Below, one piece after another: positions 1 through 64,000 of a stretch of 64,000 nucleotides of DNA (within the stretch, counting starts at the first letter, position 1; every line of letters begins with the position of its first letter). The stretch is from Nocardia sp. NBC_01730. GTDB lineage: Bacteria > Actinomycetota > Actinomycetes > Mycobacteriales > Mycobacteriaceae. The position numbers and the translations under genes were made by a program. The notes beneath the pieces are model-generated. The model ran no database searches. It saw nothing but the letters and a program-made list of their open reading frames with translations, and was not told the DNA's origin. The stretch is taken from assembly GCF_035920445.1 (NCBI RefSeq), contig NZ_CP109162.1, positions 1,612,001-1,676,000 on the forward strand, given 5' to 3'.

Positions 1-139
<139 letters not shown>

Positions 140-180
140 TCACAGCGCGATGATAGGCCCCCCGGAGGCCGATCGATCAT

Positions 181-219
181 GCGGCACCCCGCGAGCCGAA
201 ACGGCTCACGGGGTGCCGC
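181..219 (+). terminator. Strong hairpin downstream of katG
   Basis: GCGGCACCCCG pairs with CGGGGTGCCGC, with further pairing of CGAGCC/GGCTC inside and a small loop. No T-run follows, as is common for actinobacterial terminators. It is placed as the katG transcript end. Confidence 0.7.
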
Positions 220-349
220 GCATTTGGGTCGTTTACCGGGATTCACCGGTCACCATTCTCGCCATATCGGGGGTTGAGGAACAGATCCGCCCAATCCGGT
301 GCTAAGGACTGTACGTCGAGCGCCGGTGTGCTGTAGGTGATCTCATGTC

Positions 350-1375
350 GTGGTGACCCATGAGGGCGGCTACGGCCGGTTCGGGGCGTTGTCCCGTATT
401 GAGTTGGGGCGGCTCTTCTATCTCGATGACGAAGACCCTCGTCTGATCGCGGCGCGACTTCGGGACTACAACCGACTCGGCTTCGCGCTCCAGGTCGTGA
501 CTGTCCGTCAGTTGGGTATGTTCCTGGCCGACCCGTTGGACGTGCCGCCAGAGGTGATCGACTACCTCGCCGAGCAGTTGGGCATCGAGGACTCCTCGTG
601 CGTGAAGCAGTACACCGAGCGGGAGAAGACCAAGCTGGAGCACGCCTGAGAGATCCAGCGCGAGTACGGGCTGTCCCCTTTCCCAGACGTAGAGTCGGAA
701 CTCGCCGCCTGGGTCGCCGACCAGGCGTGGATGACCGGCGGCGGCCCGAAGGCGATGTTCGCCGGGGCGGTTGAATGGCTGCGAACCCACCAAGCCCTGC
801 TGCCCGGCTACCGGACGCTGGAGCGCTTGGTCTCCGACGGTCGCCAGGCCGGAGACCAGAAGCTGTGGAGTCAGTTGGCCGGCCCGGTGTCCGTCGACGC
901 AGCCTCGGCGTTGTCGGCTTGGCCGCCTATGGGTTGTCGAGCAAGGCACCGCTGCTGCGCCGCGCTGAGCCTGCCGACCGAGCCGACGACGCTGCTCGCC
1001 GACCACGCGAGCGCCCTGGACACCGCCTACCGGGAGGTCGCGGCGCGGTTGGGCGGGGACGGTCCCGCATCGGTCGACGAGGACGGCAAGCTGCATCTGG
1101 CCGCGCTCAAGGCGGTGCCCGACCCGGCGTCGCTGGTCGATCTGCGGCGACGAGTCGAGGCGATGCTGCCGGAGATCGACCTGTGCGAGCTGGTGTTGGA
1201 GGTCATGTCCTGGGTTCCCGGTTTCACCGAGGCGTTCACCCACGCCTCTGGAAACCACGCCAGGGTGGCCGATCTCCGGCTGTCGGTCGCCGGGGTCCTG
1301 TGCGCGAACGCGATGAATGTCGGCTTCAAACCGGTGACCAGCCCCGGCGTGCCGGGCCTGACCCGTGATCCCGGC
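350..1375 (+). pseudogene. Tn3-family transposase, N-terminal half, inactivated
   Basis: From GTG at 350 the frame reads the DUF4158-type N-terminus of actinobacterial Tn3-family transposases (RFGALSRIELGRLFYLDDED..., then FLADPLDVPPEVIDYLAEQLG). A TGA at 647-649 replaces the expected Trp after KLEHA; the same frame then continues with EIQREYGLSPFPDVE and on to about 1375. Around 910-970 the sequence loses family resemblance (PPMGCRARHRCC...), which suggests a small deletion or compensated frameshifts. The protein stops near a ...CANAMNVGFKPV...LTRDP segment, far short of the roughly 990 residues of a full transposase, so the DDE catalytic half is missing. A dead insertion remnant; the family call is from recognisable motifs. 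Confidence 0.8.
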
Positions 1376-1508
1376 ACATATCCCCCCAGTGGGCGGCGAA
1401 CCTGTCTGTGTCGATGTGGCTTGCGCTCACGATCTCACGGAATGTGCTCATCGCAGCCCACGCCTGAGTGGGCAGACCCATAGGAGAAGAATTCCTGACA
1501 TGTTACGG

Positions 1509-1529
1509 TACGGAACGTGTCGTTTCGTA
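1509..1529. promoter_or_regulatory. Imperfect palindrome overlapping the tetR start: likely TetR operator
   Basis: TACGGAAC-GTGTC-GTTTCGTA has 8-bp arms with one mismatch. It overlaps the proposed GTG start (1517) of the downstream TetR gene, which suits autoregulation, possibly of a leaderless or very short-leader transcript. It could also mean the true start lies further downstream. Confidence 0.5.
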
Positions 1530-2176
1530 ATACCGGTTCCGGAGATCAGGTCGCCGAGGCGCGTACCGGACGGCCTCGTGACCGCGCACGCGAGGCCGAG
1601 ATCCTCGCGTGCGTGTTGGAGCTGCTGGGCGAGGTGGGTCATGACGGGTTGACATTCGAGGCGGTCGCGCGCCGTGCCCGAGCATCGAAGGCGACGTTGT
1701 ACCGGCGCTGGGAGACAAAACGCGACATGGTTGTCGCTGCGGTGAAGGCCGGCCCGGCGTCGGGCAACTCAGCTGTCGCCGTCGACACGGGCTCCCTGCG
1801 AGGAGACTTGATCGCCCTATGCGAACGGCTCGATACCACGATGCGCTCGGCTGACCCGGCGATGAGCTTGATGCTGCTGCAAGCGGGCCTGGAGGACCCC
1901 GATTTGTGCCGCCACATCGAGGAGTCGACCGGGCCGACCGGGGCGAAGCTGCCCGCGTCGGTGTTATCGGCCGCCATTGGCAGGGGCGAGCTTCCTGCGG
2001 GCGCGCAGCCGTTCCCCTACGAGGAAATCACCGGATCGGTACTGCTCCTGCGCAGGCTCAACGGGCTTCCGACCGGACCCGAGTACCTGACTCACCTGGT
2101 CGACACCATCCTCATTCCCGCGCTGCGGGCCAGCGTCACGACCCCGGTGCCGCCGCTGCGGGCCATCTTCTCCTGA
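1517..2176 (+). CDS. TetR/AcrR-family transcriptional regulator
   Basis: 219 residues from the GTG at 1517. The N-terminal third holds the TetR helix-turn-helix (ILACVLELLGEVGHDGLTFEAVARRARASKATLYRRW, residues about 30-65), preceded by a GRPRDR basic stretch typical of the family. The rest is an alpha-helical ligand-binding domain of the TetR_C_11-like type, with a conserved GRGELP...EITGSVLLLRRL segment. It lies 41 bases upstream of a haloacetate-dehalogenase-like hydrolase in the same direction and probably controls it. The palindrome over the start supports autoregulation. The ligand is unknown. Confidence 0.8.
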   Translation: MSFRNTGSGDQVAEARTGRPRDRAREAEILACVLELLGEVGHDGLTFEAVARRARASKATLYRRWETKRDMVVAAVKAGPASGNSAVAVDTGSLRGDLIALCERLDTTMRSADPAMSLMLLQAGLEDPDLCRHIEESTGPTGAKLPASVLSAAIGRGELPAGAQPFPYEEITGSVLLLRRLNGLPTGPEYLTHLVDTILIPALRASVTTPVPPLRAIFS

Positions 2177-2217
2177 CCGCAGCGCGTCAACCAACCCAAC
2201 CCATGAAAGGTGCGCCC

Positions 2218-3108
2218 ATGACGAGCACGACGATCGACGGCTTCGACTACCGACGGATCCCCGGGGAAGGCCGCGCCCATCTGAATGTCGCCGTCGGTGG
2301 TGATGGTCATCCCATCGTCCTGTTGCACGGCTTCCCGCAAACTCACCTCATGTGGCGCCACGTCGCCCGCAAACTCGCGCAGCGGCATTTGGTTATCGTG
2401 CCCGACCTGCGTGGCTACGGTGCCAGCGATAAACCCGACGATACGAGCGCTGACACCTACTCGAAGCGGACCATGGCGCGCGACATCGTCAACATCGTGC
2501 GCGATATAGGAGCCGAACAGTTCAGCTTGGTCGGTCATGACAGGGGAGCTCTCGTGGGAGTCCGGGCCGCGCTCGACCACCCGGAGAAGATCACCCACCT
2601 GGGGATCCTGGATGTCTTGCCGACCATGGATACCTGGGACGTGTTGCATGGCGTCGACGCGGCGGTCGCGTGGCACCTGTACCTGATGGCGCAACCAAAG
2701 GGCTTGCCCGAGCGGATGATCGAAGCAGTCGCCGAGGACTTCTTCAGCTCGTTCCTCGACGCATGGGATCCCGCCGGAACCACATTCCCACCGCGAGTGC
2801 GGCAGCACTACATCGACAGTTGCTCGCGCGCTGTTCCGTCCATCGTCGCCGACTACCGGGCCACGGCTGGTATCGACCTCGAGATGGACCGGGCCGACAG
2901 AAAGGCAGGCGCCCAGTTGGGCATGCCTGTGGGGGTGATATCCCAGGACTGGGGCTCACAGCTTGGGTTCGACGCGCAGGCCCTGTGGCGGCAGTGGGCC
3001 CCCTCCGCCACCTACCAGCCGATCGATGCCGGACACTTCATGGCTGAGGAGAAGCCGGACGAAGTCGCCGCCTTCATCCAGGAATTGGTGCAACGCGCAC
3101 CTTCGTGA
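2218..3108 (+). CDS. Alpha/beta hydrolase, haloacetate (fluoroacetate) dehalogenase-like
   Basis: 296 residues from ATG 2218, chosen for the AAAGG ribosome site 9 bases upstream; an in-frame ATG at 2203 is possible. Typical alpha/beta hydrolase fold: oxyanion HGFPQTHLMW near residue 39, a nucleophile elbow GHDRGA with Asp108, and the catalytic His273 in AGHFMAEE. An Asp nucleophile with the cap segment AVAWHLYLM is the pattern of haloacetate dehalogenases, which split carbon-halogen bonds through an aspartyl ester, rather than of Ser esterases. Epoxide hydrolases share the Asp nucleophile and cannot be excluded. Likely co-transcribed with, and repressed by, the TetR gene just upstream. Confidence 0.75.
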   Translation: MTSTTIDGFDYRRIPGEGRAHLNVAVGGDGHPIVLLHGFPQTHLMWRHVARKLAQRHLVIVPDLRGYGASDKPDDTSADTYSKRTMARDIVNIVRDIGAEQFSLVGHDRGALVGVRAALDHPEKITHLGILDVLPTMDTWDVLHGVDAAVAWHLYLMAQPKGLPERMIEAVAEDFFSSFLDAWDPAGTTFPPRVRQHYIDSCSRAVPSIVADYRATAGIDLEMDRADRKAGAQLGMPVGVISQDWGSQLGFDAQALWRQWAPSATYQPIDAGHFMAEEKPDEVAAFIQELVQRAPS

Positions 3109-3199
3109 GTCGTTCCTCTCCGCCCACGGACTCTTCGGCTCATCGCCCGCCGTGCCGGCGCGCGGCGGGATCGGTGTCGGCCTGGAAGTGCAGCAGCCG

Positions 3200-3937
3200 T
3201 TAGCGCTGGATTCGGCGGTCATGTTCCTCGACCCCATATCCCCAGCGTTTGCCGAGTTCGACTATCGAATCCGGCAAGTCGCAGGCCTCGGGGTCAGTGC
3301 TCAGCACTTGGATGCGCCCGCTTCGAATCTTGTCTCGCCAGTCCCCTAGGCCGGGCTCATAGGTCCCATGATCGTAATTTCCGTAGTCCAGCATCGTCGG
3401 CTCATAATCGACGCCGATGAAGCCGCACAAGTGACTGCATATGATGTCAGGAGCTTCGAGTAGCTTCTCGTATCGGACTTCGATCGAATCGGGATGCGCC
3501 GCTGCCGATTCCAGCCTTTTCGACCATTGCAATATTGATTCGCATGCTTCTTCGACTTCAGTGACTATTCCAGAATTTACAAACGAGAGACAGATATCTA
3601 TGGGGTTCCTGTAGAGAATGATGAATCGAGCATCGGGCCAGCATGCAAGTATCTGTTCGTGTATCAATGTATTTGCCGGAGTTTTTTCGACTATGAATCT
3701 CTTCCCGCTCGTCACCAGTTGTCGATACACGAGTTGGTCCCAGAGCATGAATTTCAGGTCATGTTGCGTCATGTCGAGCCGGCCGATCGACAGCCGTGCG
3801 CCACCGACGGCTTCTACTTCGATCGAGCCGAGGTGCAACTCATGCGGAGAATATATTTTCGAATGCGAATCGAGGATGCACCTCAGCAGGGTCGACCCGG
3901 ACCTCATCAGAGATAGGACGAACGTCGGACTTTGCAC
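3200..3937 (-). CDS. Sulfotransferase family protein
   Basis: 245 residues from the GTG at 3937, chosen because GGGAGG lies 7 bases upstream and the frame reaches family-like sequence at once; a longer reading to 4057 would overlap the next gene. The PAPS 5'-phosphosulfate loop is RSGSTLLRC (residues about 12-20) and the 3'-phosphate-binding strand is FIILYRNPIDICLSFVNS in the middle. Such enzymes move a sulfonate from PAPS to a hydroxyl or amine, in actinomycetes often on glycolipids or secondary metabolites. It follows a family 2 glycosyltransferase on the same strand, so the pair may modify one glycan. It converges on the dehalogenase-like gene. Confidence 0.8.
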   Translation of the reverse strand: MQSPTFVLSLMRSGSTLLRCILDSHSKIYSPHELHLGSIEVEAVGGARLSIGRLDMTQHDLKFMLWDQLVYRQLVTSGKRFIVEKTPANTLIHEQILACWPDARFIILYRNPIDICLSFVNSGIVTEVEEACESILQWSKRLESAAAHPDSIEVRYEKLLEAPDIICSHLCGFIGVDYEPTMLDYGNYDHGTYEPGLGDWRDKIRSGRIQVLSTDPEACDLPDSIVELGKRWGYGVEEHDRRIQR

Positions 3938-4020
3938 GAATCGGCCTCCCGGAGTGGCGGCGCCGTCAGCATGCCGCCGAGGCCGGACGGGATCGACCGC
4001 AGCGCCTCGGATGGGGACGT

Positions 4021-5178
4021 TCACGAGAGGGCCCGGTCGTCGAGCAGGTTTTCCCACGGTCGGCTGGTGGCGATACTTCGCGAGACAACATCGAACTTCT
4101 CGTCGGCTGCCACGGGCTGCAACGCCGGGTACGAAACCTGGATAGATTCGTCCGATACTTCGATGAATTTCATTCGATGTTCCTGCAATCCGGCCCGAAT
4201 CAGTACTCGGGACTGGTCGGAAGACAGCAGCAGGAGATTGTCGGTGTTATCCGGATTCCGCGTCAGAATGAGCAATCCAAGATCGGGATCGTGAGCTGCG
4301 GCGGTCAACGATCCAGCGTTGCCGAGGCACGCCTTTGCCATTGTGGCGGCGGCAAAGTCGAGCGTCACCGGCGCGGCGCGCGCCAGATATCGTCTTCCCA
4401 TCCGACCCAGCAAGGCAAACTTGGCGACTCTCCGATACCGCGCCGTGTTGTTTTGCGCAGTGCCGCCGAGGGACTCGATCTCAGCCAGGAACCGGTCGAG
4501 GACCTCGACATCGGCGATATCCCAGTCCAGACCACTGCTGTAGCTGGGGAATCCGGTCCGGTATATGTAGGTGTGCTCCGCGGGTTTAACCACCTGTGCG
4601 CCCGCGTTCACCATCCGCAGCCACAGATCCCAGTCCTCCGCATAGGTGATGTTTCGATCGCGATATCCGCCGACGTCTTCGTACAGCCGACGACTGTAGA
4701 GTGCACCGACCAGGACGTAGTTGCGCATCAGGAGCTGATCGAGGTGGCCGGCTCCCGGCAGTGGGCGCGCGTCGTGAGTCCGATCGACACACACCTCCAG
4801 GCCGCCATACCAATGCAGCGGCCGCGGACTGATCAATCCCGGTCGTTCCAGGTATGTCCGCCGCAGCGTGGCCAAGTGATCAGGTGTCACGAAATCATCC
4901 GCATCCAACTGAGCCACCAGCTCGGTGTTCAGCACGGCGATCCCCGTCGCGCGAGCGGCTCCGATCCCACACCTGTGTTCGTGACGGATGACTTTGATCG
5001 GGAGCACACCCCGCCAGCGGTGAGCAACCGCACAGGTCGTATCCTGCGAACCATCGTCGACGACGACCACCTCTTCAGCGGGCTGCGTTTGCATCGCGAG
5101 CGAACACAGTGCGCGGTCGAGACAGTCAGCCATGTTGTATGCCGGAATGATCACACCGACGGTTGTTCGTTCAAGCAC
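4021..5178 (-). CDS. Family 2 (GT-A fold) glycosyltransferase
   Basis: About 385 residues from a GTG at 5178, just before the family start VGVIIPAYNMADCLDRAL; the frame is open to 5307, and an ATG at 5289 is an alternative, neither with a clear ribosome site. The nucleotide-sugar motifs are VVVDDGS and the metal-binding AQLDADDF. A later YAEDWDLWLRM segment is the usual ED acceptor/base region. The last 120 residues resemble no common domain. It probably builds a cell-surface or metabolite glycan together with the downstream sulfotransferase, which starts 83 bases after its stop. Confidence 0.8.
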   Translation of the reverse strand: MLERTTVGVIIPAYNMADCLDRALCSLAMQTQPAEEVVVVDDGSQDTTCAVAHRWRGVLPIKVIRHEHRCGIGAARATGIAVLNTELVAQLDADDFVTPDHLATLRRTYLERPGLISPRPLHWYGGLEVCVDRTHDARPLPGAGHLDQLLMRNYVLVGALYSRRLYEDVGGYRDRNITYAEDWDLWLRMVNAGAQVVKPAEHTYIYRTGFPSYSSGLDWDIADVEVLDRFLAEIESLGGTAQNNTARYRRVAKFALLGRMGRRYLARAAPVTLDFAAATMAKACLGNAGSLTAAAHDPDLGLLILTRNPDNTDNLLLLSSDQSRVLIRAGLQEHRMKFIEVSDESIQVSYPALQPVAADEKFDVVSRSIATSRPWENLLDDRALS

Positions 5179-5536
5179 ACCGCAATGGTGACACGGACTG
5201 ACTGCGACAGAACGCGAGTTCGAAGGACTTCGCTGCTCGTCAGGGCTGCCGCATGAGCCTCGCGTCTTCAGTTCCGCACCGACCGTCATGTTCCGGCACG
5301 CCACCAACTACCGCGCCGGTAAAACGCTCGTCACCTGGTTCACCAACAGTCGGGACTCCGGTCCCCTGGGCTCAGCAGCGCTACGCAGCCGCTCGCGGCC
5401 GACGACCCCGCACGCCCTCCGCAGCCCTCGGCCGCGCATCATCTGGGCCTGCTGGCGCACAAAAAGCCGCCTACAACCCCGACCGGCAGCACACGCCCGC
5501 GCAGCCGATCGCGGCATGGAGGTTGACTCAGGAAAC

Positions 5537-6757
5537 TCATGCCCGCACTTGGTTTCCATCGTCCGCGGAGCCGACCCCGACTGGATCGGGTCGCTGATCG
5601 AGCCGGAACACACAGCGGGTGCGGGTGTAGATCGTTGGCATGCACTCGTTGCAATGAACGCAAGCCGACCGTGTCGCCGCATCGGATTGGATGCGGCGCA
5701 ACAGGTTCGGTTCTCGTAGCAACGCCCGGCCCATGGCTACGAAGTCGAATCCCTCCGCCATGGCCAGACGCATCGTGTCGAGTTCGGTGATGCCGCCCAA
5801 GAGGACCAGCGGCATCGACAGTTCGCGACGAAAATGGCGCGCCCGCTCGAGCAAGTACGCCTCTCGATATGGATACTCCTTCAAAAAGGCTCTGCCGACG
5901 AGCCGGAAGCCCCAACGCGCCGGAACCGGAAGGACTTTCGCGAACTCACGCCGGGGGGCGTCCCCGTGGAATAACAGCATCGGGTTGAGCAGTGAACTGC
6001 CGGCGGTCAACTCGAGCGCGTCGAGCGCGCCGTCGGCCTCCAGGGATGCGGCGACCTGCAGCGACTCAGGCACGGTCAGGCCACCCGGAACACCGTCCTC
6101 CATGTTCAGCTTCGCCGTGACCGCGAGCCGATCCCCGACGGCTTCTCGTACAGCGCACGCGATCTCGCGCGCGAGCCTGGCCCGATTGGCTATCGAGCCA
6201 CCGTACTGGTCCTTACGCCGGTTCAACCGTGGACTCAGGAACGAGCTCACCAGGTAGTTGTGCCCGAAGTGGATTTCCACTGCGTCGAAGCCGGCCTCGA
6301 TCGCCAACCGTGCGGCGTTGGCATGAACTGTAATGATTTCGCGGATCTCGGTCACATCGGGAACCGTCGTCAGGCGCATGCCGAGCGGGCTGAACATCCG
6401 GCTCGGCGCCACGGCGGGAGCGCGGTTGGATGCCGCGTTGGCCACCGGGCCGGCATGCCCTATCTGCGCACTCGCCGCCGCGCCCTCGGCGTGCACGGCG
6501 TCGGTCAATCGCCGAAGTCCGGGTACTGCTTCCGGTCGCATCCAGATCTGGTGGCGGTCGGTACGACCGCCCGGGGAGACGGCGCAGTACGCGACCGTCG
6601 TCATGCCCACGCCGCCTGCGGCCGTCTCCCGATGAAACTCGATCAGCTCATCGGTGACCAACGCGTCCGGTGTGCGACCCTCGAACGTCGCTGCCTTGAT
6701 CACCCTGTTGCGCAACGTGATCGGCCCGAGTGTGGCTGGTGCGAAAACCTCGTTCAT
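5537..6757 (-). CDS. NADH:flavin oxidoreductase, Old Yellow Enzyme family
   Basis: 406 residues starting MNEVFAPATLGPITLRNR, the standard OYE N-terminus, with GGGAGG upstream. FMN and substrate features: an AQIGHAG segment, AGFDAVEIHFGHNYLVSSFLSP (the HxxN/H pair plus a tail common in 2,4-dienoyl-CoA-reductase-like members), GGSIANRAR, and a late FVAMGRALLREP phosphate-binding loop. A Cys cluster (CVHCNEC) near the C-terminus fits the iron-sulfur-type subgroup, but the extra flavin/NADPH domain of full-length dienoyl-CoA reductases is absent. It overlaps the upstream TetR gene by ATGA, so the two form an operon. Confidence 0.85.
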   Translation of the reverse strand: MNEVFAPATLGPITLRNRVIKAATFEGRTPDALVTDELIEFHRETAAGGVGMTTVAYCAVSPGGRTDRHQIWMRPEAVPGLRRLTDAVHAEGAAASAQIGHAGPVANAASNRAPAVAPSRMFSPLGMRLTTVPDVTEIREIITVHANAARLAIEAGFDAVEIHFGHNYLVSSFLSPRLNRRKDQYGGSIANRARLAREIACAVREAVGDRLAVTAKLNMEDGVPGGLTVPESLQVAASLEADGALDALELTAGSSLLNPMLLFHGDAPRREFAKVLPVPARWGFRLVGRAFLKEYPYREAYLLERARHFRRELSMPLVLLGGITELDTMRLAMAEGFDFVAMGRALLREPNLLRRIQSDAATRSACVHCNECMPTIYTRTRCVFRLDQRPDPVGVGSADDGNQVRA

Positions 6758-7332
6758 CTGTTTCCTCCCGCCGGAACAGTCAGTCCCGCCACGACAAAGT
6801 CACGGAGGGCGCTCACCGCCTGCGGCGACATGGCGCGTTCATTTGTTCCTGCCCCGCCGAACCGCATGATGATCAGATCGAATGCGAGCATCCAGCGGCG
6901 ACGGCTCTCGTGTTCGCTCAGTTCTGGCAGAAGACCGACCCAGGAGTCCATCCGGAACCACGGTTGGTGCCAGGACGTGGCGTGCCGCCCGAGTACGTAC
7001 TGAGCCAGCAAGCGCAGATGTAATCGGCCCATCGGATCGCCGGCCAGCTGGACAAACGGCTCGATCACCGCATCGACAACCGCCGACACCGAGCCGTGCC
7101 GGGCGGTCACAGCGGCCAGCCGGGTTGCCCACAACGGACCCAGCCGGTCCTCCAGCAACGCTGTCACCAGCGCCTCCTTCGACCCGAAGTGGTAATGCAC
7201 CGCAGCGGGGTTCGCTCCCGCCTCAGCGCAGATCCCGCGCACCGACACATCGTCATAGCGTTCGGTCGACAACAGTCGTTCGGCGGCGGCGAGCAGACGT
7301 TCGCGTGTAGCCGCGGACACCTTCTCAGTCAT
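6754..7332 (-). CDS. TetR/AcrR-family transcriptional regulator
   Basis: 192 residues from ATG 7332 (a TTG at 7344 would add four). The helix-turn-helix is RLLAAAERLLSTERYDDVSVRGICAEAGANPAAVHYHFGSK. The C-terminal part (PFVQLAGDP...LRLLAQYVLGR...W) resembles regulators with a TetR_C domain acting on flavin-reductase or xenobiotic genes. Its stop overlaps the start of the OYE gene by 4 bases. A perfect 7-bp palindrome 31 bases upstream of the start is the obvious operator, so autoregulation is expected. Confidence 0.85.
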   Translation of the reverse strand: MTEKVSAATRERLLAAAERLLSTERYDDVSVRGICAEAGANPAAVHYHFGSKEALVTALLEDRLGPLWATRLAAVTARHGSVSAVVDAVIEPFVQLAGDPMGRLHLRLLAQYVLGRHATSWHQPWFRMDSWVGLLPELSEHESRRRWMLAFDLIIMRFGGAGTNERAMSPQAVSALRDFVVAGLTVPAGGNR

Positions 7333-7362
7333 ACCGATAGTCAAGCACGACTAAAGCAACGT

Positions 7363-7379
7363 TTCAATCGTTGATTGAA
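7363..7379. promoter_or_regulatory. Perfect palindrome, probable operator of the TetR-OYE operon
   Basis: TTCAATC-GTT-GATTGAA: 7-bp arms, 3-bp centre, 31 bases before the TetR start, in an AT-richer patch than its surroundings. Size, symmetry and place fit a TetR-family operator. Confidence 0.7.
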
Positions 7380-7953
7380 TTCAAGACCGGCGGCGCAGGA
7401 CAGTTCCTCGGCCACGCAGCGAGCAAGTGCGGTAAGCGCGGAACTTCGGTAGAGAATCAGCGGTCTGCGCAGGTCGGGAACGTTCACCCACGCCATCGGT
7501 CTATCGGATTGCCGTAAGTACGTCGACCCGCACCGCCACGCGCTTGTGCCGCGGGCATTTCTCGGCGGTTCCGATTCGAACCCCCCGTCACGCTTGTCGA
7601 GCGACGACCATGGCCGCCCGCATAGCCAACTGACCAGTTACGTTTTTGTGCTGTTGAATTCTGTTGCGAGGCAGGAACTGCGAGATCGTGTGGTGTGGTG
7701 TGCGTCGACGATCAACACTGTCCTGGCACATGCTCGTCCAGCACATGTGTGACCTGTCCATCGCCCCCTTGGAGACAGCATGATCGAGTCTTCCGCCCAG
7801 CTGCCCACCGATAGATCCATTTATACCAAAGAGCACTGACGCTCTTTCCGTGTAGGTGGTCGTTCGACCAACGGCCGACCTGTCAGGCAGATCCGCGCCG
7901 ACGTTTCCTCTGGGTCGCGAACCGTCGGCGATCGGCGAAAATTGGAGTACATC
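7380..7953. other. Intergenic stretch before the liv-type operon
   Basis: About 570 bases without a convincing gene. The short open frames on both strands have no ribosome sites or family-like sequence. It should hold the promoters of the TetR operon (left) and the transporter operon (right). A GGAG ribosome site at 7944-7947 serves the GTG at 7954. Confidence 0.5.
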
Positions 7954-10641
7954 GTGGCAAATCTATTGCCGTTCTTGATCGCGGGAATTGTATCCGGTTC
8001 GGTATATGGACTGGCCGCAGTGGGTTTGGTGCTTACCTACAAGACGTCGGGAGTGTTCAACTTCGCCCACGGCGCCATGGCCACCGTCTCGGCGTATGCG
8101 TTTTACACGTTGCACGTCATCGATGGTGTTGCATGGCAGCTCGCCGTGGCGATTTGTGTTCTCGGCATCGGTCCGGCCATGGGCCTGGTGCTGGAGTTGC
8201 TGGCCCGTGTCGTCGACCGGGCGACTTTGGAACTGCGGATCGCCGCGACCGTCGGCATTCTGCTGGTCGTCGAGGCGGGGGCGAGTCTGTACTTCGGGCA
8301 GACGACGACGCGCATCGTTCCGATCTTCTTGCCGCAGGGCGGATTCGCTGTTTTCGGCGTGCGGGTGCAGTGGTCGGATGTGGCCACGTTCGTTGTCGCG
8401 GTACTTGCGACGGCCGCGTTGTCAGCCGCATTGCGGTTCACCCGCCGCGGCGTCGCGATGCGTGCGGTCGTCGAGAATGCGGCGTTGCTGGATCTGGCCG
8501 GGACCAGTCCGGTGAGCACGCGACGATGGGCCTGGTGCGTCGGCACCGGCTTGGCGTCACTATCCGGGGTGCTGTTCGCGCCGTTGATTCCGCTCGATCC
8601 CGTGCAGTTGACGTTACTGGTCGTCCAGGCGTTCGGAGCGGCGGCCATCGGTCGATTCACCAGTCTGCCATGGAGTTTCGGCGGTGGACTGCTCATCGGG
8701 GTTCTCGCCGCACTGGCTACCCACTACTTCACCACAGGGCTTGCCGCGGGAGTTCCTGCCGCATTGCCGTTCTTGGCGTTGTTCCTCGTCTTGCTGGTCA
8801 TGCCGCGTCGCTACCTGATGGATCGAGACCGGTCGGTCCAGCGGATCCGAGCCGGCTGGACTGCTCCGCCCGCACTGCAATCCGTTGGCGGGGCCGTGGT
8901 GTTGGTGGTGCTCGCGCTGGTGCCGTCGTTCGCCGGCATCCACTTGACGGACTGGACCGTGGCGCTGGCGATGACACTCGTCTTTCTGTCGCTCGGGCTG
9001 TTGGTCCGCACGTCTGGTCAAGTCTCGCTGTGTCACATGGCCTTCACCGCGATCGGCGTTTGCGCGTTCTCGCATCTCGCTGTCGATTGGCGGTTGCCGT
9101 GGCCGCTCGCGCTCATCGGCTGCGGGCTGGTGGTCGTGCCGATCGGCGCGGTGCTGTCGATCCCGGCTATTCGCCTCAGCGGCCTCTATCTGGCGTTGGC
9201 TACCTTCGGATTCGGCGTCGTACTACAGGTGATGTTCTACAGCCAGGACTACATGTTCGGCACCAGCGGGCTGGGCCTGAAAATGCCGCGGCCCAGCACA
9301 TTCGGACTCGACTCCGACCCCGCCTTCTACTATCTCGTGCTGGCGCTGGCCACGTTGGCCACCCTGATGGTGGTGGCGTTGGACAAGGGCAGACTCGGGC
9401 GATTGCTCCGCGGCTTGGCAGAGTCGCCGACCGCGCTGCGGACACACGGCGTCACGATCGACATCACGCGCGTTCTCGTCTTCTGCGTCTCGGCATTTCT
9501 CGCTGCGCTCGGTGGTGCACTCGCCGGAATGGCCCAGACCACCGCCGCGGCCGACAACTACCAGCCGCTGCTGTCGGTCACCTATTTCGCGGTCATCGTC
9601 ATCATGGTCGGCCGCGAGCCGTGGTATTCGCTGCTGGCCGCGGCCGCCCTCATCCTGGTGCCGTCCTATATCGCGACACCCGATATGTCGCTGCGGCTCC
9701 AGGTTCTTTTCGGCATCCTGGCGGTGCTGCGTGCCGCCACCGCGAGCCGCCTCGAGGTTCCCACCCCGATCCGGTCGTGGCTGGACCGCACATTCCGCCG
9801 TAGCCGATCATCGGCGCTGTTTGCGGCGGAGCCGGCCACCAGGTTGTCCCCGGCGGTGCTGGACGTCCGCGACCTTTCGGTTCGCTTCGGTGGCGTCGTG
9901 GCAGTCGAGAAGTTTTCGTTCGAAGCGCCGACCGGGCGGATCACCGGGCTCATTGGTCCTAACGGGGCGGGAAAGACCACCACGTTCGATGCCTGCACCG
10001 GTCTGGTCAAAGCCCACGCGGGCGTGGTGCGACTGCGAGACCGGGTGATCAGCCGGGTATCGACTCCACGCCGAGCGCGACTGGGCCTCGGGCGAACCTT
10101 CCAGAAGACGGAACTGTTCGATTCCCTTACCGTCGCCGAAAACGTTGCGTTGGGCGCGGAAGGTCCGCTCGCCGGGGCGAACCCGCTCGCCCACCTCATC
10201 GCGACGCGCGGACAGTCCCGGCGGGTGCGCACCGCAAGGGCCTCCGCTATGGCGTTGTGTGGCATCGAATCCATCGCGCACACCCGCGTCGGCGCGCTCT
10301 CCACTGGGCAGCGCAGACTGGTCGAGCTCGCCCGTTGTCTTGCCGGGCCGTATCGGATCCTGTTGCTCGACGAGCCGAGCTCGGGCCTCGATCCTTCGGA
10401 GACCGCACGTTTCGGTCAGATCCTGCGGCATGTCGTCGCCGCACGCGGCGTCGGAATCGTCCTGGTCGAGCACGACATGTCGCTGGTCCTCGATATCTGC
10501 GAGGAGATCATCGTCCTCGACTTCGGCCGCCTGATATTCCGGGGCACGCCCGCGCAGGTCAGGGCTTCGGAGATGGTGCAGCACGCCTACCTCGGCGAGC
10601 CGGTCACCGATGAGTACCGGCTGGAGGAACCCGTAGCATGA
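7954..10641 (+). CDS. Branched-chain amino-acid-type ABC transporter: fused permease-permease-ATPase (LivH-LivM-LivG)
   Basis: 895 residues from GTG 7954 (GGAG 6 bases upstream; the TTG at 7942 is less likely). Three transporter parts are joined in one chain. Residues 1 to about 290 are a LivH-type permease (GSVYGLAAVGLVLTYKTSG, FNFAHGAM). About 300-600 are a LivM-type permease (GQVSLCHMAF, then SGLYLALATFGFG). About 625 to the end are a LivG-type ATPase with Walker A GPNGAGKTT near residue 668, signature LSTGQRR near 783 and Walker B ILLLDEPSSGLDP near 803. It imports hydrophobic amino acids or related small acids. LivF overlaps its stop by ATGA and the binding protein follows. The triple fusion fixes stoichiometry; substrate unknown. 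Confidence 0.9.
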   Translation: MANLLPFLIAGIVSGSVYGLAAVGLVLTYKTSGVFNFAHGAMATVSAYAFYTLHVIDGVAWQLAVAICVLGIGPAMGLVLELLARVVDRATLELRIAATVGILLVVEAGASLYFGQTTTRIVPIFLPQGGFAVFGVRVQWSDVATFVVAVLATAALSAALRFTRRGVAMRAVVENAALLDLAGTSPVSTRRWAWCVGTGLASLSGVLFAPLIPLDPVQLTLLVVQAFGAAAIGRFTSLPWSFGGGLLIGVLAALATHYFTTGLAAGVPAALPFLALFLVLLVMPRRYLMDRDRSVQRIRAGWTAPPALQSVGGAVVLVVLALVPSFAGIHLTDWTVALAMTLVFLSLGLLVRTSGQVSLCHMAFTAIGVCAFSHLAVDWRLPWPLALIGCGLVVVPIGAVLSIPAIRLSGLYLALATFGFGVVLQVMFYSQDYMFGTSGLGLKMPRPSTFGLDSDPAFYYLVLALATLATLMVVALDKGRLGRLLRGLAESPTALRTHGVTIDITRVLVFCVSAFLAALGGALAGMAQTTAAADNYQPLLSVTYFAVIVIMVGREPWYSLLAAAALILVPSYIATPDMSLRLQVLFGILAVLRAATASRLEVPTPIRSWLDRTFRRSRSSALFAAEPATRLSPAVLDVRDLSVRFGGVVAVEKFSFEAPTGRITGLIGPNGAGKTTTFDACTGLVKAHAGVVRLRDRVISRVSTPRRARLGLGRTFQKTELFDSLTVAENVALGAEGPLAGANPLAHLIATRGQSRRVRTARASAMALCGIESIAHTRVGALSTGQRRLVELARCLAGPYRILLLDEPSSGLDPSETARFGQILRHVVAARGVGIVLVEHDMSLVLDICEEIIVLDFGRLIFRGTPAQVRASEMVQHAYLGEPVTDEYRLEEPVA

Positions 10642-11417
10642 CCAACACCGACTCAGCACTCGAATTGCGCTCGATCACCGCGGGATACGGTTCCACGATC
10701 GTGCTGAACGACGTCGACCTCACGATTCCACCTCGGTCGGTCGTCGCGCTGCTCGGACCGAACGGCGCGGGAAAATCGACATTGCTGCGAGTGGCCTCCG
10801 GACTGCTGCGTGCGCGATCGGGCACGGTGGCAATCAGCGGCGCCGAGCTGACCCGTGCCCGCCCCGCGCGTCGCGCTCGCGCCGGCCTGTGCCTGATCCC
10901 CGAGGGCCGAGGGGTGTTCACGGACTTGACGGTCCGGGAGAACTTGCGCCTGCTGACGCCACCGTGGCGACGCCACCGCGGCGTCGACGACGCGCTCGAT
11001 GTGTTCCCTGCGCTGCGGACCAGGCTCGACCAGCGGGCAGGTTCCCTGTCCGGCGGGCAGCAGCAGATGTTGGCACTGGGACGTGCCTGGCTGGCCGATC
11101 CGGCGGTTGTCCTGCTCGATGAAGTGTCCATGGGCCTGGCACCGCTGGTCGTAGACGAGATCTTCGCCGCGCTAGGCGAATTGCGTGCGGCCGGCGCGGC
11201 GATTCTGCTGGTCGAACAGTACGTCGACCACGCCCTGGCAATGGCCGATCACGTGGTGTTGCTCAGCCGCGGCACGGTCACGTTCTCCGGACCCGCCGCG
11301 GATATCGACCGAGATGCCGTGCTGGAGAACTATCTCGGCATCGATAGCGGACACACAGACTTGCCGGCGTCGCCGGCGGGACACCCACCCGGAAGCGTTG
11401 CCGGGCCGTGGGCGTAG
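10638..11417 (+). CDS. ABC transporter ATP-binding protein, LivF type
   Basis: 259 residues. Walker A GPNGAGKSTLLR at about 40-51, signature LSGGQQQMLALGRA, Walker B VVLLDEVSMGLAP and the switch His in VEQYVDHAL. This is the second ATPase of HAAT-family transporters and should pair with the ATPase domain fused to the permeases. The start overlaps the upstream stop (ATGA). The last 30 residues are a variable Pro/Gly tail. Confidence 0.9.
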   Translation: MTNTDSALELRSITAGYGSTIVLNDVDLTIPPRSVVALLGPNGAGKSTLLRVASGLLRARSGTVAISGAELTRARPARRARAGLCLIPEGRGVFTDLTVRENLRLLTPPWRRHRGVDDALDVFPALRTRLDQRAGSLSGGQQQMLALGRAWLADPAVVLLDEVSMGLAPLVVDEIFAALGELRAAGAAILLVEQYVDHALAMADHVVLLSRGTVTFSGPAADIDRDAVLENYLGIDSGHTDLPASPAGHPPGSVAGPWA

Positions 11418-11455
11418 CGAATTCGAAGTTCGGCATCCGCATAGGAGTGGAGCTA

Positions 11456-12727
11456 ATGAAGAAGACAAGGTTTCTGTGGTGGGTCGCGCCGTTGCTGGCG
11501 GCAGCGCTCGCGCTCACGTCGTGTTCCGCCGACTCGGCGAACAGCGGGTCCGAATCCATCGGCCCGGCGAAGGTTTCCGATGGCGGGCTCACGGGCGATC
11601 CGATCCTCATCGGGTCGATTTGCAGTTGCACCGGCCCTGCCGCCGGATCGGTGGGACGCGCCGCCGATGTGCTGCAAGCGTGGGCATCGTCGGTGAACGA
11701 TCGCGGCGGGGTGAACGGGCACCCGGTCAAGGTCGTCTCCTACGATGATGGGCAGAATCCGACGACGGCTCTGGCCGTCGCGAAGAAACTGGTCGAACAG
11801 GACAAGGTGGTCGCAATCGTCGGCCAGACCAGCCTGGTTAGTTCGAGTTGGCAAGCCTATGTCGACAGCAAGGGCATTCCGGTCATCGGCGGACAGCCTG
11901 TCGATGCCCCGTTCATCACCGATCCGAACTTCTTCGCCTCCGGCACCACGTTGCCGGTGCTGATGCTGGGCGAGGTGGCCCAGGCCAAGCAGGCGGGCGC
12001 CAAGACCTTCGGCGTCTACTACTGTGCCGAGATCCCGGTCTGCGAGCAACTTCCGAAGATGCTCGAGCCGATGGCCAAACAGGCCGGAATGGGATTCGCG
12101 GCAGAGAAGGTCGCGATAGCCGCACCGAACTACATCGCTCCCTGCCTGGCATTCAAGGAAAAGGGTGTCGACGCCGTGTTCCCTGGCGTCTCGGTCGAGG
12201 CGATTTCGCGCATCGCCGCATCATGCGCCCAGCAAGGCTACAAACCGATTCAAGCTCCCTCCGGCGCAAGCCTCCAGAAAGCGTGGGCCGCCGACCCGAA
12301 CTTCGAGGGCAGCATTTTCGCAGGCTCCAACGCGCTGTACACCGACGACTCAATTCCGGCCATCAAGGACTTCAGCGAAGCCCTCGACAAATACGTTCCC
12401 GGCCTCCGGAACAGCGCGGACCTCAGCGCTCCGCTGCTGTGGCCGTGGGCAGGCGGCCAGCTGTTCCTGGCAGCAGCGAAAGCGGCTGGTCTCAGCCCGT
12501 CCTCGACGAGTGCGGACGTGATCAAAGGCCTGCACGCACTGAGAGATGAGACCCTCGACGGCCTTGCTCCCCCGCTGACCTTCCCGGAAGGCAAACCCGC
12601 GTTCCCACTGTGCTACTTCACGGGAAGCACCAAGGGCGGCGCGTACCACTCCGACAACGGTGGCAAGCCGACGTGCATCGACCAAGACACCGCCGCCGCG
12701 TTGATGAAGGCGCTCACACCGGCGTAG
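11456..12727 (+). CDS. Substrate-binding lipoprotein of the liv-type ABC transporter
   Basis: 423 residues from ATG 11456, with AGGAGTGGAG upstream; the frame is open to 11408, but the signal peptide fixes the start. MKKTRFLWW, a hydrophobic stretch and lipobox LTSC (Cys23) mark a membrane-anchored lipoprotein. The body is a periplasmic-binding fold type 1 (Peripla_BP_6): GDPILIGSICSCTGPAAG at the start, then NDRGGVNGHPVKVVSYDD and AVAKKLVEQDKVVAIVGQ. It captures the ligand for the fused LivHMG/LivF pump. The unusual ICSCTG and CAEIPVCEQLP cysteines may form a disulfide. Tandem terminator hairpins follow the stop. Confidence 0.9.
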   Translation: MKKTRFLWWVAPLLAAALALTSCSADSANSGSESIGPAKVSDGGLTGDPILIGSICSCTGPAAGSVGRAADVLQAWASSVNDRGGVNGHPVKVVSYDDGQNPTTALAVAKKLVEQDKVVAIVGQTSLVSSSWQAYVDSKGIPVIGGQPVDAPFITDPNFFASGTTLPVLMLGEVAQAKQAGAKTFGVYYCAEIPVCEQLPKMLEPMAKQAGMGFAAEKVAIAAPNYIAPCLAFKEKGVDAVFPGVSVEAISRIAASCAQQGYKPIQAPSGASLQKAWAADPNFEGSIFAGSNALYTDDSIPAIKDFSEALDKYVPGLRNSADLSAPLLWPWAGGQLFLAAAKAAGLSPSSTSADVIKGLHALRDETLDGLAPPLTFPEGKPAFPLCYFTGSTKGGAYHSDNGGKPTCIDQDTAAALMKALTPA

Positions 12728-12732
12728 CAGTC

Positions 12733-12815
12733 CGAGCCCGACCAGGGGCCGGCTGGTCGGGCTCGATCGCCGGCCTGACTGTCCGAACCCGACCAGGGCG
12801 GTTGGTCAGGCCGGC
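12733..12815 (+). terminator. Two tandem hairpins after the liv-type operon
   Basis: First hairpin 12733-12765: CGAGCCCGACCAG against CTGGTCGGGCTCG (13 bp). Second 12769-12815: GCCGGCCTGAC against GTCAGGCCGGC (11 bp). The phrase GTCCGAGCCCGACCAGGG at 12730-12747 recurs at 12781-12798 with one change, so the second structure may have arisen by local duplication. Confidence 0.7.
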
Positions 12816-12867
12816 CCCGGAGCGCCGACCGCATCGCCCGAACTCGGTCGGCGTGGTCGATCACAAG

Positions 12868-13076
12868 TAACGCCACCATCGCGACGCCGACCTGCGCGTA
12901 GCGGGGTTCTTGGCCTCCGTCGCCGGCCCACGCCTCGCAATAGCCATCGCCGGGCTGCTGGCTCTGGCCGCCCCGCTGCTTTTGCCCCGTCGCAGGCAGA
13001 GCGGGCCGAGAACCCGCGAACTCGCCGGACACCGTGCCCGACCGACTGGTGCGCTTACCTTCCCGTGTGGAGCATG
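12868..13076 (+). pseudogene. Possible C-terminal remnant of a membrane transporter
   Basis: One frame reads DADLRVAGFLASVAGPRLAIAIAGLLALAAPLLLPRR, a last-helix-plus-basic-tail pattern like the end of MFS permeases, after a stop codon and without a start. The rest of 12816-13431 shows no gene. On the minus strand a frame near 13055-13330 has a faint luciferase-like-oxidoreductase flavour (GPRQANRIPELSATTEAHGFD, APVWIAV) but is too degraded to call. Treat this interval as decayed sequence. Confidence 0.3.
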
Positions 13077-13431
13077 ACGGCGATCCACACGGGGGCAGTT
13101 TGTTGTTTCGGCCCGGGCAGTCTCTGGCACCGGCCGCCGGCACCGCAGTGCCAGCCACCGAGTGCAGACCGCACTGGACGAACCCCCAGACAGAACAGTC
13201 CCCGGTAGTCTCCATCGAATCCATGAGCCTCAGTCGTCGCTGACAACTCCGGTATTCGATTGGCTTGCCGGGGGCCTAGCCAGATCCTGGAAAAGTTCAT
13301 CGTTGTCGACTGACGTCTCCGCCGACAATGTGGTTCTCTCCCGGTGCTCCGGTGTAATAACCAGTTTCCTCCAGATTTGTCTCCAGTCAATACCCGCGCA
13401 CCCTTGAACATGGCTTTATCTTGGAGTCCCC

Positions 13432-13620
13432 ATGGCGCTCGTTCACACTCCAGCCTCGACAAGTGCACGCGTTCGCTCGGCACTCGGCAGCGTTGTGCTC
13501 ACATTTTTTGTTCTCTGCCCAATCGGGCTCTACCAGGCGTTGGATCACGCGCCGGGGTATACCTGCACGAGCTGATGCGCGACGGCAGACACCCCGTCGG
13601 GGTGTCCTTCCACCAGTTCA
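13432..13620 (+). pseudogene. CbtB-like cobalt transporter subunit, frameshifted
   Basis: ATG 13432, with TTGGAG 5 bases upstream, starts a small membrane protein: a basic head, then one membrane helix SALGSVVLTFFVLCPIGLY and ALDHAPG. The frame then stops at 13573-13575. One frame over, the DNA continues VYLHELMRDGRHPVGVSFHQ. CbtB proteins (about 60 residues, predicted subunits of a cobalt importer) have one helix and end in a His-rich HELxHDxRHxxGxPCH-like motif, so the two parts fit one CbtB broken by a single-base indel near 13560. The second frame has no stop and runs into the downstream hydratase gene. The site beside a cobalt enzyme supports the call. A sequencing error would also explain it. 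Confidence 0.55.
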
Positions 13621-13703
13621 GCTCGGTCGACCGCCCCGCAGCCGGGTGTGTGCATATGCGATCACCCTGCCGGGGGCATCGGTACCGTCACTACGGAGAC
13701 CTC

Positions 13704-14126
13704 ATGAGTTCACCGAATCGGTTCGACGAAGTCCAAAACGTCGCAGATATCGCTCCAGTGTTCCACAAGCCGCTGGACTTGCCGTACGAGATCTCGAACG
13801 AATTGTTTGCCGCTCTCCGCCACGTCCTGCACGACGTCGGCGGACAACCCGATCTACCGATCGAGTACCAGGAAAAGGACGAAGAACCCTGGGAGATGAA
13901 CACCTACATCACGTGCGAATGCCTCGGCTGGCGCGGCGTGTGGAATTCCGAGGAACGCCGACGAGCCGAGAACGACCTCGGCGCGACGCTGTACTTCGGC
14001 CTGCCCTACTACGCGCGCTGGGCGACTGTCGCCGCGAAGGTGCTGGTCAACAAGGGTCTGATCACCCCGGACGAACTGTCGGCGAAATTGGACGAGGTAC
14101 GCGCGCGAATGGAGGCGCGGCCATGA
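13704..14126 (+). CDS. Nitrile hydratase/thiocyanate hydrolase family, subunit matching the N-terminal half of the NHase beta chain
   Basis: 140 residues from ATG 13704 (GGAG 5 bases upstream). Features: the N-terminal FDEVQNVADIAPVFHKPLDLPYEISNEL, a central WEMNTYITCECLGWRGVWNSEERRRAENDLG and a C-terminal LPYYARWATVAAKVLVNKGLITPDEL, the usual end of NHase beta N-domains and SCNase beta subunits. It has no catalytic metal and forms the heterooligomer interface. It overlaps the next subunit gene by ATGA. In Thiobacillus thiocyanate hydrolase and the toyocamycin nitrile hydratase the beta chain is split in the same way. The substrate cannot be told from sequence. Confidence 0.75.
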   Translation: MSSPNRFDEVQNVADIAPVFHKPLDLPYEISNELFAALRHVLHDVGGQPDLPIEYQEKDEEPWEMNTYITCECLGWRGVWNSEERRRAENDLGATLYFGLPYYARWATVAAKVLVNKGLITPDELSAKLDEVRARMEARP

Positions 14127-14671
14127 CCAGGAAGTACGAGATCGGAGATCGCGTCCGGGTTCGAAACGCGACGTCGATGTTCCACACCCGCACCCAGGCC
14201 TACACCCGCGGGCGCACGGGTGTCGTCGTCGAACACCGGCCCGAGTGGGTGATTCCGGAGGACGAGGCGTGGGGGCGTGACGACGGCCGCTTCGAACCGT
14301 TCTACGTCGTGCGGTTCCGCCAGAAAGACCTGTGGCCCAAATACACCGGTTTCGACGTCGACACCCTGGAGACGGAGGTCTCCGAGCGCTGGCTCGAGCC
14401 CGCGGAGGAGGATCCGAGTGAGTCAGACCCACGATCACGGGGCGCACACGCCGATCCAGACGGGCGGAGAGATCAGCGAGTTCGAGGTCTTGGAGACGGC
14501 GATTCGCGAACTCGCCATCGAAAAGGGCCTTTTCTCGCAGGAAGACCACCGACGGTTCGCCGAATGGGCCGAGTCGGTCGGTCCGCACGGCGGATCGAAA
14601 CTGGTCGCGAAGGCGTGGATGGATCTCGATTTCAAGGCGCGTCTGCTCGCCGACGGGACCGAAACGTGTAA
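14123..14671 (+). CDS. Nitrile hydratase/thiocyanate hydrolase family, SH3-like subunit matching the C-terminal half of the NHase beta chain
   Basis: Residues 1 to about 98 (MTRKYEIGDRVRVRNA, HTRTQAYTRGRTGVV, FYVVRFRQKDLWP, VSERWLEPAEED) are a complete SH3-like NHase beta C-domain. The frame does not stop there: it stays open for 84 more Arg-rich residues to 14671, over the alpha-subunit gene. That tail looks like shadow coding. One extra base near 14413-14416 would give ...EEDPE and a TGA overlapping the alpha GTG start (GTGA), the overlap style used elsewhere in this operon. So the true end is probably about 14421, or the genes really overlap by 254 bases. Confidence 0.7.
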   Translation: MTRKYEIGDRVRVRNATSMFHTRTQAYTRGRTGVVVEHRPEWVIPEDEAWGRDDGRFEPFYVVRFRQKDLWPKYTGFDVDTLETEVSERWLEPAEEDPSESDPRSRGAHADPDGRRDQRVRGLGDGDSRTRHRKGPFLAGRPPTVRRMGRVGRSARRIETGREGVDGSRFQGASARRRDRNV

Positions 14672-15128
14672 GGAGGTCGGCATCGACTGGCGTGACCCGA
14701 CAGGCTCCGGAACGCCGAGCGACTACACCTACTTCTACGTGTTGGAAAATACGCCCAAGGTGCACAACGTCATCGTGTGCACGTTGTGTTCGTGTTATCC
14801 CCGGCCGGTTCTCGGTATGTCTCCGGACTGGTACCGCACCCCCAACTACCGTCGGCGCCTCGTGCGTTGGCCTCGTGAGGTGCTCGCCGAATTCGGCCTG
14901 CACTTTCCGCCTGACGTCGAGATTCGGGTGCACGACTCGAACCAGAAGTCCCGGTTCATGGTGATGCCGATGCGCCCCGCGGGCACCGAAGGCTGGACCG
15001 AGGAACAACTGGCGGCCATCGTCACCCGGGACACGATGATCGGCGTGGCACTGCCGCAGGTCGACTGGACTTCGCAGGCGCCGCCGGGCCAGGTCGAGCC
15101 CGCCACGGGGAGGGGTGGGCAGCGGTGA
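14418..15128 (+). CDS. Cobalt-type nitrile hydratase alpha / thiocyanate hydrolase gamma subunit (catalytic)
   Basis: 236 residues from GTG 14418 (GGAGGAG 6 bases upstream). The metal-binding claw is VCTLCSCYPRPVLGM: Cys121, Cys124, Ser125 and Cys126, with Thr after the first Cys as in cobalt (not iron, CSLCSC) enzymes. In this family Cys124 and Cys126 become sulfinic/sulfenic acids. Other family marks are LVAKAWMDLDFKARLLADG, WYRTPNYRRRLVRWPREVLAEFG and MVMPMRPAGTEGWTEEQLAAIVTRDTMIG. It hydrates nitriles to amides or hydrolyses thiocyanate. The three-subunit layout beta-N, beta-C, alpha plus an activator resembles the SCNase operon. Substrate uncertain. Confidence 0.88.
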   Translation: MSQTHDHGAHTPIQTGGEISEFEVLETAIRELAIEKGLFSQEDHRRFAEWAESVGPHGGSKLVAKAWMDLDFKARLLADGTETCKEVGIDWRDPTGSGTPSDYTYFYVLENTPKVHNVIVCTLCSCYPRPVLGMSPDWYRTPNYRRRLVRWPREVLAEFGLHFPPDVEIRVHDSNQKSRFMVMPMRPAGTEGWTEEQLAAIVTRDTMIGVALPQVDWTSQAPPGQVEPATGRGGQR

Positions 15129-15451
15129 CAAGCGGTCCGTACGAAATCCTCCTACACACCCTGGATGGGTCGCGGCGGGAGAGCACACTTCCCGAACTCG
15201 ACCGCAAGCCCGACCCGTGGGAGTCGAGCATGCAGGCGACGTGCGAATGCCTGTCCTGGCGAGGCACACTGGACAACCTGGAACGCCGCCATACCGAGGA
15301 TGCGCTCGGTGAGACGATCTACCACGATTTTCCGGTGCGGACCCGATCGGTCGTCGTGACGGCCCACACGCTGATGGATCGCGGATTGATCACGCCCGAA
15401 CAGTTGGGTGCGCGGATGGGGGTGGTCCGGGCGCGGTTCAACCGGGAGTAG
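15125..15451 (+). CDS. Activator-like protein (P15K / NHase beta-N homologue)
   Basis: 108 residues from GTG 15125, overlapping the alpha stop by GTGA. It is a paralogue of the first gene of the operon: both share a WE(M/S)xxxxTCECLxWRGxxxxxER block, an alternating ExxLG(A/E)T(L/I)Y segment and a closing MDRGLITPEQL / VNKGLITPDEL block. Small proteins like this serve as metallochaperone-activators that deliver cobalt to the alpha subunit and help oxidise its cysteines. I infer that role from position and homology. The conserved CEC motif in both copies could bind metal. Confidence 0.65.
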   Translation: MTSGPYEILLHTLDGSRRESTLPELDRKPDPWESSMQATCECLSWRGTLDNLERRHTEDALGETIYHDFPVRTRSVVVTAHTLMDRGLITPEQLGARMGVVRARFNRE

Positions 15452-15525
15452 ATCCCGACGTCGGCGACCTCGCCATTCCAGGGCCGTGCCGGGGCCGGAG
15501 CGCACCGGACCCGACACGGGCGCGG

Positions 15526-15697
15526 TCAGTCGTTCCATCCGGCCTCCGCGGCGTAGGCATGGAACGCCCGCCACGCGTGCCACACCCGGGTCGCGCCGAA
15601 CTGTGCGTTGTAGCGAAGCGCAGCGCGCACGTCGTCGAGGGTTGCGCCAGCCCGCACATCCTGATGGACCGACTTGCGGCAACAGCTCTCGACTGAC
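15526..15697 (-). pseudogene. Carboxymuconolactone-decarboxylase-like C-terminal fragment
   Basis: The minus strand reads VESCCRKSVHQDVRAGATLDDVRAALRYNAQFGATRVWHAWRAFHAYAAEAG to a stop at 15526. This matches the active-site helix (C..C...H) and following helices of the CMD/AhpD family. Upstream the frame is Cys/Gly-rich and not family-like, so only about 55 residues of a 110-180 residue protein remain. The rest of 15452-16026 holds no other gene that I can see, apart from the regulatory palindrome at 15974. Confidence 0.45.
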
Positions 15698-15973
15698 TGT
15701 GCGCACGGCACCCTGCCGCCGGCCGACAACCGCGCGGTCGACCCACCCGGTGCTGAATCCTGTTGCGGGCACCCGTGTCTCAATATTCCGGCACAGCCAC
15801 CCACGCAAGCGGCATGTTCAGGTTCACTGAGCCTCGAGCACCAGGACGGGCAGCGGCATGAGGAGCAGTCTGCTCCTGCCTTTCCACCATTCCCGTGCAC
15901 GCCAACCTCCGACCAGGTTCATCCTCCGTGGGTACGCCGGGAGCACCCGAACCGACATCTAATACCGCTCCGG

Positions 15974-15996
15974 TACTATATGTTTTTCATAGAGTA
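15974..15996. promoter_or_regulatory. Palindrome in an AT-rich promoter region
   Basis: TACTATATG-TTTTT-CATAGAGTA: 9-bp arms with one mismatch. A GATAAT box follows at 16004-16009 and AGGAGAG at about 16014. The block is far more AT-rich than its surroundings and sits 31-53 bases before the deazaflavin-type reductase. It is likely an operator, perhaps for the MarR regulator at 16566. Confidence 0.55.
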
Positions 15997-16026
15997 TGAG
16001 AAAGATAATTATGAGGAGAGGTTCTC

Positions 16027-16470
16027 GTGAACGCGGACAGCTATCGCCGGGTGGTCAACATCTTCAGCAAGGTCGTCGTCGGTTTGCAGCGCGGCGGCGT
16101 CGTCTTCGGGCCGATGCAGCTACTCACCGTCAAAGGTCGACGCAGTGGTCAGTTGCGCACATCCCCCATCGCAGTGAATGAACTGAACGGCGGCCGATAC
16201 ATCTTCCAGGCCTATCCGAAGGCCGCCTGGGTCGCGAACGTTCGCGCAGCAGGCTCGGTCACGCTGACACGAGGCCGAAAGTCTTCGCGGGCCCGCCTGG
16301 TCGAAGTCCCTGTCGACGAGCGCGGGTCGCTACTCCGCGAATTGGTGACAACAAGCCCGGCCAGTGTCGGCAACCGCTTCGTGACCACGGGCCTGGCCGA
16401 TGCGCCTACACCAGACGGAGTAGCCGCCGCAGCGGGGCGAATCGCGGTATTCCGCGTAGATCCAGCCTGA
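16027..16470 (+). CDS. F420/deazaflavin-dependent nitroreductase family protein (Ddn-like)
   Basis: 147 residues from GTG 16027 with AGGAGAG upstream. Split-barrel motifs: LLTVKGRRSGQLRTSPIAV (the GRxSGxxRxxPL-type phosphate loop), RYIFQAYPKAAWVANVRAAGSVTLTRG (the WxxNxxAxG signature) and a final GRIAVFRVDPA strand. Ddn-family enzymes use reduced F420 to reduce quinones and nitroimidazoles; some members bind other deazaflavins or FMN. Probably soluble or membrane-peripheral. A palindromic operator lies upstream and a MarR gene downstream. Confidence 0.8.
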   Translation: MNADSYRRVVNIFSKVVVGLQRGGVVFGPMQLLTVKGRRSGQLRTSPIAVNELNGGRYIFQAYPKAAWVANVRAAGSVTLTRGRKSSRARLVEVPVDERGSLLRELVTTSPASVGNRFVTTGLADAPTPDGVAAAAGRIAVFRVDPA

Positions 16471-16565
16471 CCGCAAGAGGTCGGTCAAGCCGTCCGGTCA
16501 CGCCGAGCGAGCCTACGTCGCGATATGGTACGGAATCCATACAGCTTGTGCGAAAGTAGTGGTGT

Positions 16566-17054
16566 ATGACTCCAACAGCAGGTCCGGCCGTGGCGCGGCA
16601 TCGACGGCAGCTGACAGTTGCCGTCAAGGAGGCGTTGCGCGACTTGAACATTCAGCTGGCGCTGCTCAATCGGAGGTTCGGCGGCCGGGTCGAGCTCAAG
16701 GATGTCGACTGGACCTGCCTCGACCTCATCAATCGACACGGACCGTTGACTCCGACCGCGTTGGCTCGGCGTACCGGGTTGCATCCGGCGACGCTGACGG
16801 GGATCCTCGACCGACTCCAGAAGGCTGGTTGGATCGCGCGCGAGCGTGATCCCGAATCAGACCGCCGCGCGGTCACCCTGCGGGCGGTGCGCGAACGCAA
16901 TTCGGAGCTGTTTCAGGTGCTGTCCGGCATGAACACCAGAATGGACGAGTTGTGCGAACGGTACTCCGAGGCCGAACTCGCGGTGATCGCCGACTTCCTG
17001 CGCAGGAGCGGGGCGGCCGGGCACGAGTCGGCCGAAGAGCTGGCGGAAGACTGA
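16566..17054 (+). CDS. MarR-family transcriptional regulator
   Basis: 162 residues. The winged helix spans VDWTCLDLINRHGPLTPTALARRTGLHPATLTGILDRLQKAGWIARERDPESDRRAVTL, with the conserved DxRxxxL wing (ESDRRAVTL). Helices before and after form the dimer interface. It sits between the Ddn-like reductase and the NAD(P)-binding oxidoreductase, all in one direction, and probably responds to an aromatic or electrophile and controls one or both. Confidence 0.85.
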   Translation: MTPTAGPAVARHRRQLTVAVKEALRDLNIQLALLNRRFGGRVELKDVDWTCLDLINRHGPLTPTALARRTGLHPATLTGILDRLQKAGWIARERDPESDRRAVTLRAVRERNSELFQVLSGMNTRMDELCERYSEAELAVIADFLRRSGAAGHESAEELAED

Positions 17055-17152
17055 GCCCGGATCGGCAGGCAGGCGGCTGACCCTCATTCACCTGTCACAC
17101 TCGTCTGCGTTGCATCGTCTACTGGATGACAATCGGAACGAAGGAGGCAGCG

Positions 17153-17911
17153 ATGCGGATCGCGGTAGTCGGAGCGAGCGGGCGGGTCGGCCGCGAGGTG
17201 GTCGACGTGCTGAAGAACCAGGGCCACGAGGTCGTGGGGATCACTCGGTCGGCGGGGGTGGACGTCTACACCGGGCAGGGCCTGGCGCAGGCGCTGGCCG
17301 AGGTGCGGGTGGTGGTGGACGCGGTCAATGCGCCAACGACGGAAACCGCCGCGGTGACGGACTTTTTCCGCACTGTTGCCCAGAACGTGCAGCGAGAGTC
17401 GGCCGCCGCGGGCGCGCAGCGGATCGTGCTGTTATCGATCATCGGCATCGATTCGTTCACCGCGGGGCACTACGCGGGGAAGCTGGCGCAGGAAGAAGCC
17501 TATCGACAAGGCCCAGTACCGGTGCGGATCCTGCGTGCCGCCCAGTTTCACGAGTTCACGGAGATGATGCTCGACTGGACCACCCACGGCGATACGGCCT
17601 CCGTTCCGGAGTATCGGACTCAGCTCGTTGCCGCCAGTACCGTCGCTGAGCAGCTGGCAGAACTGGCCGTCGAGGAGAGCGGCGCCGAACTGTTCGAGAT
17701 CGCCGGCCCGCAGGAGCTGAACCTCGCCGCGGCCACGGCGAGACTCGCTGCGCGACGCGGCAGTCCGGCACGTGTGCAGGAGATCCTCGACACCGACGAC
17801 CCAAACCACGAGCTGCAGGCCGACGGCGCCCTGCTGCCGGGACCGGCGGCGATCCTCGCCGGGCCGACATTCGACGAGTGGCTGGACCAGCACTACCCGA
17901 TACAGCGGTAA
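17153..17911 (+). CDS. NmrA/SDR-type NAD(P)-binding protein (atypical short-chain dehydrogenase)
   Basis: 252 residues from ATG 17153, picked because AAGGAGG lies 5 bases before it and the Rossmann fold starts at once (MRIAVVGASGRVGREVVDVL); an ATG at 17126 would add nine residues. The nucleotide loop GASGRVG matches the NmrA-like GxxGxxG. Later blocks RIVLLSIIGIDSF, GHYAGKLAQEEAYRQGPVPVRILRAAQFHEF and SVPEYRTQLVAASTVAEQLAELAV follow the family. Such proteins act as NAD(P) sensors or quinone reductases. Substrate unknown. Confidence 0.8.
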   Translation: MRIAVVGASGRVGREVVDVLKNQGHEVVGITRSAGVDVYTGQGLAQALAEVRVVVDAVNAPTTETAAVTDFFRTVAQNVQRESAAAGAQRIVLLSIIGIDSFTAGHYAGKLAQEEAYRQGPVPVRILRAAQFHEFTEMMLDWTTHGDTASVPEYRTQLVAASTVAEQLAELAVEESGAELFEIAGPQELNLAAATARLAARRGSPARVQEILDTDDPNHELQADGALLPGPAAILAGPTFDEWLDQHYPIQR

Positions 17912-18135
17912 CTCAGCCGATCCTGCGCCAGCCAGGGACGGCCAGTGGAGCGCGCACGTGCCGCCGAGTCGACGTGGACGACTGCCGTGAAGTCGGGCAC
18001 CCGACGTGCGGGCGTGGAAATCGCAGCAGGCCGGGCTGGTTCGGACGTGAGCGGTGATCACGCTGCCAGATCGCCATGGTTCGGGTTGCTCAGGGCAGGA
18101 AAGTCTTCGGTGCGACCGAGCTGTACGCGCGATCT

Positions 18136-18897
18136 TCATCGGCGCGACAATCGGCTGAATATCACGCTCGCGCACGAGAAGCCGACAATCGTGAGCCCGA
18201 AGCACCAGGAGAGGGCGAGAGCGGCGTTGTTTCCGATGCCGGTGGAATTGAGCAATCCGCGTACCGTTTCCACGACGGGCGTTGCCGGTTGATATTCGGC
18301 GAAACCGCGCAGCCACGCCGGCATGGTGGCGGTCTGCACAAATGCGCTGCTGATGTACGGGATGAACATGATCGCGTAGGTGAGTCCCCCGGCCGCCTCC
18401 GGGTTCTTGGCGAGCAATCCCAGCGCGACCGCGATCCAGGAGATCGCCACGACGAACAGCGCGATCACCGCCGATGCCGACAGCCAGGCAGCCGGGTCGG
18501 CATGGGGTCGGTACCCCAGAACGAGGGCCGCGGCGACCGCGATGCCGATGGCCGCCAAATTGCGGACGACACCTTCGGCGACGTGCCCGGCCAGGACAGC
18601 CTGCCTGAACATCGGAAGTGTACGGAACCGGTCGATACTGCCCTTCGTCATATCCGTCGACACGCTGGTGGCCGTGATCGATGAGCCGAATCCCGTGCAC
18701 AGCAGCATTATTCCGGGCACCACGTAGTCCAGGTAGGGCCCTCCCACGTCGATTGCCCCGCCGAAGACGTAGGTGAACAGCATCATGACCAGGACCGGCA
18801 TCAGCAGTGAAATGGTCAGTGTGTCCCGGCTGCGCAGAGTATGTCGGGCACAGCGTTGGAACATGATGACCGTGTCCGTGAAAACGTGCGACGTCAC
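18136..18897 (-). CDS. ABC-2 type transporter permease (DrrB-like)
   Basis: 253 residues with six predicted membrane helices. It has the ABC-2 signature late in the chain (AIMFIPYISSAFVQ...MPAWLRGFAEYQPATPVVETVRGLL) and the DrrB-like N-terminus (RCARHTLRSRDTLTISLLMPVLVMMLFTYVFGGAI). Drug exporters of this kind need a DrrA ATPase; none lies beside it, so it must borrow one encoded elsewhere or be an orphan. Its start overlaps the stop of the GT1 glycosyltransferase by 4 bases, so it may export that enzyme's glycosylated product. Confidence 0.85.
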   Translation of the reverse strand: MTSHVFTDTVIMFQRCARHTLRSRDTLTISLLMPVLVMMLFTYVFGGAIDVGGPYLDYVVPGIMLLCTGFGSSITATSVSTDMTKGSIDRFRTLPMFRQAVLAGHVAEGVVRNLAAIGIAVAAALVLGYRPHADPAAWLSASAVIALFVVAISWIAVALGLLAKNPEAAGGLTYAIMFIPYISSAFVQTATMPAWLRGFAEYQPATPVVETVRGLLNSTGIGNNAALALSWCFGLTIVGFSCASVIFSRLSRR

Positions 18898-20171
18898 CGG
18901 GCGGTGGCCTCGACAATGTCGGCGGCGCGGGCAGCGGAGTCCTCGGTGCTCAGTGTCTTCGTGAATGCCGCTGCGCGGTCCCTACATTCCCGCGTGAGTA
19001 TCGAGGCCACGCCTTGCTCGAGTCGAGCCGCCGTGAGCTGCGTGAACTTCATGTGTGCACCCACGCCGAGGCGCTCGACCTGCCCGCCCCACATGGGCTG
19101 CTCGAACGACACCGAGCAGACCAGCGTCGGCAATCCGGCGCGCAGGCTCTCGAACAATGTTCCGATCCCGCCATGATGGACAGCGGCGGCGCACCGCGGA
19201 AAGACGATGTCGTACGCGAAAGCGCCGACTACCTTCACGTGCGCGCCGACTTTCGCGGCAGCGATGTCCAAATCGCTCCAGCCCGCGCTCACCAGCGCAC
19301 GTACACCCAACCGCGCGGATACCTCGGACACTATCGCCAGCACGGCGGCCGCGTCCCGGATCGGCATGCTGCCGAAGCCGAAGAACACTGGTGGCTCCCC
19401 CTCGCTTGCCCAGGACAGAATGCCGGCATGGTCGCCTGCGAGGTCGCCGACAGCTTCGCGGGCAGCATGATCGAGTGTCAGGAAGCCGGTGAAAGGCCGG
19501 CGCTCGTCCCACTGCTGAGGCAGCCCCGGAACGAGCGCGGGGTCGTAGATCTGCACTTCCGGGACGTTCCGGCGGGCCAGCACCGCGGCTGTGCTCGCCC
19601 ACGACTTCGGCAGCCCTAGCATCGCCCGCAGGTCGTTGAGGTAGCGCATGAACACGACACGGCGCAGGTTCTCGGCAAGTACCCAGGTCGCTCGATTGAC
19701 CCGCGCGGGTGGATTCCAGTGCGGCGGAAGGGCGCCGGGGAAGGGATAGGCCCCGTTGTTCCGGCAGGGGTAATAGTGCAAGCTGACCAGAGGAACGTCC
19801 ATCGCTTCAGCAACCGAACTCGCCCGGTCTTCGGTGACGGTGCTGGCGACGATCAGGTCGGCGTTCGCGCACACCTCGATGACTTCGCGGTTCATCTGGC
19901 CCGCGTAGCCGGCCATCTGCCGTGCGACCAGCTGCATCAGGCGGAATGTGTTTCCCGAGGCCAGCGCCTTCTGCCCGGGCTCCGAACTGTAGAGCTGCTG
20001 TATGTCGGGACCGCACGCGCGGGCGGCAAGCCCCGTGCCTGCGACGAAGCCGATCAGGTTGGGCGGTGCGCCGAGCAGCACGTCGTGACCACGCCGCTGC
20101 AGCTCGAGCCCCAGCGCCACGATCGGCTGTACGTCACCACGGGTTCCGGTGAGCGGAATCGCTATTCTCAC
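18894..20171 (-). CDS. GT1-family glycosyltransferase (macrolide/glycopeptide/sterol glycosyltransferase-like)
   Basis: 425 residues. The N-terminus MRIAIPLTGTRGDVQPIVALGLELQRRGHDV is the GTRGDVQP motif of UDP-sugar transferases acting on lipids, sterols and antibiotics. The C-terminal donor site includes CAAAVHHGGIGTLFESLRAGLPTLV and a following FEQPMWGG. It attaches a sugar to a hydrophobic acceptor. The permease overlaps its end; the GT4-P450 fusion starts divergently 120 bases away. Location and type suggest tailoring or self-resistance for a small molecule. Confidence 0.88.
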   Translation of the reverse strand: MRIAIPLTGTRGDVQPIVALGLELQRRGHDVLLGAPPNLIGFVAGTGLAARACGPDIQQLYSSEPGQKALASGNTFRLMQLVARQMAGYAGQMNREVIEVCANADLIVASTVTEDRASSVAEAMDVPLVSLHYYPCRNNGAYPFPGALPPHWNPPARVNRATWVLAENLRRVVFMRYLNDLRAMLGLPKSWASTAAVLARRNVPEVQIYDPALVPGLPQQWDERRPFTGFLTLDHAAREAVGDLAGDHAGILSWASEGEPPVFFGFGSMPIRDAAAVLAIVSEVSARLGVRALVSAGWSDLDIAAAKVGAHVKVVGAFAYDIVFPRCAAAVHHGGIGTLFESLRAGLPTLVCSVSFEQPMWGGQVERLGVGAHMKFTQLTAARLEQGVASILTRECRDRAAAFTKTLSTEDSAARAADIVEATAR

Positions 20172-20291
20172 GGCGCTTCTTTCGGTGTTGTCGTAGTACC
20201 TGTCGACACTGTGCCCCTACCGGCGCTCGGCGTGCAGACGACAGCATTGTGGGCTCTTCAGCGCGGTCGGACGTCGGTACAGTGAACAATT

Positions 20292-22862
20292 GTGCACATA
20301 GCGATGTTCATGGACTACCACCCGGCCACGCTCGGCGGAGTCCAGACCGCAGTCGGCTCGCTGTGTCGCGGGCTCGAGCGCGCGGGTCACCGCGTCACGC
20401 TCTTCGTGGCACCGCTACCGGGTGCGGACACCGACCCGATCCCGAACGTCGTCGAACTCCACGCCGTCGCCGCGCTCGCTGTCAACGGTTTCGCAATGGT
20501 GCTGCCTACCAAGCGCAATGACAGGCTGATCGACGCGGAATTCGCCGCACGCGGCCCGATCGACGTCGTACACACGCACACGACCTACGGCGTCGCTATC
20601 GCTGGTATGAAAGCAGCACGGCGGCATCGGCTTCCGCTGGTGCATACCGCGCAGAGCCGCGACGACGCGTTCATCGAACACACCTCGTCCGCTCCATATC
20701 CGGCAGCACTGGCGATGCGCGCACTGCACGGCCGGTTCGTCCCGCACTGCGATCACATGCCGCAGGTGCCGGAAAGCCGTGCGGCGCGCCATGCCTGGTG
20801 GACGATAGTCGGTCAGGCCCGAGCCGCTGACCAGGTGATCGCACCGACGCGCCATTTCGCCCAACTGATGGTCGCACACGGGCTGACGCGACCGATTCAG
20901 GTCGTGTCCAACGGCGTCGACGATGAAGTACTCCAAAGCTGCGGTAGCAGTGCCATTTCCGGACCGCCGGCCGACGGACCGCTGCGGCTTGTCTGGAGTG
21001 GAAGGCTTTCCAACGAGAAGCGTCTGCTCGAATCGATCGACGCAGTGCGGCGCACCGACAGCTGCACCCTCGACATCTATGGCGACGGCGATTTGCGAGA
21101 TGATGCTGCCGCCGTGATTGCCGAACATCATCTCAACGATCGAATCCGGTTGCACGGTAGGGTTACCCAGGCAGAGTGTATCTACGCCATGTCCCGATGC
21201 GACGCTCTGCTGTTTCCTTCCTACGGATTCGACACGCAAGGCATGGTCCTGCTCGAGGCGGTGGCGGTGGGGCTTCCGATTGTCTATTGCGATCCCGAAC
21301 TCGACGAGTCCGTGCCCACCGGTGGCGGCATTCGCACCGCGGATCCGTCGGTCGATCGTATCGCCGAGACGATCTCCGAGCTCGCCGACAACCCTCCGGC
21401 ACTCGCCGACATGCGCGAGGTACTCGGCAGGCACTGCGACTCTGTTCTTCAGTCACGTCACACGGGGGCAGTCGTCGAAATCTACCGGCAGGCAGGTGAG
21501 GAATCGGCGCACAGCCCGAAATCGGAAATGCCGCACACCCTTTCGCAGATTCCCACGGCGCCGGGCAGGCTGCCGCTCGTGGGGCACAGCCTGCGGGCAC
21601 TGCGCGGCGCCCCGACATTCATGACGTCGCTGTCCGAGCTCGGTCCGATAGTGCGGATATTTTTCGGGCAGAAGATGGGATACGTCCTCACCACCCCGGA
21701 GCTGGTTCGCGAGGTCGGTCTAGGCGACGCTGAATTCAATCGTGAAGACCTGCGGGAGGCGATCAAGGATGTTGCAGGCGGCTCGGTCAACGTCTTACGC
21801 GGCGAGGAGCACAAGCTGCGTCGCAGGATGATCGCGCCCGCTCTGCGCCAGAGCCGACTCGCCGAGTACACGAAGTCGGCGGCCGATATCGCCGACACGT
21901 GGTCGGCGGGACTTCCATCGGGCAGACGCGTGGATCTGATGGACGAGGCCCACGGCCTGGTGCTCGACACTGTTTCGTCGACGCTGTTCACCGCCGACTT
22001 CAGCGCCGGCGCACGACGCGAGATCCGGGACAACGTGCCTTGGCTGCTCAGCCAGGTGATTCTGCGGACCGCGTTACCGCCGCAACTGCGCCGTCTCCGT
22101 GTCATCGCCAACTGGCGGTGGCGCAGGAAGGCGCGGCACCTGCGTGCCGCTATCGGCGATGTAGTGTCCGAATATCGCCGTTGCGAAGAGGATTTCAATG
22201 ACGTGGTGTCCGCGCTGATCCGGCATACGGATGGCGAGACCGGAGCGACGTTGTCCGACGAGCACATCATCGACGAAGCGATCCTGATGCTCGCCGGCGG
22301 TGTCGGGTCCACGGCGTCGCTGACAGGCTGGCTGTGGCACGAGGTGATGCGCCGCCCCCAGGTTGCCGAGCAGCTGTACGACGAACTCGATGCTGTCGTG
22401 GGATCGGGCCCTGTTCGCGCCGAGCATCTCGGCGCGCTCCCCTACCTGAAACAGGTTGTGGCCGAGACACTTCGCTTCTGGGGACCTTGGATCAGCGCAG
22501 GTACCGCCGAAGGCGACATCACCATCGGCGGGCTCGATATTCCGGATGGCACAGCAATCATGTTCAGCCCCTATATGGTCCAGCACGACAAACGCTATTT
22601 CGCCAATCCGGAAGCGTTCGACCCGGCGCGCTGGTCCCCGGAACGCGCCGGTGCGAACGATAAGAAAGCCAGCCTGTCGTTCGGTATCGGCCGTCGCCGC
22701 TGCCTGGGTGATCACTTCGCGATGCTCGAGATCGCGCTGGCGTCGGCAGCGCTGCTGGCACGCTGGCGGCCGACGCCCCACCCGGATTACGTGGTGCGGG
22801 CGTCGAATCGGGACTTCGTCCTGTCGCCCTCGGCCCTGCCGGTCACCCTGCACCCGCGATAG
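20292..22862 (+). CDS. Fusion protein: GT4 glycosyltransferase joined to cytochrome P450
   Basis: 856 residues from GTG 20292 without interruption. Residues 1 to about 395 are a GT-B glycosyltransferase (GGVQTAVGSLCRGLERAGHRVTLF; VVHTHTTYG; LRLVWSGRLSNEKRLLESI; the donor-site FDTQGMVLLEAVAVGLPIVY). After a short linker (EESAHSPKSEM), about 410-856 are a complete P450: proline-rich start PTAPGRLPLVGHS, I-helix AGGVGSTASLTGW, ExxR at ETLR (Glu725), a PERW-like FDPARWSPERAG, and the haem loop FGIGRRRCLGDHFA with Cys804. The I-helix Asp/Glu-Thr pair is altered (GVGST). It probably oxidises and glycosylates the same substrate or intermediates of one pathway. I know no characterised enzyme of this architecture. 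Confidence 0.85.
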   Translation: MHIAMFMDYHPATLGGVQTAVGSLCRGLERAGHRVTLFVAPLPGADTDPIPNVVELHAVAALAVNGFAMVLPTKRNDRLIDAEFAARGPIDVVHTHTTYGVAIAGMKAARRHRLPLVHTAQSRDDAFIEHTSSAPYPAALAMRALHGRFVPHCDHMPQVPESRAARHAWWTIVGQARAADQVIAPTRHFAQLMVAHGLTRPIQVVSNGVDDEVLQSCGSSAISGPPADGPLRLVWSGRLSNEKRLLESIDAVRRTDSCTLDIYGDGDLRDDAAAVIAEHHLNDRIRLHGRVTQAECIYAMSRCDALLFPSYGFDTQGMVLLEAVAVGLPIVYCDPELDESVPTGGGIRTADPSVDRIAETISELADNPPALADMREVLGRHCDSVLQSRHTGAVVEIYRQAGEESAHSPKSEMPHTLSQIPTAPGRLPLVGHSLRALRGAPTFMTSLSELGPIVRIFFGQKMGYVLTTPELVREVGLGDAEFNREDLREAIKDVAGGSVNVLRGEEHKLRRRMIAPALRQSRLAEYTKSAADIADTWSAGLPSGRRVDLMDEAHGLVLDTVSSTLFTADFSAGARREIRDNVPWLLSQVILRTALPPQLRRLRVIANWRWRRKARHLRAAIGDVVSEYRRCEEDFNDVVSALIRHTDGETGATLSDEHIIDEAILMLAGGVGSTASLTGWLWHEVMRRPQVAEQLYDELDAVVGSGPVRAEHLGALPYLKQVVAETLRFWGPWISAGTAEGDITIGGLDIPDGTAIMFSPYMVQHDKRYFANPEAFDPARWSPERAGANDKKASLSFGIGRRRCLGDHFAMLEIALASAALLARWRPTPHPDYVVRASNRDFVLSPSALPVTLHPR

Positions 22863-23039
22863 TGCTGGTGTTCCGGCCCCGTGTAGCGCGTCATTTCATT
22901 TCGCCACACCCGGAACTCGACATCTCCTTTGTCTGGCATTCGCGGTCATATACTTTCCCGGCATTTATCGTCAAATCAGGTGAACACGGACAGTCAAGAG
23001 TCATTGAGGTAAGCAGTTCATCCAACGGAAGGATGCGAA

Positions 23040-23225
23040 ATGTCTACCACAATCACCAAAATCGTCGCCACGACCGCCATGACCTTGTCTCTCGGTATCG
23101 TCGCAGCTCCCGCAGCTTCGGCCAGTACGCCTCCCTCCGCCGATCCCGTGTCGACCTCAGCCACTCCTGTCGTTGGATCAGTTGGTTTCTGTCTGATGTT
23201 CGGCAGTGTCGCCTTCTGCCTGTGA
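23040..23225 (+). CDS. Small secreted peptide with tandem GSVxFCL C-terminus
   Basis: 61 residues; GGAAGG lies 7 bases before the ATG. Residues 1 to about 28 form a Sec signal peptide (a Lys near the N-terminus, a hydrophobic core, cleavage after AAPAASA). The mature part is about 33 residues: a Ser/Thr/Pro spacer, then GSVGFCL-MF-GSVAFCL to the very end. The tandem heptad with two Cys is the only striking element. It could form a disulfide, be lipidated or modified by neighbouring enzymes, or be a cell-envelope microprotein. No family recognised. It lies between the GT4-P450 gene and a strong terminator. Confidence 0.7.
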   Translation: MSTTITKIVATTAMTLSLGIVAAPAASASTPPSADPVSTSATPVVGSVGFCLMFGSVAFCL

Positions 23226-23285
23226 GACCACCACCCGAGAGGCCCGCGGAAGGGGCTGAATGGGGTCCGATCCAATAGGTGTTGT

Positions 23286-23328
23286 CGACCGCCTGCCCAC
23301 GCTTCCCGATGGTGTGGGCAGGCGGTCG
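23286..23328 (+). terminator. Strong hairpin after the small secreted peptide
   Basis: CGACCGCCTGCCCAC pairs perfectly with GTGGGCAGGCGGTCG (15 bp, 13-base loop). It lies between the peptide gene and the converging minus-strand gene at 23440 and could end both transcripts. Confidence 0.8.
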
Positions 23329-23439
23329 CGTCCAGGTCACGACACCGGGCGGCGATGTTCTGCCTGAACGCGAGGCGCCGCGGACTAGCGAATGGTTCCG
23401 CTGATGGCCGCGCTGTAGCTCGTCAGTGGCGGCTGGCGA

Positions 23440-24585
23440 TCAGCCTTCGCGTTGCGCCGTACGCAGGTCGGACGGCGCGGTCGGAGGTTCGGCGTCTGCG
23501 ATCGCCACGGTGGCCTCGGCGGCATGTTCGGCATCCTCGACAGTGCTTCGTCCGAGGCCGCAGGCCGTCGCCACGCCGTAGGCGGTTCGATCGGCTGCCT
23601 GTTCGAACAGCGCCAGGCTCCGGAGGCTGCCTTCGGTGTCGGTCGGTGACACAACACCGGCGATCAATTGCCAGTCCTCGTTCAGGCGGCGCAGCGGCCG
23701 GTAGAACGCTGGGTCGAGCGGCGCGGGGTGGGCGCCATAGGCGCAGGGAATGTGCGCGGGCGGCAGCGGCACACCGTGTTTGCGCAGTCTTCGCGCGGTG
23801 GCGTTCAACAGGTTCACGGCCGGCGCGATGGTCCGCGGGGCGAGCAGTTCTTTGTGCTGGTAGTCGCCGTAACAGAGATGGAGGACGGTCTGCGCGCCGA
23901 TGTCGTGTGCCCGCTCGAGGAATCCCGCCAACTGCCTCGCCACCAGACGCCCGACCGGCAGCTGTACGCCCAGTTGCGCTGCCTTGACCAGTGCCAGCTG
24001 AGCGATCGGCGACTCCACCTGCCATGTGAGCGTGTCGCCGTACTTCGCGGTCAATTCGGCCATTTCGGCGAGCACGGCCTCGACGAACACCGGCAGGTTG
24101 CGCAGCGCGGGCGCGACCGCTCCGGCGTGCCGCAGCGCGCGTCCGAGAGGAAGACCGTCGGTGACCGCTGCGCCCGCGAACACGAACAACGCCATGTCCA
24201 GCGGGTTCGGCTGACTGATCTGCAATCTCGTACCGGCGAGCTCGGGATGCCGCTTCTGCACCTCACGGAACGCGGTGACGGCTTCGGTGATCCGACCGCC
24301 GCGGTCCATCGATACATGGCGGGGCTCGAGTGTGCGCCCACGGCGGATGCCGTAGCCGCGCATGTCGGAGTAATCAGCGAAATCACCGCCGCGCACCACC
24401 TCGAACACGTCGAGGTGTTTCTCCCGATCTCGGAGATACTGCACGACCCAGTTCGGGTCGAGATCACAGGGGACCCCGGTCAGCTGGTGTCCGCTACTGC
24501 GCTGGACGAACCATTCCAGTACGTCACTGTCACTCGTCATCAACTGCGGGGGCAAACTGCCCACAAAGTGTACGAATCTGGTCAT
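23440..24585 (-). CDS. UROD/MetE-like fold protein of unknown function
   Basis: 381 residues starting MTRFVHFVGSLPPQLMTSD. The layout is that of a cobalamin-independent-methionine-synthase-like TIM barrel: a GSLPP opening, ISQPNPLDMALFVF, DTLTWQVESPIAQLAL, and a TVLHLCYGDYQHKEL block in place of the MetE HxCxG zinc site (His-Leu-Cys-Tyr-Gly), with IPCAYGAHPAPLD later. The Cys-Gly pair suggests possible zinc-dependent methyl or alkyl chemistry, but the usual MetE glutamates cannot be confirmed by eye. It sits opposite the P450/peptide genes and back-to-back with a methyltransferase relic, so it may belong to the same metabolite locus. Confidence 0.6.
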   Translation of the reverse strand: MTRFVHFVGSLPPQLMTSDSDVLEWFVQRSSGHQLTGVPCDLDPNWVVQYLRDREKHLDVFEVVRGGDFADYSDMRGYGIRRGRTLEPRHVSMDRGGRITEAVTAFREVQKRHPELAGTRLQISQPNPLDMALFVFAGAAVTDGLPLGRALRHAGAVAPALRNLPVFVEAVLAEMAELTAKYGDTLTWQVESPIAQLALVKAAQLGVQLPVGRLVARQLAGFLERAHDIGAQTVLHLCYGDYQHKELLAPRTIAPAVNLLNATARRLRKHGVPLPPAHIPCAYGAHPAPLDPAFYRPLRRLNEDWQLIAGVVSPTDTEGSLRSLALFEQAADRTAYGVATACGLGRSTVEDAEHAAEATVAIADAEPPTAPSDLRTAQREG

Positions 24586-24748
24586 CGCCTGTCCAAAAGG
24601 TAGTGATCACATGCGGATCAGGCGCTCGCCCCCCCACACACGCAACCCCGGGGCCACAATCCGACGATTGCAGTACACGCTAAGCGAGGGGGGTAGCCAT
24701 CGCCTCCCCATTCGCGGGAAGGCGATCTCGGAGAAGCGACCACTTGAC

Positions 24749-24764
24749 TTCAGGTCGACCTCAA
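24749..24764. promoter_or_regulatory. Near-palindrome with GGTCGACC core upstream of the methyltransferase relic
   Basis: TTCAGGTCGACCTCAA is symmetric apart from one base pair and lies just after TTGAC (24744-24748), which could be a -35 box. Such a site within a promoter resembles MerR-type operators. No MerR gene lies nearby. Confidence 0.35.
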
Positions 24765-24805
24765 CTCGCAAGCTGAGGCACTGCGAGAAAGGGAAAATCA
24801 CGACA

Positions 24806-25205
24806 ACGTTCGGAGACAAGCAGAGTCGAGGCTACGACCAGCGGGCACCCGGCTGCTCGGTGGCTTGTATTCGCTGGTCGCCACCGAGGTAGACGCCGCC
24901 GCGAAGCCGGATGCGTCGGTGCTCGACGTTGGGACCGGCCCCGGAAAGCTGTTGGCTCACTTGCGGTCCCGGCGTTCAGATCGGCGGTTGCACGGTGTCG
25001 ATCTGTCGCCGTGCACGATCGATCTCGCCGCGTGCAATCTCACGGGCGGCCCAGTCGAGCTCTTGGTCGGCGACGTCTGCGCACTCCCCTGTCCGACGAC
25101 AGCTTTGACCTGGTCGTCTCGAGCCTGAGCATGCATGAATGGCCCGATGTGGATCGGGCGGACGCCGAGCTGGCGCGGGTGCTGGTGGTCCGAGACACCG
25201 CGGCT
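24806..25205 (+). pseudogene. SAM-dependent class I methyltransferase, frameshifted
   Basis: Three frames must be joined to read it: FGDKQSRGYDQRA, then TRLLGGLYSLVATEVDAAAKPDASVLDVGTGPGKLLAHL...HGVDLSP...GDVCALP, then LSDDSFDLVVSSLSMHEWPDVDRADAELARVL. Motif I (VLDVGTGPG) and the acidic motif II are intact, but frame changes near 24850 and 25090 break the chain, and it peters out after VRDTAA. It is divergent from the MetE-like gene. Inactive unless the shifts are sequencing errors. Confidence 0.7.
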
Positions 25206-25214
25206 GATCCACCG

Positions 25215-26118
25215 AGGGCCGCGGCGGCCGTAGACGAATTGGCTCGCCTGGGCGTGGCTGCCTTGGCCGGGAGTATCACAACGTCGTGGCTCGCGCCGCT
25301 GCCGCCAGGGCCGACGCCCTCGGCCTGCCGTTCCTCTGCTCGTCAGCGGTTCTCGACGCGCTCACCGAACAGCCAACGGAATGGGTCGCGCGCGCCTCGC
25401 CCCGGCGCAGTCCCACGGCTGGCAGATCTACGCAGACTTCCTCCTCAGCGCGGGCCACAGTCGAATCGCCGTAGCAGCCGAGCCGAGTGTCTACTGGGCA
25501 TCTTGAGCCCGCATTCTGCAGGACTACCTCGCTCCACGCGGCGGCACCGTCATCGAACTCGACATGCGAGCACTCGCCCCCATTGCCGTGTGCGACGAAC
25601 TCGTCGACAATCGCGCGACAGCCCTCCTTCTTCTGGTCGGCCACCCGGAGCCGACAGTGTCGATCGTCAAGTCTGTTCGCCGCGACCAGCGCCTCGCCGA
25701 GATCATGATCGGTGCTCCGGCCGGGCAACCGGAGTTCGCCGAATGGGCGAGGTTGCTGGGCGACGACAGCGCCGCGATCCCGTTCTTGCGCTACCTGCCC
25801 GAGCGCCTCAGCCCACTCGGTGCACGAGTCGAGACGGCGCTGCGCGAGCGGCTGGCCGAAGCGCCCTCCTTCGTCGCCTTCGAGGGCTACGACACGGGCA
25901 CCGTCCTCGCCGATATGCTGCGTGCTCACGGCGAGGACCGGGCGCGCACTGCCGAATCCTGGCCGCGCGTCGCGGTCGAAGGCACCCGCGGGCAGATCCA
26001 GTTCTCCCGCACGCCAGGCATCAGCGTTTGGCAATGGGCGGCGAATGTAAATCGTTATCGCGCAGAGATTTCCGCTCGGACGGCGGAGTTTCCCGCCGCT
26101 CCGACCGGTTCCGGGTGA
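25215..26118 (+). pseudogene. Periplasmic-binding-protein-fold receptor, decayed
   Basis: The chain can be followed as ADALGLPFLCSSAVLDALTEQPTEWVAR (frame 1), then after a shift near 25395 LAPAQSHGWQIYADFLLSAGHSRIAVAAEPSVYWAS, a TGA at 25504-25506 in place of Gly, then ARILQDYLAPRGGTVIELDMRAL to EFAEWARLLGDDSAAIPFLRYLP, PSFVAFEGYDTGTVLADMLRAHG and EGTRGQIQFSRTPGISVWQW. This is the second half of a type 1 periplasmic-binding fold (leucine-receptor-like). A frame from ATG 25564 could make a 184-residue fragment, but at least one frameshift and one nonsense change separate it from its N-terminus. Confidence 0.65.
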
Positions 26119-26210
26119 TTCGAAGGCCGAGGAGGCGGACCGCTGCCGCTTTCGCGGATAGGATCGAATCCGGCCGAAGCGATGATTCGACTCTCGATAG
26201 GAGGTGTCAC

Positions 26211-26411
26211 GTGAGCAGGACAATTAGAATTCCCGCGGCGGAACTCGCCGACCATATCGGCGAGTCCGTCGTGGGGTACGGCGAACTTGCGCAGGCGGGC
26301 GTCGTGCAGCCGGGCGGCGACCTCGTGGTCGCGGTATTCGGGGTGGAGTCCAACCGGCGCGAGAAGTCGTTCACGCTGAGCCAGCTGGTCGAGCTCGAGG
26401 TCCCCGACTAG
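26211..26411 (+). CDS. Small hypothetical protein
   Basis: 66 residues from GTG 26211; AGGAGG lies 6 bases upstream, an excellent ribosome site. The chain (MSRTIRIPAAELADHIGES..., closing FTLSQLVELEVPD) has no membrane segment or known motif and reads as a compact alpha/beta microprotein. It stands alone between a pseudogene and a bidirectional terminator. Function unknown. Confidence 0.7.
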   Translation: MSRTIRIPAAELADHIGESVVGYGELAQAGVVQPGGDLVVAVFGVESNRREKSFTLSQLVELEVPD

Positions 26412-26436
26412 CCGCGGATCCCTCCAGCAGCGCAAA

Positions 26437-26476
26437 GACAGCCTGATGGAGCTGGGTCCAGGCCCATCAGGCTGTC
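26437..26476. terminator. Bidirectional terminator between converging genes
   Basis: GACAGCCTGATGG pairs with CCATCAGGCTGTC (13 bp, 14-base loop). It lies 25 bases after the plus-strand microprotein and 10 bases after the minus-strand membrane protein gene, serving both. Confidence 0.8.
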
Positions 26477-26486
26477 GGGTGCGATG

Positions 26487-26765
26487 TCAGCTGATCAGTG
26501 CGTTCATGATCGTTCCGGCACTGGTGGCGATGACGCCGCCGAGCATGCCGCCCGCGACCATTTTCGCCGAAGCGAGTGGACCGCCGTTCCATTTTTCCCA
26601 GGCGAATCTCCCGCCTGCGTACATAATTCCCGTCACGCCCGAAAGAATCACGAACCACGTGAAATATCGGACAAGTGTCAGGATTTTGTCCGAGTTGGGT
26701 GGAGCTTCGGGCTCGGGGTTGCCAATCTGAGCCATCAACAATTCTTCGATCGCCGTATTGATCAT
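26487..26765 (-). CDS. Small integral membrane protein, VirB2/TrbC-pilin-like layout
   Basis: 92 residues from ATG 26765 (GGGAGA 12 bases upstream); an ATG at 26783 would add six. A polar head rich in Pro and Glu is followed by helix ILTLVRYFTWFVILSGVTGIMYAGG, a short FAWEKWNGG loop and helix KMVAGGMLGGVIATSAGTIM. Two Gly-rich helices with a small basic loop are the plan of conjugative-pilin-like proteins found in actinobacterial mobile elements, but no other type IV secretion gene is near. Function not assigned. Confidence 0.6.
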   Translation of the reverse strand: MINTAIEELLMAQIGNPEPEAPPNSDKILTLVRYFTWFVILSGVTGIMYAGGRFAWEKWNGGPLASAKMVAGGMLGGVIATSAGTIMNALIS

Positions 26766-26945
26766 CGTTGATCTGTCTCCCATGCGTTGCCGCCGGACAA
26801 GCTATACGCAATCGCTATGACGATGGAAGTATCGCTATCCGCGCGCAATCCGTCAACCCTCCGACCGGCGGTCGACATGTGCCTGCGATCGATTTCGGTG
26901 CCGCCGAACCGGTGTCAGCTCGCCGAAGACGGGTAGTGCCTGGGT

Positions 26946-27224
26946 GTGAGCGACGATGTCACAGCACCCGGTGACCTGGATCCGGTGGCCGCGCGAGCGG
27001 TGATCGAGCAGGCCAAAGGGGCCGTGATGCTGGTCTACGGGCTCGACGCCGAGGAGGCGTTCGCCATCCTTCGGGTGCGCTCCCAGGAAACCAACACCAA
27101 GCTGCGGGTCTTAGCCGCCAAAGTAGCCGCCGAACTACCGTCGGTCGGCGTCCCCGCGGTCACCACCGAACTGCGCAGTAGAGTCACCCGCTTGCTGTCG
27201 ACCGCGCACGAACAACTCCGATAG
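26946..27224 (+). CDS. ANTAR-domain RNA-binding protein
   Basis: 92 residues from GTG 26946. LDPVAARAVIEQAKGAVMLVYGLDAEEAFAILRVRSQETNTKLRVLAAKV is an ANTAR domain, with its alternating Ala and aromatic signature (A..I.QAKG..M...G....AF..LR..SQ..N.KL). ANTAR proteins bind twin hairpins in nascent mRNA and prevent termination. No sensor domain is fused here, unlike the PAS-ANTAR protein at 57063, whose ANTAR segment is clearly similar; the two may be paralogues. Confidence 0.8.
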   Translation: MSDDVTAPGDLDPVAARAVIEQAKGAVMLVYGLDAEEAFAILRVRSQETNTKLRVLAAKVAAELPSVGVPAVTTELRSRVTRLLSTAHEQLR

Positions 27225-27348
27225 GCGCTTACAGACGGGGCGGGCACACCACACCAGAGATATCCTCATACATCCTGCTCGCTTGGACGAACCGGCCCTT
27301 TCCAAGGTTTCGGCGGACACATGGTTGTCCGGCAGGTGTCCGCAGGGT

Positions 27349-27705
27349 TTACCTGGTGGCCACCTCTTCTGCGCGACAGCGAACGCTCGACGGCAGCCAG
27401 GTGGTGCCGTCACTGCGGCGCGGGTAGGCGGCGCCCAGAAGCGGGGCGAGCTGAGTGGTGAACTTGTGCCACCCCGCGTCGTCGAGGGCGCTGCGGACCG
27501 GGCGCAATGCGGTGCCGGTTAACCCAGCCGTGTACCGGATTCTCGCCGGTGAGGCGCTGGAGAACCACTGCGACCGCATCGCGATATGTGCGGCGTCGTC
27601 CCCGGCGAGGAGGGTCTGCACCGCGAGGGTCATGACCCGATCCTCTCCGAGGCGGACACCAGGGTTCGGCTCGGCGGCCACTTGGAATGGAAACCGACTA
27701 GCCAT
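27349..27705 (-). CDS. Hypothetical protein, uncertain
   Basis: 118 residues from ATG 27705 (MASRFPFQVAAEPNPGVRLGEDRVMTLAVQTLLAGDD...). The composition is ordinary and the chain ends in a basic CRAEEVATR. No motif recognised. It is divergent from the small membrane gene at 27745 with 39 bases between starts. Coding is likely but not proven; no clear ribosome site. Confidence 0.4.
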   Translation of the reverse strand: MASRFPFQVAAEPNPGVRLGEDRVMTLAVQTLLAGDDAAHIAMRSQWFSSASPARIRYTAGLTGTALRPVRSALDDAGWHKFTTQLAPLLGAAYPRRSDGTTWLPSSVRCRAEEVATR

Positions 27706-27744
27706 CACGGTTTCGTAACGGCCGACTGTGGGTATCACGTAAAT

Positions 27745-27936
27745 ATGACGGATCACCGACCAACCCGGATCGCCGGTGTGGAACCGGGAACCGGCGCGCT
27801 CGCTTTGTCCACGTGCCTTGCCTTTTCGATCGGCATCGCAGCGATCACGCAGGCTGTGCTCCCCACCCTCGTGGCCTGCATCAGTATCATGGCCGGGCTC
27901 GCTCTCGTGCTGAACATCCTGCCGCACAAGGCATAA
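27745..27936 (+). CDS. Small two-helix membrane protein
   Basis: 63 residues from ATG 27745. A polar head (MTDHRPTRIAGVEPG) is followed by two short hydrophobic segments, ALALSTCLAFSIGIAAITQAV and LVACISIMAGLALVLNIL, ending PHKA. No family recognised. Confidence 0.45.
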   Translation: MTDHRPTRIAGVEPGTGALALSTCLAFSIGIAAITQAVLPTLVACISIMAGLALVLNILPHKA

Positions 27937-28030
27937 CGCGACCACCTCCGGCGTAGTCCAGCCGGCCCTTGCCCTCGGCCTCGAATCCTGGTGGCATCTA
28001 TCGAGATACCGGCGTTACTCGGAGGCGCGC

Positions 28031-28477
28031 ATGCTGTCGTTGCAGGAGATTTCGGATCGACTGGAGATCGAGGATCTGATGGTGCGGTATTCGCACGCGG
28101 TCGATACCAAGCAATGGGACCTGTTGGACGACGTGTTCACCCCCGACGCGCACATCGACTACTCGGCCATGGGTGGATCGGTGGGCGACCTGGCATCCAC
28201 GAAGAAGTTTCTCGCGTCGGTGCTGCCGAATTTTCCTGCATTCCAACACCTGATCAGCAACTCGTCCATCATCGTCGATGGTGACACGGCCACCGGACGC
28301 ACGATGTGCCACAACCCGATGATGGTGTCCGGCGGCGACGGTCCACCGAGCATGATGTTGTGCGGGTTGTGGTACCTGGACACATTCGTCCGAGTCGATG
28401 GGCAGTGGCGGATCAAGAAGCGGGTCGAGGAGAAGAGCTTCCTCTTCGTCGCGCCGTCGGCCCCAGGAATGAGTTGA
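28031..28477 (+). CDS. SnoaL-like / NTF2-fold protein
   Basis: 148 residues. The pattern is that of SnoaL_4 proteins: MLSLQEISDRLEIEDLMVRYSHAVDTKQWDLLDDVFTPDAHIDYS, a middle GRTMCHNPM strand and GQWRIKKRVEEKSF near the end. NTF2-like cones of this type include dehydratases, cyclases and small-molecule hydrolases; the Asp-His pair in the first third is often catalytic. Monocistronic here. Substrate unknown. Confidence 0.8.
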   Translation: MLSLQEISDRLEIEDLMVRYSHAVDTKQWDLLDDVFTPDAHIDYSAMGGSVGDLASTKKFLASVLPNFPAFQHLISNSSIIVDGDTATGRTMCHNPMMVSGGDGPPSMMLCGLWYLDTFVRVDGQWRIKKRVEEKSFLFVAPSAPGMS

Positions 28478-28910
28478 CCCGGGTCGGATCCGGCACGCTG
28501 GTCCGAACTCGCTCTCGACCTGGGGAGTCGAACGCTGATGCCGCGCAAGTGATCCTGCACCTCTGGACCTGCGATGCCGAACACCTGACGGCGGGGCGGC
28601 CGGTGTTCACGCGACTACCCGCCGTGACACATCGGTAGTCGCCGACGGACTCTCAGCGGCACGGTCCGCAGAGGTGCCACATGATCGCGTCGACGACATC
28701 GAGTCGGTCTCCGCGCACTTCCGTGGTCGCCGCTGCCGGACAGCAGCCCGCTCCAACGTTTCCTTCGTGGTGTCCTGCCGACCATCAGTGGTGGCATACG
28801 TCTCTCTGGATCCACGTCAGTCCGGGACCGGACACGAAACTGCGTCGCATTCCCATCGCGGAAGCACGCGATGGGCGAGGCGCGGCAGCCTCGCCCATCG
28901 TTGTCGAGAG
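28478..28910. other. Intergenic stretch, no gene seen
   Basis: 433 bases between the SnoaL-like gene and the converging KGG-repeat gene. Open frames here lack ribosome sites and family-like sequence. I see no RNA gene or strong hairpin. Confidence 0.4.
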
Positions 28911-29108
28911 TCAGCGGTTCCGGTGGCTGTTCTCGCCGCCGCGGCGCTTGGCCTCGGTGGGCTGGGCCGCAGCACCCTTCTTGCCTGCCTCGCTGGCACG
29001 CTTGGGATCGTTGTCGAAGCTGCCGCTGCTCGCCTTGCCACCCTGGCTGGCGATCTTGCGCTGCCGGTCTTCGTCCATGGCGGCAAAGCCGCGGTGGGCG
29101 TTGGCCAT
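28911..29108 (-). CDS. KGG-repeat stress-induced small protein
   Basis: 65 residues from ATG 29108, with AAGGAGGG 8 bases upstream. Very hydrophilic, with Gly-Gly blocks: KIASQGGKASSG, ASEAGKKGAAA and RRGGEN, with the family signature [KR]GG spaced about 20 residues apart. Related proteins (GsiB, KGG family) accumulate under stress and starvation and resemble hydrophilins. It lies 111 bases downstream of the GT87 gene on the same strand. Confidence 0.85.
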   Translation of the reverse strand: MANAHRGFAAMDEDRQRKIASQGGKASSGSFDNDPKRASEAGKKGAAAQPTEAKRRGGENSHRNR

Positions 29109-29219
29109 TGTGTCATCCCTCCTTGCCCCTCGGATGATTCCTTGCGGCGACGACAGGACGCCGTCACTGTGGGCGCTACCCGCGGATCCGGCGGGCAAAC
29201 ACAGCGGCGTACGCGGAGG

Positions 29220-30512
29220 TCAGGGCTGAGGGTTCGGCGTCAGTGCGTACCCGTCGCGCGGCCGATCCACATTTCGCGATGCCGCAGCCCGCCTTGTGCC
29301 CAGCAAGTAAAGCATGACCAGCACAACACTGAACCAGACATAGGTGTTGCCGATGACATGCTGCCATGGCGTCCATGCGGATTCCCGGTGCTCGCCGTCG
29401 GGCAGCCAGTTCTGCGGTCCGATCACGAACACCGCCGTCGTGACCAGGATCGTCACCCACCAGCCGATCGCCCGTCTCCCCGGAAGGCGGGTGGTATAGC
29501 CAACGAGGGCGAATAGCGCGGGCGCGATCCACACCCAGTGGTGCGACCAGGAGATCGGCGAGACCAGAAGGGTGAACACGGCGTTGATGGCCAGCGCCAG
29601 CGCGGGGAAGTCGGCCGCCCGGCGCATCGCGATAACGACCAGCACGAGCAGCAGGGCGCCGAGCACCAGCCAGACCGCGGTGAAGGCGGGTTCGGGCACC
29701 TCGAGCCGCGCGAAAACCGCCTGAATCGACTGGTTGGTGTGAAATGCCGACCCGCTCAGCCCGGACACGTTCCCGAGACCGCCGAACCAGTACTTGACCG
29801 ACTCCTTCGGCAGGATCGCGAAGCCGACCGCCGTAGCGGCCGCGCCGGTGACGGCGGCCGTAGCGGCGGCGCGGTAATCCCTGCGTACCAGGAAATACAG
29901 CACGAACGCCGCGGGTGTCAGTTTGATCGCGGCAGCGATGCCGATCAGCATGCCCCGGCGCCAACGAGGCTTGTGCGTCAGGCAGTCCGCGGCGACCAGC
30001 GCCATCAGCAGCAGGTTGACCTGACCGAAGTCCAGCGTCGAATGAATCGGCTCCAGCAGCAGTCCGAGAGGGGTCGCACATGCCGTCGCCCAGACCGCGA
30101 GCCTGCGCCGCGCCTCCTCCGGCCACACCCGCCGGGCGACCAGGTAGAGCGTGATCGCGAGCGCGGCCACTGAGGAGACGAAGAAGGTCAGGGCAGCCAC
30201 GTCCCAGGGCAGCATCGCGAACGGGCTCAGCGCGAGCGCGGCGAACGGCGGATAGATGAACGGAAGGCCGGCACCGATGGTGGTCTGCGGCAGCTGGCCG
30301 TACATATCGGCGCCGTGGCGCAGCGCGTCGACGCCCAGTCGATACACCTGCAGGTCGATGAACCCGCCAGTGATCTTGTGGAACGGCCAGACCGGCGTCA
30401 GGAGACAGAACGCGGAGAACGCGACTGAGAGGACAGGTGACAGCCGCACCGCACGCCCGAGTCGACGGTTCTGGGACATCGGCGTATCGGTGGTGGCCGT
30501 GACACTACTCAT
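29220..30512 (-). CDS. GT87-family polyprenyl-phosphate-mannose mannosyltransferase-like membrane protein
   Basis: 430 residues, about ten membrane helices. GT87 marks: FIDLQVYRLGVDALRHGADMYG (the catalytic Asp after the first helix), GLPFIYPPFAALALSP, HSTLDFGQVNLLLMAL, a GMLIGIAAAIKLTPA block and VSPISWSHHWVWIAP near the C-terminus. This is the plan of alpha-(1->2)-mannosyltransferases that use polyprenyl-phosphate-mannose to build mycobacterial PIMs and lipomannan outside the membrane. A start at 30479 is possible. Acceptor not assignable. Confidence 0.85.
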   Translation of the reverse strand: MSSVTATTDTPMSQNRRLGRAVRLSPVLSVAFSAFCLLTPVWPFHKITGGFIDLQVYRLGVDALRHGADMYGQLPQTTIGAGLPFIYPPFAALALSPFAMLPWDVAALTFFVSSVAALAITLYLVARRVWPEEARRRLAVWATACATPLGLLLEPIHSTLDFGQVNLLLMALVAADCLTHKPRWRRGMLIGIAAAIKLTPAAFVLYFLVRRDYRAAATAAVTGAAATAVGFAILPKESVKYWFGGLGNVSGLSGSAFHTNQSIQAVFARLEVPEPAFTAVWLVLGALLLVLVVIAMRRAADFPALALAINAVFTLLVSPISWSHHWVWIAPALFALVGYTTRLPGRRAIGWWVTILVTTAVFVIGPQNWLPDGEHRESAWTPWQHVIGNTYVWFSVVLVMLYLLGTRRAAASRNVDRPRDGYALTPNPQP

Positions 30513-30912
30513 CCGCGGCGACTATACCGACCCATGTCCGCCCGTTCAGCAGGTGGGAGGGGACATTCGGGCCGAGATCGAGTGCGCTGCACGCGTGACG
30601 GCGGCGAATACGGGTAAATCGCCAACAGTCCACGGCAGCAGAGGAGGTCGGCAATATGCCGGTAGCGGCGAGTGCAGCCCTGGTAGGTGCGGTGAGAGGC
30701 AGGCGGGCCGAGCAATGAAGACGCCCGACGCCGCGGACTACCGGGTGATCGCCACGGTGTACCCGTCGTCGGTGTTGCGCGCCCCGACCGGGCGGCGGCG
30801 TACGAGGCATTCGGCGCCGATCTGCGGACCGTCCGGGCGCAACTGAGAAAGTCCGCGGCGGCCCGCTGAAGATCTCCGTCGACGGAGACTCTCACGTGGT
30901 AGGAATGGGCTC
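30513..30912. other. Intergenic stretch, possible coding debris
   Basis: 400 bases between divergent genes. Around 30790-30869 one plus frame reads AYEAFGADLRTVRAQLRKS to a stop, which might be the tail of a lost gene; no start or family match. It should contain the promoters of both flanking genes. Confidence 0.35.
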
Positions 30913-31317
30913 GTGACCGACGACGAGATTGATCCGGAACTGATCGAGCTGGCCGGGAAGGTCTTCGACTTCGCTCGACGCGGTGACGCGGCGGGCCTGG
31001 CGACCTTCGTGGACGCGGGCGTGCCGGTGAACCTCACCAACGACGCGGGCGACACACTACTCATGCTCGCGGCGTATCACGGTCACGGCGATGCCGTCGC
31101 GACCCTGCTGGAGCGGTCCGCCGATCCGAACCGCGCCAATGACAAGGGCCAAACCCCGTTGGCCGGGGCGGTTTTCAAGGGTGAGACCGAGATCGTGCGG
31201 CAGCTCGCCGCAGCGGGCGCCGACCCGGACGCTGGCACGCCGTCGGCGCGTGACGCCGCCGTCATGTTCGGCAAGACCGAGGTGCTCGAGCTGTTCGGGG
31301 GCTCGGCGCCGCGCTAG
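30913..31317 (+). CDS. Ankyrin-repeat protein
   Basis: 134 residues from GTG 30913. Three to four ankyrin repeats: DFARRGDAAGLATFVDAGVPVNLTNDAGDTLLMLAAYHGHGDAVATLLERSADPNRANDKGQTPLAGAVFKGETEIVRQLAAAGADPD. Cytoplasmic; repeats of this size commonly act as a protein-protein adaptor. Its TAG stop overlaps the stop of the converging flavoprotein gene within CTAG at 31314-31317. Confidence 0.85.
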   Translation: MTDDEIDPELIELAGKVFDFARRGDAAGLATFVDAGVPVNLTNDAGDTLLMLAAYHGHGDAVATLLERSADPNRANDKGQTPLAGAVFKGETEIVRQLAAAGADPDAGTPSARDAAVMFGKTEVLELFGGSAPR

Positions 31318-32687
31318 CCCCGCTTCCGGACGGCGGTGACCGCTTTGCGGGCCGCCACCAGAACCGGGTCCCACACCGGTGAGAACGGTGGCGCATAACC
31401 GAGGTCCAGGGCTGTCATCTGCTCGACGGTCATCCTGGCGGTCAGCGCGACCGCGGCGATGTCGACGCGCTTGCCCGCGCCTTCGCGTCCCACGATCTGC
31501 ACGCCGAGCAGGCGGCCGGTGTGGCGCTCGGCGAGCATCTTCACCGTCATTGTCGCCGCACCGGGGTAATAGCCCGAACGACTTGTGGCTTCGACGGTGA
31601 CCGTCACGTATTGCACGCCCGCAGCGCGAGCGTCCTTTTCGCGCAAGCCTGTTCGCGCCACCTCCAGGTCGCATACCTTGCTGACCGCGGTGCCGACGAC
31701 ACCGGGAAAGGTCGCGTATCCCCCGCCGATCCCCGCGCCGATGATCTGGCCGTGCTTGTTGGCGTGGGTGCCGAGAGGGATATGACGTTCGCGGCCGGAG
31801 ACCAGATCGAGCACTTCGACACAATCGCCGCCCGCCCAGACGTTCGTCCGGCCGCGCACCCGCATGGCTAGATCTGTCAGCAGGCCGCCGTGCTCGCCCA
31901 GCGGCAGCCCGGCCGCGCGCGCCAGCTCCGTTTCCGGTCGGACACCGATACCGAGCACCACGACGTCGGCTGGGTATTCGGTGGTGTCCGCCACGACCGC
32001 GGCCACGCGGCCGTCGTCCCCGGTCCGGATTTCGGTCACTTCGGCATGGCACACGATCTTGATGCCCAATCCGCACATCGCATCACGAACCAGGGCACCC
32101 ATGTCCGGATCGAGGGTGGACATCGGCTCGGCGCCACGGTTGACCATCGTGACGTCGTAGCCACGCCGGATCAACGCCTCCGCCATCTCGACGCCGATGT
32201 AGCCGGCACCCACCACCACGGCGCGGTTGCCTTCGCCCCGCTCCAGCGTCTCGATCAGCGCCTGGCCGTCGTCGAGGGTCTGGACGCCGTGGACGCCGTC
32301 GGTGTCGATGCCGGGTAGCGGCGGGCGGATCGGGCGGGCGCCGGTGGCGATCACGAGGTGGTCGTAGGCCGTCCACGACTCGCCACCGGACGCGAGGTCA
32401 CGGGAGCGAACCCGGGAACCGTCGACGTCGATCTCGGTCACCTCGGTACGCAGTCGCAGGTCGATGTCGCGGGCGCGGTGTTCCTGGGGTGTGCGGGCGA
32501 TCAGGGCGTCCCGGTCGGCTACGTCGCCGCCGACCCAGTATGGAATACCGCAGGCGGAGAACGAAGCGAACCGGCCGCGTTCGAAGACGACGATCCCCAG
32601 CTTGCTCGTGTCCATCATCCTGCGCGCCTGCGAGGCCGCCGACATGCCCGTCGCGTCACCGCCGATGACCACCAGTCGCTCGCTCAT
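31314..32687 (-). CDS. FAD-dependent CoA-disulfide reductase / NADH oxidase-like protein
   Basis: 457 residues from ATG 32687 (a reading from 32750 is less likely). N-terminal FAD loop VVIGGDATGMSAASQARR, active-site FSACGIPYWVGG (single Cys as in CoADR and NADH oxidases), NAD loop AVVVGAGYIGVEMAEAL, FAD-binding NVWAGGDCVEV, and a C-terminal dimerisation domain GVQIVGREGAGKRVDIAAVAL ending LGYAPPFSPVWDPVLVAARK. The FSPVWDP ending is typical of CoA-disulfide reductases. It keeps low-molecular-weight thiols reduced or oxidises NADH. Converges on the ankyrin gene. Confidence 0.85.
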   Translation of the reverse strand: MSERLVVIGGDATGMSAASQARRMMDTSKLGIVVFERGRFASFSACGIPYWVGGDVADRDALIARTPQEHRARDIDLRLRTEVTEIDVDGSRVRSRDLASGGESWTAYDHLVIATGARPIRPPLPGIDTDGVHGVQTLDDGQALIETLERGEGNRAVVVGAGYIGVEMAEALIRRGYDVTMVNRGAEPMSTLDPDMGALVRDAMCGLGIKIVCHAEVTEIRTGDDGRVAAVVADTTEYPADVVVLGIGVRPETELARAAGLPLGEHGGLLTDLAMRVRGRTNVWAGGDCVEVLDLVSGRERHIPLGTHANKHGQIIGAGIGGGYATFPGVVGTAVSKVCDLEVARTGLREKDARAAGVQYVTVTVEATSRSGYYPGAATMTVKMLAERHTGRLLGVQIVGREGAGKRVDIAAVALTARMTVEQMTALDLGYAPPFSPVWDPVLVAARKAVTAVRKRG

Positions 32688-32903
32688 GGTCCTCACGCTA
32701 CGGCGGACAGCTACTGGGCGGGCGCCGGGGCGCCGGACGAACCCGGTCACCGCACATGCGCCGTGGGGTTATCTAGCTGTCCGGTTCCAATGTCGCCGCC
32801 ATTCGCGGATTTCCTGGTTGCCGTGCGATCTACCCGTGCGTACTACACACTGATCTTCTGACAAACGCGGTATGAGGGCAGCGTTTTCACCCGGGAGCAC
32901 GAT

Positions 32904-34466
32904 ATGACCGACACCCGATCCACCTCCGACGACGAACGTCGGCTGGCCGAACTCGGCTACAAACAAGAACTGGCCAGATCGTGGTCTGGATTCTCCAATT
33001 TCGCCATCAGCTTCACCATCGTCTCCATTCTCACCGGTGGATTGGCCAGTTACGGCATCGGTTTGGCCAATGGTGGCCCGATCACCATGGCCTGGGGATG
33101 GCCACTGGTCTCGGTCATGGTGTTGTTCGTTGGGTTGGCCATGGCGGAACTGGCCTCCGCCTATCCCACCTCCGGCGGCCTGTACTGGTGGGCCTCGGAA
33201 CTCGGCGGACCGGTGTGGGGATGGTTCACCGGGTGGTTCAACCTGATCGGGCAGATCGCAGTGACCGCGGCGATCGATTACGGCGCGGCCATCTTCACCA
33301 CCGTGGTGCTGAACGTCATCGGCATCGACATCGGTACCGACCGCACCGCGATATTCTTGGTGTTCGCCGCGATTCTGGTTCTGCACGCCGTGCTGAACGC
33401 GATCGGCCCGCACCTGTCCGCGGTGATCAACAACGTGTCCGCGTGGTGGCACGTCGGCGGTGTGGTGATTTTCGTGGTCGTGCTCGGGTTCGGAGCGAAG
33501 CACCACCAGAGCGTCGAATTCGTCTTCACTGAAACGGTCGACAACAGCGCGGTCGGATTCGGCGGGGTGGCATTCAGCTTCCTACTCGGCCTGCTACACG
33601 GGCAATACACGTTCACCGGATACGACGCGTCCGCGCACATGTCGGAGGAGACCCACGACGCTTCCCGTATGGCGGCCAAGGGCATTATCAATACGATCAT
33701 CGTTTCGGCGATCGCCGGATATCTGCTCATCATGGCGGTGACGTTCGCGATTCCTGATCTCGACGACGCGCTCGATCCAGAGATGAACAGCGGCTACCCG
33801 GTGATCTACATCCTGGAGAACTCGCTGAATTCGTTCTGGTCGAGTCTGCTGCTGGTCATCGCGGCGATCGCGCAATTATTCTGCGGCTACGCTTCGGTGA
33901 CCTCGGCCTCCCGCATGCTGTTCGCGTTCTCACGCGACGGCGCCGTGCCCGGGTCGGCGCTGTGGTCGAAGCTGTCGGCGCGGAGGGTGCCGGTGAACGC
34001 GGTGCTGTTCATTTCGTTCTTCGCCTTCGTCCTGCTGATTCCGTCGATGCTGGTGCCCGCGGCGAACGCGCCGACCGCGTACGCGGCGGCCACCTCGGTC
34101 GCGACCATCGGCCTGTATATCGCGTACGGCATACCGGTTCTGCTGCGCCAGCTGCACGGGGCCCGATTCCGCAACGGCCCATGGCAACTCGGCCCGTGGT
34201 ATCGGCCGGTCGGTGTGGTCGCGCTGATCTGGATCGTGCTGATCAGCTTCCTGTTCATCCTGCCCACCGACGACCGCGGCTATCCGTGGAACAGCGAATT
34301 CACCTGGAACACAGTGAATTACGCTCCGATCACCCTGGTCGGCGTGGTGGGCGCGATCGGAATCTGGTGGCTGATATCGGCGCGGACCTGGTTCACCGGC
34401 CCGAAGCGGACGGTGGACGAGCCGCCCGCCGGTGAACCGGAAGCCGAGGCGCCCGCCATCATCTGA
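32904..34466 (+). CDS. APC-superfamily amino-acid permease
   Basis: 520 residues, about 12 membrane helices. The N-terminus LAELGYKQELARSWSGFSNFAISFTIVSILTGG is the amino-acid/choline transporter (ACT, GABA-permease-like) start. Further marks are ELASAYPTSGGLYWWASELGG and FTGYDASAHMSEETHDASRMAAKGI. It imports an amino acid, GABA, choline or polyamine by proton coupling. Stands alone, so the substrate is not suggested by context. Confidence 0.88.
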   Translation: MTDTRSTSDDERRLAELGYKQELARSWSGFSNFAISFTIVSILTGGLASYGIGLANGGPITMAWGWPLVSVMVLFVGLAMAELASAYPTSGGLYWWASELGGPVWGWFTGWFNLIGQIAVTAAIDYGAAIFTTVVLNVIGIDIGTDRTAIFLVFAAILVLHAVLNAIGPHLSAVINNVSAWWHVGGVVIFVVVLGFGAKHHQSVEFVFTETVDNSAVGFGGVAFSFLLGLLHGQYTFTGYDASAHMSEETHDASRMAAKGIINTIIVSAIAGYLLIMAVTFAIPDLDDALDPEMNSGYPVIYILENSLNSFWSSLLLVIAAIAQLFCGYASVTSASRMLFAFSRDGAVPGSALWSKLSARRVPVNAVLFISFFAFVLLIPSMLVPAANAPTAYAAATSVATIGLYIAYGIPVLLRQLHGARFRNGPWQLGPWYRPVGVVALIWIVLISFLFILPTDDRGYPWNSEFTWNTVNYAPITLVGVVGAIGIWWLISARTWFTGPKRTVDEPPAGEPEAEAPAII

Positions 34467-34530
34467 CCGGCCTGCCTGCCGGGAACCGGCATTTCGAATT
34501 TGTCGGTCCCGGCCACTAGGGTTCGTCGGC

Positions 34531-35259
34531 ATGGAAAGGACCGACCTGGCGCGTATTTCACCCACCGGGAGGATTGTGTTCCCGGGAAATCCGTGGCCCG
34601 AGGGGCATGCGATCGAGGAGTTCGCCTGGACCGGCCGCTTGGATCCAGCCGGTCACTTGTGGTTCGATCTGCATTTGCAGTCTGCGGACTACAACGCCGA
34701 ACGGGCACCCGAAGACGACGCCGAATGGGAGCCCGAGGATGATGAGGACCACGAGGGCTGGACGTCGCGGATCGTCTGGCAGAACTATCACCGCTGCACT
34801 CTGTCGTCGACGTACTGGGGCGAGGACGAGGGGACCGGCTTTCGCGCCGCCGAGCCCGGCCGCCCGTTTTTGCTGAAAGCGGCTCAGCCGCAGCAGCTGA
34901 CGGTTGATCCCCTTCCCCTGGCCGAGTTCGACGACGTCGAAGGCCTCGCGTTCAACATCTATCTGCTCGGGCACGACTCGGTCGCCGACCAGGAAGTGTC
35001 CTTCACTCGACGCGCCGACGGCAGGCATGACATCGACTGGCAGGGCCGGATCGCCCTCACCTACTGCGCCCAGTACGAATTCGAGTACGGGTTCCGCGCC
35101 CGAATTTCCGGCGCCACACTCGACTTCATCCGGTTTCCTGCGAACATCTCGGCCGAGCAGGCACAGCAACAGTTGACCGTGGCGCTCGACGCGCCCGAGG
35201 AATTCGAGCTCGGCCTCGTCGACGGGCAGCCCGCCTGGGTGTCGAAACTGAGGGCTTGA
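34531..35259 (+). CDS. Conserved hypothetical protein
   Basis: 242 residues from ATG 34531. A beta-rich, acidic protein starting MERTDLARISPTGRIVFPGNPWPEGHAI, with an acidic block APEDDAEWEPEDDEDHEGW about residue 60 and the strand-like segments LWFDLHLQS, HDIDWQGRIALTY and FEYGFRARISG. No signal peptide or membrane helix. No family recognised. It converges on the CMD-family gene. Confidence 0.65.
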   Translation: MERTDLARISPTGRIVFPGNPWPEGHAIEEFAWTGRLDPAGHLWFDLHLQSADYNAERAPEDDAEWEPEDDEDHEGWTSRIVWQNYHRCTLSSTYWGEDEGTGFRAAEPGRPFLLKAAQPQQLTVDPLPLAEFDDVEGLAFNIYLLGHDSVADQEVSFTRRADGRHDIDWQGRIALTYCAQYEFEYGFRARISGATLDFIRFPANISAEQAQQQLTVALDAPEEFELGLVDGQPAWVSKLRA

Positions 35260-35297
35260 CGGATTCGACGCCGGGTCCTGCCGTGGGCCGTTCGGGC

Positions 35298-35789
35298 CTA
35301 TCGGCCCGAGGGATGGCTGGGCAGCACACAGACCGCGTCCAGGCCGAGCACGCGATTGAGGCGACCGAAGGCCAGCCAGGAGCCGATGCTCATGCTGAGC
35401 TCGACCAGTTCGACCTGGCTGTAGTGGGCGAACATCCGGGTCCAGAACTCGTCGTCGAGGTTGTGGTGATCGGTGGCGTAGCGCTCGGCGTATTCGGCGG
35501 CAAGGCGGGTGCGTTCGTCGAAGGCGCCGGTGGTGCGCCAGTTGGTGACGGCGTCGGCGAATTCGGGCTCGACCTTCTTCCCGTCGCGCTCAGTGCGCCA
35601 GTCCTGGCAGAAGAGGCAGCCGTTGATCTGGGCGATGCGCAGCCGTGCCGCCTCGAACTCGCGCAATCCCAGGGTGCTGTGCGAGTACACCGACAAGGAG
35701 AAGTTGGAGGCGGCGATGCCGATGCCGGGGACCATTTCGCCCCAGACGTAGCCGATCGGATCCTTACCCTCGGGAACGTCGATGATCAT
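35298..35789 (-). CDS. Carboxymuconolactone decarboxylase / AhpD-like protein
   Basis: 163 residues from ATG 35789, overlapping the upstream stop by ATGA. The active-site helix is ARLRIAQINGCLFCQDWRTERDG, with the two redox Cys (CxxC) but Gln in place of the usual His after the second Cys. Then AEYAERYATDHHNLDDEFW and a closing helix pair. Members reduce peroxides or decarboxylate lactones. It is translated together with the DapB-like oxidoreductase, a pairing that suggests one small catabolic step. Confidence 0.8.
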   Translation of the reverse strand: MIIDVPEGKDPIGYVWGEMVPGIGIAASNFSLSVYSHSTLGLREFEAARLRIAQINGCLFCQDWRTERDGKKVEPEFADAVTNWRTTGAFDERTRLAAEYAERYATDHHNLDDEFWTRMFAHYSQVELVELSMSIGSWLAFGRLNRVLGLDAVCVLPSHPSGR

Positions 35790-36868
35790 GTGTGCTTCCT
35801 TCCGAGTTTGCCGACCGCGGGGCGCAGCGGAATGTCCAGCGCGTCGTACAGTCCTGGTTCGGCGGCTACCAGCCAGTCGATCGCGCTCACCAAACGGCCG
35901 ACGGCCGTAGCGTTTCCGCCTGCGGACCGGTTGCCGTCCTCGTCGGTGGCCTCGACGGTCACTTCGATCCGCGGGCGGCCCTCGATGATCACGCGGTGTG
36001 CGCCCGCGCCGCCGTCCGCGGGCAAGGGCCAGTCGGGGGCGCAGGACGGATGTATGCGGGTGACGTGTTCGATGACGAGGCGTGGCTCCCCTTCCACGAT
36101 GCCCTGAACCTCGAACCGCACAGCGCCCTGGGTGCCCGCCTCGAACTCCCCCATGGCCGCGGTGGTGACGGCGCTGTCCAGCGCTCGCCGGTCCAGCGTC
36201 TCGCGGATCTCGTCGAGTTCGACACCCAGCGCCCGCGCCATCAGCCGAATCTGCCCGCCCCACACCATGCTCGGCACCGACGGTGCCAGCATCGGCGGCT
36301 GATAGTCCATCGGCTGCCCCATGCCGACCAGGTAGCGCACCGAGTCCGGTTGGTCGTAGCTGGAGTAGTCGAAGATTTCCTGGCAGCGGATCACCTCGAC
36401 CCTGCTGCCGAGCCCGCTGACCAGGGCCGGCAGGACGTCATTGCCCCAGCCGGGGTCGACGCCGGAGACGAACAGCGACCCGCCGCCTGCGGTGATGGCG
36501 GCCAGTACCGGCTCGCGCACCTCAGCGGGGGCATTGCGCGGGTCGTAGAGCGCGTAGAGCGCGGGCGTGACGACCACCGCGCCCGCGCGGAGAGCACGCA
36601 CGATGTCGCCGAGTGCGTCGTCAGGGCGGATATCGCCGGATGCCGCGTAGACCACGGCGTCCGGCGCCGCGGCGAGTGCGCCCTCGATGTCGTCGCTGGC
36701 CGCGACTCCGAGCGCATAGCCCAGGCCACCGAGTTCGCCCGCGTCACGGCCGACCTTCTCGGGGTTGCGGACGAGCACGCCCGTCAGCCGCAGTGCCGGG
36801 TGGGACGCGACGGCACGGATCGCCGCTCGGCCGATATTGCCGGTGCCCCAGACCACCGTGGAGATCAT
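35786..36868 (-). CDS. DapB-like NAD(P)H-dependent oxidoreductase (2,4-diaminopentanoate-dehydrogenase-like)
   Basis: 360 residues. The Rossmann loop VVWGTGNIGRAAIRAVASHPALRLTGVLVRNPEKVG is the start of the dihydrodipicolinate-reductase-like family widespread in actinobacteria. The middle GVDPGWGNDVLPALVSGL and the C-terminal THIHP-type VIEHVTRIHPSCAPDWP blocks follow family members. The true reaction of most relatives is unknown; some act on amino or hydroxy acids. ATGA overlap with the CMD gene downstream. Confidence 0.75.
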   Translation of the reverse strand: MISTVVWGTGNIGRAAIRAVASHPALRLTGVLVRNPEKVGRDAGELGGLGYALGVAASDDIEGALAAAPDAVVYAASGDIRPDDALGDIVRALRAGAVVVTPALYALYDPRNAPAEVREPVLAAITAGGGSLFVSGVDPGWGNDVLPALVSGLGSRVEVIRCQEIFDYSSYDQPDSVRYLVGMGQPMDYQPPMLAPSVPSMVWGGQIRLMARALGVELDEIRETLDRRALDSAVTTAAMGEFEAGTQGAVRFEVQGIVEGEPRLVIEHVTRIHPSCAPDWPLPADGGAGAHRVIIEGRPRIEVTVEATDEDGNRSAGGNATAVGRLVSAIDWLVAAEPGLYDALDIPLRPAVGKLGRKHT

Positions 36869-37052
36869 TCGCCGAGCGTAGCAAGCGCTTGGTCGGCTGT
36901 ATGCGCTTCCAGGCTTCTTCCGACCGCGCTCCCGCCCGTCGAGGCGATAACTACGCAGAAACGCTGCCTGCCATGTGGCGCCACCGGACTGAGATTTCCG
37001 TGGCCCAACCTCGGCCTCAGCCCAGCGACAGCGACAGCGATACGATGACTAT

Positions 37053-39305
37053 ATGGCGTGCCCCGCCTCGCCGGGCCCGGAGGCGACGGCCGGATTCGGC
37101 CACCCGCCCGGAAAAGCGCGGGTAACCCGGGTCGCCGACATAGTTGAGCGCTTTGCCGACGCGTGGCGTACCGCGGCTACACCGCCGAAGCTGGCTGCCT
37201 ACCTCCCGGAATCCCCCGCGATCCGCCGCGTGTCGCTGATCGAATTGATCAAGGTTGACCTGGCCAACCGGTGGGGGCACGGCAAGGCGCCGAAACGGCT
37301 GGCCGATTACGTCGAGGAACTGCCGGAATTACGTACCTGGCCCCTGCCGCCGGATCTGATCTACGAGGAATTCCACGTCCGCAAGCAGGCGGGTGGCCCG
37401 GTCGCGGTCGACGAGTACACTGCGGCCTACCCCGAGCAGAGCGACCAGCTCTCGAAGATGCTCGCCATCGACGACTACCACAGCACGGTCATGACGGTCC
37501 CGGCCGAGCCGACGAACCTCGACGACCTCGCCGTCGGACAGAAGATCGACGACTTCGACCTGATGACCCGTCTCGGACGAGGCACCTTCGCCCGGGTCTT
37601 CTTGGCCAGGCAACGGTCGATGCAGCGGTTGGTCGCAGTGAAGATCTCCCGTGACAGGAGCACTGAGCCGCAGACGCTGGCTCAGCTCGACCACGACTAC
37701 ATCGTGCGGGTCTTTGACCAGCGGGTGCTGGAGAGCAGGAAGTTGCGCCTGCTGTACATGCAGTACGTGCCTGGCGGCACGCTTTTCACCGTGCTCGAGC
37801 GTGTCCGCGCTACACCGCAGGCTCAGCGCAGTGGCGCGATGCTGCTCGAGGTGATCGATCAAGTGCTTGCCGCAAAAGGTGAGATCCAGCCCAGTGAGTC
37901 GCCCCAGCGCGCGGAGCTGGCCGAGTTGTCCTGGCCGGAGACCGTCGCGTGGCTCGGGCGACGGCTCGCCGAGGCGCTCGACTACGCGGGCAACGCGGGC
38001 GTACTGCACCGCGACGTCAAACCGGCCAATGTCCTGCTCACCGCAGATGGCGTCCCTAAGCTGGCCGACTTCAACATCAGCTTCAGCGGTAACGTCGCCG
38101 GCGACAATCCCGTCGCCTACTTCGGCGGTTCGCTGGCATACATGTCACCAGAGCAGCTCGCTGCGTTGCACCCGGACCTCCCGATTACAGCCGACGATCT
38201 CGATACCCGCAGCGATCTCTACGCCCTGGCCGTCGTGCTGTGGGAATTGCTCACCGGGCGCAAGCCGTTCGACGACGATGTCACGGCCGACAGCGACCGT
38301 GCCACCCTGGACGGAATGTTGGAGCGCCGACCCCGCAGCCCGCAGGCGCTGCCCTGTTCGGATCTGCCCACAGACTGCCCGGAGGCATTGCAGCGCGCCC
38401 TGGTTCGGGCGCTCAACCCCCAACCAGAAAACCGCTGGTCGCGTGGTGCCGACATGGCCCAGCAGCTGGAAGTCTGCCTCGATGCCCGTGCCCGCGACCT
38501 CGTCGACCCGCCGGCGACAAGCTGGCGCCTGCGCGCCCGCATGCTGATGCACCCGATCATGGCGCTGGCTATCGCCGTGCCGAATGCGCTCGCGATCATC
38601 TACAACCACCACCACAATCACCGTTTGATCATCGACATGCTCGACGTGCAGACTCAACATCGCTTCGAGCAGATCACGTTCGTAGCCTATGGGGTTGGCT
38701 TTCTGATCGGCTTCGTCGTCATCAACATGCTGGTCGCGAGGCTTTGGTCGATCGCGCGTGGGCTGCGCAAGGGCCGGTCCTACGACCCGGAAACCCTCGC
38801 CCGGGCCAGGGCCGACACGCTACGACTCGGCAAACGCACCGTATTGACCTGCTGCACGTTGTGGGCGATCACAGGCGTGGTGGTCCCCGTGATAATGGAG
38901 GTGACCGGCAACCATATCGCCGCCGAATCTTACGTTTACTTCTTCATCACTCAAATCGTGTGCGGCGTTGCAATGGCCTATCCCTACTTCCTGGTCAACT
39001 TCTACGCGGTGCGGTCGCTGTACCCGATGTTCATCCCACATGGCGGACTCGGCGCCCAGGATGCACACCGCCTGCGGCAACTCGAGGTACGCAGCACGTA
39101 CTTCCTGGCCGCCGCCGCAGCGGTCCCGCTGCTGGGCGTCGCGGGCGCGACTTTCATTCCGTCCGAGGACATTGCCGCCGTCATCGTGACGCTGCGGCTA
39201 CTCTGCATCGGCAGCGCACTGGCTTTCATCGGCGTCTATTGGCTGTTCCGGATACTCGAAAAGGACCTCGCCGCGCTGGAACGCATCGCCGCCCGCGGGG
39301 CTTGA
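37053..39305 (+). CDS. Membrane-anchored serine/threonine protein kinase
   Basis: 750 residues. About 1-150 is an all-helical domain (RFADAWRTAATPPKLAAYLP; LIELIKVDLANRWGHG; LPPDLIYEEFHVRKQAGGPVAVDEYTAAYPEQ) of the type found before many planctomycete kinases. About 165-480 is the kinase: GRGTFARVFLARQ, VAVKISRD, HRDVKPANVLL and GSLAYMSPEQ. The magnesium motif reads DFN, not DFG. After about 490 come some six hydrophobic segments (MALAIAVPNALAII; FVAYGVGFLIGFVVINMLVA; and four more), unlike the single helix of mycobacterial PknA/PknB, and no PASTA domains. Probably senses a membrane or cytoplasmic cue. Confidence 0.85.
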   Translation: MACPASPGPEATAGFGHPPGKARVTRVADIVERFADAWRTAATPPKLAAYLPESPAIRRVSLIELIKVDLANRWGHGKAPKRLADYVEELPELRTWPLPPDLIYEEFHVRKQAGGPVAVDEYTAAYPEQSDQLSKMLAIDDYHSTVMTVPAEPTNLDDLAVGQKIDDFDLMTRLGRGTFARVFLARQRSMQRLVAVKISRDRSTEPQTLAQLDHDYIVRVFDQRVLESRKLRLLYMQYVPGGTLFTVLERVRATPQAQRSGAMLLEVIDQVLAAKGEIQPSESPQRAELAELSWPETVAWLGRRLAEALDYAGNAGVLHRDVKPANVLLTADGVPKLADFNISFSGNVAGDNPVAYFGGSLAYMSPEQLAALHPDLPITADDLDTRSDLYALAVVLWELLTGRKPFDDDVTADSDRATLDGMLERRPRSPQALPCSDLPTDCPEALQRALVRALNPQPENRWSRGADMAQQLEVCLDARARDLVDPPATSWRLRARMLMHPIMALAIAVPNALAIIYNHHHNHRLIIDMLDVQTQHRFEQITFVAYGVGFLIGFVVINMLVARLWSIARGLRKGRSYDPETLARARADTLRLGKRTVLTCCTLWAITGVVVPVIMEVTGNHIAAESYVYFFITQIVCGVAMAYPYFLVNFYAVRSLYPMFIPHGGLGAQDAHRLRQLEVRSTYFLAAAAAVPLLGVAGATFIPSEDIAAVIVTLRLLCIGSALAFIGVYWLFRILEKDLAALERIAARGA

Positions 39306-39343
39306 TCAACGGGAGCGCAACGGGAGGATCGAGCAGGTGTCGC

Positions 39344-39829
39344 GTGGCTGCGCCAGGTGGACGGTGTTCGGCATTCGAACTCGCCCGCCTGTGTGCCGGA
39401 TTGGAGGGCGGTGCACCCATGCGGGGCATGCAATTGCGCACGCACTGCGCCGCGTTCTGTCAGGCACTCACGCGACACCACACCGCTGAGGACAACAGCG
39501 CGTTCCCGATGCCGGCCGCCCAGTTCCCCGAGCTCGCGCCGGTGCCGGCCGAGCTGCGTGCCGACCACGGTCGGGTGGCCGAGATCCTGCGCAGGTTGGA
39601 CGATCTGCTCGCCTCCGTGCCGCCGGATGCCGAAACCGTCCATCGGAAACTGGACGGGCTGACCGCGATTCTGGAATCCCACTTCCACTGGGAAAAGCGG
39701 CGCCTGACAAAGGCGCTGAATGACCTCGCCGACAGCGGCGGAACCTCCGGCGAACTACTCGGCATCGATGTCACGTCAGGGCGTCACGCGACGCCCGCGG
39801 ATCGAGGCGCAGTTGTAATGCCCGGCTAG
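39344..39829 (+). CDS. Hemerythrin-like HHE-domain protein, possibly N-terminally truncated
   Basis: From GTG 39344 (161 residues; ATG 39419 is an alternative). ELARLCAGLEGGAP, HCAAFCQALTRHHTAEDNSAFP, LRADHGRVAEILRRLDDLL and LESHFHWEKRRL supply helices 2-4 of a four-helix bundle with the HHxxED, DH and HFxxE iron ligands. The first helix with its His ligand is missing or weak, while another frame upstream (39302-39410) reads WLRQVDGVRH, so an old frameshift may have cut the start. Family members bind a di-iron centre and sense oxygen or nitric oxide. Confidence 0.65.
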   Translation: MAAPGGRCSAFELARLCAGLEGGAPMRGMQLRTHCAAFCQALTRHHTAEDNSAFPMPAAQFPELAPVPAELRADHGRVAEILRRLDDLLASVPPDAETVHRKLDGLTAILESHFHWEKRRLTKALNDLADSGGTSGELLGIDVTSGRHATPADRGAVVMPG

Positions 39830-39898
39830 TACGGTATATCCCACACCACAATGCAGGGGGCAAGGCACGGATCGAGTGAAAGGCGGGCGAACACGACA

Positions 39899-41158
39899 GT
39901 GAACAAGCCGTATTCGTCGTGGGCTGCTCGGAATTCGTCCGAAGAGTTACCCTTGGCCGCCCGTTATCAGAGCGCCGAACCCATCGTCTGGCACGGCAGC
40001 ATGGTCTACCCCATGTACACCGAGCAGGTCGGACCCGCGCCCACAACCGTCACCGTGACGTTGCTGTCCGCAGCGCCGCCCGCCGGACTTCGCGGGCTGG
40101 GAATGGGTCTGTCCGTGGTCGATGGCTACGTGGATCTGCACGGACGCTCGCTCGCCGGGGTCGACGCATGGAGCGACGCACTCGCTGCGGGTGTCAGCTT
40201 CGACGTAACGCCGACGGCACCGGGCACGCTGGTGACGCTCACCCCCGTATGGGTGGACGAATTCGGGACCCAGAAGTCCTGGGTCGGCAACTACGGCATA
40301 GTTATCGAGCACCGGCCCGGCGGTCGAATCGTCCTGTGGTGCAGCATCGGGGAGGGACCGCCGAACTTCGCGAACCTCGTCGTGGAGGTGCACACCGCTC
40401 CCGCGGTCGTCACACCGAACGAATCGATCCCGTGCGCGCCCACCACGACACCGATCGCCACGAGCACGCCCTCCACTCGGTCCCCTTCCTCGGCCGGTCC
40501 GCCCACCGCGCCGACTATGCCCGTTCCCCGTATCGACGCGGGCCCGCCGGCCGCCGGCCGACCTCCTTCCGACCCGCGATCGGCCACGAGCGGCGATCCA
40601 CCCGTGAACGGGCAAGCGGCGCAAGACACCCCCACCCGACGGCCAGGCACACTTTTCACGAACATGCAGTCGTCACGGACCGCGCAGCCCGCCGCGGATA
40701 CCCAGCGCCCCGCGCCTAGCCCGCAGGTCTCCGACACCCGGACCGCTCCGGCTTCGAGGCCACAGCCCAGCGAAGAATCCGCTGCCGATATCCCTCGGCC
40801 CGAGGCCGACTCGGGACAGTCAGGCGACCCTGGTTATCGAAGCGCGCTTTACAACCTCGGTGTCGCCATGCAGAGCCGAGGCGAGGCGGAACAGGCATGC
40901 GGGCTCTGGGCGCAGGCCGCCAACGCCGGGCATGCGGCCGCCGCCTACGAGCTAGGCATGGTCCGATTCCGGCGAGGTGATCCGGCCGGGGCCGAATACT
41001 GGTGGCGCGCCGCCGCCGACCGCCGCGAGCCTCGTGCGATGGCCGGACTCGCAGAACTACTCGACCAGCAGGGCAACCACGACGAGGCCAGAGCATGGCG
41101 GACGTACGCGTCCGAGGAGCAAGCCGCCGACGTGGTCGGTCAGCCGGCATCCGACTGA
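39899..41158 (+). CDS. Sel1/TPR-repeat protein with beta-rich N-terminal domain
   Basis: 419 residues from GTG 39899. About 1-175 is a beta-rich globular domain (VWHGSMVYPMYTEQVGP; GMGLSVVDGYVDLHGRS; WVGNYGIVIEHRPGG) that I cannot name. About 180-315 is a long disordered Pro/Thr/Ser linker. About 320-410 holds Sel1-like repeats: ALYNLGVAMQSRGEAEQACGLWAQAANAGHAAAAYELGMVRFRRGDPAGAEYWWRAAADRREPRAMAGLAELLDQQG. No signal peptide. Sel1 repeats scaffold protein complexes. Confidence 0.75.
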   Translation: MNKPYSSWAARNSSEELPLAARYQSAEPIVWHGSMVYPMYTEQVGPAPTTVTVTLLSAAPPAGLRGLGMGLSVVDGYVDLHGRSLAGVDAWSDALAAGVSFDVTPTAPGTLVTLTPVWVDEFGTQKSWVGNYGIVIEHRPGGRIVLWCSIGEGPPNFANLVVEVHTAPAVVTPNESIPCAPTTTPIATSTPSTRSPSSAGPPTAPTMPVPRIDAGPPAAGRPPSDPRSATSGDPPVNGQAAQDTPTRRPGTLFTNMQSSRTAQPAADTQRPAPSPQVSDTRTAPASRPQPSEESAADIPRPEADSGQSGDPGYRSALYNLGVAMQSRGEAEQACGLWAQAANAGHAAAAYELGMVRFRRGDPAGAEYWWRAAADRREPRAMAGLAELLDQQGNHDEARAWRTYASEEQAADVVGQPASD

Positions 41159-41236
41159 TTCCTGTGTAATTCGGCGCGGCCGCTATCAACGCGACGCCAA
41201 GCAGGTTCTGTGGGTCCACCTTTTGATCGATCGGCC

Positions 41237-41329
41237 ATGCCGGAACACCCTGTCGGCCGGTTTCTGCGGCGCGGGATCGACAAGGGCATCGGCGGGCTGC
41301 TGACCTGGGGAGGAAAAGAATTCGCCTGA
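41237..41329 (+). CDS. Candidate erm leader peptide 1
   Basis: A 30-codon ORF, MPEHPVGRFLRR... to ...LTWGGKEFA, whose TGA stop (41327-41329) overlaps the ribosome site TGAGGAAG of leader ORF 2. That stop/ribosome-site coupling is its main support; it has no strong ribosome site of its own. Confidence 0.35.
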   Translation: MPEHPVGRFLRRGIDKGIGGLLTWGGKEFA

Positions 41330-41339
41330 GGAAGTCGGC

Positions 41340-41504
41340 ATGCAGTATGTTGCGGAGTATGGGTGGCAGTCCAGGTGTGAACGGGGCGTGCGCGGTCGGC
41401 GCGTACTTCATTCGACTGCGCATGGAGGTCCGGGCTCTGCCGGCGCACCGTATCGCTTCGATTTCCTGATCCGGCTGATCGAAATCCGCGCAGGCGGCCG
41501 ATAG
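41340..41504 (+). CDS. Candidate erm leader peptide 2
   Basis: A 54-codon ORF starting MQYVAEYGWQ and ending FDFLIRLIEIRAGGR, with GAGGAAG 5 bases before the ATG, the best ribosome site in the erm leader. Its end overlaps the first hairpin (41496-41511). In another frame, ATG 41359 gives 36 codons containing FIRLRMEVR; RLR is the arrest motif of the ErmD leader, but that ORF has no well-spaced ribosome site. Either could act in translational attenuation of the methylase. Confidence 0.4.
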   Translation: MQYVAEYGWQSRCERGVRGRRVLHSTAHGGPGSAGAPYRFDFLIRLIEIRAGGR

Positions 41505-41563
41505 CGGCCGTCTGATCCGCTGTGCCCTGGCGTGGGTCCGGGCGAATCAACCTTCCTGATTCG
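41496..41563 (+). promoter_or_regulatory. Two hairpins between leader ORFs and erm: possible attenuator
   Basis: Hairpin A 41496-41511: CGGCCG-ATAG-CGGCCG. Hairpin B 41543-41563: CGAATCA-ACCTTCC-TGATTCG, ending 12 bases before the GGAGG of erm. Alternative pairings with the leader coding region cannot be judged by eye. Confidence 0.45.
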
Positions 41564-41586
41564 ACCACTCCGTTCGGAGGACACCC

Positions 41587-42399
41587 ATGTCCCGCCACCA
41601 TTCCGTTTCGCGTGCCCGTGACAGCCATGTCCGCACTACGAGCACGCGAAAACGGCTGTCCCAGAACTTCCTCACCGATGCGCGCGCCGCACGTCTGATC
41701 GTGCATGCGTCCGGCGTCACCACCGAAGACCTCGTGCTGGAGATCGGCCCCGGCGACGGCATGCTGACCAGGCAGCTACTGGGTGTGGCAGGCCGGATCC
41801 TCGCCTACGAGAAGGACCCGCACTACGCAACCCTGCTGAGCAGAAGATACGCAAACAATCCGCGAATACGTCTGTTCCACCGGGATTTTCGCACGGCTCG
41901 CGCACCGAGAGAACCGTTCGCCGTCGTGGCCAACGTGCCGTTCACCATCACGACCGACATCGTGCGCTGGTGCCTGGCCGCCCGGCACCTCACCGCCGCC
42001 ACCCTACTCACCCAGGTGGAGTTCGCGCGCAAGCATTCCGGCGACTACGGACGATGGACCAAACTCACCATCGGCCACTGGCCCACTGTGGCAGTCGAAT
42101 TGGGCGCACGGATCGGCAGGCACAGCTTCCATCCGATGCCGCGGGTCGACACGGCGATTCTGCGCCTGCGCAAACGCTCCGACCCCCTGCTGCCGCGCGA
42201 ACTGATCGGCGACTACCGCAAAGTGGTTGCGCTGGGTTTCTCCGGAGTCGGCGGCTCCCTGGCCGCGTCGCTGCATCGGGAGTTCCCCACCTCCGCCGTG
42301 CACGCCGCCTGCGCGGCGGCCGGGATTCCGCTCGACCAGCCGGTCGGCCTGGTCTCCCCCGATCGCTGGACGGCCCTCTACCGGGCTTTGCGCGCATGA
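41587..42399 (+). CDS. erm: 23S rRNA (adenine-N6)-dimethyltransferase, Erm family
   Basis: 270 residues; GGAGG lies 6 bases before the ATG. KRLSQNFLTDARAARLIVHA is the Erm/KsgA start; SAM motif I is VLEIGPGDGMLTRQLL, then LAYEKDPHYA and the catalytic NVPFTITTDIVRWCL (N-[LIV]-P-[FY]). The C-terminal substrate-recognition lobe RSDPLLPRELIGDYRKVVALGFSG matches actinomycete Erm proteins rather than the housekeeping KsgA (NLPYxI, longer). It methylates A2058 of 23S rRNA, blocking macrolides, lincosamides and streptogramin B. The upstream leader region suggests inducible expression. The gene borders mobile-element debris, so it may have been acquired. Confidence 0.88.
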   Translation: MSRHHSVSRARDSHVRTTSTRKRLSQNFLTDARAARLIVHASGVTTEDLVLEIGPGDGMLTRQLLGVAGRILAYEKDPHYATLLSRRYANNPRIRLFHRDFRTARAPREPFAVVANVPFTITTDIVRWCLAARHLTAATLLTQVEFARKHSGDYGRWTKLTIGHWPTVAVELGARIGRHSFHPMPRVDTAILRLRKRSDPLLPRELIGDYRKVVALGFSGVGGSLAASLHREFPTSAVHAACAAAGIPLDQPVGLVSPDRWTALYRALRA

Positions 42400-42476
42400 C
42401 CCGAAGCAGCCCGCTGACTAGTTGAGGTGCCGTTAAGGACCGTGTCAGGAGCGGCAAACGAAGCTGTTGGACCAGG

Positions 42477-42670
42477 TCATCGGTGGACGTCGGGTCCGAG
42501 CAGGTTGGTGAGGTTGCGCATGGCCGCTGGTGAGGGTTTGAAGTAGCGGCGTAGGTTCTGCGGTTTGCGGTGACGAGATTTTGCCATCAGCTCGAGCAGG
42601 TTGGCGTCGGATTCGCCGAGGTGGGTGAGGCCGGAGTGTCGTAGTTCGTGCAGGTCCGATCGTTTCCGGG
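42477..42670 (-). pseudogene. Tyrosine recombinase (integrase) C-terminal fragment
   Basis: About 60 residues: [48 protein letters not shown]...LLGPD to a stop at 42477. HxLRH, the second His region and the Tyr nucleophile (RRYFKPS) of a phage-type integrase are present; the N-terminal two thirds are gone. A different subfamily from the fragment at 44425. Confidence 0.75.
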
Positions 42671-42715
42671 CTGGTTGCCGCAGGCCATCTACGATGTTGC
42701 CTGACCGCAGGTGCG

Positions 42716-43222
42716 TTGGCACGGCGAGTGGCGCCGCATGTCGACAGCAGGCTGGCCATGGTCGTGGCCTTTTCCTTTGTCGTCGTCCTGCCCACGATCA
42801 TCGGTATTTTCGGTTGGCATCTGATCCTGCGGGCCCACAAGTGGATTGCACCGGTCTCGGTCACGCTGGCTACCATGTATGTGGTGCTGAACGTTCCCAG
42901 GCTCTCCTTCGGGGCGACCGGCCATCGAAGTTGGGGAGCCCTTGCCGGTGGGGTGGTCTTTGCCATGACCGCGCTGGGTTTGGGGTGGATCTTCAGTGCA
43001 GCGGATTACACACGATATCTTCCCCGGGAGGCCGGGATGGCCGCCGTCACCGGATGGACCGTGCTCGGTGGTGCGGCACCCGCTATCACGCTGATGACGG
43101 TCGGCGCCTTACTGGCAGTGAAGGATCAGGACATCGCGTGCACTGCCGCGACGGACCCCATCGGCGCATTGTCGGCAGACCTGCCGACGTGGGTTCTCCT
43201 TCCGTTCTTACTGAGCCTTCGA
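42716..43222 (+). pseudogene. NCS1-family permease (cytosine/purine/hydantoin) internal fragment
   Basis: Frame [49 protein letters not shown], then SAADYTRYLPREAGMAAVTGWTVLGGAAPAITLMTVGALLA, DLPTWVLLPFLLS. These are middle helices of an NCS1 nucleobase permease with the SADYSRYLP-like signature. Both ends are cut; family sequence stops exactly where the 27-bp inverted end begins at 43223, so the right side was lost by insertion or recombination. Confidence 0.75.
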
Positions 43223-43248
43223 GTGCGACTCGCAGTGATAAGTGGCGG

Positions 43249-43278
43249 TGATTCTGCGCCGTCAGATGGCGCAGAATC
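43249..43278. repeat. Perfect inverted repeat inside the left element end
   Basis: GATTCTGCGCC-GGTCAGAT-GGCGCAGAATC, 11-bp arms. Half of it (GGCGCAGA) is shared with the right end, so it may be a recombinase or transposase binding site, or a terminator for read-through from outside. Confidence 0.55.
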
Positions 43279-43396
43279 ATCCTCCGTGGCGTTGAGTATC
43301 CCGGCCCGAGAGGTGGCGGGGATACCGCACGGCCGCTGCTTAGAGTAAGGAGTCGGTGCAGTATCGACCGATCGAACGAAATGCGGACGCGTTCCA

Positions 43397-43780
43397 GCAA
43401 AACACCTACGCGACCTCTACGACCGCGGCGAGCACGGGTTGCTGTTCATCGGCATGCCCGGCATCGAGAAAACCTTCTCCCGCTACCCCCAGCTCTACAG
43501 CCGCGTCGGCTTCGCCCACCACTACCGACCCCTGACCGGCGAAGAACTCACCTTCGTCCTCACCCGGCACTGGCACAAACTCGACCTCGAACTCCACCCC
43601 GACGACTTCACCGACACCCAAGCCATCGCCGCCGTCGCCCGCATCACCGGCGGCAACTTCCGACTCCTGCAACGACTCTTCGCCCAAATCCAACGCATCA
43701 TGAAAATCAACGAACTCCACACCATCACCACCGACGTCCTCGAAACCGCCCGCAGCACCCTCGTCATCGGCGCCACCTGA
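43397..43780 (+). pseudogene. TniB/AAA transposition ATPase, C-terminal fragment
   Basis: About 125 residues: HLRDLYDRGEHGLLFIGMPGIEKTFSRYPQLYSRVGFAHHYRPLTGEELTFVL, then IAAVARITGGNFRLLQRLFAQIQRIMKIN. This is the Walker-B-distal and sensor part of the ATPase that partners DDE transposases of Mu/Tn552-like elements. The Walker A half is missing. Codon use is strongly skewed to C-ending codons with many AAC/CAC/CTC/GAC, unlike the neighbours, pointing to foreign origin. Confidence 0.65.
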
Positions 43781-43821
43781 CAACGTGAGAGACCGCCACT
43801 CATGGCCAGACGCCTCACGCC

Positions 43822-44289
43822 TCAGTGCTGAACCAAACCACCGACTGGCACGGCAGCGACATGACCCGTTGCCGGAAGCGTCCGAGCCAGAGCGAGGCCG
43901 ATATCCACGAGCGAGGAGCGGCGCAGGCGGTCGACGTCGGGGATCGAGGTCCAGGTCGGCTCGGTGGTCGCACCGTTGGGTTCAGGGCGGAGTTGGCCGC
44001 CGGTGACACGGACTCGGTAGAAAATCCCGACATTCTGGTGCTCGGCTCCCGAATGCGAGGCCGCAGCGGAGATCACCCTCGAGTCCACGCCGAGCAGGCG
44101 TTCGGTGGTTCCGTGGTAGCCGGTCTCTTCAGCGAGTTCCCGGGTCACCGCGTCGAACGGGTCCTCCGCGTGCTCGACCTTGCCGCCCGGAAGAGTCCAG
44201 TTGGTCTCACCGCTGGCCGGTATATGCCGGGCGAGCAGCACCTGCCCATCCTCGATGCATACGGCGTAGGCCGCCAACCTGAAACTCAT
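43822..44289 (-). CDS. NUDIX hydrolase
   Basis: 155 residues from ATG 44289 (GGAGG 8 bases upstream; ATG 44295 is too close). The Nudix box is complete: GGKVEHAEDPFDAVTRELAEETGY (Gx5Ex7REUxEExGU). MSFRLAAYAVCIEDGQVLLARHIP and NWTLPGGKVE match MutT/ADP-ribose-type members. It hydrolyses nucleoside diphosphates linked to another moiety. It lies inside the segment bounded by 27-bp inverted repeats, so it may be a passenger gene. Confidence 0.8.
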   Translation of the reverse strand: MSFRLAAYAVCIEDGQVLLARHIPASGETNWTLPGGKVEHAEDPFDAVTRELAEETGYHGTTERLLGVDSRVISAAASHSGAEHQNVGIFYRVRVTGGQLRPEPNGATTEPTWTSIPDVDRLRRSSLVDIGLALARTLPATGHVAAVPVGGLVQH

Positions 44290-44424
44290 CCCCATAACCT
44301 CCACGACCCCACAGCGCTGCCGAAGGTTGCCGTGCCACAGCCTCATCGAGGATGCCCGGACAGTAAGCCACCTCTGCGCCATCTAACCATGCGAAAACAC
44401 CGCCACTTATCACTGCAAGTCACA

Positions 44425-44890
44425 GACGTAGTCCGAATCGAGGTCTCCGTACTCGCCGTGCAGATAGTCGGCATAGAGGCGAATCAGATCAGCATTGACC
44501 GGGATCGACCGTGGCCGTTGGGATTCCGTGCGGGCACCGTTGTCGTTGTCCCGCGGAACGATGCTGATCTCCCGTTCGGCGGCGGCGATATCCTCGTGCC
44601 GCAGGCCCAGCGCTTCGCCGATCCGCATGCCCGTCTCGTGCAGAAGGGCGAACAAGAACCTGTCGTGTAACCGGTCGCAACCATCGAGAATGGCATGCAT
44701 CTCGGCGACGGTCAGCACACGCGGAAGCTTCCGCGGTGCCTTCAAGGCGATCGCTCGCCGAGCCTGCGGCTCCCGCTTGGTGACATGATGCAGGAACGGC
44801 TTCCAGCCCGTACTCCGGCGGTGACCCGCTGGCTGCCACATCACCAGCAGTTCGCCCAGATCCACGCCGTTTCGGGTGGCGTGCGTTCGA
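44425..44890 (-). pseudogene. Tyrosine recombinase, central fragment
   Basis: Reads VDLGELLVMWQPAGHRRSTGWKPFLHHV, RKLPRVLTVAEMHAILDGCDRLHDRFLFALLHETGMRIGEALGLRHEDI (catalytic Arg in TGMRIGE) and RPRSIPVNADLIRLYADYLHGEYGDLDSDYV. Related full-length proteins continue with a further 80-100 residues holding the HxxR and Tyr motifs; here the frame meets the element border and ends CDLQ-stop inside the inverted repeat. The N-terminal arm domain is missing too. Confidence 0.75.
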
Positions 44891-44982
44891 GGTATTCGGC
44901 CTAATCACGCGCCCAGCGTGGTTCTGTATGGAGTTCGTCCGCTCAGCGCGCCTCGGGGGTGATGCACGTCACTGGTTGATGC

Positions 44983-45009
44983 TGTCAGGAATTCGGGAGC
45001 TGTCTCGTT
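44983..45009 (+). promoter_or_regulatory. Candidate ECF41 (SigJ-like) promoter
   Basis: TGTCAGG at 44983-44989 and CGTT at 45006-45009 with a 16-base spacer, close to the published ECF41 consensus as I recall it (TGTCACA-N16-CGTC). It lies 33 bases before the operon that encodes an ECF41 sigma factor, so autoregulation is expected. A small palindrome TGTCT-CGTTC-AGACA (45001-45015) overlaps the -10 side. Confidence 0.55.
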
Positions 45010-45041
45010 CAGACAGCACGCGAACCAGACAGGAGCGAATC

Positions 45042-46232
45042 ATGAAGCACCGCATCGTCGTTCTCGGGGCCGGATACGCCGGAGCCTTCTCCGCCGGATA
45101 CCTCGCACGCCAACTCCACGCCGACGACTTCGAGATCACCGTCGTCAACGCCGAACCCGATTTCGTCGAGCGGCTGCGCCTGCATCAGCTCGCCGCGGGG
45201 CGGGATCTGCGCCATCGGCCGCTGGCGGAGGTGTTCGCGGGCACCGGCATTCGGCCCCGAGTGGCGCGGGTAACCGCCGTCGATGTCGAGCACCGGACTG
45301 TCACGGTCGCCGACGGCGAGGGCATCGATCGGCTCGGATACGACACCCTGCTCTACGCGCTCGGCAGCACCGCTGCCGACCACGGCGTTCCGGGCGTCGC
45401 CGAGCACGCTTTCCACGTGGCCGGACGGCCTTCCGTGCTGCGTCTGCGCGCACGCCTGGATGAGCTGGGCGAGGACGGGAATGTGCTGGTGGTCGGCGGC
45501 AATCTGACCGCGATCGAAACTGTCACCGAAATCGCCGAAGCCCATCCGGAACTTCGGGTCAGCCTCGCCACCAGCGGCGAGCTCGGCGGCTGGCTGGGCA
45601 CGAAGGCCCGCCGTCACCTGTTGCGTGCCTTCGACCGGTTCGGGATCACGGTCCATGAGCACACCGCCATCGAGCGCATCGAGGAGACGGCGGCGGTAGC
45701 CGACGACGGCACCGTTTTCCCCTCTGACGCGACCGTGTGGGCGGCCGGTTTCGCCGTGCACCCAATTGCCGCCGCCAGTGGCCTCGCGGTGGAATCCAAC
45801 GGCCAGATCACGACCGACCGGCAGATGCGGTCGGTCTCGCACCCGGATGTCTACGTTGCCGGTGACAGCGCCTTCGTCATCGGCGAGAACGGTCGGCCGT
45901 TGCCGATGTCGTGTGCTTCGGCGGGATACACCGGCATGCAGGCGACGGCCGCGATCATCGGGGATCGGACCGGGCGCAAGGTCAAGGCGACCACGCTGAC
46001 CTATTTCGGCAACCACATCAGCCTCGGTCGCAAGGACGGGATCTTCCAGCTGGTCAACGGTGACGCGAGCTCGAAGTCCGGGGCCCTGGTGGGCAGGTCG
46101 GCGGCGCGAGTCAAGTCGGCAATCGTGGCTGCCAGCGGCTGGAGCATCAGCCGCCCGACCTTCGGAATGCCGGGGCACAGGTACCGCTCGGCAACCACCC
46201 GAGAGCACTCGCCCGACGTGGTCGCCGCATAG
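45042..46232 (+). CDS. NDH-2-like FAD/NAD(P)-dependent oxidoreductase
   Basis: 396 residues; AGGAG lies 6 bases before the ATG. Two Rossmann folds: FAD loop RIVVLGAGYAGAFSAGYL at the start and the NAD loop NVLVVGGNLTAIETVTEIAE at about 150. VYVAGDSAF binds the flavin. The C-terminal part (TYFGNHISLGRKDGIFQLVNGDA) resembles type II NADH dehydrogenases without a membrane-anchor helix. It is the first gene of an operon with an ECF41 sigma factor 10 bases downstream, a combination typical of ECF41 loci. Probably a stress-linked electron-transfer enzyme. Confidence 0.85.
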   Translation: MKHRIVVLGAGYAGAFSAGYLARQLHADDFEITVVNAEPDFVERLRLHQLAAGRDLRHRPLAEVFAGTGIRPRVARVTAVDVEHRTVTVADGEGIDRLGYDTLLYALGSTAADHGVPGVAEHAFHVAGRPSVLRLRARLDELGEDGNVLVVGGNLTAIETVTEIAEAHPELRVSLATSGELGGWLGTKARRHLLRAFDRFGITVHEHTAIERIEETAAVADDGTVFPSDATVWAAGFAVHPIAAASGLAVESNGQITTDRQMRSVSHPDVYVAGDSAFVIGENGRPLPMSCASAGYTGMQATAAIIGDRTGRKVKATTLTYFGNHISLGRKDGIFQLVNGDASSKSGALVGRSAARVKSAIVAASGWSISRPTFGMPGHRYRSATTREHSPDVVAA

Positions 46233-46242
46233 AATCGTGCTC

Positions 46243-47181
46243 ATGGACACTGCCACCGTGGCGCGTTTCGAGGCCAGCCGGAATCGGCTGGCCTCGCTCG
46301 CCTACCGTCTGCTCGGCTCGGCCGCCGACGCCGAGGACACGGTGCAGGACGCGTTCCTGCGGTGGCAAGCCGCCGACCAGGAGTATGTCGAGACGCCCGA
46401 GGCATGGCTGACCAAGATCGTCACCAACCTGGCGCTCGACCGGCTTCGTTCAGCGAAGGTGCGGCGCGAACGCGCGGTCGGCGCGTGGATGCCCGAACCG
46501 CTCCTGGACGGCGATCCGATGCTGGGCCCGGCCGACACCGTCGAGCAGCGCGAATCGGTGACCCTGGCAGTGCTGACCCTTATGGAGCGGCTGTCGCCGG
46601 TCGAACGGGCCGTTTACGTGCTGTACGAGGCCTTTTCGTACAGCCACGCCGAGGTCGCCGAGATTCTCGGCATCACCGAGTCCGGGAGTCAGCAACACAT
46701 TCACCGAGCCCGGCGTCGAATCGCCGCCGCGGGCAACAGCGCTCGCATCGACCATGCCTCCGCGCGCCGGATCGTCGAGGCGTTCGTCGATGCCGCCTCC
46801 TCGGGCCGGACCGAACGGTTGCTGGCGCTGCTGACGGACGATGCGACCGGCGTCTCTGACGGCTTCGGCGGGCTGGCCGAGAAGCTGATCCAATACTCGA
46901 CCCCGGAGCGGATCGCCAGCGCGTTGCGGGGCGGTTTCAAACCGTCTCTGGCCAAGCGGATGCTCGCAGGTGGCTCGCCCTCGATCCATGCCGTCGTGGT
47001 CAACGGCTGCCCGGCCATGCTCGTCACGCTCGACGACCGGGTCGTTGGCGTCGCGATCCTGGAGATCCGTGGCGACAAGATCGCAGGTGTGCGCGGCATT
47101 GCCGCCCCGGACCGGCTCGGTCGCCTCACCGCGGAATGGCGGCGTCGAGAGCATGCCGTCGCGCCGATCGAATCGTGGTAA
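46243..47181 (+). CDS. sigJ: ECF41-family RNA polymerase sigma factor (SigJ-like) with SnoaL extension
   Basis: 312 residues. Sigma region 2 is RFEASRNRLASLAYRLLGSAADAEDTVQDAFLRW; region 4 is LMERLSPVERAVYVLYEAFSYSHAEVAEILGITESGSQQHIHRARRRI. About 200-300 is the SnoaL-like C-terminal domain that regulates activity in place of an anti-sigma factor, with VSDGFGGLAEKL where the family has a DGGGK-type motif. ECF41 factors usually drive their own operon and a neighbouring oxidoreductase; a matching promoter lies at 44983. Inducing signal unknown. Confidence 0.88.
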   Translation: MDTATVARFEASRNRLASLAYRLLGSAADAEDTVQDAFLRWQAADQEYVETPEAWLTKIVTNLALDRLRSAKVRRERAVGAWMPEPLLDGDPMLGPADTVEQRESVTLAVLTLMERLSPVERAVYVLYEAFSYSHAEVAEILGITESGSQQHIHRARRRIAAAGNSARIDHASARRIVEAFVDAASSGRTERLLALLTDDATGVSDGFGGLAEKLIQYSTPERIASALRGGFKPSLAKRMLAGGSPSIHAVVVNGCPAMLVTLDDRVVGVAILEIRGDKIAGVRGIAAPDRLGRLTAEWRRREHAVAPIESW

Positions 47182-47278
47182 TCGGCTGTCCGACAATCGG
47201 TCTCACGTTCGTTCGTCCGCGCCCGGCGAAACCGATTCGGCGCGTCAACTTTCCGGCATGGCCTCGGTGACGATCGCC

Positions 47279-47307
47279 GGGTCACGGGTCACGGGTCACG
47301 GGTCGCG
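47279..47307 (+). repeat. Short tandem repeat (GGGTCAC units)
   Basis: A 7-base unit GGGTCAC repeated three times and followed by GGGTCGC. It lies between the sigma gene and the transposase relic, in non-coding DNA, at the kind of place where slippage or repair has occurred. Confidence 0.7.
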
Positions 47308-47393
47308 AGGGCGTGTCGGTGTTCGCTATTCGAAGTGCCCGCGCATCGGCATGACAGCGCGTTCGAGGATGCGCGGGCCGGAAGTTGGAGTGG

Positions 47394-48520
47394 TCAAAAC
47401 AGAGTGTCGCGGACACGTAGCGGTCGGTAGCCAGAGGGGCCGAGCTGGGCGAGTTCGGCCTCTATGTCGACCTCCATGGCGCCGAAGAAGTTGTGTGTGC
47501 GGGCGAGATATGTGCGAGCACCTCGTCATCGATGCGTCGACCGGTGCGGCGTATCTGCTCGACGGCAAGCCCGTAATATTCTGTGGTCCAGGCGATTACG
47601 GCGTTGGTTGCCAGGGTGAGACACCAGGCTTGTTCGGTTTGGGCCTCGAGGTGGCGGACGCGGATCATGCCTTCATGGGCGTAGAGCAGGTCGCGGCGCA
47701 GGGCGGGCAGAGATTCGCCCTTGTTGAGTTGGCGGGAGATCTTGCGGCGGTAGTCCGGATCGGACAGGTATTTCGCGGCGTAGATGGTGCGCCGCAGCGC
47801 CCCGTACTCCTTGAGCGCCGCGGCCAGGGTGTTCTGCCGACTTGAGGCGGACAGCTTGCCGACCAGCAAAGATGCGGTGGCGTGCCCGAACTTCAGCGAT
47901 CCGGCCAACCGCAGCAGGTCGTCGTAGTGCTCGGCGATCAGATCCAGGTTGGTGCGTCGGGTCAGCAGTGGGCCCGCGTGCGGGAATCGGGTCTCCGCCT
48001 CGGAGCGCGGGCCCGGCCGATACAGGGTGATGCGCCCCAGGTCCCGGATCCGGGGCGAGAGTTGCATCCCAAGTAGATCGAACAAACCGAAGTTCACGAG
48101 GGTGACGCCGTGCGTATCTGTCGCGTGCTCGGTGATCGGCAGATCGGTTGCGTTGCCGAGGATTTCGTCCAGCACGTAGTGCGATTCGCGTTTGGTGGCG
48201 ACGATGATCTTCGTGCCGTAGGTCGCGTGCTGATCGGTGACATGGGTGTAGGAGGACAGACCCTCGTTCGCGAAATAGCGGCTCAGCCCTCGTGCGGTGA
48301 CGGACTTGCCGCGAATGGGGAACCGCTGCCCATCACTGGACGAGAGTGTGCCTGCACCGAAAGTGCCGGTCAGAGGAAATCTTTGGTGATAGTCGATGAT
48401 CGCCAGATTCGCCGCGCGCAGCGTCTCCTCCCGCACGTACCATTCCGCCGTCCAGGCCAGGACGTCGTACAGGCGGCAGAATTCGGCTCGTCTCTCGCCC
48501 CGCGTCAGGCTGATTGGCTG
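47394..48520 (-). pseudogene. Tn3-family transposase, C-terminal catalytic half, frameshifted
   Basis: From about 48520 the minus strand reads LTRGERRAEFCRLYDVLAWTAEWYVREETLRAANLAIIDYHQRFPL, then the DDE region: SSSDGQRFP (first Asp), YTHVTDQHATYGTKII (second Asp), LYAHEGMIRVRHLEAQTEQAWCLTLATNAVIAWTTEYYG (late Glu region), IDDEVLAHISPA. The ORF ends at 47462 in a shifted tail; one frame over, RTHNFFGAMEVDIEAELAQLGPSGYRPLRVRDTLF restores the expected end at 47394-47396. The N-terminal half is absent. The sequence differs in subfamily from the N-terminal relic at 350. Confidence 0.8.
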
Positions 48521-48838
48521 TGAGCCGGTAAACTCATCTCACCCTGACACGCAGGGATCTCGACGCGCCGACCACGGCAAACATCACTGTGCAGTGGCAA
48601 CACGGCCTCGGCGACATAGTCACAGTACTGATCACAGCCGGATTGCAGGTGGATTTCTTCCACAAGCACGACTTCACGTTATTCCAACGATTTCACTTGC
48701 TATCGGAGAACAACGGGATCTTCCGCCTGCCTGTCGGACAGCCGCGTGTCCCGCTGATGTTCTCACTGAAAGCATCGAAACCCACCGCCTGAACCTCACA
48801 GCCTTCTCCACACCGTGGATGCCGGCGTCGATACGCGA
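48521..48838. other. Intergenic stretch between Tn3 relic and ect terminator
   Basis: About 320 bases, partly AT-richer (48600-48780). A plus-strand frame 48589-48792 (MQWQHGLGDIVTVLITAGLQVDFFHKHDF...) contains HKHDFTLF, RFHLLSENNGIFRLP and VPLMFSLKASKP, which resemble the tail of a SAM-dependent methyltransferase ending in PLMFSLKA. It may be such a remnant, cut by the transposon; no active gene is supported. Confidence 0.4.
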
Positions 48839-48892
48839 ACCGTCCCGGTGCACGGTCCCGCGCCCTGCCGGGCGGGCGCACACCGGGACGGT
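48839..48892 (-). terminator. Terminator of the ectABCD operon
   Basis: ACCGTCCCGGTG pairs with CACCGGGACGGT (12 bp) around a nested GC hairpin (GCGCCC...GGGCGGGCGC). It starts 5 bases past the ectD stop. Confidence 0.75.
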
Positions 48893-48896
48893 CACG

Positions 48897-49802
48897 TCAC
48901 GCCGAGAGTGGCGTGAAGTCGCGGCTGCCGATGTATCCGGGTCGCCGCGCCGGCGCGGCGAACGGCTCCACAAGGGTGTTCTCCACACTGTTGAACACCA
49001 GGAAGATGTTCGAGCGCGGAAAGGGCGTGATGTTGTTCGACGACCCATGCATGAGATTGGAGTCGAACAGCAGCGCCGACCCGGCCCTGCCGGTGAACTG
49101 GCTGATTCCGTACTGCTTCGCGAGCGAGGCGATGTCCTCGGCCGTCGGAACACCGATCTCCTGCTCCTGCAACGACTCCCGATAGTGCTCGGCCGGGGTG
49201 CTGCCCAGGCAGGGCACGAAGGTTCGGTGTGAGCCGGGCATCACCATCAGGCTGCCGTTGATCGGATAGTTGTCGGTCAGCGCGATCGACAGGCTCACCG
49301 CGCGCGGCGCGGGCATTCCGTCCTCGGCGTGCCAGGTCTCGAAATCCGAGTGCCAGTAGAAACCCGTGCCGCGGAAGCCGGGCATGTAGTTGACCCGGCT
49401 CTGGTGCACATACACCTCCGACCCCAGTACCTTCCTGGCCAGCCCGACGACGCGCTCCTCCCGCGCCAGCTCGGCGACCGCCGAGCTGAGCTTGTGCACC
49501 TCGAAGATCGAGCGCACCCGGTTCGACGACTTCTCCACGATCAGCCGGGCGTCGTCGCGCAGTGTGGGATCGCCAGCGAGCTGGTGGATCTCGGCGCTGA
49601 ACTCCGCCACCTCGGCGGGAGTCAGCAGCGCGTCGAGGATCGCGAAGCCGTCGGCGTCGAACGCGGCCAGCTCCTTGCTGTCGACCGTGCCCCAGACCGT
49701 GGGGTCGGCGCGCTCCAGATGCGGGGCGGGCACGCCGAGCCGGGTGGGGTAGCGATCAGACTGCGCGGTCTCGAGTCGAGCATCGGTGTGCTGCAAAGCC
49801 AT
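48897..49802 (-). CDS. ectD: Ectoine hydroxylase EctD
   Basis: 301 residues from ATG 49802, 12 bases after GGAGG; the ATG at 49814 abuts the ribosome site and overlaps the ectC stop. An Fe(II)/2-oxoglutarate dioxygenase that turns ectoine into 5-hydroxyectoine. The diagnostic FYWHSDFETWHAEDGMP motif supplies the His and Asp iron ligands, and the distal His is in DSNLMHGSSNNITPFPRSN. RVNYMPGFRGTGF and DNYPINGSLMVMPGSH match EctD. Length equals the family norm. Last gene of the operon, followed by a strong terminator. Confidence 0.95.
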   Translation of the reverse strand: MALQHTDARLETAQSDRYPTRLGVPAPHLERADPTVWGTVDSKELAAFDADGFAILDALLTPAEVAEFSAEIHQLAGDPTLRDDARLIVEKSSNRVRSIFEVHKLSSAVAELAREERVVGLARKVLGSEVYVHQSRVNYMPGFRGTGFYWHSDFETWHAEDGMPAPRAVSLSIALTDNYPINGSLMVMPGSHRTFVPCLGSTPAEHYRESLQEQEIGVPTAEDIASLAKQYGISQFTGRAGSALLFDSNLMHGSSNNITPFPRSNIFLVFNSVENTLVEPFAAPARRPGYIGSRDFTPLSA

Positions 49803-49810
49803 TACCGTTC

Positions 49811-50212
49811 TCATCCTCCGATCGTTGTCGCGGCGACCAACGGGTAGACGCCGTCGCTGTCGTGAACCTCCTGCCCCGTAACCGGCGGGTTGAACACGCA
49901 CATCATCCGCATGGTGCTGCGCACCTCGAGGCGGTGGCGTTCGTGTCCGTCGAGCAGGTACATCGAGCCCGGCACGAGTTCGTAGGTGGCGCCGTTGTCC
50001 AGGTCGGTCAACGTGCCCTCGCCCTCGATGAGCCACACCGCCTCCACGTGGTGGCGGTAGTGGAACTCGTGCACGGTACCTGCTTCGATGGTGGTCTCGT
50101 GGAAAGAGAAGCCCACCCCGTCGCCGCCGAGGACAATGCGCTTACTGCGCCACCCCTCCCCCGCCACGTCGCGTTCGGTGCCGGTGATCTCCGCGGTAGT
50201 GCGCACGATCAT
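49811..50212 (-). CDS. ectC: L-ectoine synthase EctC
   Basis: 133 residues from ATG 50212, overlapping the ectB stop by ATGA. A cupin that cyclises N-gamma-acetyl-diaminobutyrate to ectoine. MIVRTTAEITGTERDVAGEGWRSKRIVLGGDGVGFSFHETTI is the usual N-terminus; FHYRHHVEAVWLIEGEGTLTDL holds the metal-binding cupin strand and LDGHERHRLEV the second. Length matches family. Confidence 0.95.
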   Translation of the reverse strand: MIVRTTAEITGTERDVAGEGWRSKRIVLGGDGVGFSFHETTIEAGTVHEFHYRHHVEAVWLIEGEGTLTDLDNGATYELVPGSMYLLDGHERHRLEVRSTMRMMCVFNPPVTGQEVHDSDGVYPLVAATTIGG

Positions 50213-51486
50213 CCGACCGCCCCCACACCACCACACACGGCGTCGACGGCGCCGGTGAGGATGTGCAGGCCCTGGTCGAGCTCCTGCTCGGTGATGGTCA
50301 ATGGCGGCAAGAGCTTCACCACTTCGTCGGTGGAACCGGAGGTCTCCACCAGTAGACCGCGCTCGAACGCGATTTGGCAAACCTTACTCGCCTGTGACGG
50401 CTCATCGAACACGACGCCTTGCACGAGGCCGCGCCCTCGGGTCGAGACGCCGGGAAAGTGACCGGCCAGCTCGCTCAGCCTGCGTTCGACGCGCTCGCCT
50501 TTGACCTGCGTCGCGTCCTGGAGGGCGCCATCGGACCAGAAGTGCCGCAGCGCGGTCGTCGCGGTGACGAACGCGGGGTTGTTGCCGCGAAAGGTGCCGT
50601 TGTGCTCACCGGGCGCCCACTGATCGAGCTCCGGCTTGAGCAGCACCAGCGCCATCGGCAGACCGTAGCCGCCGATCGACTTCGAAAGCGTGACGATGTC
50701 GGGGGTGATCCCCGCGACCTCGAAGGAGAAGAACGGGCCGGTCCGGCCGCAGCCCATCTGCACGTCGTCGACGATCAGCAGGATCTCACGTTCCGCACAG
50801 AGCCCGGCGAGGTGGCGCAGCCACTCGGCGCGCGCGACATTGACGCCACCCTCACCCTGCACCGTCTCCACGATCACTGCGGCGGGGCGGTCGACGCCCG
50901 ACGAGCTGTCGTCGAGCACCTTCTCCATCCACTGGAAGTCGGCGGTGGTGCCATCGAAGTAGCCGTCGTAGGGCATGTGCGTCGTGTGCACCAGCGGTAC
51001 GCCGGCACCCGCCCGCTTGGCCGCATTGCCGGTGACCGACAACGCGCCCAGCGTCATCCCATGGAAGGCGTTGGTGAAGCTGACGATCGTCTCGCGGCCG
51101 GTGATCTTGCGAGCAAGCTTGAGCGCAGCCTCGACGGCGTTGGCGCCGGTCGGGCCGGGGAACTGGACCTTGTAGTCCAGGCCGCGCGGCGTGAAGAGGG
51201 TGTCGCGCAGTGTCTCCAGCAGTTCCCGTTTGGCCGCCGTCGACATGTCCAGGCCGTGCGTGATGCCGTCACTGGCGATGTAGTCCAGCAGCGAGTGCTT
51301 GAGCACCTCGTTGTTGTGGCCGTAGTTCAGTGCACCGGCGCCTGCGAAGAAGTCGAGGTAGTCCCTGCCTTCCTCGTCACGTAGCCAGCTGCCTTTCGCG
51401 GTGGTGAACACGGTGGGCCAGGCGCGGCAGTAACCGCGCACGTTCGATTCAAGACTCTCGAAAATGGTGGTATCGGCGTTGATCAT
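50209..51486 (-). CDS. ectB: Diaminobutyrate--2-oxoglutarate transaminase EctB
   Basis: 425 residues. A class III PLP aminotransferase making L-2,4-diaminobutyrate from aspartate semialdehyde, with glutamate as amino donor. FESLESNVRGYCRAWPTVF is the EctB start; FPGPTGANAVEAALKLARK is the phosphate/substrate region, VDDVQMGCGRTG the PLP aspartate, and TLSKSIGGYGLPMA the Schiff-base lysine. Overlaps ectA upstream and ectC downstream by 4 bases each, so translation is coupled. Confidence 0.95.
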   Translation of the reverse strand: MINADTTIFESLESNVRGYCRAWPTVFTTAKGSWLRDEEGRDYLDFFAGAGALNYGHNNEVLKHSLLDYIASDGITHGLDMSTAAKRELLETLRDTLFTPRGLDYKVQFPGPTGANAVEAALKLARKITGRETIVSFTNAFHGMTLGALSVTGNAAKRAGAGVPLVHTTHMPYDGYFDGTTADFQWMEKVLDDSSSGVDRPAAVIVETVQGEGGVNVARAEWLRHLAGLCAEREILLIVDDVQMGCGRTGPFFSFEVAGITPDIVTLSKSIGGYGLPMALVLLKPELDQWAPGEHNGTFRGNNPAFVTATTALRHFWSDGALQDATQVKGERVERRLSELAGHFPGVSTRGRGLVQGVVFDEPSQASKVCQIAFERGLLVETSGSTDEVVKLLPPLTITEQELDQGLHILTGAVDAVCGGVGAVG

Positions 51487-52082
51487 CGGGGATTCTCCTC
51501 GGTGGTGCGGACGGCCGGTTCGATGCGGTACAGATCTTCGGGTGCATGGCTGTCGGGAAAGACGCCTGCATCGAACAAGGGCCGCTTGGTGATGGCGGCG
51601 TCTCTGGTCCGGGCCACCGACGTGAACATTGCGATCGACGCGAGATTGTCCGGCGAGATCGTCGTCTCCAGTACCGAAACTCCTTGGGCTGCAACACTAT
51701 TCAGCAAAACGTGCAGTAGCTCGGCCCCGGTGCCGCGGCCGCGCTGTGATCGCTCGACCGCGATCTGCCAGACGAAGACGGTGTCCGGTGCCTGTGGGCG
51801 GACGAATCCGATCACGTATCCAACGATACGACCGTTGAGCTCGGCGACCACGGAGGTGCTCGCGAAATCGCGGCACCAGAGCAGGTACGCGTAGCTCGAA
51901 TTGGCGTCGAGCACCGCTGAGTCCTTCGCGATGCGCCACATCTGGGCGCCGTCGCCGAGGCGGGGGGTGCGCAGGACCACGGCCGGTCCGGTGTTCCGGA
52001 TCGTAGTGGACCCCAGCGCGGCCGCCGCGTTTTCAACGCGCGATCGCTCGATCTCCGCTGGGGACAGGATTGGCGGTGACAT
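51483..52082 (-). CDS. ectA: L-2,4-diaminobutyrate acetyltransferase EctA
   Basis: 199 residues from ATG 52082 (GAGGGAG just upstream). A GNAT-fold enzyme that acetylates diaminobutyrate from acetyl-CoA. LRTPRLGDGAQMWRIAKDSAVLDANSSYAYLLWCRDFASTSVVAE is the EctA opening; VWQIAVERSQRGRGTGAELL is the CoA-binding Q/RxxGxG/A loop; VLETTISPDNLAS is the EctA-specific strand. First gene of ectABCD. The 84-base space to the histidine kinase gene upstream should contain the osmoregulated promoter; TTTACGGTTGTGTTACAG lies there. Confidence 0.93.
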   Translation of the reverse strand: MSPPILSPAEIERSRVENAAAALGSTTIRNTGPAVVLRTPRLGDGAQMWRIAKDSAVLDANSSYAYLLWCRDFASTSVVAELNGRIVGYVIGFVRPQAPDTVFVWQIAVERSQRGRGTGAELLHVLLNSVAAQGVSVLETTISPDNLASIAMFTSVARTRDAAITKRPLFDAGVFPDSHAPEDLYRIEPAVRTTEENPR

Positions 52083-52166
52083 ACAACTCCCTCGTCGGGT
52101 CAGCAGTACATATCCAGGCTTGCGAAGCAACGTTGAGGTGAAGTGGTCGACTTGTTTACGGTTGTG

Positions 52167-53276
52167 TTACAGCTCTGTGTCGTCGATCCGGGGCAGCCGC
52201 ACGACGAAGCGCGCGCCTCCTCCCGTCCGCCCGGCGCATTCGACCCGGCCGCGATGCGTGGCGATGGTCTCGGCGACCAGCGCCAGGCCGATGCCGGTTC
52301 CGGTGGCCGACCGTCGGCCGGTGCGGGCGGTCGCGAAACGTTCGAAGATCCGCTTTCGGTCCGCAGTCGGCACTCCGGGACCCGCGTCGTCGACGATGAT
52401 CACCGCGTCGGTACCGTCGCGGCTTGCGGTGACCGCCACCACGCCGCCGCCGTGCCGGTCCGCGTTGTGCAACAAGTTGGCCACCGCGCGTTCCAGCTCC
52501 AGCTTGCGACCGCGCACGATGACGTCGTGGGTCACTGTGAGCAGTTCCGCCGGATAGCGGCGATCGGCCAGCGTATGGGTCAGTAGGTCGCGCACAGACA
52601 GTGGCTCGGCGTCGCCGTGGTGCATTCCTGCCTCGACGCGGGCAAGGGCGAGCAGGTCGTCCAGCAGCCTGCGCAGATGATCGACCTCGTCGGTGACCAG
52701 GCCGAGCGCGCGCCGAGAGCGTTCGGGCAGATCGTCGCGGTGCCGGTTGAGCACGTCGACGCTGGCCATCAACGTGGTCAGTGGCGTGCGCAGCTCGTGG
52801 CTGACATCGCCGAAGAGCCGGTGTTCACGCTCGATACGACGCTGCAGCGAGTCCACCATCGTGTTGAACGACTCGACGGTGATCGCCAAGTCGTGGTCCG
52901 GGGTAGTGGACAGCCGCAGGTCCAAATCGCCGGAGGCGATCCGGGCCGCCGTCCCGGCGAGCTGGTGCAGCGGGGTCAGCACGCGTCTGCTCGCCCACCA
53001 TCCCACGGCCGCGCCGATCAGGGTGACCACGATGGCACAGCCGATCAGCACATTGCGCAGCAGATCCAGATCGGAATTGAGATCGCCGGACTGCTCGGTG
53101 CTCGTATGCGGCCGCTGCGCTTCCAGGTAGCTGCGACTGATGAGGAATACCGAAACGACCAGGACGAGCGACATCAGCGCGGCGATCGTCGCGAACGCGG
53201 CGGTCACCCGGCCGCGCATGCTCCAGGCGTTCGGGCTCCAGTGCTTCGGGTTCAGAGAGCGCTCAGCGCCGAACAT
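52167..53276 (-). CDS. Sensor histidine kinase
   Basis: 369 residues from 53276, overlapping the response-regulator gene by 14 bases; ATG 53222 is an alternative. Helix 1 is TAAFATIAALMSLVLVVSVFLI, followed by a short extracytoplasmic loop of about 40 residues (YLEAQRPHTSTEQSGD) and helix 2 LIGCAIVVTLIGAAVGWW; then a HAMP domain, HisKA with the phosphorylated His in FGDVSHELRTPLTTLMASVDVL, and HATPase motifs LLHNADRHGGG, VDDAGPGVP and GTGIGLALVAETI. Pairs with the OmpR-type regulator. Because ectABCD follows on the same strand, osmotic control of ectoine synthesis is a reasonable guess. Confidence 0.9.
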   Translation of the reverse strand: MFGAERSLNPKHWSPNAWSMRGRVTAAFATIAALMSLVLVVSVFLISRSYLEAQRPHTSTEQSGDLNSDLDLLRNVLIGCAIVVTLIGAAVGWWASRRVLTPLHQLAGTAARIASGDLDLRLSTTPDHDLAITVESFNTMVDSLQRRIEREHRLFGDVSHELRTPLTTLMASVDVLNRHRDDLPERSRRALGLVTDEVDHLRRLLDDLLALARVEAGMHHGDAEPLSVRDLLTHTLADRRYPAELLTVTHDVIVRGRKLELERAVANLLHNADRHGGGVVAVTASRDGTDAVIIVDDAGPGVPTADRKRIFERFATARTGRRSATGTGIGLALVAETIATHRGRVECAGRTGGGARFVVRLPRIDDTEL

Positions 53277-53973
53277 CGAGTCGGTAGCCGAGCCCGCGCA
53301 CCGTCACCACGATGCGCGGATCGGACGGATCCCGTTCGATCTTGGTGCGCAGCCTGCGCATATGGACGTCCACAATGCGCTCGTCACCGAAGAATCCGCG
53401 ATCCCACACCCGCTCGAGCAGGACTGTGCGGCTGAGCACCCGGCCCGGCGCCTCCGCCAGCTCGCACAGCAACCGGAACTCGGTGAGCGTGAGCCGGATC
53501 TCCTCGTCGCCGCGACGGACCACGCCGCTGTCCTGCGCGAGCACCAACGGCGCTGTGTCGTCGGCGTCGAGAATCATCTCCTGCGGCGTCTCGCGCTCGG
53601 CGGTGAGCCGTGCGCGACGACGCACCGCACGCATACGGGCGGTGATCTCCTTGATCTCGAACGGCTTGGTGACGAAATCGTCGGCGCCCGCCTCCAGCGC
53701 GGCCACCACGTCGTGAGTGTCGTCGCGGGCGCTGACCACGATGATCGGCACGTCGTGGTCGCGGCGGATCTCCCGGATACATTCGAATCCGTCCATACCA
53801 CCGAGCATCAGGTCCACGATCATCACATCGGGGGCGCCGTTGCTGCGCAGATGGGTGAGCGCGTCCTCGGCTTCCCCCGCCTCGTCGACGTCGTAGCCCT
53901 CGTCTTCCATGGCGAGTCGTAATGCGCCACGGACCCGGTCGTCGTCTTCCACGATCATCAGGTTTGCGCCCAA
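53263..53973 (-). CDS. OmpR/PhoB-family response regulator
   Basis: About 236 residues from a TTG at 53973 (AAGGGA 7 bases upstream); ATG 53958 would start only four residues before VEDDD, and the frame is open much further up. Receiver domain: acidic VEDDDR, phospho-accepting DVMIVDLMLGGMDG, VVSARDD and a TKPF lysine. The C-terminal winged helix is LTLTEFRLLCELAEAPGRVLSRTVLLERVWDRGFFGDERIVDVHMRRLRTKI...GLGYRL. Operon with the overlapping kinase. An 8-bp inverted repeat about 100 bases upstream is a candidate autoregulatory site. Confidence 0.9.
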   Translation of the reverse strand: MGANLMIVEDDDRVRGALRLAMEDEGYDVDEAGEAEDALTHLRSNGAPDVMIVDLMLGGMDGFECIREIRRDHDVPIIVVSARDDTHDVVAALEAGADDFVTKPFEIKEITARMRAVRRRARLTAERETPQEMILDADDTAPLVLAQDSGVVRRGDEEIRLTLTEFRLLCELAEAPGRVLSRTVLLERVWDRGFFGDERIVDVHMRRLRTKIERDPSDPRIVVTVRGLGYRLDVRR

Positions 53974-54072
53974 GACCTTATCCCTTGCAGACACGCGGAT
54001 CCGCGTCACGATGCGGAGAATCGCAACCCCATACCGACGCGAAAACCCGCTTTCGAGCAACCTTGCCTGATT

Positions 54073-54104
54073 ACGTTTACCCGAAGATACCGTCCCGTAA
54101 ACGT
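54073..54104. promoter_or_regulatory. Inverted repeat upstream of the response-regulator gene
   Basis: ACGTTTAC at 54073-54080 and GTAAACGT at 54097-54104 are perfect inverted copies 16 bases apart. A related GTTTACG occurs at 52154-52160 before ectA. This could be the binding site of the response regulator or part of the promoter. Confidence 0.5.
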
Positions 54105-54685
54105 TCGGCAGCCCACGAGCAGGCGCGCTCATCCTCCGCCGACCGGGACACCAACGGCCGATGGAGCGGTGATCGGGCCGAAGACGGTCGGTCGTGACCC
54201 GCCGTTCGGTGTCTGTTCGGCCTGCCGTGCCGCTAGCCGAATCGATGTCGCCAGAACCTTTCTGCCCGTGCGAACCATAGTTCGGCGGCAGCGCAGAGCG
54301 CTGGGCCGAGGCCGACATTGCCCCGGCCTCGCTCTCCGCGGAGTCGAGGTCGATTCGCGTGGCACCGGTGACCGGGCTCACGCTGTCGCACAGGCCGGGG
54401 TGGGCTCTCCGACGCCGAATACCGCCGGAGCGATCATCGCGCACTCGGCGGCGAGTTGAGGGCAACCACGGACGGGAACCGCGAGAACACCTGAGTTCCG
54501 CCGGAGAACCGAGCAGCAGATCTCTCGGTCGTTGGTAGCCTGATCCCGGAGGTGGCGGATCCACCTGGTCCGAGCGCGGGCGACCGCGCTCAGGGTGATA
54601 GATGGCCAGAAGTGGGGACGCTGCGACCGGTTGGGCCGAGCGGCGTCGGTGCCCGTGACCAGCAGGCTGATCCCGATCAGGGATG
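54105..54685. other. Intergenic stretch, no supported gene
   Basis: About 580 bases between the two-component operon and the gene ending at 54686. The minus strand is open here in phase with the response regulator, but the sequence is Arg/Ser/Pro-rich with no recognisable domain or ribosome site, so I treat it as non-coding. Confidence 0.4.
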
Positions 54686-54964
54686 TCACCGGTCGGGCTG
54701 CTCGAGCCGATTGAAATTGCTCGGCGTCCCATCGGGCCGCTGTTCCTGGTAGCGAAAATGCAATCGCCGCGCGTCGAACGTGGCGAACCATTCGTCCCAG
54801 TCCACGGTGCGCAGCACGGCGCCACCGTACCCGGGAAAATCGAAGCGAAGCACACCGAGCCGCCCGTCGTACTCGCTACCGGGCAAGGTCGCGGGGCGGG
54901 CTCCGCGTTGCTCCGCCCAGCGCCGGATCACCTCATGACTCGTCGTGGTGCGGGTGTCGTTCAT
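54686..54964 (-). CDS. Small conserved hypothetical protein
   Basis: 92 residues from ATG 54964 (MNDTRTTTSHEVIRRWAEQRGARPATLPGS). A compact acidic/aromatic protein with LGVLRFDFPGYGG and WDEWFATFDARRLHFRYQEQRPDGTPSNFNRLEQP. Short proteins with this W.E.RGG.PA-like start and a closing RLHFRYQ occur singly in actinobacteria and cyanobacteria; no function is known to me. Not part of an obvious operon. Confidence 0.7.
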   Translation of the reverse strand: MNDTRTTTSHEVIRRWAEQRGARPATLPGSEYDGRLGVLRFDFPGYGGAVLRTVDWDEWFATFDARRLHFRYQEQRPDGTPSNFNRLEQPDR

Positions 54965-55344
54965 GCGCTCCGTCCGCTGCACGGGGGGAGGGATTTCCGT
55001 TGCATGTCTCGGCGACCTCGAACTGCCCGACCCGGGGTTTCGGGTGCCTGGTCGTCGCTGCTCGTTCATGACGAACTCCTCGAGCCGTAGGCATCGTTTG
55101 TCCGGCTTTCCTTCACGTACCCCACGTCACCGACGCGCAAACCGCTCGTATCGCCCGCTCCGCCGACGACCAGCGCCGATGGGGCTCCAGCGGGCTGATT
55201 CGGGCCAGAGGGCACGGGTACCCGGACAGCGTGGTCGACTGTCCCGGCGGTTCGGTTGGCCTGCCGTCGTAGGCGATCACCTCGGTCGTCGCCGCGCCGC
55301 AGCGCGTGTCGCGTCGAGACAGCGCAGAGCGAGGAGGAGATCGA
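54965..55344. other. Intergenic stretch between divergent small genes
   Basis: 380 bases with no supported gene. GAGGAGGAG at 55331-55339 is the ribosome site of the proline-rich gene. Confidence 0.4.
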
Positions 55345-55611
55345 ATGAGCATGATGCGCCCGGTGCCACCGAATCCCAGCCCAGTCCCGCAGGAACCGAT
55401 ACCCGATCCGATACCACCGGCGCCCGGCCCCGAACCACTCCCCGACCCCGAACCCACACCGCGCGATCCGGATCCGGTCCCGACGACTCCGGAGCCCCGG
55501 CCACGCCCCATACCGGACCCTGGACAGCCGATACCCGATCCCGGGCATCCGTTCCCGGCCCCGCAGCCGCCGGGACCGACACCGGATCCTGCGCCACCGA
55601 ATCCCATGTGA
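55345..55611 (+). CDS. Proline-rich small protein
   Basis: 88 residues; a very strong GAGGAGGAG lies 5 bases before the ATG. Over a third proline in PDP/PEP-type periods: PVPQEPIPDPIPPAPGPEPLPDPEPTPRDPDP, then PIPDPGQPIPDPGHPFP. It has no signal peptide or membrane helix and is net acidic, so it is likely an extended polyproline-like chain. The opposite strand is open and Gly-rich, but lacks a comparable ribosome site. Converges on sigF. Function unknown. Confidence 0.6.
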   Translation: MSMMRPVPPNPSPVPQEPIPDPIPPAPGPEPLPDPEPTPRDPDPVPTTPEPRPRPIPDPGQPIPDPGHPFPAPQPPGPTPDPAPPNPM

Positions 55612-55675
55612 CCGCGGCGTTTGCCCGACGACGCAGGCACACTCGATCGCGCGTGAAACGGCCGTGACTGGCGGG

Positions 55676-56470
55676 TCAGTCCCGCAACGCCTGTTCACGC
55701 AGCTGGTTCAACGTTCTGGACAGGATGCGCGAGACATGCATCTGAGAGACGCCGAGGCGATCCGCGATCTGGGTTTGCGTCATCGATTCGAAGAACCGCA
55801 TCACCAGGACTTGCCGCTCACGGTCGGGCAGCTCCTCGATCAGCGGCCGGACCGCGAGATAGTCCTCCACCACGTGGTAGGACGTTTCCTCCGCACCGAG
55901 GCTTTCCAGCAGCGGCAACGGCGCGTTCTCGATGTCCTCGCCCGCGACGGCGTCGATGGACGAGGACTGGTAGGCGTTACCTGCGATGAGGGCCTGGGTT
56001 ACTTCGACCAGGTCCACGTCCAACTCCGCGGCGAGTTCCCTCGCTCGCGGCATACGGCCGAGGCGTTGGGACAGCGTCTCCACTGTGACGCCGATGGTCA
56101 GCTGGATCTCCTTGACACGCCGAGGCACACGCACCGCCCAGGTGTTGTCCCGAAAATGCCGACGCACCTCACCCATGATGGTCGGCACCGCGAACGACAG
56201 AAACGATGACCCGCGGGTGACGTCGAACCGGTCGGCCGCCTGCACCAGACCGAGGCGCGCGACCTGCAACAGATCATCGAAGTTCTCGCCACGGCCGGAG
56301 AATTTCCGAGCGATGTGGTCCGCCAGCGGCAGGCATCGGCCGATCAACTCCGATCGCACGGTATCTCGGCGCGGGTCATCGGGGTCCAGTGCCGCGATCT
56401 TCTCGAACAGCGGCTCGATGTTGTCGTAGCTGTCGCCGCGCGATCTCGAATCAGCGGTCATCCGCGACAC
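55676..56470 (-). CDS. sigF: RNA polymerase sigma factor, SigF/SigB type
   Basis: 264 residues (ATG 56461 would give 261). Regions: 1.2/2 ELIGRCLPLADHIARKFSGRGENFDDLLQVARLGLVQAADRFDVTRGSSFLSFAVPTIMGEVRRHFRD; region 3 VPRRVKEIQLTIGVTVETLSQRLGRMPRARELAAEL; region 4 LPDRERQVLVMRFFESMTQTQIADRLGVSQMHVSRILSRTLNQLREQ. The MTQTQIA and GVSQMHVSR motifs mark the sigma-B/F general-stress and sporulation group. Its start overlaps the anti-sigma gene, the standard arrangement for partner-switching control. Confidence 0.92.
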   Translation of the reverse strand: MSRMTADSRSRGDSYDNIEPLFEKIAALDPDDPRRDTVRSELIGRCLPLADHIARKFSGRGENFDDLLQVARLGLVQAADRFDVTRGSSFLSFAVPTIMGEVRRHFRDNTWAVRVPRRVKEIQLTIGVTVETLSQRLGRMPRARELAAELDVDLVEVTQALIAGNAYQSSSIDAVAGEDIENAPLPLLESLGAEETSYHVVEDYLAVRPLIEELPDRERQVLVMRFFESMTQTQIADRLGVSQMHVSRILSRTLNQLREQALRD

Positions 56471-56888
56471 CTCGTACCCAACTGAAGTCCACGATTGTCG
56501 GGTATCCGCCGAGCATCCCGTCGTAGGGGCTTTGCGCAGCGGCGATCGAATCAGTCAGGGTCCGGACGATGTGCCAGCCGAAGCCGTCGCCGTCGACCGC
56601 CGATGGCGAGACGGTGACCGAGGAGACGTGGACGAACATCTGGTTGGTGTCGTAGGTGAAGTTGCAATCGATGGCCGACTCCGAGACGGCATCCAGGATG
56701 AGGGACGTCGCCACCTCGTCCAGCGCCAGCCGGATGTCGGTCACCTCATCCAGCGCGAAATCCGCGATGAGCGCGACGGTTTCGGCCAGGGCGCGCAGCA
56801 TGGTCAGCTGCTCCAACCGGGCAGGCACTCGTACGCCGATTGTCGTCGTTTCGGTCGAGGATCGGGAAGTCCACTCGCCCATGCCCAT
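56451..56888 (-). CDS. rsbW: Anti-sigma factor, RsbW-type ATPase/kinase
   Basis: 145 residues from ATG 56888. HATPase_c fold: IGVRVPARLEQLTMLRALAETVALIADFALDEVTDIRLALDEVATSLILDAV carries the N-box (ALDEVATSLI; the usual Asn is replaced by Ser), and GDGFGWHIVRTLTDS is the G2-like loop. It should bind SigF and be released by a STAS antagonist. The missing Asn in the N-box may reduce kinase activity, as in mycobacterial UsfX. Stop lies inside the sigF start region. Confidence 0.85.
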   Translation of the reverse strand: MGMGEWTSRSSTETTTIGVRVPARLEQLTMLRALAETVALIADFALDEVTDIRLALDEVATSLILDAVSESAIDCNFTYDTNQMFVHVSSVTVSPSAVDGDGFGWHIVRTLTDSIAAAQSPYDGMLGGYPTIVDFSWVRGVADDR

Positions 56889-57062
56889 CACCACCTCGCT
56901 CTCGCAGCCGACAGGGAGACGGTCGGGTACCGCTCCCGGCGTTCCCGACCACACACGAGCCCAGCGCTCGCGGCGGGCGGAACACAAGAGGCCGCGACTT
57001 CCTCAAACGGTGGCGTACCCGCCGCATGATGCTCGAAACGGCTACGCGTCGAGCCGCCGGAG

Positions 57063-57770
57063 TCAACCGTTTCGGACACGCTCGTGTGCGGTGAGCAATA
57101 GATGGTCGAATCGGGTGCGCAAACCGCTCGCGGAATCCGCCAGCGACGCCAGATCGGCGACCAACCGCTCCGCCAGCGCGCGCAGTTTGACGTTGGTTTC
57201 CTGCGAACGCCAACTGAGCACGCGGAACGCCTGCTCGGGACCGATGCCGTATACCAGCATGAGCGCGCCTTTGGCCTGCTCGATCACCGCTCGTGCGGCG
57301 TACAGCTCAGGGAGCGCGTCGTCGAGGGCTTCCTGCCGGTGCTCTTCGAGCGTGTCGGTGACGTCGATGTAGTACCCGGATGTACCGACCACCTGGTCGC
57401 GCTCATCATTCATAGTGTCGGCCACCACGATCACATGGTGGACTCGCCCGCCCGTATCGATGATCCGGTGGCGGCTGGAGAACGGCTCGGTGTTCTCGAT
57501 GGACTTCTCCAGCGCGCTGGCGACCTGTGCCCGGTCCTCGGGATGCTTGTGGGTCAGCAGAAGCTCCGTGGTCGGCGTGATACTTCCAGGCGGATAGCCG
57601 TGGATCTCCGCTACTTCGTCGGACCATTCCCAGCGCCGATCAGCGAACCAGAACCGAAAGGCACCAACGCTTTGCGGCGTGCCGAACCCGATCACTTGGC
57701 TCAGCACCAGACTGTCCTCCGGCGGTAGCGACCCACTTTCAGTCATGTCGCCAGTATCCTTTGCGGCCAT
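57063..57770 (-). CDS. PAS-ANTAR sensor/RNA-binding antiterminator
   Basis: 235 residues. About 30-145 is a PAS_3 fold (GAFRFWFADRRWEWSDEVAEIHGYPPGSITPTTELLLTHKHPEDRAQV, a PAC tail ending GYYIDVTDT). About 160-215 is ANTAR: LYAARAVIEQAKGALMLVYGIGPEQAFRVLSWRSQETNVKLRALAERLV. It senses a small ligand, redox state or light and then binds paired hairpins in target mRNAs. It lies between the STAS and rsbW genes on the same strand, linking it to the SigF regulatory unit. Confidence 0.88.
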   Translation of the reverse strand: MAAKDTGDMTESGSLPPEDSLVLSQVIGFGTPQSVGAFRFWFADRRWEWSDEVAEIHGYPPGSITPTTELLLTHKHPEDRAQVASALEKSIENTEPFSSRHRIIDTGGRVHHVIVVADTMNDERDQVVGTSGYYIDVTDTLEEHRQEALDDALPELYAARAVIEQAKGALMLVYGIGPEQAFRVLSWRSQETNVKLRALAERLVADLASLADSASGLRTRFDHLLLTAHERVRNG

Positions 57771-57830
57771 ACGCCACGCGAGCGCATCACGCCACGCCGC
57801 CCCCGCGGGTGCCTCCCTTATGGGAACCGC

Positions 57831-58250
57831 TCAGCCGTGCAGGGCGGCGCGTATCGAGGCGTATCGGTGGAACAGCCCGCGGACCTCGGTGACCTCGAGG
57901 GCACGCTCGATCACCTGGCGTCCGGCCACGATACGGAGGTCAGGGCCACCATGGGCGTCTCGGTCTTGTTTGACCGCGCCCAGCGTCGCCGCGACCCGCA
58001 GACTGAGGAATCGCGCGGCGCGTAGATCGACGACTATCGCGTGGCAGTCCGACTCCGCGGCACGATCGAGCGCTTGGAAGAACTCGGAAAAGGCCGCGGC
58101 GTCGAGTTCGCCTTCGACTCGGACCACGACACATTCCCGGCGGCGGTCCACGTGTTGCGCCCACAAGCGGGCCTTCCCGCGGGGTTTTGGCCCCGAGCCG
58201 TTCCGATGTACTCCGTCGGCGTGCTCCCGGAGCAAAGAAATGGCGGACAT
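57831..58250 (-). CDS. STAS-domain anti-anti-sigma factor
   Basis: 139 residues; GGGAGG lies 6 bases upstream of the ATG. After a basic N-terminal extension (KPRGKARLWAQHVDRRRE), VVVRVEGELDAAAFSEFFQALDRAAESDCHAIVVDLRAARFLSLRVAATLGAV is a STAS domain; the phosphorylated Ser region (usually DSSG) reads FLSLRVAA, with Ser kept. It should free SigF from RsbW when unphosphorylated. First gene of the four-gene SigF cluster. Confidence 0.82.
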   Translation of the reverse strand: MSAISLLREHADGVHRNGSGPKPRGKARLWAQHVDRRRECVVVRVEGELDAAAFSEFFQALDRAAESDCHAIVVDLRAARFLSLRVAATLGAVKQDRDAHGGPDLRIVAGRQVIERALEVTEVRGLFHRYASIRAALHG

Positions 58251-58984
58251 AACAGAACCTCCCGTACAAGGGGGGATTTCCAGCCCTACGCGGCGGGGGC
58301 GACGATCGTGGACGGATGTCGCAACAAGGTTGTCGCTACTTCCGCCGGTCGGCGGGCCCGGGGTTCGTGCTCTCCGCGTCGAACCGGGGTCGGCTGTAGT
58401 CTCAACCTGCCTCTCAGTCTGTCATGGTCCGGCACTGCTGTCATAGGTTCAGGCGGGAACTGCTGCTGTGGGCCGACGCCATTTCCGGTGACCTGCGGTC
58501 GCGTCGGTGGCAGCGTCGGTGAAAGTCGCATCCGCTCTTCCGCCCGATGTCGGTCACCACGACGCCGTTGGAGGCGGCGAGGTCGGAGTCCGGCGGCCCT
58601 GTTCACGGTCGACTCGGCATTCGTCGAGCTGGCGCTGCTCGGCGTAGGCACCGGAATCGGCGCGACCGTTCGTTGCCTCGCCCACTGTCGCTCCTTCCTG
58701 CTTTCCACATGCGTGCGCGCGAAAGAAATCGCTCTTGTTGTCGACTGCCCGCATACGGCCGAGGCAAACAACCGTGTCATCCGCGGCCGCCCAGCCGGTG
58801 GTCCTTTCCGATCGATCGTGGGCGGACCGGGAACGCCGCGGCCGGCCGCCGCGCATTGTTTCGGTCGGTATCGCCGAGGGCATATCCGGCACAAATCCGG
58901 ATCCGCGCATTCCCACCCGGCCGAGGGCAACACGCACTGTCGCTCCCCGCCGCGCCGCACCCCTGGAGGAGAACGGAGCGCATC
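58251..58984. other. Long divergent intergenic region
   Basis: 734 bases between the STAS gene (left) and a GT-B gene (right) with no supported gene on either strand. GTTT at 58858-58861, a 16-base spacer and GGGCAT at 58878-58883 resemble a SigF-type promoter (GTTT-N15-17-GGGTAT) reading towards the glycosyltransferase; this is one base off consensus and tentative. Confidence 0.4.
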
Positions 58985-60205
58985 GTGAAAATTGCCATGG
59001 TTTCCGACCACGCGAGCCCTTTGGCGCAGCTCGGCGGCGTCGACGCAGGGGGACAGAATGTCCATGTCGCCGAACTGTCGGCGGCATGCGCCAGACGGGG
59101 GCACGACGTCACGGTCTACACCCGGTGGGACAATCCAGCGGACGAGCGGGAGGTGCGCACAGCGGCGGGCTACCGAGTCGTCCATGTACCGGCGGGCCCA
59201 CCGAAGCCGCTCGCGAAAGACCAGATTCTGCCGTATCTCGGCGAATTCGGTACGTTCCTGCAGAGGCACTGGGCGGTGGAGAAACCCGACATCGTGCACG
59301 CCCACTTCTGGATGTCGGGGTTGGCCGCTGAGTTGGCGGCGCGGACACACAGTATCCCTGTCGTGCTCACGTTTCACATACTCGGCACAGTGCAGCGGCG
59401 TTATCAGGGCCTGGTCGATGCCAGCCCGCGTGCCCGCGTCCGGTTCGAACGATTGATCGCCGCGCGCGCGGCGCACATCCTGGCCACCTCCGCCGATGAG
59501 ATAGTCGAGTTGAACAGAATGGGTGTCCCACGGATCCGGACCTCTATCGTGCCGTGTGGGGTCGACCTGTCGACGTTCACGCCCGAAGGACCCACAGCCG
59601 AACGCGGTCGTCCGCATCGGCTGCTCGCGGTGGGGCGCTTGGTGCCGCACAATGGGTTCGACACCTCGATCAAGGCACTGCAGGAACTGCCTGACACGGA
59701 ATTGGTGATCGCGGGCGGCGCCGCCGACGACAGCGAGCGTGGACGGCTGCGCCAGATCGCCGTGGATTACGGTGTGCAGGAGCGGGTTCGGTTGCTTGGA
59801 CCGGTCGCACGCGCACAGCTGCCGCGCTGGTATCGCTCCGCTGACGTGGTGCTGTGCACGCCGTCGTACGAGCCGTTCGGGATGGTCCCGCTGGAGGCGA
59901 TGGCGTGCCGCAAACCCGTGGTCGCGACCGCGGTGGGCGGCATGCTCGACACTGTGATCGACGGGGTGACCGGACGTCTGGTCGCGCCGCCCGAGCCGAT
60001 CGCCGTGGCGCGCGCCGTGCGCCCCTTGCTCGACGACGCCACTCTGCGTGACACCTGGGGCGCTGCGGGATATCGGCGGGCCGCGGGCCGCTACGGCTGG
60101 GATCGGATCGCAATGGAAACACTGACCGCCTACCACGAGGCCGCACCAACGCGCGCGGGTGATGTCGTCTCGTCGGCAAAGGAACAGGAATCGGCAATGT
60201 CTTGA
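58985..60205 (+). CDS. GT4-family glycosyltransferase
   Basis: 406 residues from GTG 58985 with GGAGGAG about 13 bases upstream. GT-B start KIAMVSDHASPLAQLGGVDAGGQNVHVAELSAACARRGHDVTVYTR, typical of sucrose-phosphate-synthase-like and MshA-like enzymes (GGQNVHV). The donor site includes HRLLAVGRLVPHNGFDTSIKAL and CTPSYEPFGMVPLEAMACRKPVVATAVGGM (EX7E). A long divergent promoter region separates it from the SigF cluster, so it may be stress-controlled. Acceptor unknown; the role is likely envelope or compatible-solute glycoside. Confidence 0.87.
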   Translation: MKIAMVSDHASPLAQLGGVDAGGQNVHVAELSAACARRGHDVTVYTRWDNPADEREVRTAAGYRVVHVPAGPPKPLAKDQILPYLGEFGTFLQRHWAVEKPDIVHAHFWMSGLAAELAARTHSIPVVLTFHILGTVQRRYQGLVDASPRARVRFERLIAARAAHILATSADEIVELNRMGVPRIRTSIVPCGVDLSTFTPEGPTAERGRPHRLLAVGRLVPHNGFDTSIKALQELPDTELVIAGGAADDSERGRLRQIAVDYGVQERVRLLGPVARAQLPRWYRSADVVLCTPSYEPFGMVPLEAMACRKPVVATAVGGMLDTVIDGVTGRLVAPPEPIAVARAVRPLLDDATLRDTWGAAGYRRAAGRYGWDRIAMETLTAYHEAAPTRAGDVVSSAKEQESAMS

Positions 60206-60480
60206 TCACCGGAGGCGCCTCCCGCCTCGGCGAGGCGACCGCCGAGCAGCAGGCAGGAGGCACGCCCCCTGATCATCGACCGGGGCAAGCCGGAGAACGG
60301 ATTCGCAAGGTCCGCTGTGCCTTGTCCCCCGACTGTGACAATGCGCTCGGCAACTCGGACGTCTTTGCGTCACCACGTGCGGTTGTCTTGGGCGTTGCCC
60401 GCGCTCCTTCCTTGTCGAATCGACCTACGGACGGCCGCCGATTCAGCCCGTGGCGGTCTGCCGGCACGTGGTCGCTGACC
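60206..60480 (+). pseudogene. Short-chain dehydrogenase/reductase remnant
   Basis: VLITGGASRLGEATAEQQ (the SDR Rossmann loop TGGxxxLG), then after a frame change PLIIDRGKPENG, then no further family sequence except scattered pieces. The normal 250-residue enzyme is gone. It overlaps the end of the glycosyltransferase gene closely. Confidence 0.4.
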
Positions 60481-60526
60481 CGGTCAGCGCACGATTAACC
60501 CGGCATTCCCCGGGTACCACCGCAGC

Positions 60527-61090
60527 ATGGCAGCGACGATCGACCAACTGCTGCACGCGCTGACCCGCGCGGTGAACGCGCTGTCCGGCGCCGGTATCAA
60601 GTTCGCGGTCGCGGGTGGGTGCGCGATATATGCGCGCGGCGGCCCGGTCAGCCAGCACGATGTGGACATCTTCGTCAAACCGGAGGACGTGTCGCAGGCC
60701 ATGCGGACGTTGGCCCGCAGCGGATTACGAGTGTGCGATCCGCCAGAGGATTGGCTGCGCAAGGTGTACGACGGCGATGTTCTGATCGACGTGATCTTCC
60801 GGCCGAACAACCGAGAAGTGACCGACGAATTGCTCGACCGCGCGACCGTAATGCGGATCGGGCCCGCAGCGGCGCCGGTGATCAGCGGCACCGATCTCAT
60901 GGTGGACAAGATGCTGGTCTTCGATGCGCACCGGCTCGACCTGAGCCCGCTGCTGCACACAGCGCGTGACGTGCGCGAACAGGTGGACTGGGCGGCAGTG
61001 CGCGAGCGGACCGCCGTGTCCCCGTACGCCAGGGCGTTTCTCGGGCTGCTCGACGACCTCGGCATCACCGATACGGGGAAGGTGAAGTGA
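60527..61090 (+). CDS. Nucleotidyltransferase-fold protein
   Basis: 187 residues. KFAVAGGCAIYARGGPVSQHDVDIFV is the GG[AC]...D.D catalytic motif of the Pol-beta nucleotidyltransferase superfamily; VLIDVIFRP supplies the third carboxylate. The size resembles the AbiEii/MNT-type group, but no partner HEPN gene is adjacent. It is followed directly by a BON protein and a metallophosphoesterase with 0-5 base gaps, so the three form one operon. Confidence 0.8.
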   Translation: MAATIDQLLHALTRAVNALSGAGIKFAVAGGCAIYARGGPVSQHDVDIFVKPEDVSQAMRTLARSGLRVCDPPEDWLRKVYDGDVLIDVIFRPNNREVTDELLDRATVMRIGPAAAPVISGTDLMVDKMLVFDAHRLDLSPLLHTARDVREQVDWAAVRERTAVSPYARAFLGLLDDLGITDTGKVK

Positions 61091-61345
61091 ATGGAACAAC
61101 CCCAGTACCTTGTCGCGCACCTGCGCAGGGCGCTCGCCGAGGATCCGCGGACCGCCGAACTCGGCGTGCACGTGACGATCCGCGGCGACGTGGTAGTGCT
61201 CGGCGGCGAAGTGAGCAGCGAGCGCGTCAAACAGCAAGTGGAAACGATAGTGCGCGAACAGCTTCCGCAAGCGCGGATCCACAACGACGTTCACGTCACC
61301 CACCTCGCCGCGCCCGCTGACAGCGAAGATCTCGGAAGGGGCTGA
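61091..61345 (+). CDS. BON-domain protein
   Basis: 84 residues starting immediately after the previous TGA. VAHLRRALAEDPRTAELGVHVTIRGDVVVLGGEVSSERVKQQVETIVREQLPQARIHNDVHV is one complete BON domain. It has no signal peptide, so it is cytoplasmic here. BON domains bind phospholipid or help other proteins assemble on membranes. Coupled to the nucleotidyltransferase and phosphoesterase. Confidence 0.85.
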   Translation: MEQPQYLVAHLRRALAEDPRTAELGVHVTIRGDVVVLGGEVSSERVKQQVETIVREQLPQARIHNDVHVTHLAAPADSEDLGRG

Positions 61346-61350
61346 ACGGA

Positions 61351-62070
61351 ATGCGAATCGCGGCAGTCGGCGATGTCCATTTGGGTGCGGAGTCACGCGG
61401 TCAATACCGGCCCGCGATGCTGGATCTGCCCGAGCGCGCGGACATCCTCCTGCTGGCAGGCGACTTGACCAGGCACGGCACGCTGGAGGAAGCCGGGGTC
61501 GTTGCGGCGGAGTTCAGCGGCATCGGTGTCCCGGTCGTCTCGGTGCTCGGCAACCACGACCACCACAGCGACGTCGAGCAAGACATTGTGAAGCTACTGA
61601 CCGACCACGGCATCACGGTGCTGGAGGGAACGGCGGCGCGCTTCGATATCGACGGACACAGTCTGGGCGTCGCGGGTACCAAGGGCTTCGGCGGTGGGTT
61701 CGCCGGAAAGTGTGCCAGCGTTTTCGGCGAGCGCCTGATGCGCGAATTCGCCGCACATACTGTGGATCTCGCAGGATCGCTGAGCAGTGCCCTGGCCGAA
61801 TCGAGCGCCGACGTCACGATCGCGCTGACGCACTACTCCCCTGTCAGTGACACCTTGCATGGTGAACCGCGGGAGATCTACCCATTCCTCGGCTCCTACC
61901 TACTCGGTGAGGCTATCGACGCGACCGGCGCCGATCTCGCACTGCACGGCCATGCGCATGCCGGCGCCGAACGGGGCACCACCCCGGGCGGCATCCGAGT
62001 GCGCAACGTGGCCCAACCGGTGATCCGTTCGGCGTACGCGGTCTACGAACTGCACCCGGATGGGGCCTGA
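61351..62070 (+). CDS. Calcineurin-like metallophosphoesterase
   Basis: 239 residues. Metal motifs in order: GDVHLG (DxH), LLAGDLTRHG (GDxxxxG), LGNHDHH (GNHD), ALTHYSP and LHGHAHAG (GHxH). It hydrolyses a phosphodiester or phosphomonoester with two metals. Third gene of the nucleotidyltransferase-BON operon; opposing nucleotidyl-transfer and phosphoester-cleaving activities in one operon hint at a reversible modification. Confidence 0.88.
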   Translation: MRIAAVGDVHLGAESRGQYRPAMLDLPERADILLLAGDLTRHGTLEEAGVVAAEFSGIGVPVVSVLGNHDHHSDVEQDIVKLLTDHGITVLEGTAARFDIDGHSLGVAGTKGFGGGFAGKCASVFGERLMREFAAHTVDLAGSLSSALAESSADVTIALTHYSPVSDTLHGEPREIYPFLGSYLLGEAIDATGADLALHGHAHAGAERGTTPGGIRVRNVAQPVIRSAYAVYELHPDGA

Positions 62071-62084
62071 TCGGGGCAGCCGGA

Positions 62085-62504
62085 TCAGAAGTCGGTCGAG
62101 ACCGCCTCGACCGTGCTACCCGACTCGGCGTTGCCGAGCGACGTCGCGACGTCGGCCTGCGCGATGATGCCGACCAGACGGTGGTTCTCCAGGACCGGCA
62201 CGCGCCGTACCTGATACTGCGACATCACCGACATGACTTTGCGCACGTCGTCGGTCGCGTCCACGGTCACCGGCACGCCTTCGGCGAGTTCGCCCGCGTC
62301 CACGCCGAGCGGGTCTTTGCGTTCCGCGACCACCTTCAGCACGATATCGCGGTCGGTCAGCATGCCTTTCAGCCGATCGTCCTCGCCGCAGATCGGCAGC
62401 GCCCCCACGTTCAGCTCCGCCATCCGTTGCGCCGCAGCGACGACAGAGTCGCTGGAGCGCACACATTGGACGTCCACGGACATGATTTCGCGCGCGATTG
62501 TCAT
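62085..62504 (-). CDS. CBS-domain-pair protein
   Basis: 139 residues from ATG 62504, with AGGAGGAGG 7 bases upstream. Two CBS motifs in tandem: AREIMSVDVQCVRSSDSVVAAAQRMAELNVGALPICGEDDRLKGMLTDRDIVLK and VPVTVDATDDVRKVMSVMSQYQVRRVPVLENHRLVGIIAQADVA. Stand-alone CBS pairs bind adenine nucleotides and resemble the Hrp1 protein of the mycobacterial hypoxia response. Monocistronic, divergent from the GT gene at 62640 and converging on the phosphoesterase operon. Confidence 0.88.
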   Translation of the reverse strand: MTIAREIMSVDVQCVRSSDSVVAAAQRMAELNVGALPICGEDDRLKGMLTDRDIVLKVVAERKDPLGVDAGELAEGVPVTVDATDDVRKVMSVMSQYQVRRVPVLENHRLVGIIAQADVATSLGNAESGSTVEAVSTDF

Positions 62505-62639
62505 CAGAGTTCCTCCTCCTCGTGCCGTACAAGTGCGCCGGCCGTCCGGCCACTCGTTGTCCGCGTACCCGGGTCTGACACATGTACACGTTCGCCTGCG
62601 CTCGCGTTTCGGACGTTGTGGCGCGGGCATTCGGCGGAT

Positions 62640-63656
62640 ATGGAAGCTCCGACGACTCATTCGAACGGGGCGACGAGATCTCTGAACGTCCTCGTCTGGC
62701 ATGTGCACGGCTTCTGGATGACCTCGTTCGTACAGGGGCGCCACCGATATCTGTTGCCGTATGACGCCGAGCTCGGCGATTGGGCGCGGGGCCGCTGCGG
62801 TCGCGCCTGGCCCGGCAATGCCATCGAGATCGCACCGGCCGACCTCGCCGACGAAGACATCGATGTCGTTGTCCTGCAACGTCCGCACGAATTGGACCTG
62901 GTTTCGGAATGGCTGCGCCGGTCCCCCGGCTCCGACCTGCCCGCGATCTACGTCGAGCACGACACGCCGCACGAGCACGCGACGCTCACCCGGCATGTCC
63001 TGGCTGACCGCGCCGACATCCAGCTCGTGCACGTCACACACTTCAATCGGCTGATGTGGGACAACGGTCGGTGCCCGACCACGGTCATCCCGCACGGCGT
63101 GCTCGATCCAGGGCATCTCTACACCGGAGAACTCCCGCGTGCCGCCACCATCATCAACGAGCCGGTGCGGCGCTGGCGGATCACCGGCACCGACCTGCTC
63201 GGTCCGCTGTCCGACGCCACACCGATCGACGTCTACGGAATGGGCACAGAGGGTCTGCACAGGGCACTTCGGGTCGCCCCTCAACGGGTGTGCGGTGTAG
63301 GCGACTTCACGCAGGACCGCCTGCACGTCGAGCTGGCTCGCCGACGGGTATTCGTGCACGTTCCACGCTGGACATCCCTGGGTATGTCGGTGATCGAGGC
63401 GATGTACCTCGGGATGCCGATCGTGGCGCTCGGCACCACCGAGGCCTCGGCGTCGATCCCGGCCGAGGCCGGTGTCGTGTCTACCGAACCGGGCATCCTC
63501 GCCGAGGCGATCCGGCTGTTCCTGCACGAACCGATGTTCGCCCAGCTGACCGGCAAGGCCGCCCGGCATTGGGCGCAAGCCAACTTCGGCATCGACGAGT
63601 TCGTCGCAAGGTGGGATCGCCTGCTGACCTACATCGCCGATGGACAGGGCGGATGA
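62640..63656 (+). CDS. GT-B glycosyltransferase family protein
   Basis: 338 residues from ATG 62640. It starts SLNVLVWHVHGFWMTSFVQGRHRYLLPYD and continues with DIDVVVLQRPHELDLVSEWL, IYVEHDTPHEHATLTRHVLADRADIQLVHVTHFNRLMWDNGRCPTTVIPHGV and a donor-site-like VHVPRWTSLGMSVIEAMYLGMPIVALGTTEASASIP. Similar genes sit in actinomycete clusters with GT9 and SIS-domain genes; a GT9-like remnant follows at once. Probably makes a surface glycan. Confidence 0.8.
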   Translation: MEAPTTHSNGATRSLNVLVWHVHGFWMTSFVQGRHRYLLPYDAELGDWARGRCGRAWPGNAIEIAPADLADEDIDVVVLQRPHELDLVSEWLRRSPGSDLPAIYVEHDTPHEHATLTRHVLADRADIQLVHVTHFNRLMWDNGRCPTTVIPHGVLDPGHLYTGELPRAATIINEPVRRWRITGTDLLGPLSDATPIDVYGMGTEGLHRALRVAPQRVCGVGDFTQDRLHVELARRRVFVHVPRWTSLGMSVIEAMYLGMPIVALGTTEASASIPAEAGVVSTEPGILAEAIRLFLHEPMFAQLTGKAARHWAQANFGIDEFVARWDRLLTYIADGQGG

Positions 63657-63800
63657 GCGAGCAGTCCTGGTGGCCCGGCTGGACAGCGCGGGCGACGTTC
63701 TGTTGACCGGGCACGCCGTGCGAGCGGTCGCCTGGCGTACCGAGACGGTGACCTTCCTTCCGATCTCGCCGAAGTCGCTGGGCCGCCACCGAACGGCTCA
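63640..63800 (+). pseudogene. GT9 (heptosyltransferase-like) N-terminal fragment
   Basis: ATG 63640 overlaps the previous gene by 17 bases and reads ERAVLVARLDSAGDVLLTGHAVRAVAWRTETVTFL, the classic GT9 opening (RLDxxGDVLLTGPAVRAVA). After about 45 residues the family sequence ends (PISPKSLGRHRTAH...) and a terminator hairpin follows at 63822. The 3' part of the gene is lost. Confidence 0.65.
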
Positions 63801-63821
63801 TGCGGACACCGGTTGGTTCGC

Positions 63822-63857
63822 TTCGAACGGGGTATCCGGTCGAACACCCCGTTCGAA
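63822..63857 (+). terminator. Hairpin terminator after the GT9 fragment
   Basis: TTCGAACGGGG pairs with CCCCGTTCGAA (11 bp, 14-base loop). It closes the glycosyltransferase operon. Confidence 0.75.
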
Positions 63858-63879
63858 GTCAGGACGAAAGGACATCCTT

Positions 63880-64000
63880 ATGCTTCCCGGACCCGATGAG
63901 CCGACTCAGCGATACGACCCTGCCGAGCACGGTCTGCCCCGGAAGCACAGCTTCCCGGACCACGCGAGAACCGCCCGGAGTCATGCGGGCGAATCCATCG
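63880..64000 (+). CDS. Start of a hypothetical protein, cut by the window end
   Basis: ATG 63880 follows AAAGGA by 8 bases. The 40 visible residues (MLPGPDEPTQRYDPAEHGLPRK...) are hydrophilic with no recognised motif. The frame is continuous with the GT9 fragment, but the terminator and ribosome site between them argue for a separate gene. Confidence 0.45.
   Translation, partial: MLPGPDEPTQRYDPAEHGLPRKHSFPDHARTARSHAGESI

Follow-up and report, generated by a model that had tools for sequence, protein, structure and literature searches.

A single open reading frame of Nocardia sp. NBC_01730 joins a GT4-type glycosyltransferase to a cytochrome P450, and this GT4-P450 fusion is a conserved family, no oddity of a single genome. 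Its membership in the pathway of an AfsA/UbiA-type gene cluster, encoded elsewhere in the same genome, is well supported, so that a new P450 fusion architecture is placed in a pathway for which no description was found. We consider it probable, though far from assured, that the fusion is a bifunctional tailoring enzyme that oxidizes and glycosylates, acting in a split pathway to an AfsA/UbiA-type lipid. The gene lies in a 64,000-nucleotide stretch of contig NZ_CP109162.1 (the window).

The original prediction, made from the letters of the window, had described an uninterrupted 856-codon frame encoding a complete GT-B glycosyltransferase followed by a complete P450, with the ExxR glutamate at residue 725, the heme-loop cysteine at residue 804, and catalytic motifs kept in both halves; all of these features were found where they had been placed, and most relatives align over the full length of the frame (Table 1). 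The GTG start is credible because relatives begin MHIA at the same position. Pfam matches above the gathering cut-offs are Glyco_transf_4 (residues 15 to 212, 81.7 bits), Glycos_transf_1 (residues 228 to 376, 62.9 bits), and p450 (PF00067, residues 421 to 846, 204 bits against a cut-off of 22.8 bits). By this score, the axial cysteine, and the ExxR motif, the P450 half belongs to the cytochrome P450 superfamily; by its domains and EX7E-type motif, the N-terminal half is assigned to the retaining GT4/GT-B glycosyltransferases, with transfer activity predicted. In an alignment of 27 fusions, E322, E725, R728, and C804 are invariant, residue 314, the first acid of the EX7E-type motif, is Asp or Glu in all, and the heme loop also keeps F797, G800, R802, and G806, its remaining positions being variable. 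Both halves look to be under purifying selection: in five pairs, dN/dS was ∼0.16 to 0.20 for the GT4 part and 0.10 to 0.13 for the P450 part, with the linker having the highest dN in every pair. The Pfam matches over all 856 residues include no electron-transfer (reductase) domain, and the fusion is not a self-sufficient, reductase-fused P450.

Table 1. Features of the fusion gene and its divergent neighbors (positions in the window)
Feature	Position	Strand	Remarks
ABC-2/DrrB-like permease	18136..18897	-	4-bp overlap with the GT1 gene
GT1-type glycosyltransferase (EryCIII/Rgt-like)	18894..20171	-	Conserved divergent neighbor
Divergent intergenic region, 120 bp	20172..20291		Between the GT1 and fusion genes
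GT4-P450 fusion gene	20292..22862	+	856 codons/aa, GTG start, zero internal stops
GT4 (GT-B) half, residues ∼1-398	20292..21485	+	Pfam; AlphaFold pLDDT mostly ∼90
EX7E-type motif of GT4, D314-TQGMVLL-E322	21231..21257	+	T315, Q316, and E322 invariant in 27/27
Linker, residues ∼399-420	21486..21551	+	Length and sequence vary; dN higher than in either half
In-linker Met411	21522..21524	+	Same spacing as the start Met in an unfused orthologue
P450 half, residues 421-856	21552..22859	+	Pfam; nearest structures CYP170A1, CYP184A1
I-helix motif AGGVGSTAS (668-676)	22293..22319	+	Gly672/Ser673 in place of the acid-Thr pair
ExxR (E725-T-L-R728)	22464..22475	+	E725 and R728 invariant in 27/27
Heme loop FGIGRRRCLGDHFA with Cys804	22680..22721	+	Motif position in frame; alignment of 27 fusions

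The AlphaFold model of the fusion consists of two confident domains (mean pLDDT 89.5, pTM 0.66); given this pTM, their relative placement is uncertain. The nearest solved P450 is CYP170A1 by sequence (PDB 3dbg, E 5e-50) and CYP184A1 by fold. Among the NCBIfam models, the P450 half scored best with NF051859 (CYP170A/albaflavenone synthase; 238 against 700 bits) and NF045812 (pentalenene oxygenase; 281 against 800 bits), and, judged by these curated cut-offs, it is outside both families. It shares the heme loop and ExxR with CYP170A1 and the pentalenene oxygenase-type terpene P450s, but CYP170A1 has Glu-Thr where the fusion has Gly-Ser, and no glycosyltransferase is fused to it. The GT4 half was compared with the PDB by sequence only, as the Foldseek matches listed for the full fusion were taken up by the P450 half, and yielded weak matches to GT4 enzymes, BshA and PimA among them; the NCBIfam models that it matched best are lipid glycosyltransferases, the first of them, a glycolipid synthase model, reaching 53 bits against a cut-off of 400. 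GT4 domains are common to this half and to the GT4 glycolipid synthases (MGlcDAG synthase, IagA/BgsA, PimA), from which the fusion differs in that the first acid of its EX7E-type motif is often Asp and in being joined to a P450.

The same architecture is widespread. A scored set of 7,998 candidates from a protein database gave 119 matches, 116 of which carry both a glycosyltransferase Pfam domain and PF00067; most of these 116 align with the fusion over its full length at 49 to 92% identity, and those with named sources come from Nocardia, one Gordonia metagenome-assembled genome, and two Tsukamurella. A singleton curiosity was rejected on this count. Comparison with PHROGs gave just one weak glycosyltransferase match, and a phage origin was likewise rejected. 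A scan of named genomes found 57 loci, 53 fused and four P450 only, and the P450 half was matched at E 1e-220 or better in 69 of 150 Nocardia genomes; among the 69 are counted G013, where contig ends interrupt the gene, and G048, whose gene has a frame break within its GT4 part. Database names of the relatives mostly read just “cytochrome P450,” one (P0003) adding “glycosyltransferase involved in cell wall biosynthesis,” and no annotation explains the fusion.

The original prediction had also named no characterized enzyme with this domain order as known. No description of a glycosyltransferase-P450 fusion was found in the open-licence papers searched, which is weak evidence of absence, so that this part of the claim stands, whereas the implied rarity does not. 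Natural P450 fusions include the BM3 reductase fusion, CYP51-ferredoxin, and P450-terpene synthase. In these, the P450 is likewise covalently joined to a second protein, but here the partner is an N-terminal sugar transferase and there is no redox domain. Two distant matches (P0200 and P0204) pair PF00067 with PF19086, which we take to be a terpene synthase family.

The I-helix sets the family apart. Aligned with CYP170A1, Gly672 occupies the position of the canonical acid and Ser673 that of the canonical Thr. Across the family, all 117 fused proteins have Gly at the acid position and 116 of them Ser at the Thr position; the Gly-Ser pair recurs in 39/40 unfused orthologues, a group that includes descendants of fused proteins, whereas more distant P450s have an acid at that position in 15/15, followed by Thr in 14 (two short proteins, P0148 and P0158, were omitted from the tally). 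The P450 half thus lacks the acid-Thr pair that is canonical for monooxygenases. The motif GVGST had been singled out as unusual; the replacement of the acid-Thr pair by Gly and Ser is borne out, but the T is not the conserved element, because Ser is followed by Thr, Met, Gln, or Glu in different proteins, and Gly-Ser is not peculiar to fused proteins. As unfused orthologues in Mycobacterium and Rhodococcus have it too, the pair seems to predate the fusion.

Such an I-helix suggests that the P450 half may activate oxygen in an unusual way. It may also be that this half is no monooxygenase and catalyzes other heme chemistry (rearrangement, a peroxide shunt, coupling, or dehydration), a reading prompted by the Gly that takes the place of the proton-relay acid in every fused protein examined, and one to which the near-uniform Gly-Ser pair, set against the acid of all distant P450s, lends weight. 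Against it, ExxR and the cysteine are invariant in the aligned fusions, and in some P450s Ser can stand in for Thr and the substrate or water can relay protons. We regard this other chemistry as a genuine possibility, albeit the less likely course.

The link to a pathway comes from gene distribution. The core cluster, annotated on the N. seriolae and N. carnea copies, encodes a fatty acyl-AMP ligase (FAAL), an acyl carrier protein (ACP), a thioester-reductase-like protein, an NDK-like protein, AfsA/ScbA, a nitroreductase-like protein, and a UbiA-like protein. The N. seriolae AfsA/ScbA (L080) scored 215.3 bits with NF041195, above the cut-off of 200. The UbiA-like protein had zero Pfam matches in its N. 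seriolae and Tsukamurella copies; the N. seriolae copy matched two NCBIfam prenyltransferase models far below cut-off and has an Asp-rich motif by eye. In the genome of the window, the cluster is complete at ∼7.780 to 7.789 Mb of the contig, 6.2 Mb from the fusion. UbiA-like and AfsA genes share the locus (10-kb flanks) with the fusion in 29 of the 53 fused named loci, and the fusion adjoins most of the core set in one Gordonia (L108) and one Tsukamurella (L107). No description of such an AfsA/UbiA-type cluster was found in the open-licence papers searched.

Within Nocardia, the co-occurrence is exact: the P450 half and the UbiA-like gene are found in the identical 69 of 150 genomes. In 30 of the 69, the two do not lie within 12 kb on one contig; they are 0.28 to 9.2 Mb apart on one contig in 7 and on different contigs in 23. 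An overlapping set of 99 genomes gave 31 with the P450 half, 31 with UbiA, and 30 with AfsA; the one genome with UbiA but no AfsA match is G013, whose UbiA gene is at a contig end. An rpoB tree was built by a quick method from 110 of the 150 genomes; on it, 11/11 supported independent pairs agree for the P450 half and UbiA (sign test, p 0.001), a test that, the two trait lists being identical, gives just the number of independent contrasts. As a control, standalone GT4 relatives, counted as present at E 1e-88 so that weaker ones are missed, are depleted in genomes with the fusion (8/69, against 31/81 without it; p 2e-4); on the rpoB pairs, a mean of 0.2 of 11 were the same and 3.8 opposite, which is not significant (median p 0.125). 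Co-occurrence points to a shared pathway or function; the order of steps cannot be derived from it.

Beyond Nocardia, the link between P450 and UbiA looks looser. Among 397 genomes of the order (Nocardia included), a UbiA match (E 1e-20) was found in 11 and a P450 match (at least 45%) in 6 of these 11, four Nocardia and two mycobacterial. In the two mycobacterial genomes, the core set is followed by GT1 and an unfused P450. Whether the halves are adjacent separate genes in relatives had been put forward as a check of the original prediction; in these two mycobacterial pathways, the P450 is a separate gene, and no GT4 match was found in the 20 kb taken. In two of the other five genomes with a UbiA match (L159 and L160), the core cluster is present, with zero P450 or GT1 matches in the 20 kb taken.

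The partner cluster has an enzyme type in common with gamma-butyrolactone and butenolide pathways (A-factor, GblA, and the PBS domain of gladiostatin), all of which involve AfsA/ScbA-type enzymes. The gbl cluster of Rhodococcus jostii is described as gblA, gblR, and gblE, with GblA of AfsA type, and the terms prenyltransferase, glycosyl, and P450 are absent from that text (PMC5735094); the gladiostatin pathway has an AfsA-type PBS domain, and AfsA-type enzymes are described there as condensing 3-keto thioesters with dihydroxyacetone phosphate (PMC7756379). To this common enzyme, the partner cluster adds FAAL, ACP, thioester-reductase-like, NDK-like, and UbiA-like proteins, together with GT1 and the GT4-P450 fusion. 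The combination of FAAL, ACP, thioester-reductase-like protein, and AfsA-type condensation suggests an acyl-derived, C3-containing lipid or butenolide.

The substrate, the sugar, the order of the steps, export, the P450 chemistry, and the benefit of tethering are what we infer in the following scheme. The core cluster would make a lipid-like compound, probably by an AfsA-type reaction in which a C3 sugar phosphate is the condensation partner, and the UbiA-like enzyme would prenylate this acyl-derived product. The C-terminal P450 may then oxidize the core-cluster product, and the N-terminal GT4 may attach a sugar, most simply at the oxygen installed by the P450. The divergent GT1 could add another sugar, and the ABC-2 permease could take part in export. 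The GT4-free mycobacterial version of the pathway is consistent with a product without the GT4 sugar. A broader proposition, that a single oxidize-then-glycosylate polypeptide without the acid-Thr relay completes a hitherto undescribed family of AfsA-type lipids or butenolides, both prenylated and glycosylated, across Nocardia, Gordonia, Tsukamurella, and, without the GT4, mycobacteria, is offered tentatively, and we hold it to be doubtful.

Alternatively, the halves may serve the same pathway independently, the GT4 extending the sugar added by GT1 and the fusion merely co-expressing or tethering the two. Standalone GT4 genes do lie directly beside GT1 in seven displayed loci (L047, L049, L051, L054, L057, L058, and L177), the linker is variable, the predicted domain arrangement is uncertain, and the P450 occurs unfused elsewhere. 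Yet the fusion is kept in three genera, although some lineages show reversal, and the standalone GT4s of polyketide synthase (PKS) clusters that the tree places nearest the fused proteins (L045, L046, and L048) have no GT1 neighbor as displayed. On balance, independent action seems rather unlikely, and coupled oxidation and glycosylation is retained as the preferred reading.

The divergent neighbors are conserved with the fusion. Of the 49 named fused loci whose upstream sequence extends to 2.6 kb or more, 46 have GT1 divergent to the fusion and 42 have the permease. The loci without GT1 are those of N. vulneris and two N. brasiliensis genomes (L089, L092, and L104), and each of these genomes has a second, P450-only locus (L112, L110, and L106) with GT1 and the permease and without GT4. 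Thus, in N. brasiliensis-type genomes, the fusion paralogue lacks GT1 and permease and the P450-only paralogue has both; jointly, the two copies make up the full set, as expected if all parts serve one pathway. A role of the divergent unit in inactivation and efflux of xenobiotics or antibiotics, instead of biosynthesis, is improbable: the GT1 is closest to the model of rifamycin-inactivating Rgt (NF000354) and the permease to DrrB models, but both fall far below cut-off (90 against 800 bits and 63 against 147 bits, respectively), and the exact co-occurrence in Nocardia, together with the frequent adjacency to the AfsA/UbiA cluster, speaks against it.

The unfused P450 orthologues bear on how the fusion arose. 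They come from Mycobacterium crocinum/pallens and others, Rhodococcus, and Antrihabitans, at ∼45 to 58% identity, and share the Gly-Ser I-helix with the fusion but have no GT4 domain. In a P450 tree that sampled the fused (33/117), unfused (22/40), and distant (6/15) proteins, all fused rows and the unfused ones nested among them form a clade (support 94/84), beside which the Mycobacterium, Rhodococcus, and Antrihabitans orthologues form another. The fused/unfused label needs 7 changes on this tree, some of which may be false (the PLM1 assembly, source of P0157, is frame-broken, and the contig of P0155 is 1,385 bp long); for three unfused Nocardia proteins known from protein sequence (P0151, P0153, and P0156), loss and fission are indistinguishable. 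The GT4 tree comprised 34 fused rows (33 loci and the window) and 17 standalone ones, the loci having been chosen among 91 matches that were 340 residues or longer; three standalone GT4s from mycobacterial-genus genomes fall among the fused ones on long branches. A single origin of the fusion on this tree is not settled (AU p 0.037 with all fused rows, 0.054 without Tsukamurella and Gordonia).

The linker may retain a trace of the junction. When unfused P0152 MTARLSELPTAPG is compared with fused P0090 MPRTLAEVPTAPG, the in-linker Met stands at the spacing of the unfused start Met, and Met411 may be what is left of the P450's original start; at this position, Leu or a gap is found in many fused proteins, and no ribosome-binding site for an internal start at Met411 was clear by eye. 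In one N. brasiliensis paralogue, the frame directly upstream of the P450 Met reads VHTAEPTDYPPE, in which VH, by eye, would be the GT4 start; this paralogue may therefore have arisen by in-frame loss of the GT4. In mycobacteria, as in derived paralogues, the P450 has no GT4 attached, and the coupling is therefore not essential. That the fusion is an artefact of sequencing or annotation, a stop having been lost between two genes, is practically untenable: the in-frame Met411 does resemble an old start codon, but full-length, stop-free frames from many assemblies and three genera, and apparent purifying selection on both sides of the linker, led us to reject a missed stop or frameshift, in line with the uninterrupted frame first proposed.

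Interest in P450 fusions stems from their coupling of reactions, and a P450-sugar transferase fusion would be a natural model of direct coupling between oxidation and glycosylation, as well as a part for making glycosides. With its conserved Gly-Ser I-helix, the family would likewise be a natural setting for studying how P450s activate oxygen when the acid is missing. For Nocardia, the exact co-occurrence with UbiA ties an anonymous “cytochrome P450” to a pathway in just under half of the genomes, and it points to a class of lipid-like metabolites, of which the open-licence literature yielded no description, in mycolic-acid bacteria.

Proteins with variant GT4-P450 architectures were also encountered among the relatives of the fusion. 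A second frame joining a GT4 glycosyltransferase to a P450, P0110, lies inside a different cluster (PKS/thioester-reductase/hydrolase), where it occupies the usual place of the standalone GT4. In its GT4 part, the match is limited to the N-terminal domain, and the frame is possibly a recombinant between the two GT4 genes. Another relative, P0113 (581 aa), has just ∼130 residues before the P450, GT4-like at the start, and is a further lineage with a decayed GT4 half. A different unusual P450 architecture is that of P0119, a P450 of 621 aa with additional SnoaL-like Pfam domains. At the locus of Tsukamurella sp. PLM1 (L116), several genes, the fusion among them, appear fragmented, apparently through base-calling errors in the assembly.

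Coordinates of the second GT4-P450 frame, of the partner FAAL, and of genes in the window
Feature	Location	Strand	Remarks
P0110, GT4-P450 frame	L178:9099-11258 (G401:C29)		
Partner FAAL	L096:16837-20283	-	1149 aa
Nitrile hydratase genes (beta-N, beta-C, alpha)	window 13704-15128	+	Beta subunit in two parts
ORF downstream of the fusion	window 23440-24585	-	381 aa
Ectoine-type genes (PhyH dioxygenase, ectoine synthase, class-III aminotransferase)	window 48897-51486	-	

In the partner fatty acyl-AMP ligase (FAAL) of locus L096, Pfam coverage is confined to residues 31 to 413, and the long C-terminal part has no match in Pfam; in a mycobacterial homologue, a nucleotidyltransferase-like GS...DID motif was discerned by eye. 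Within the window itself, the ORF downstream of the fusion has no Pfam or NCBIfam match at an E value of 0.001. The split-beta arrangement of the nitrile hydratase genes is one known from thiocyanate hydrolases.

Across the genus Nocardia, standalone GT4 relatives (E value of 1e-88) tend not to occur together with the fusion: the former are present in 8 of the 69 genomes with the fusion versus 31 of the 81 without it. In the rpoB pair test of independent genome contrasts within Nocardia, this tendency does not reach significance. The distribution is as if the standalone-GT4 pathway and the fusion pathway were alternatives to each other.
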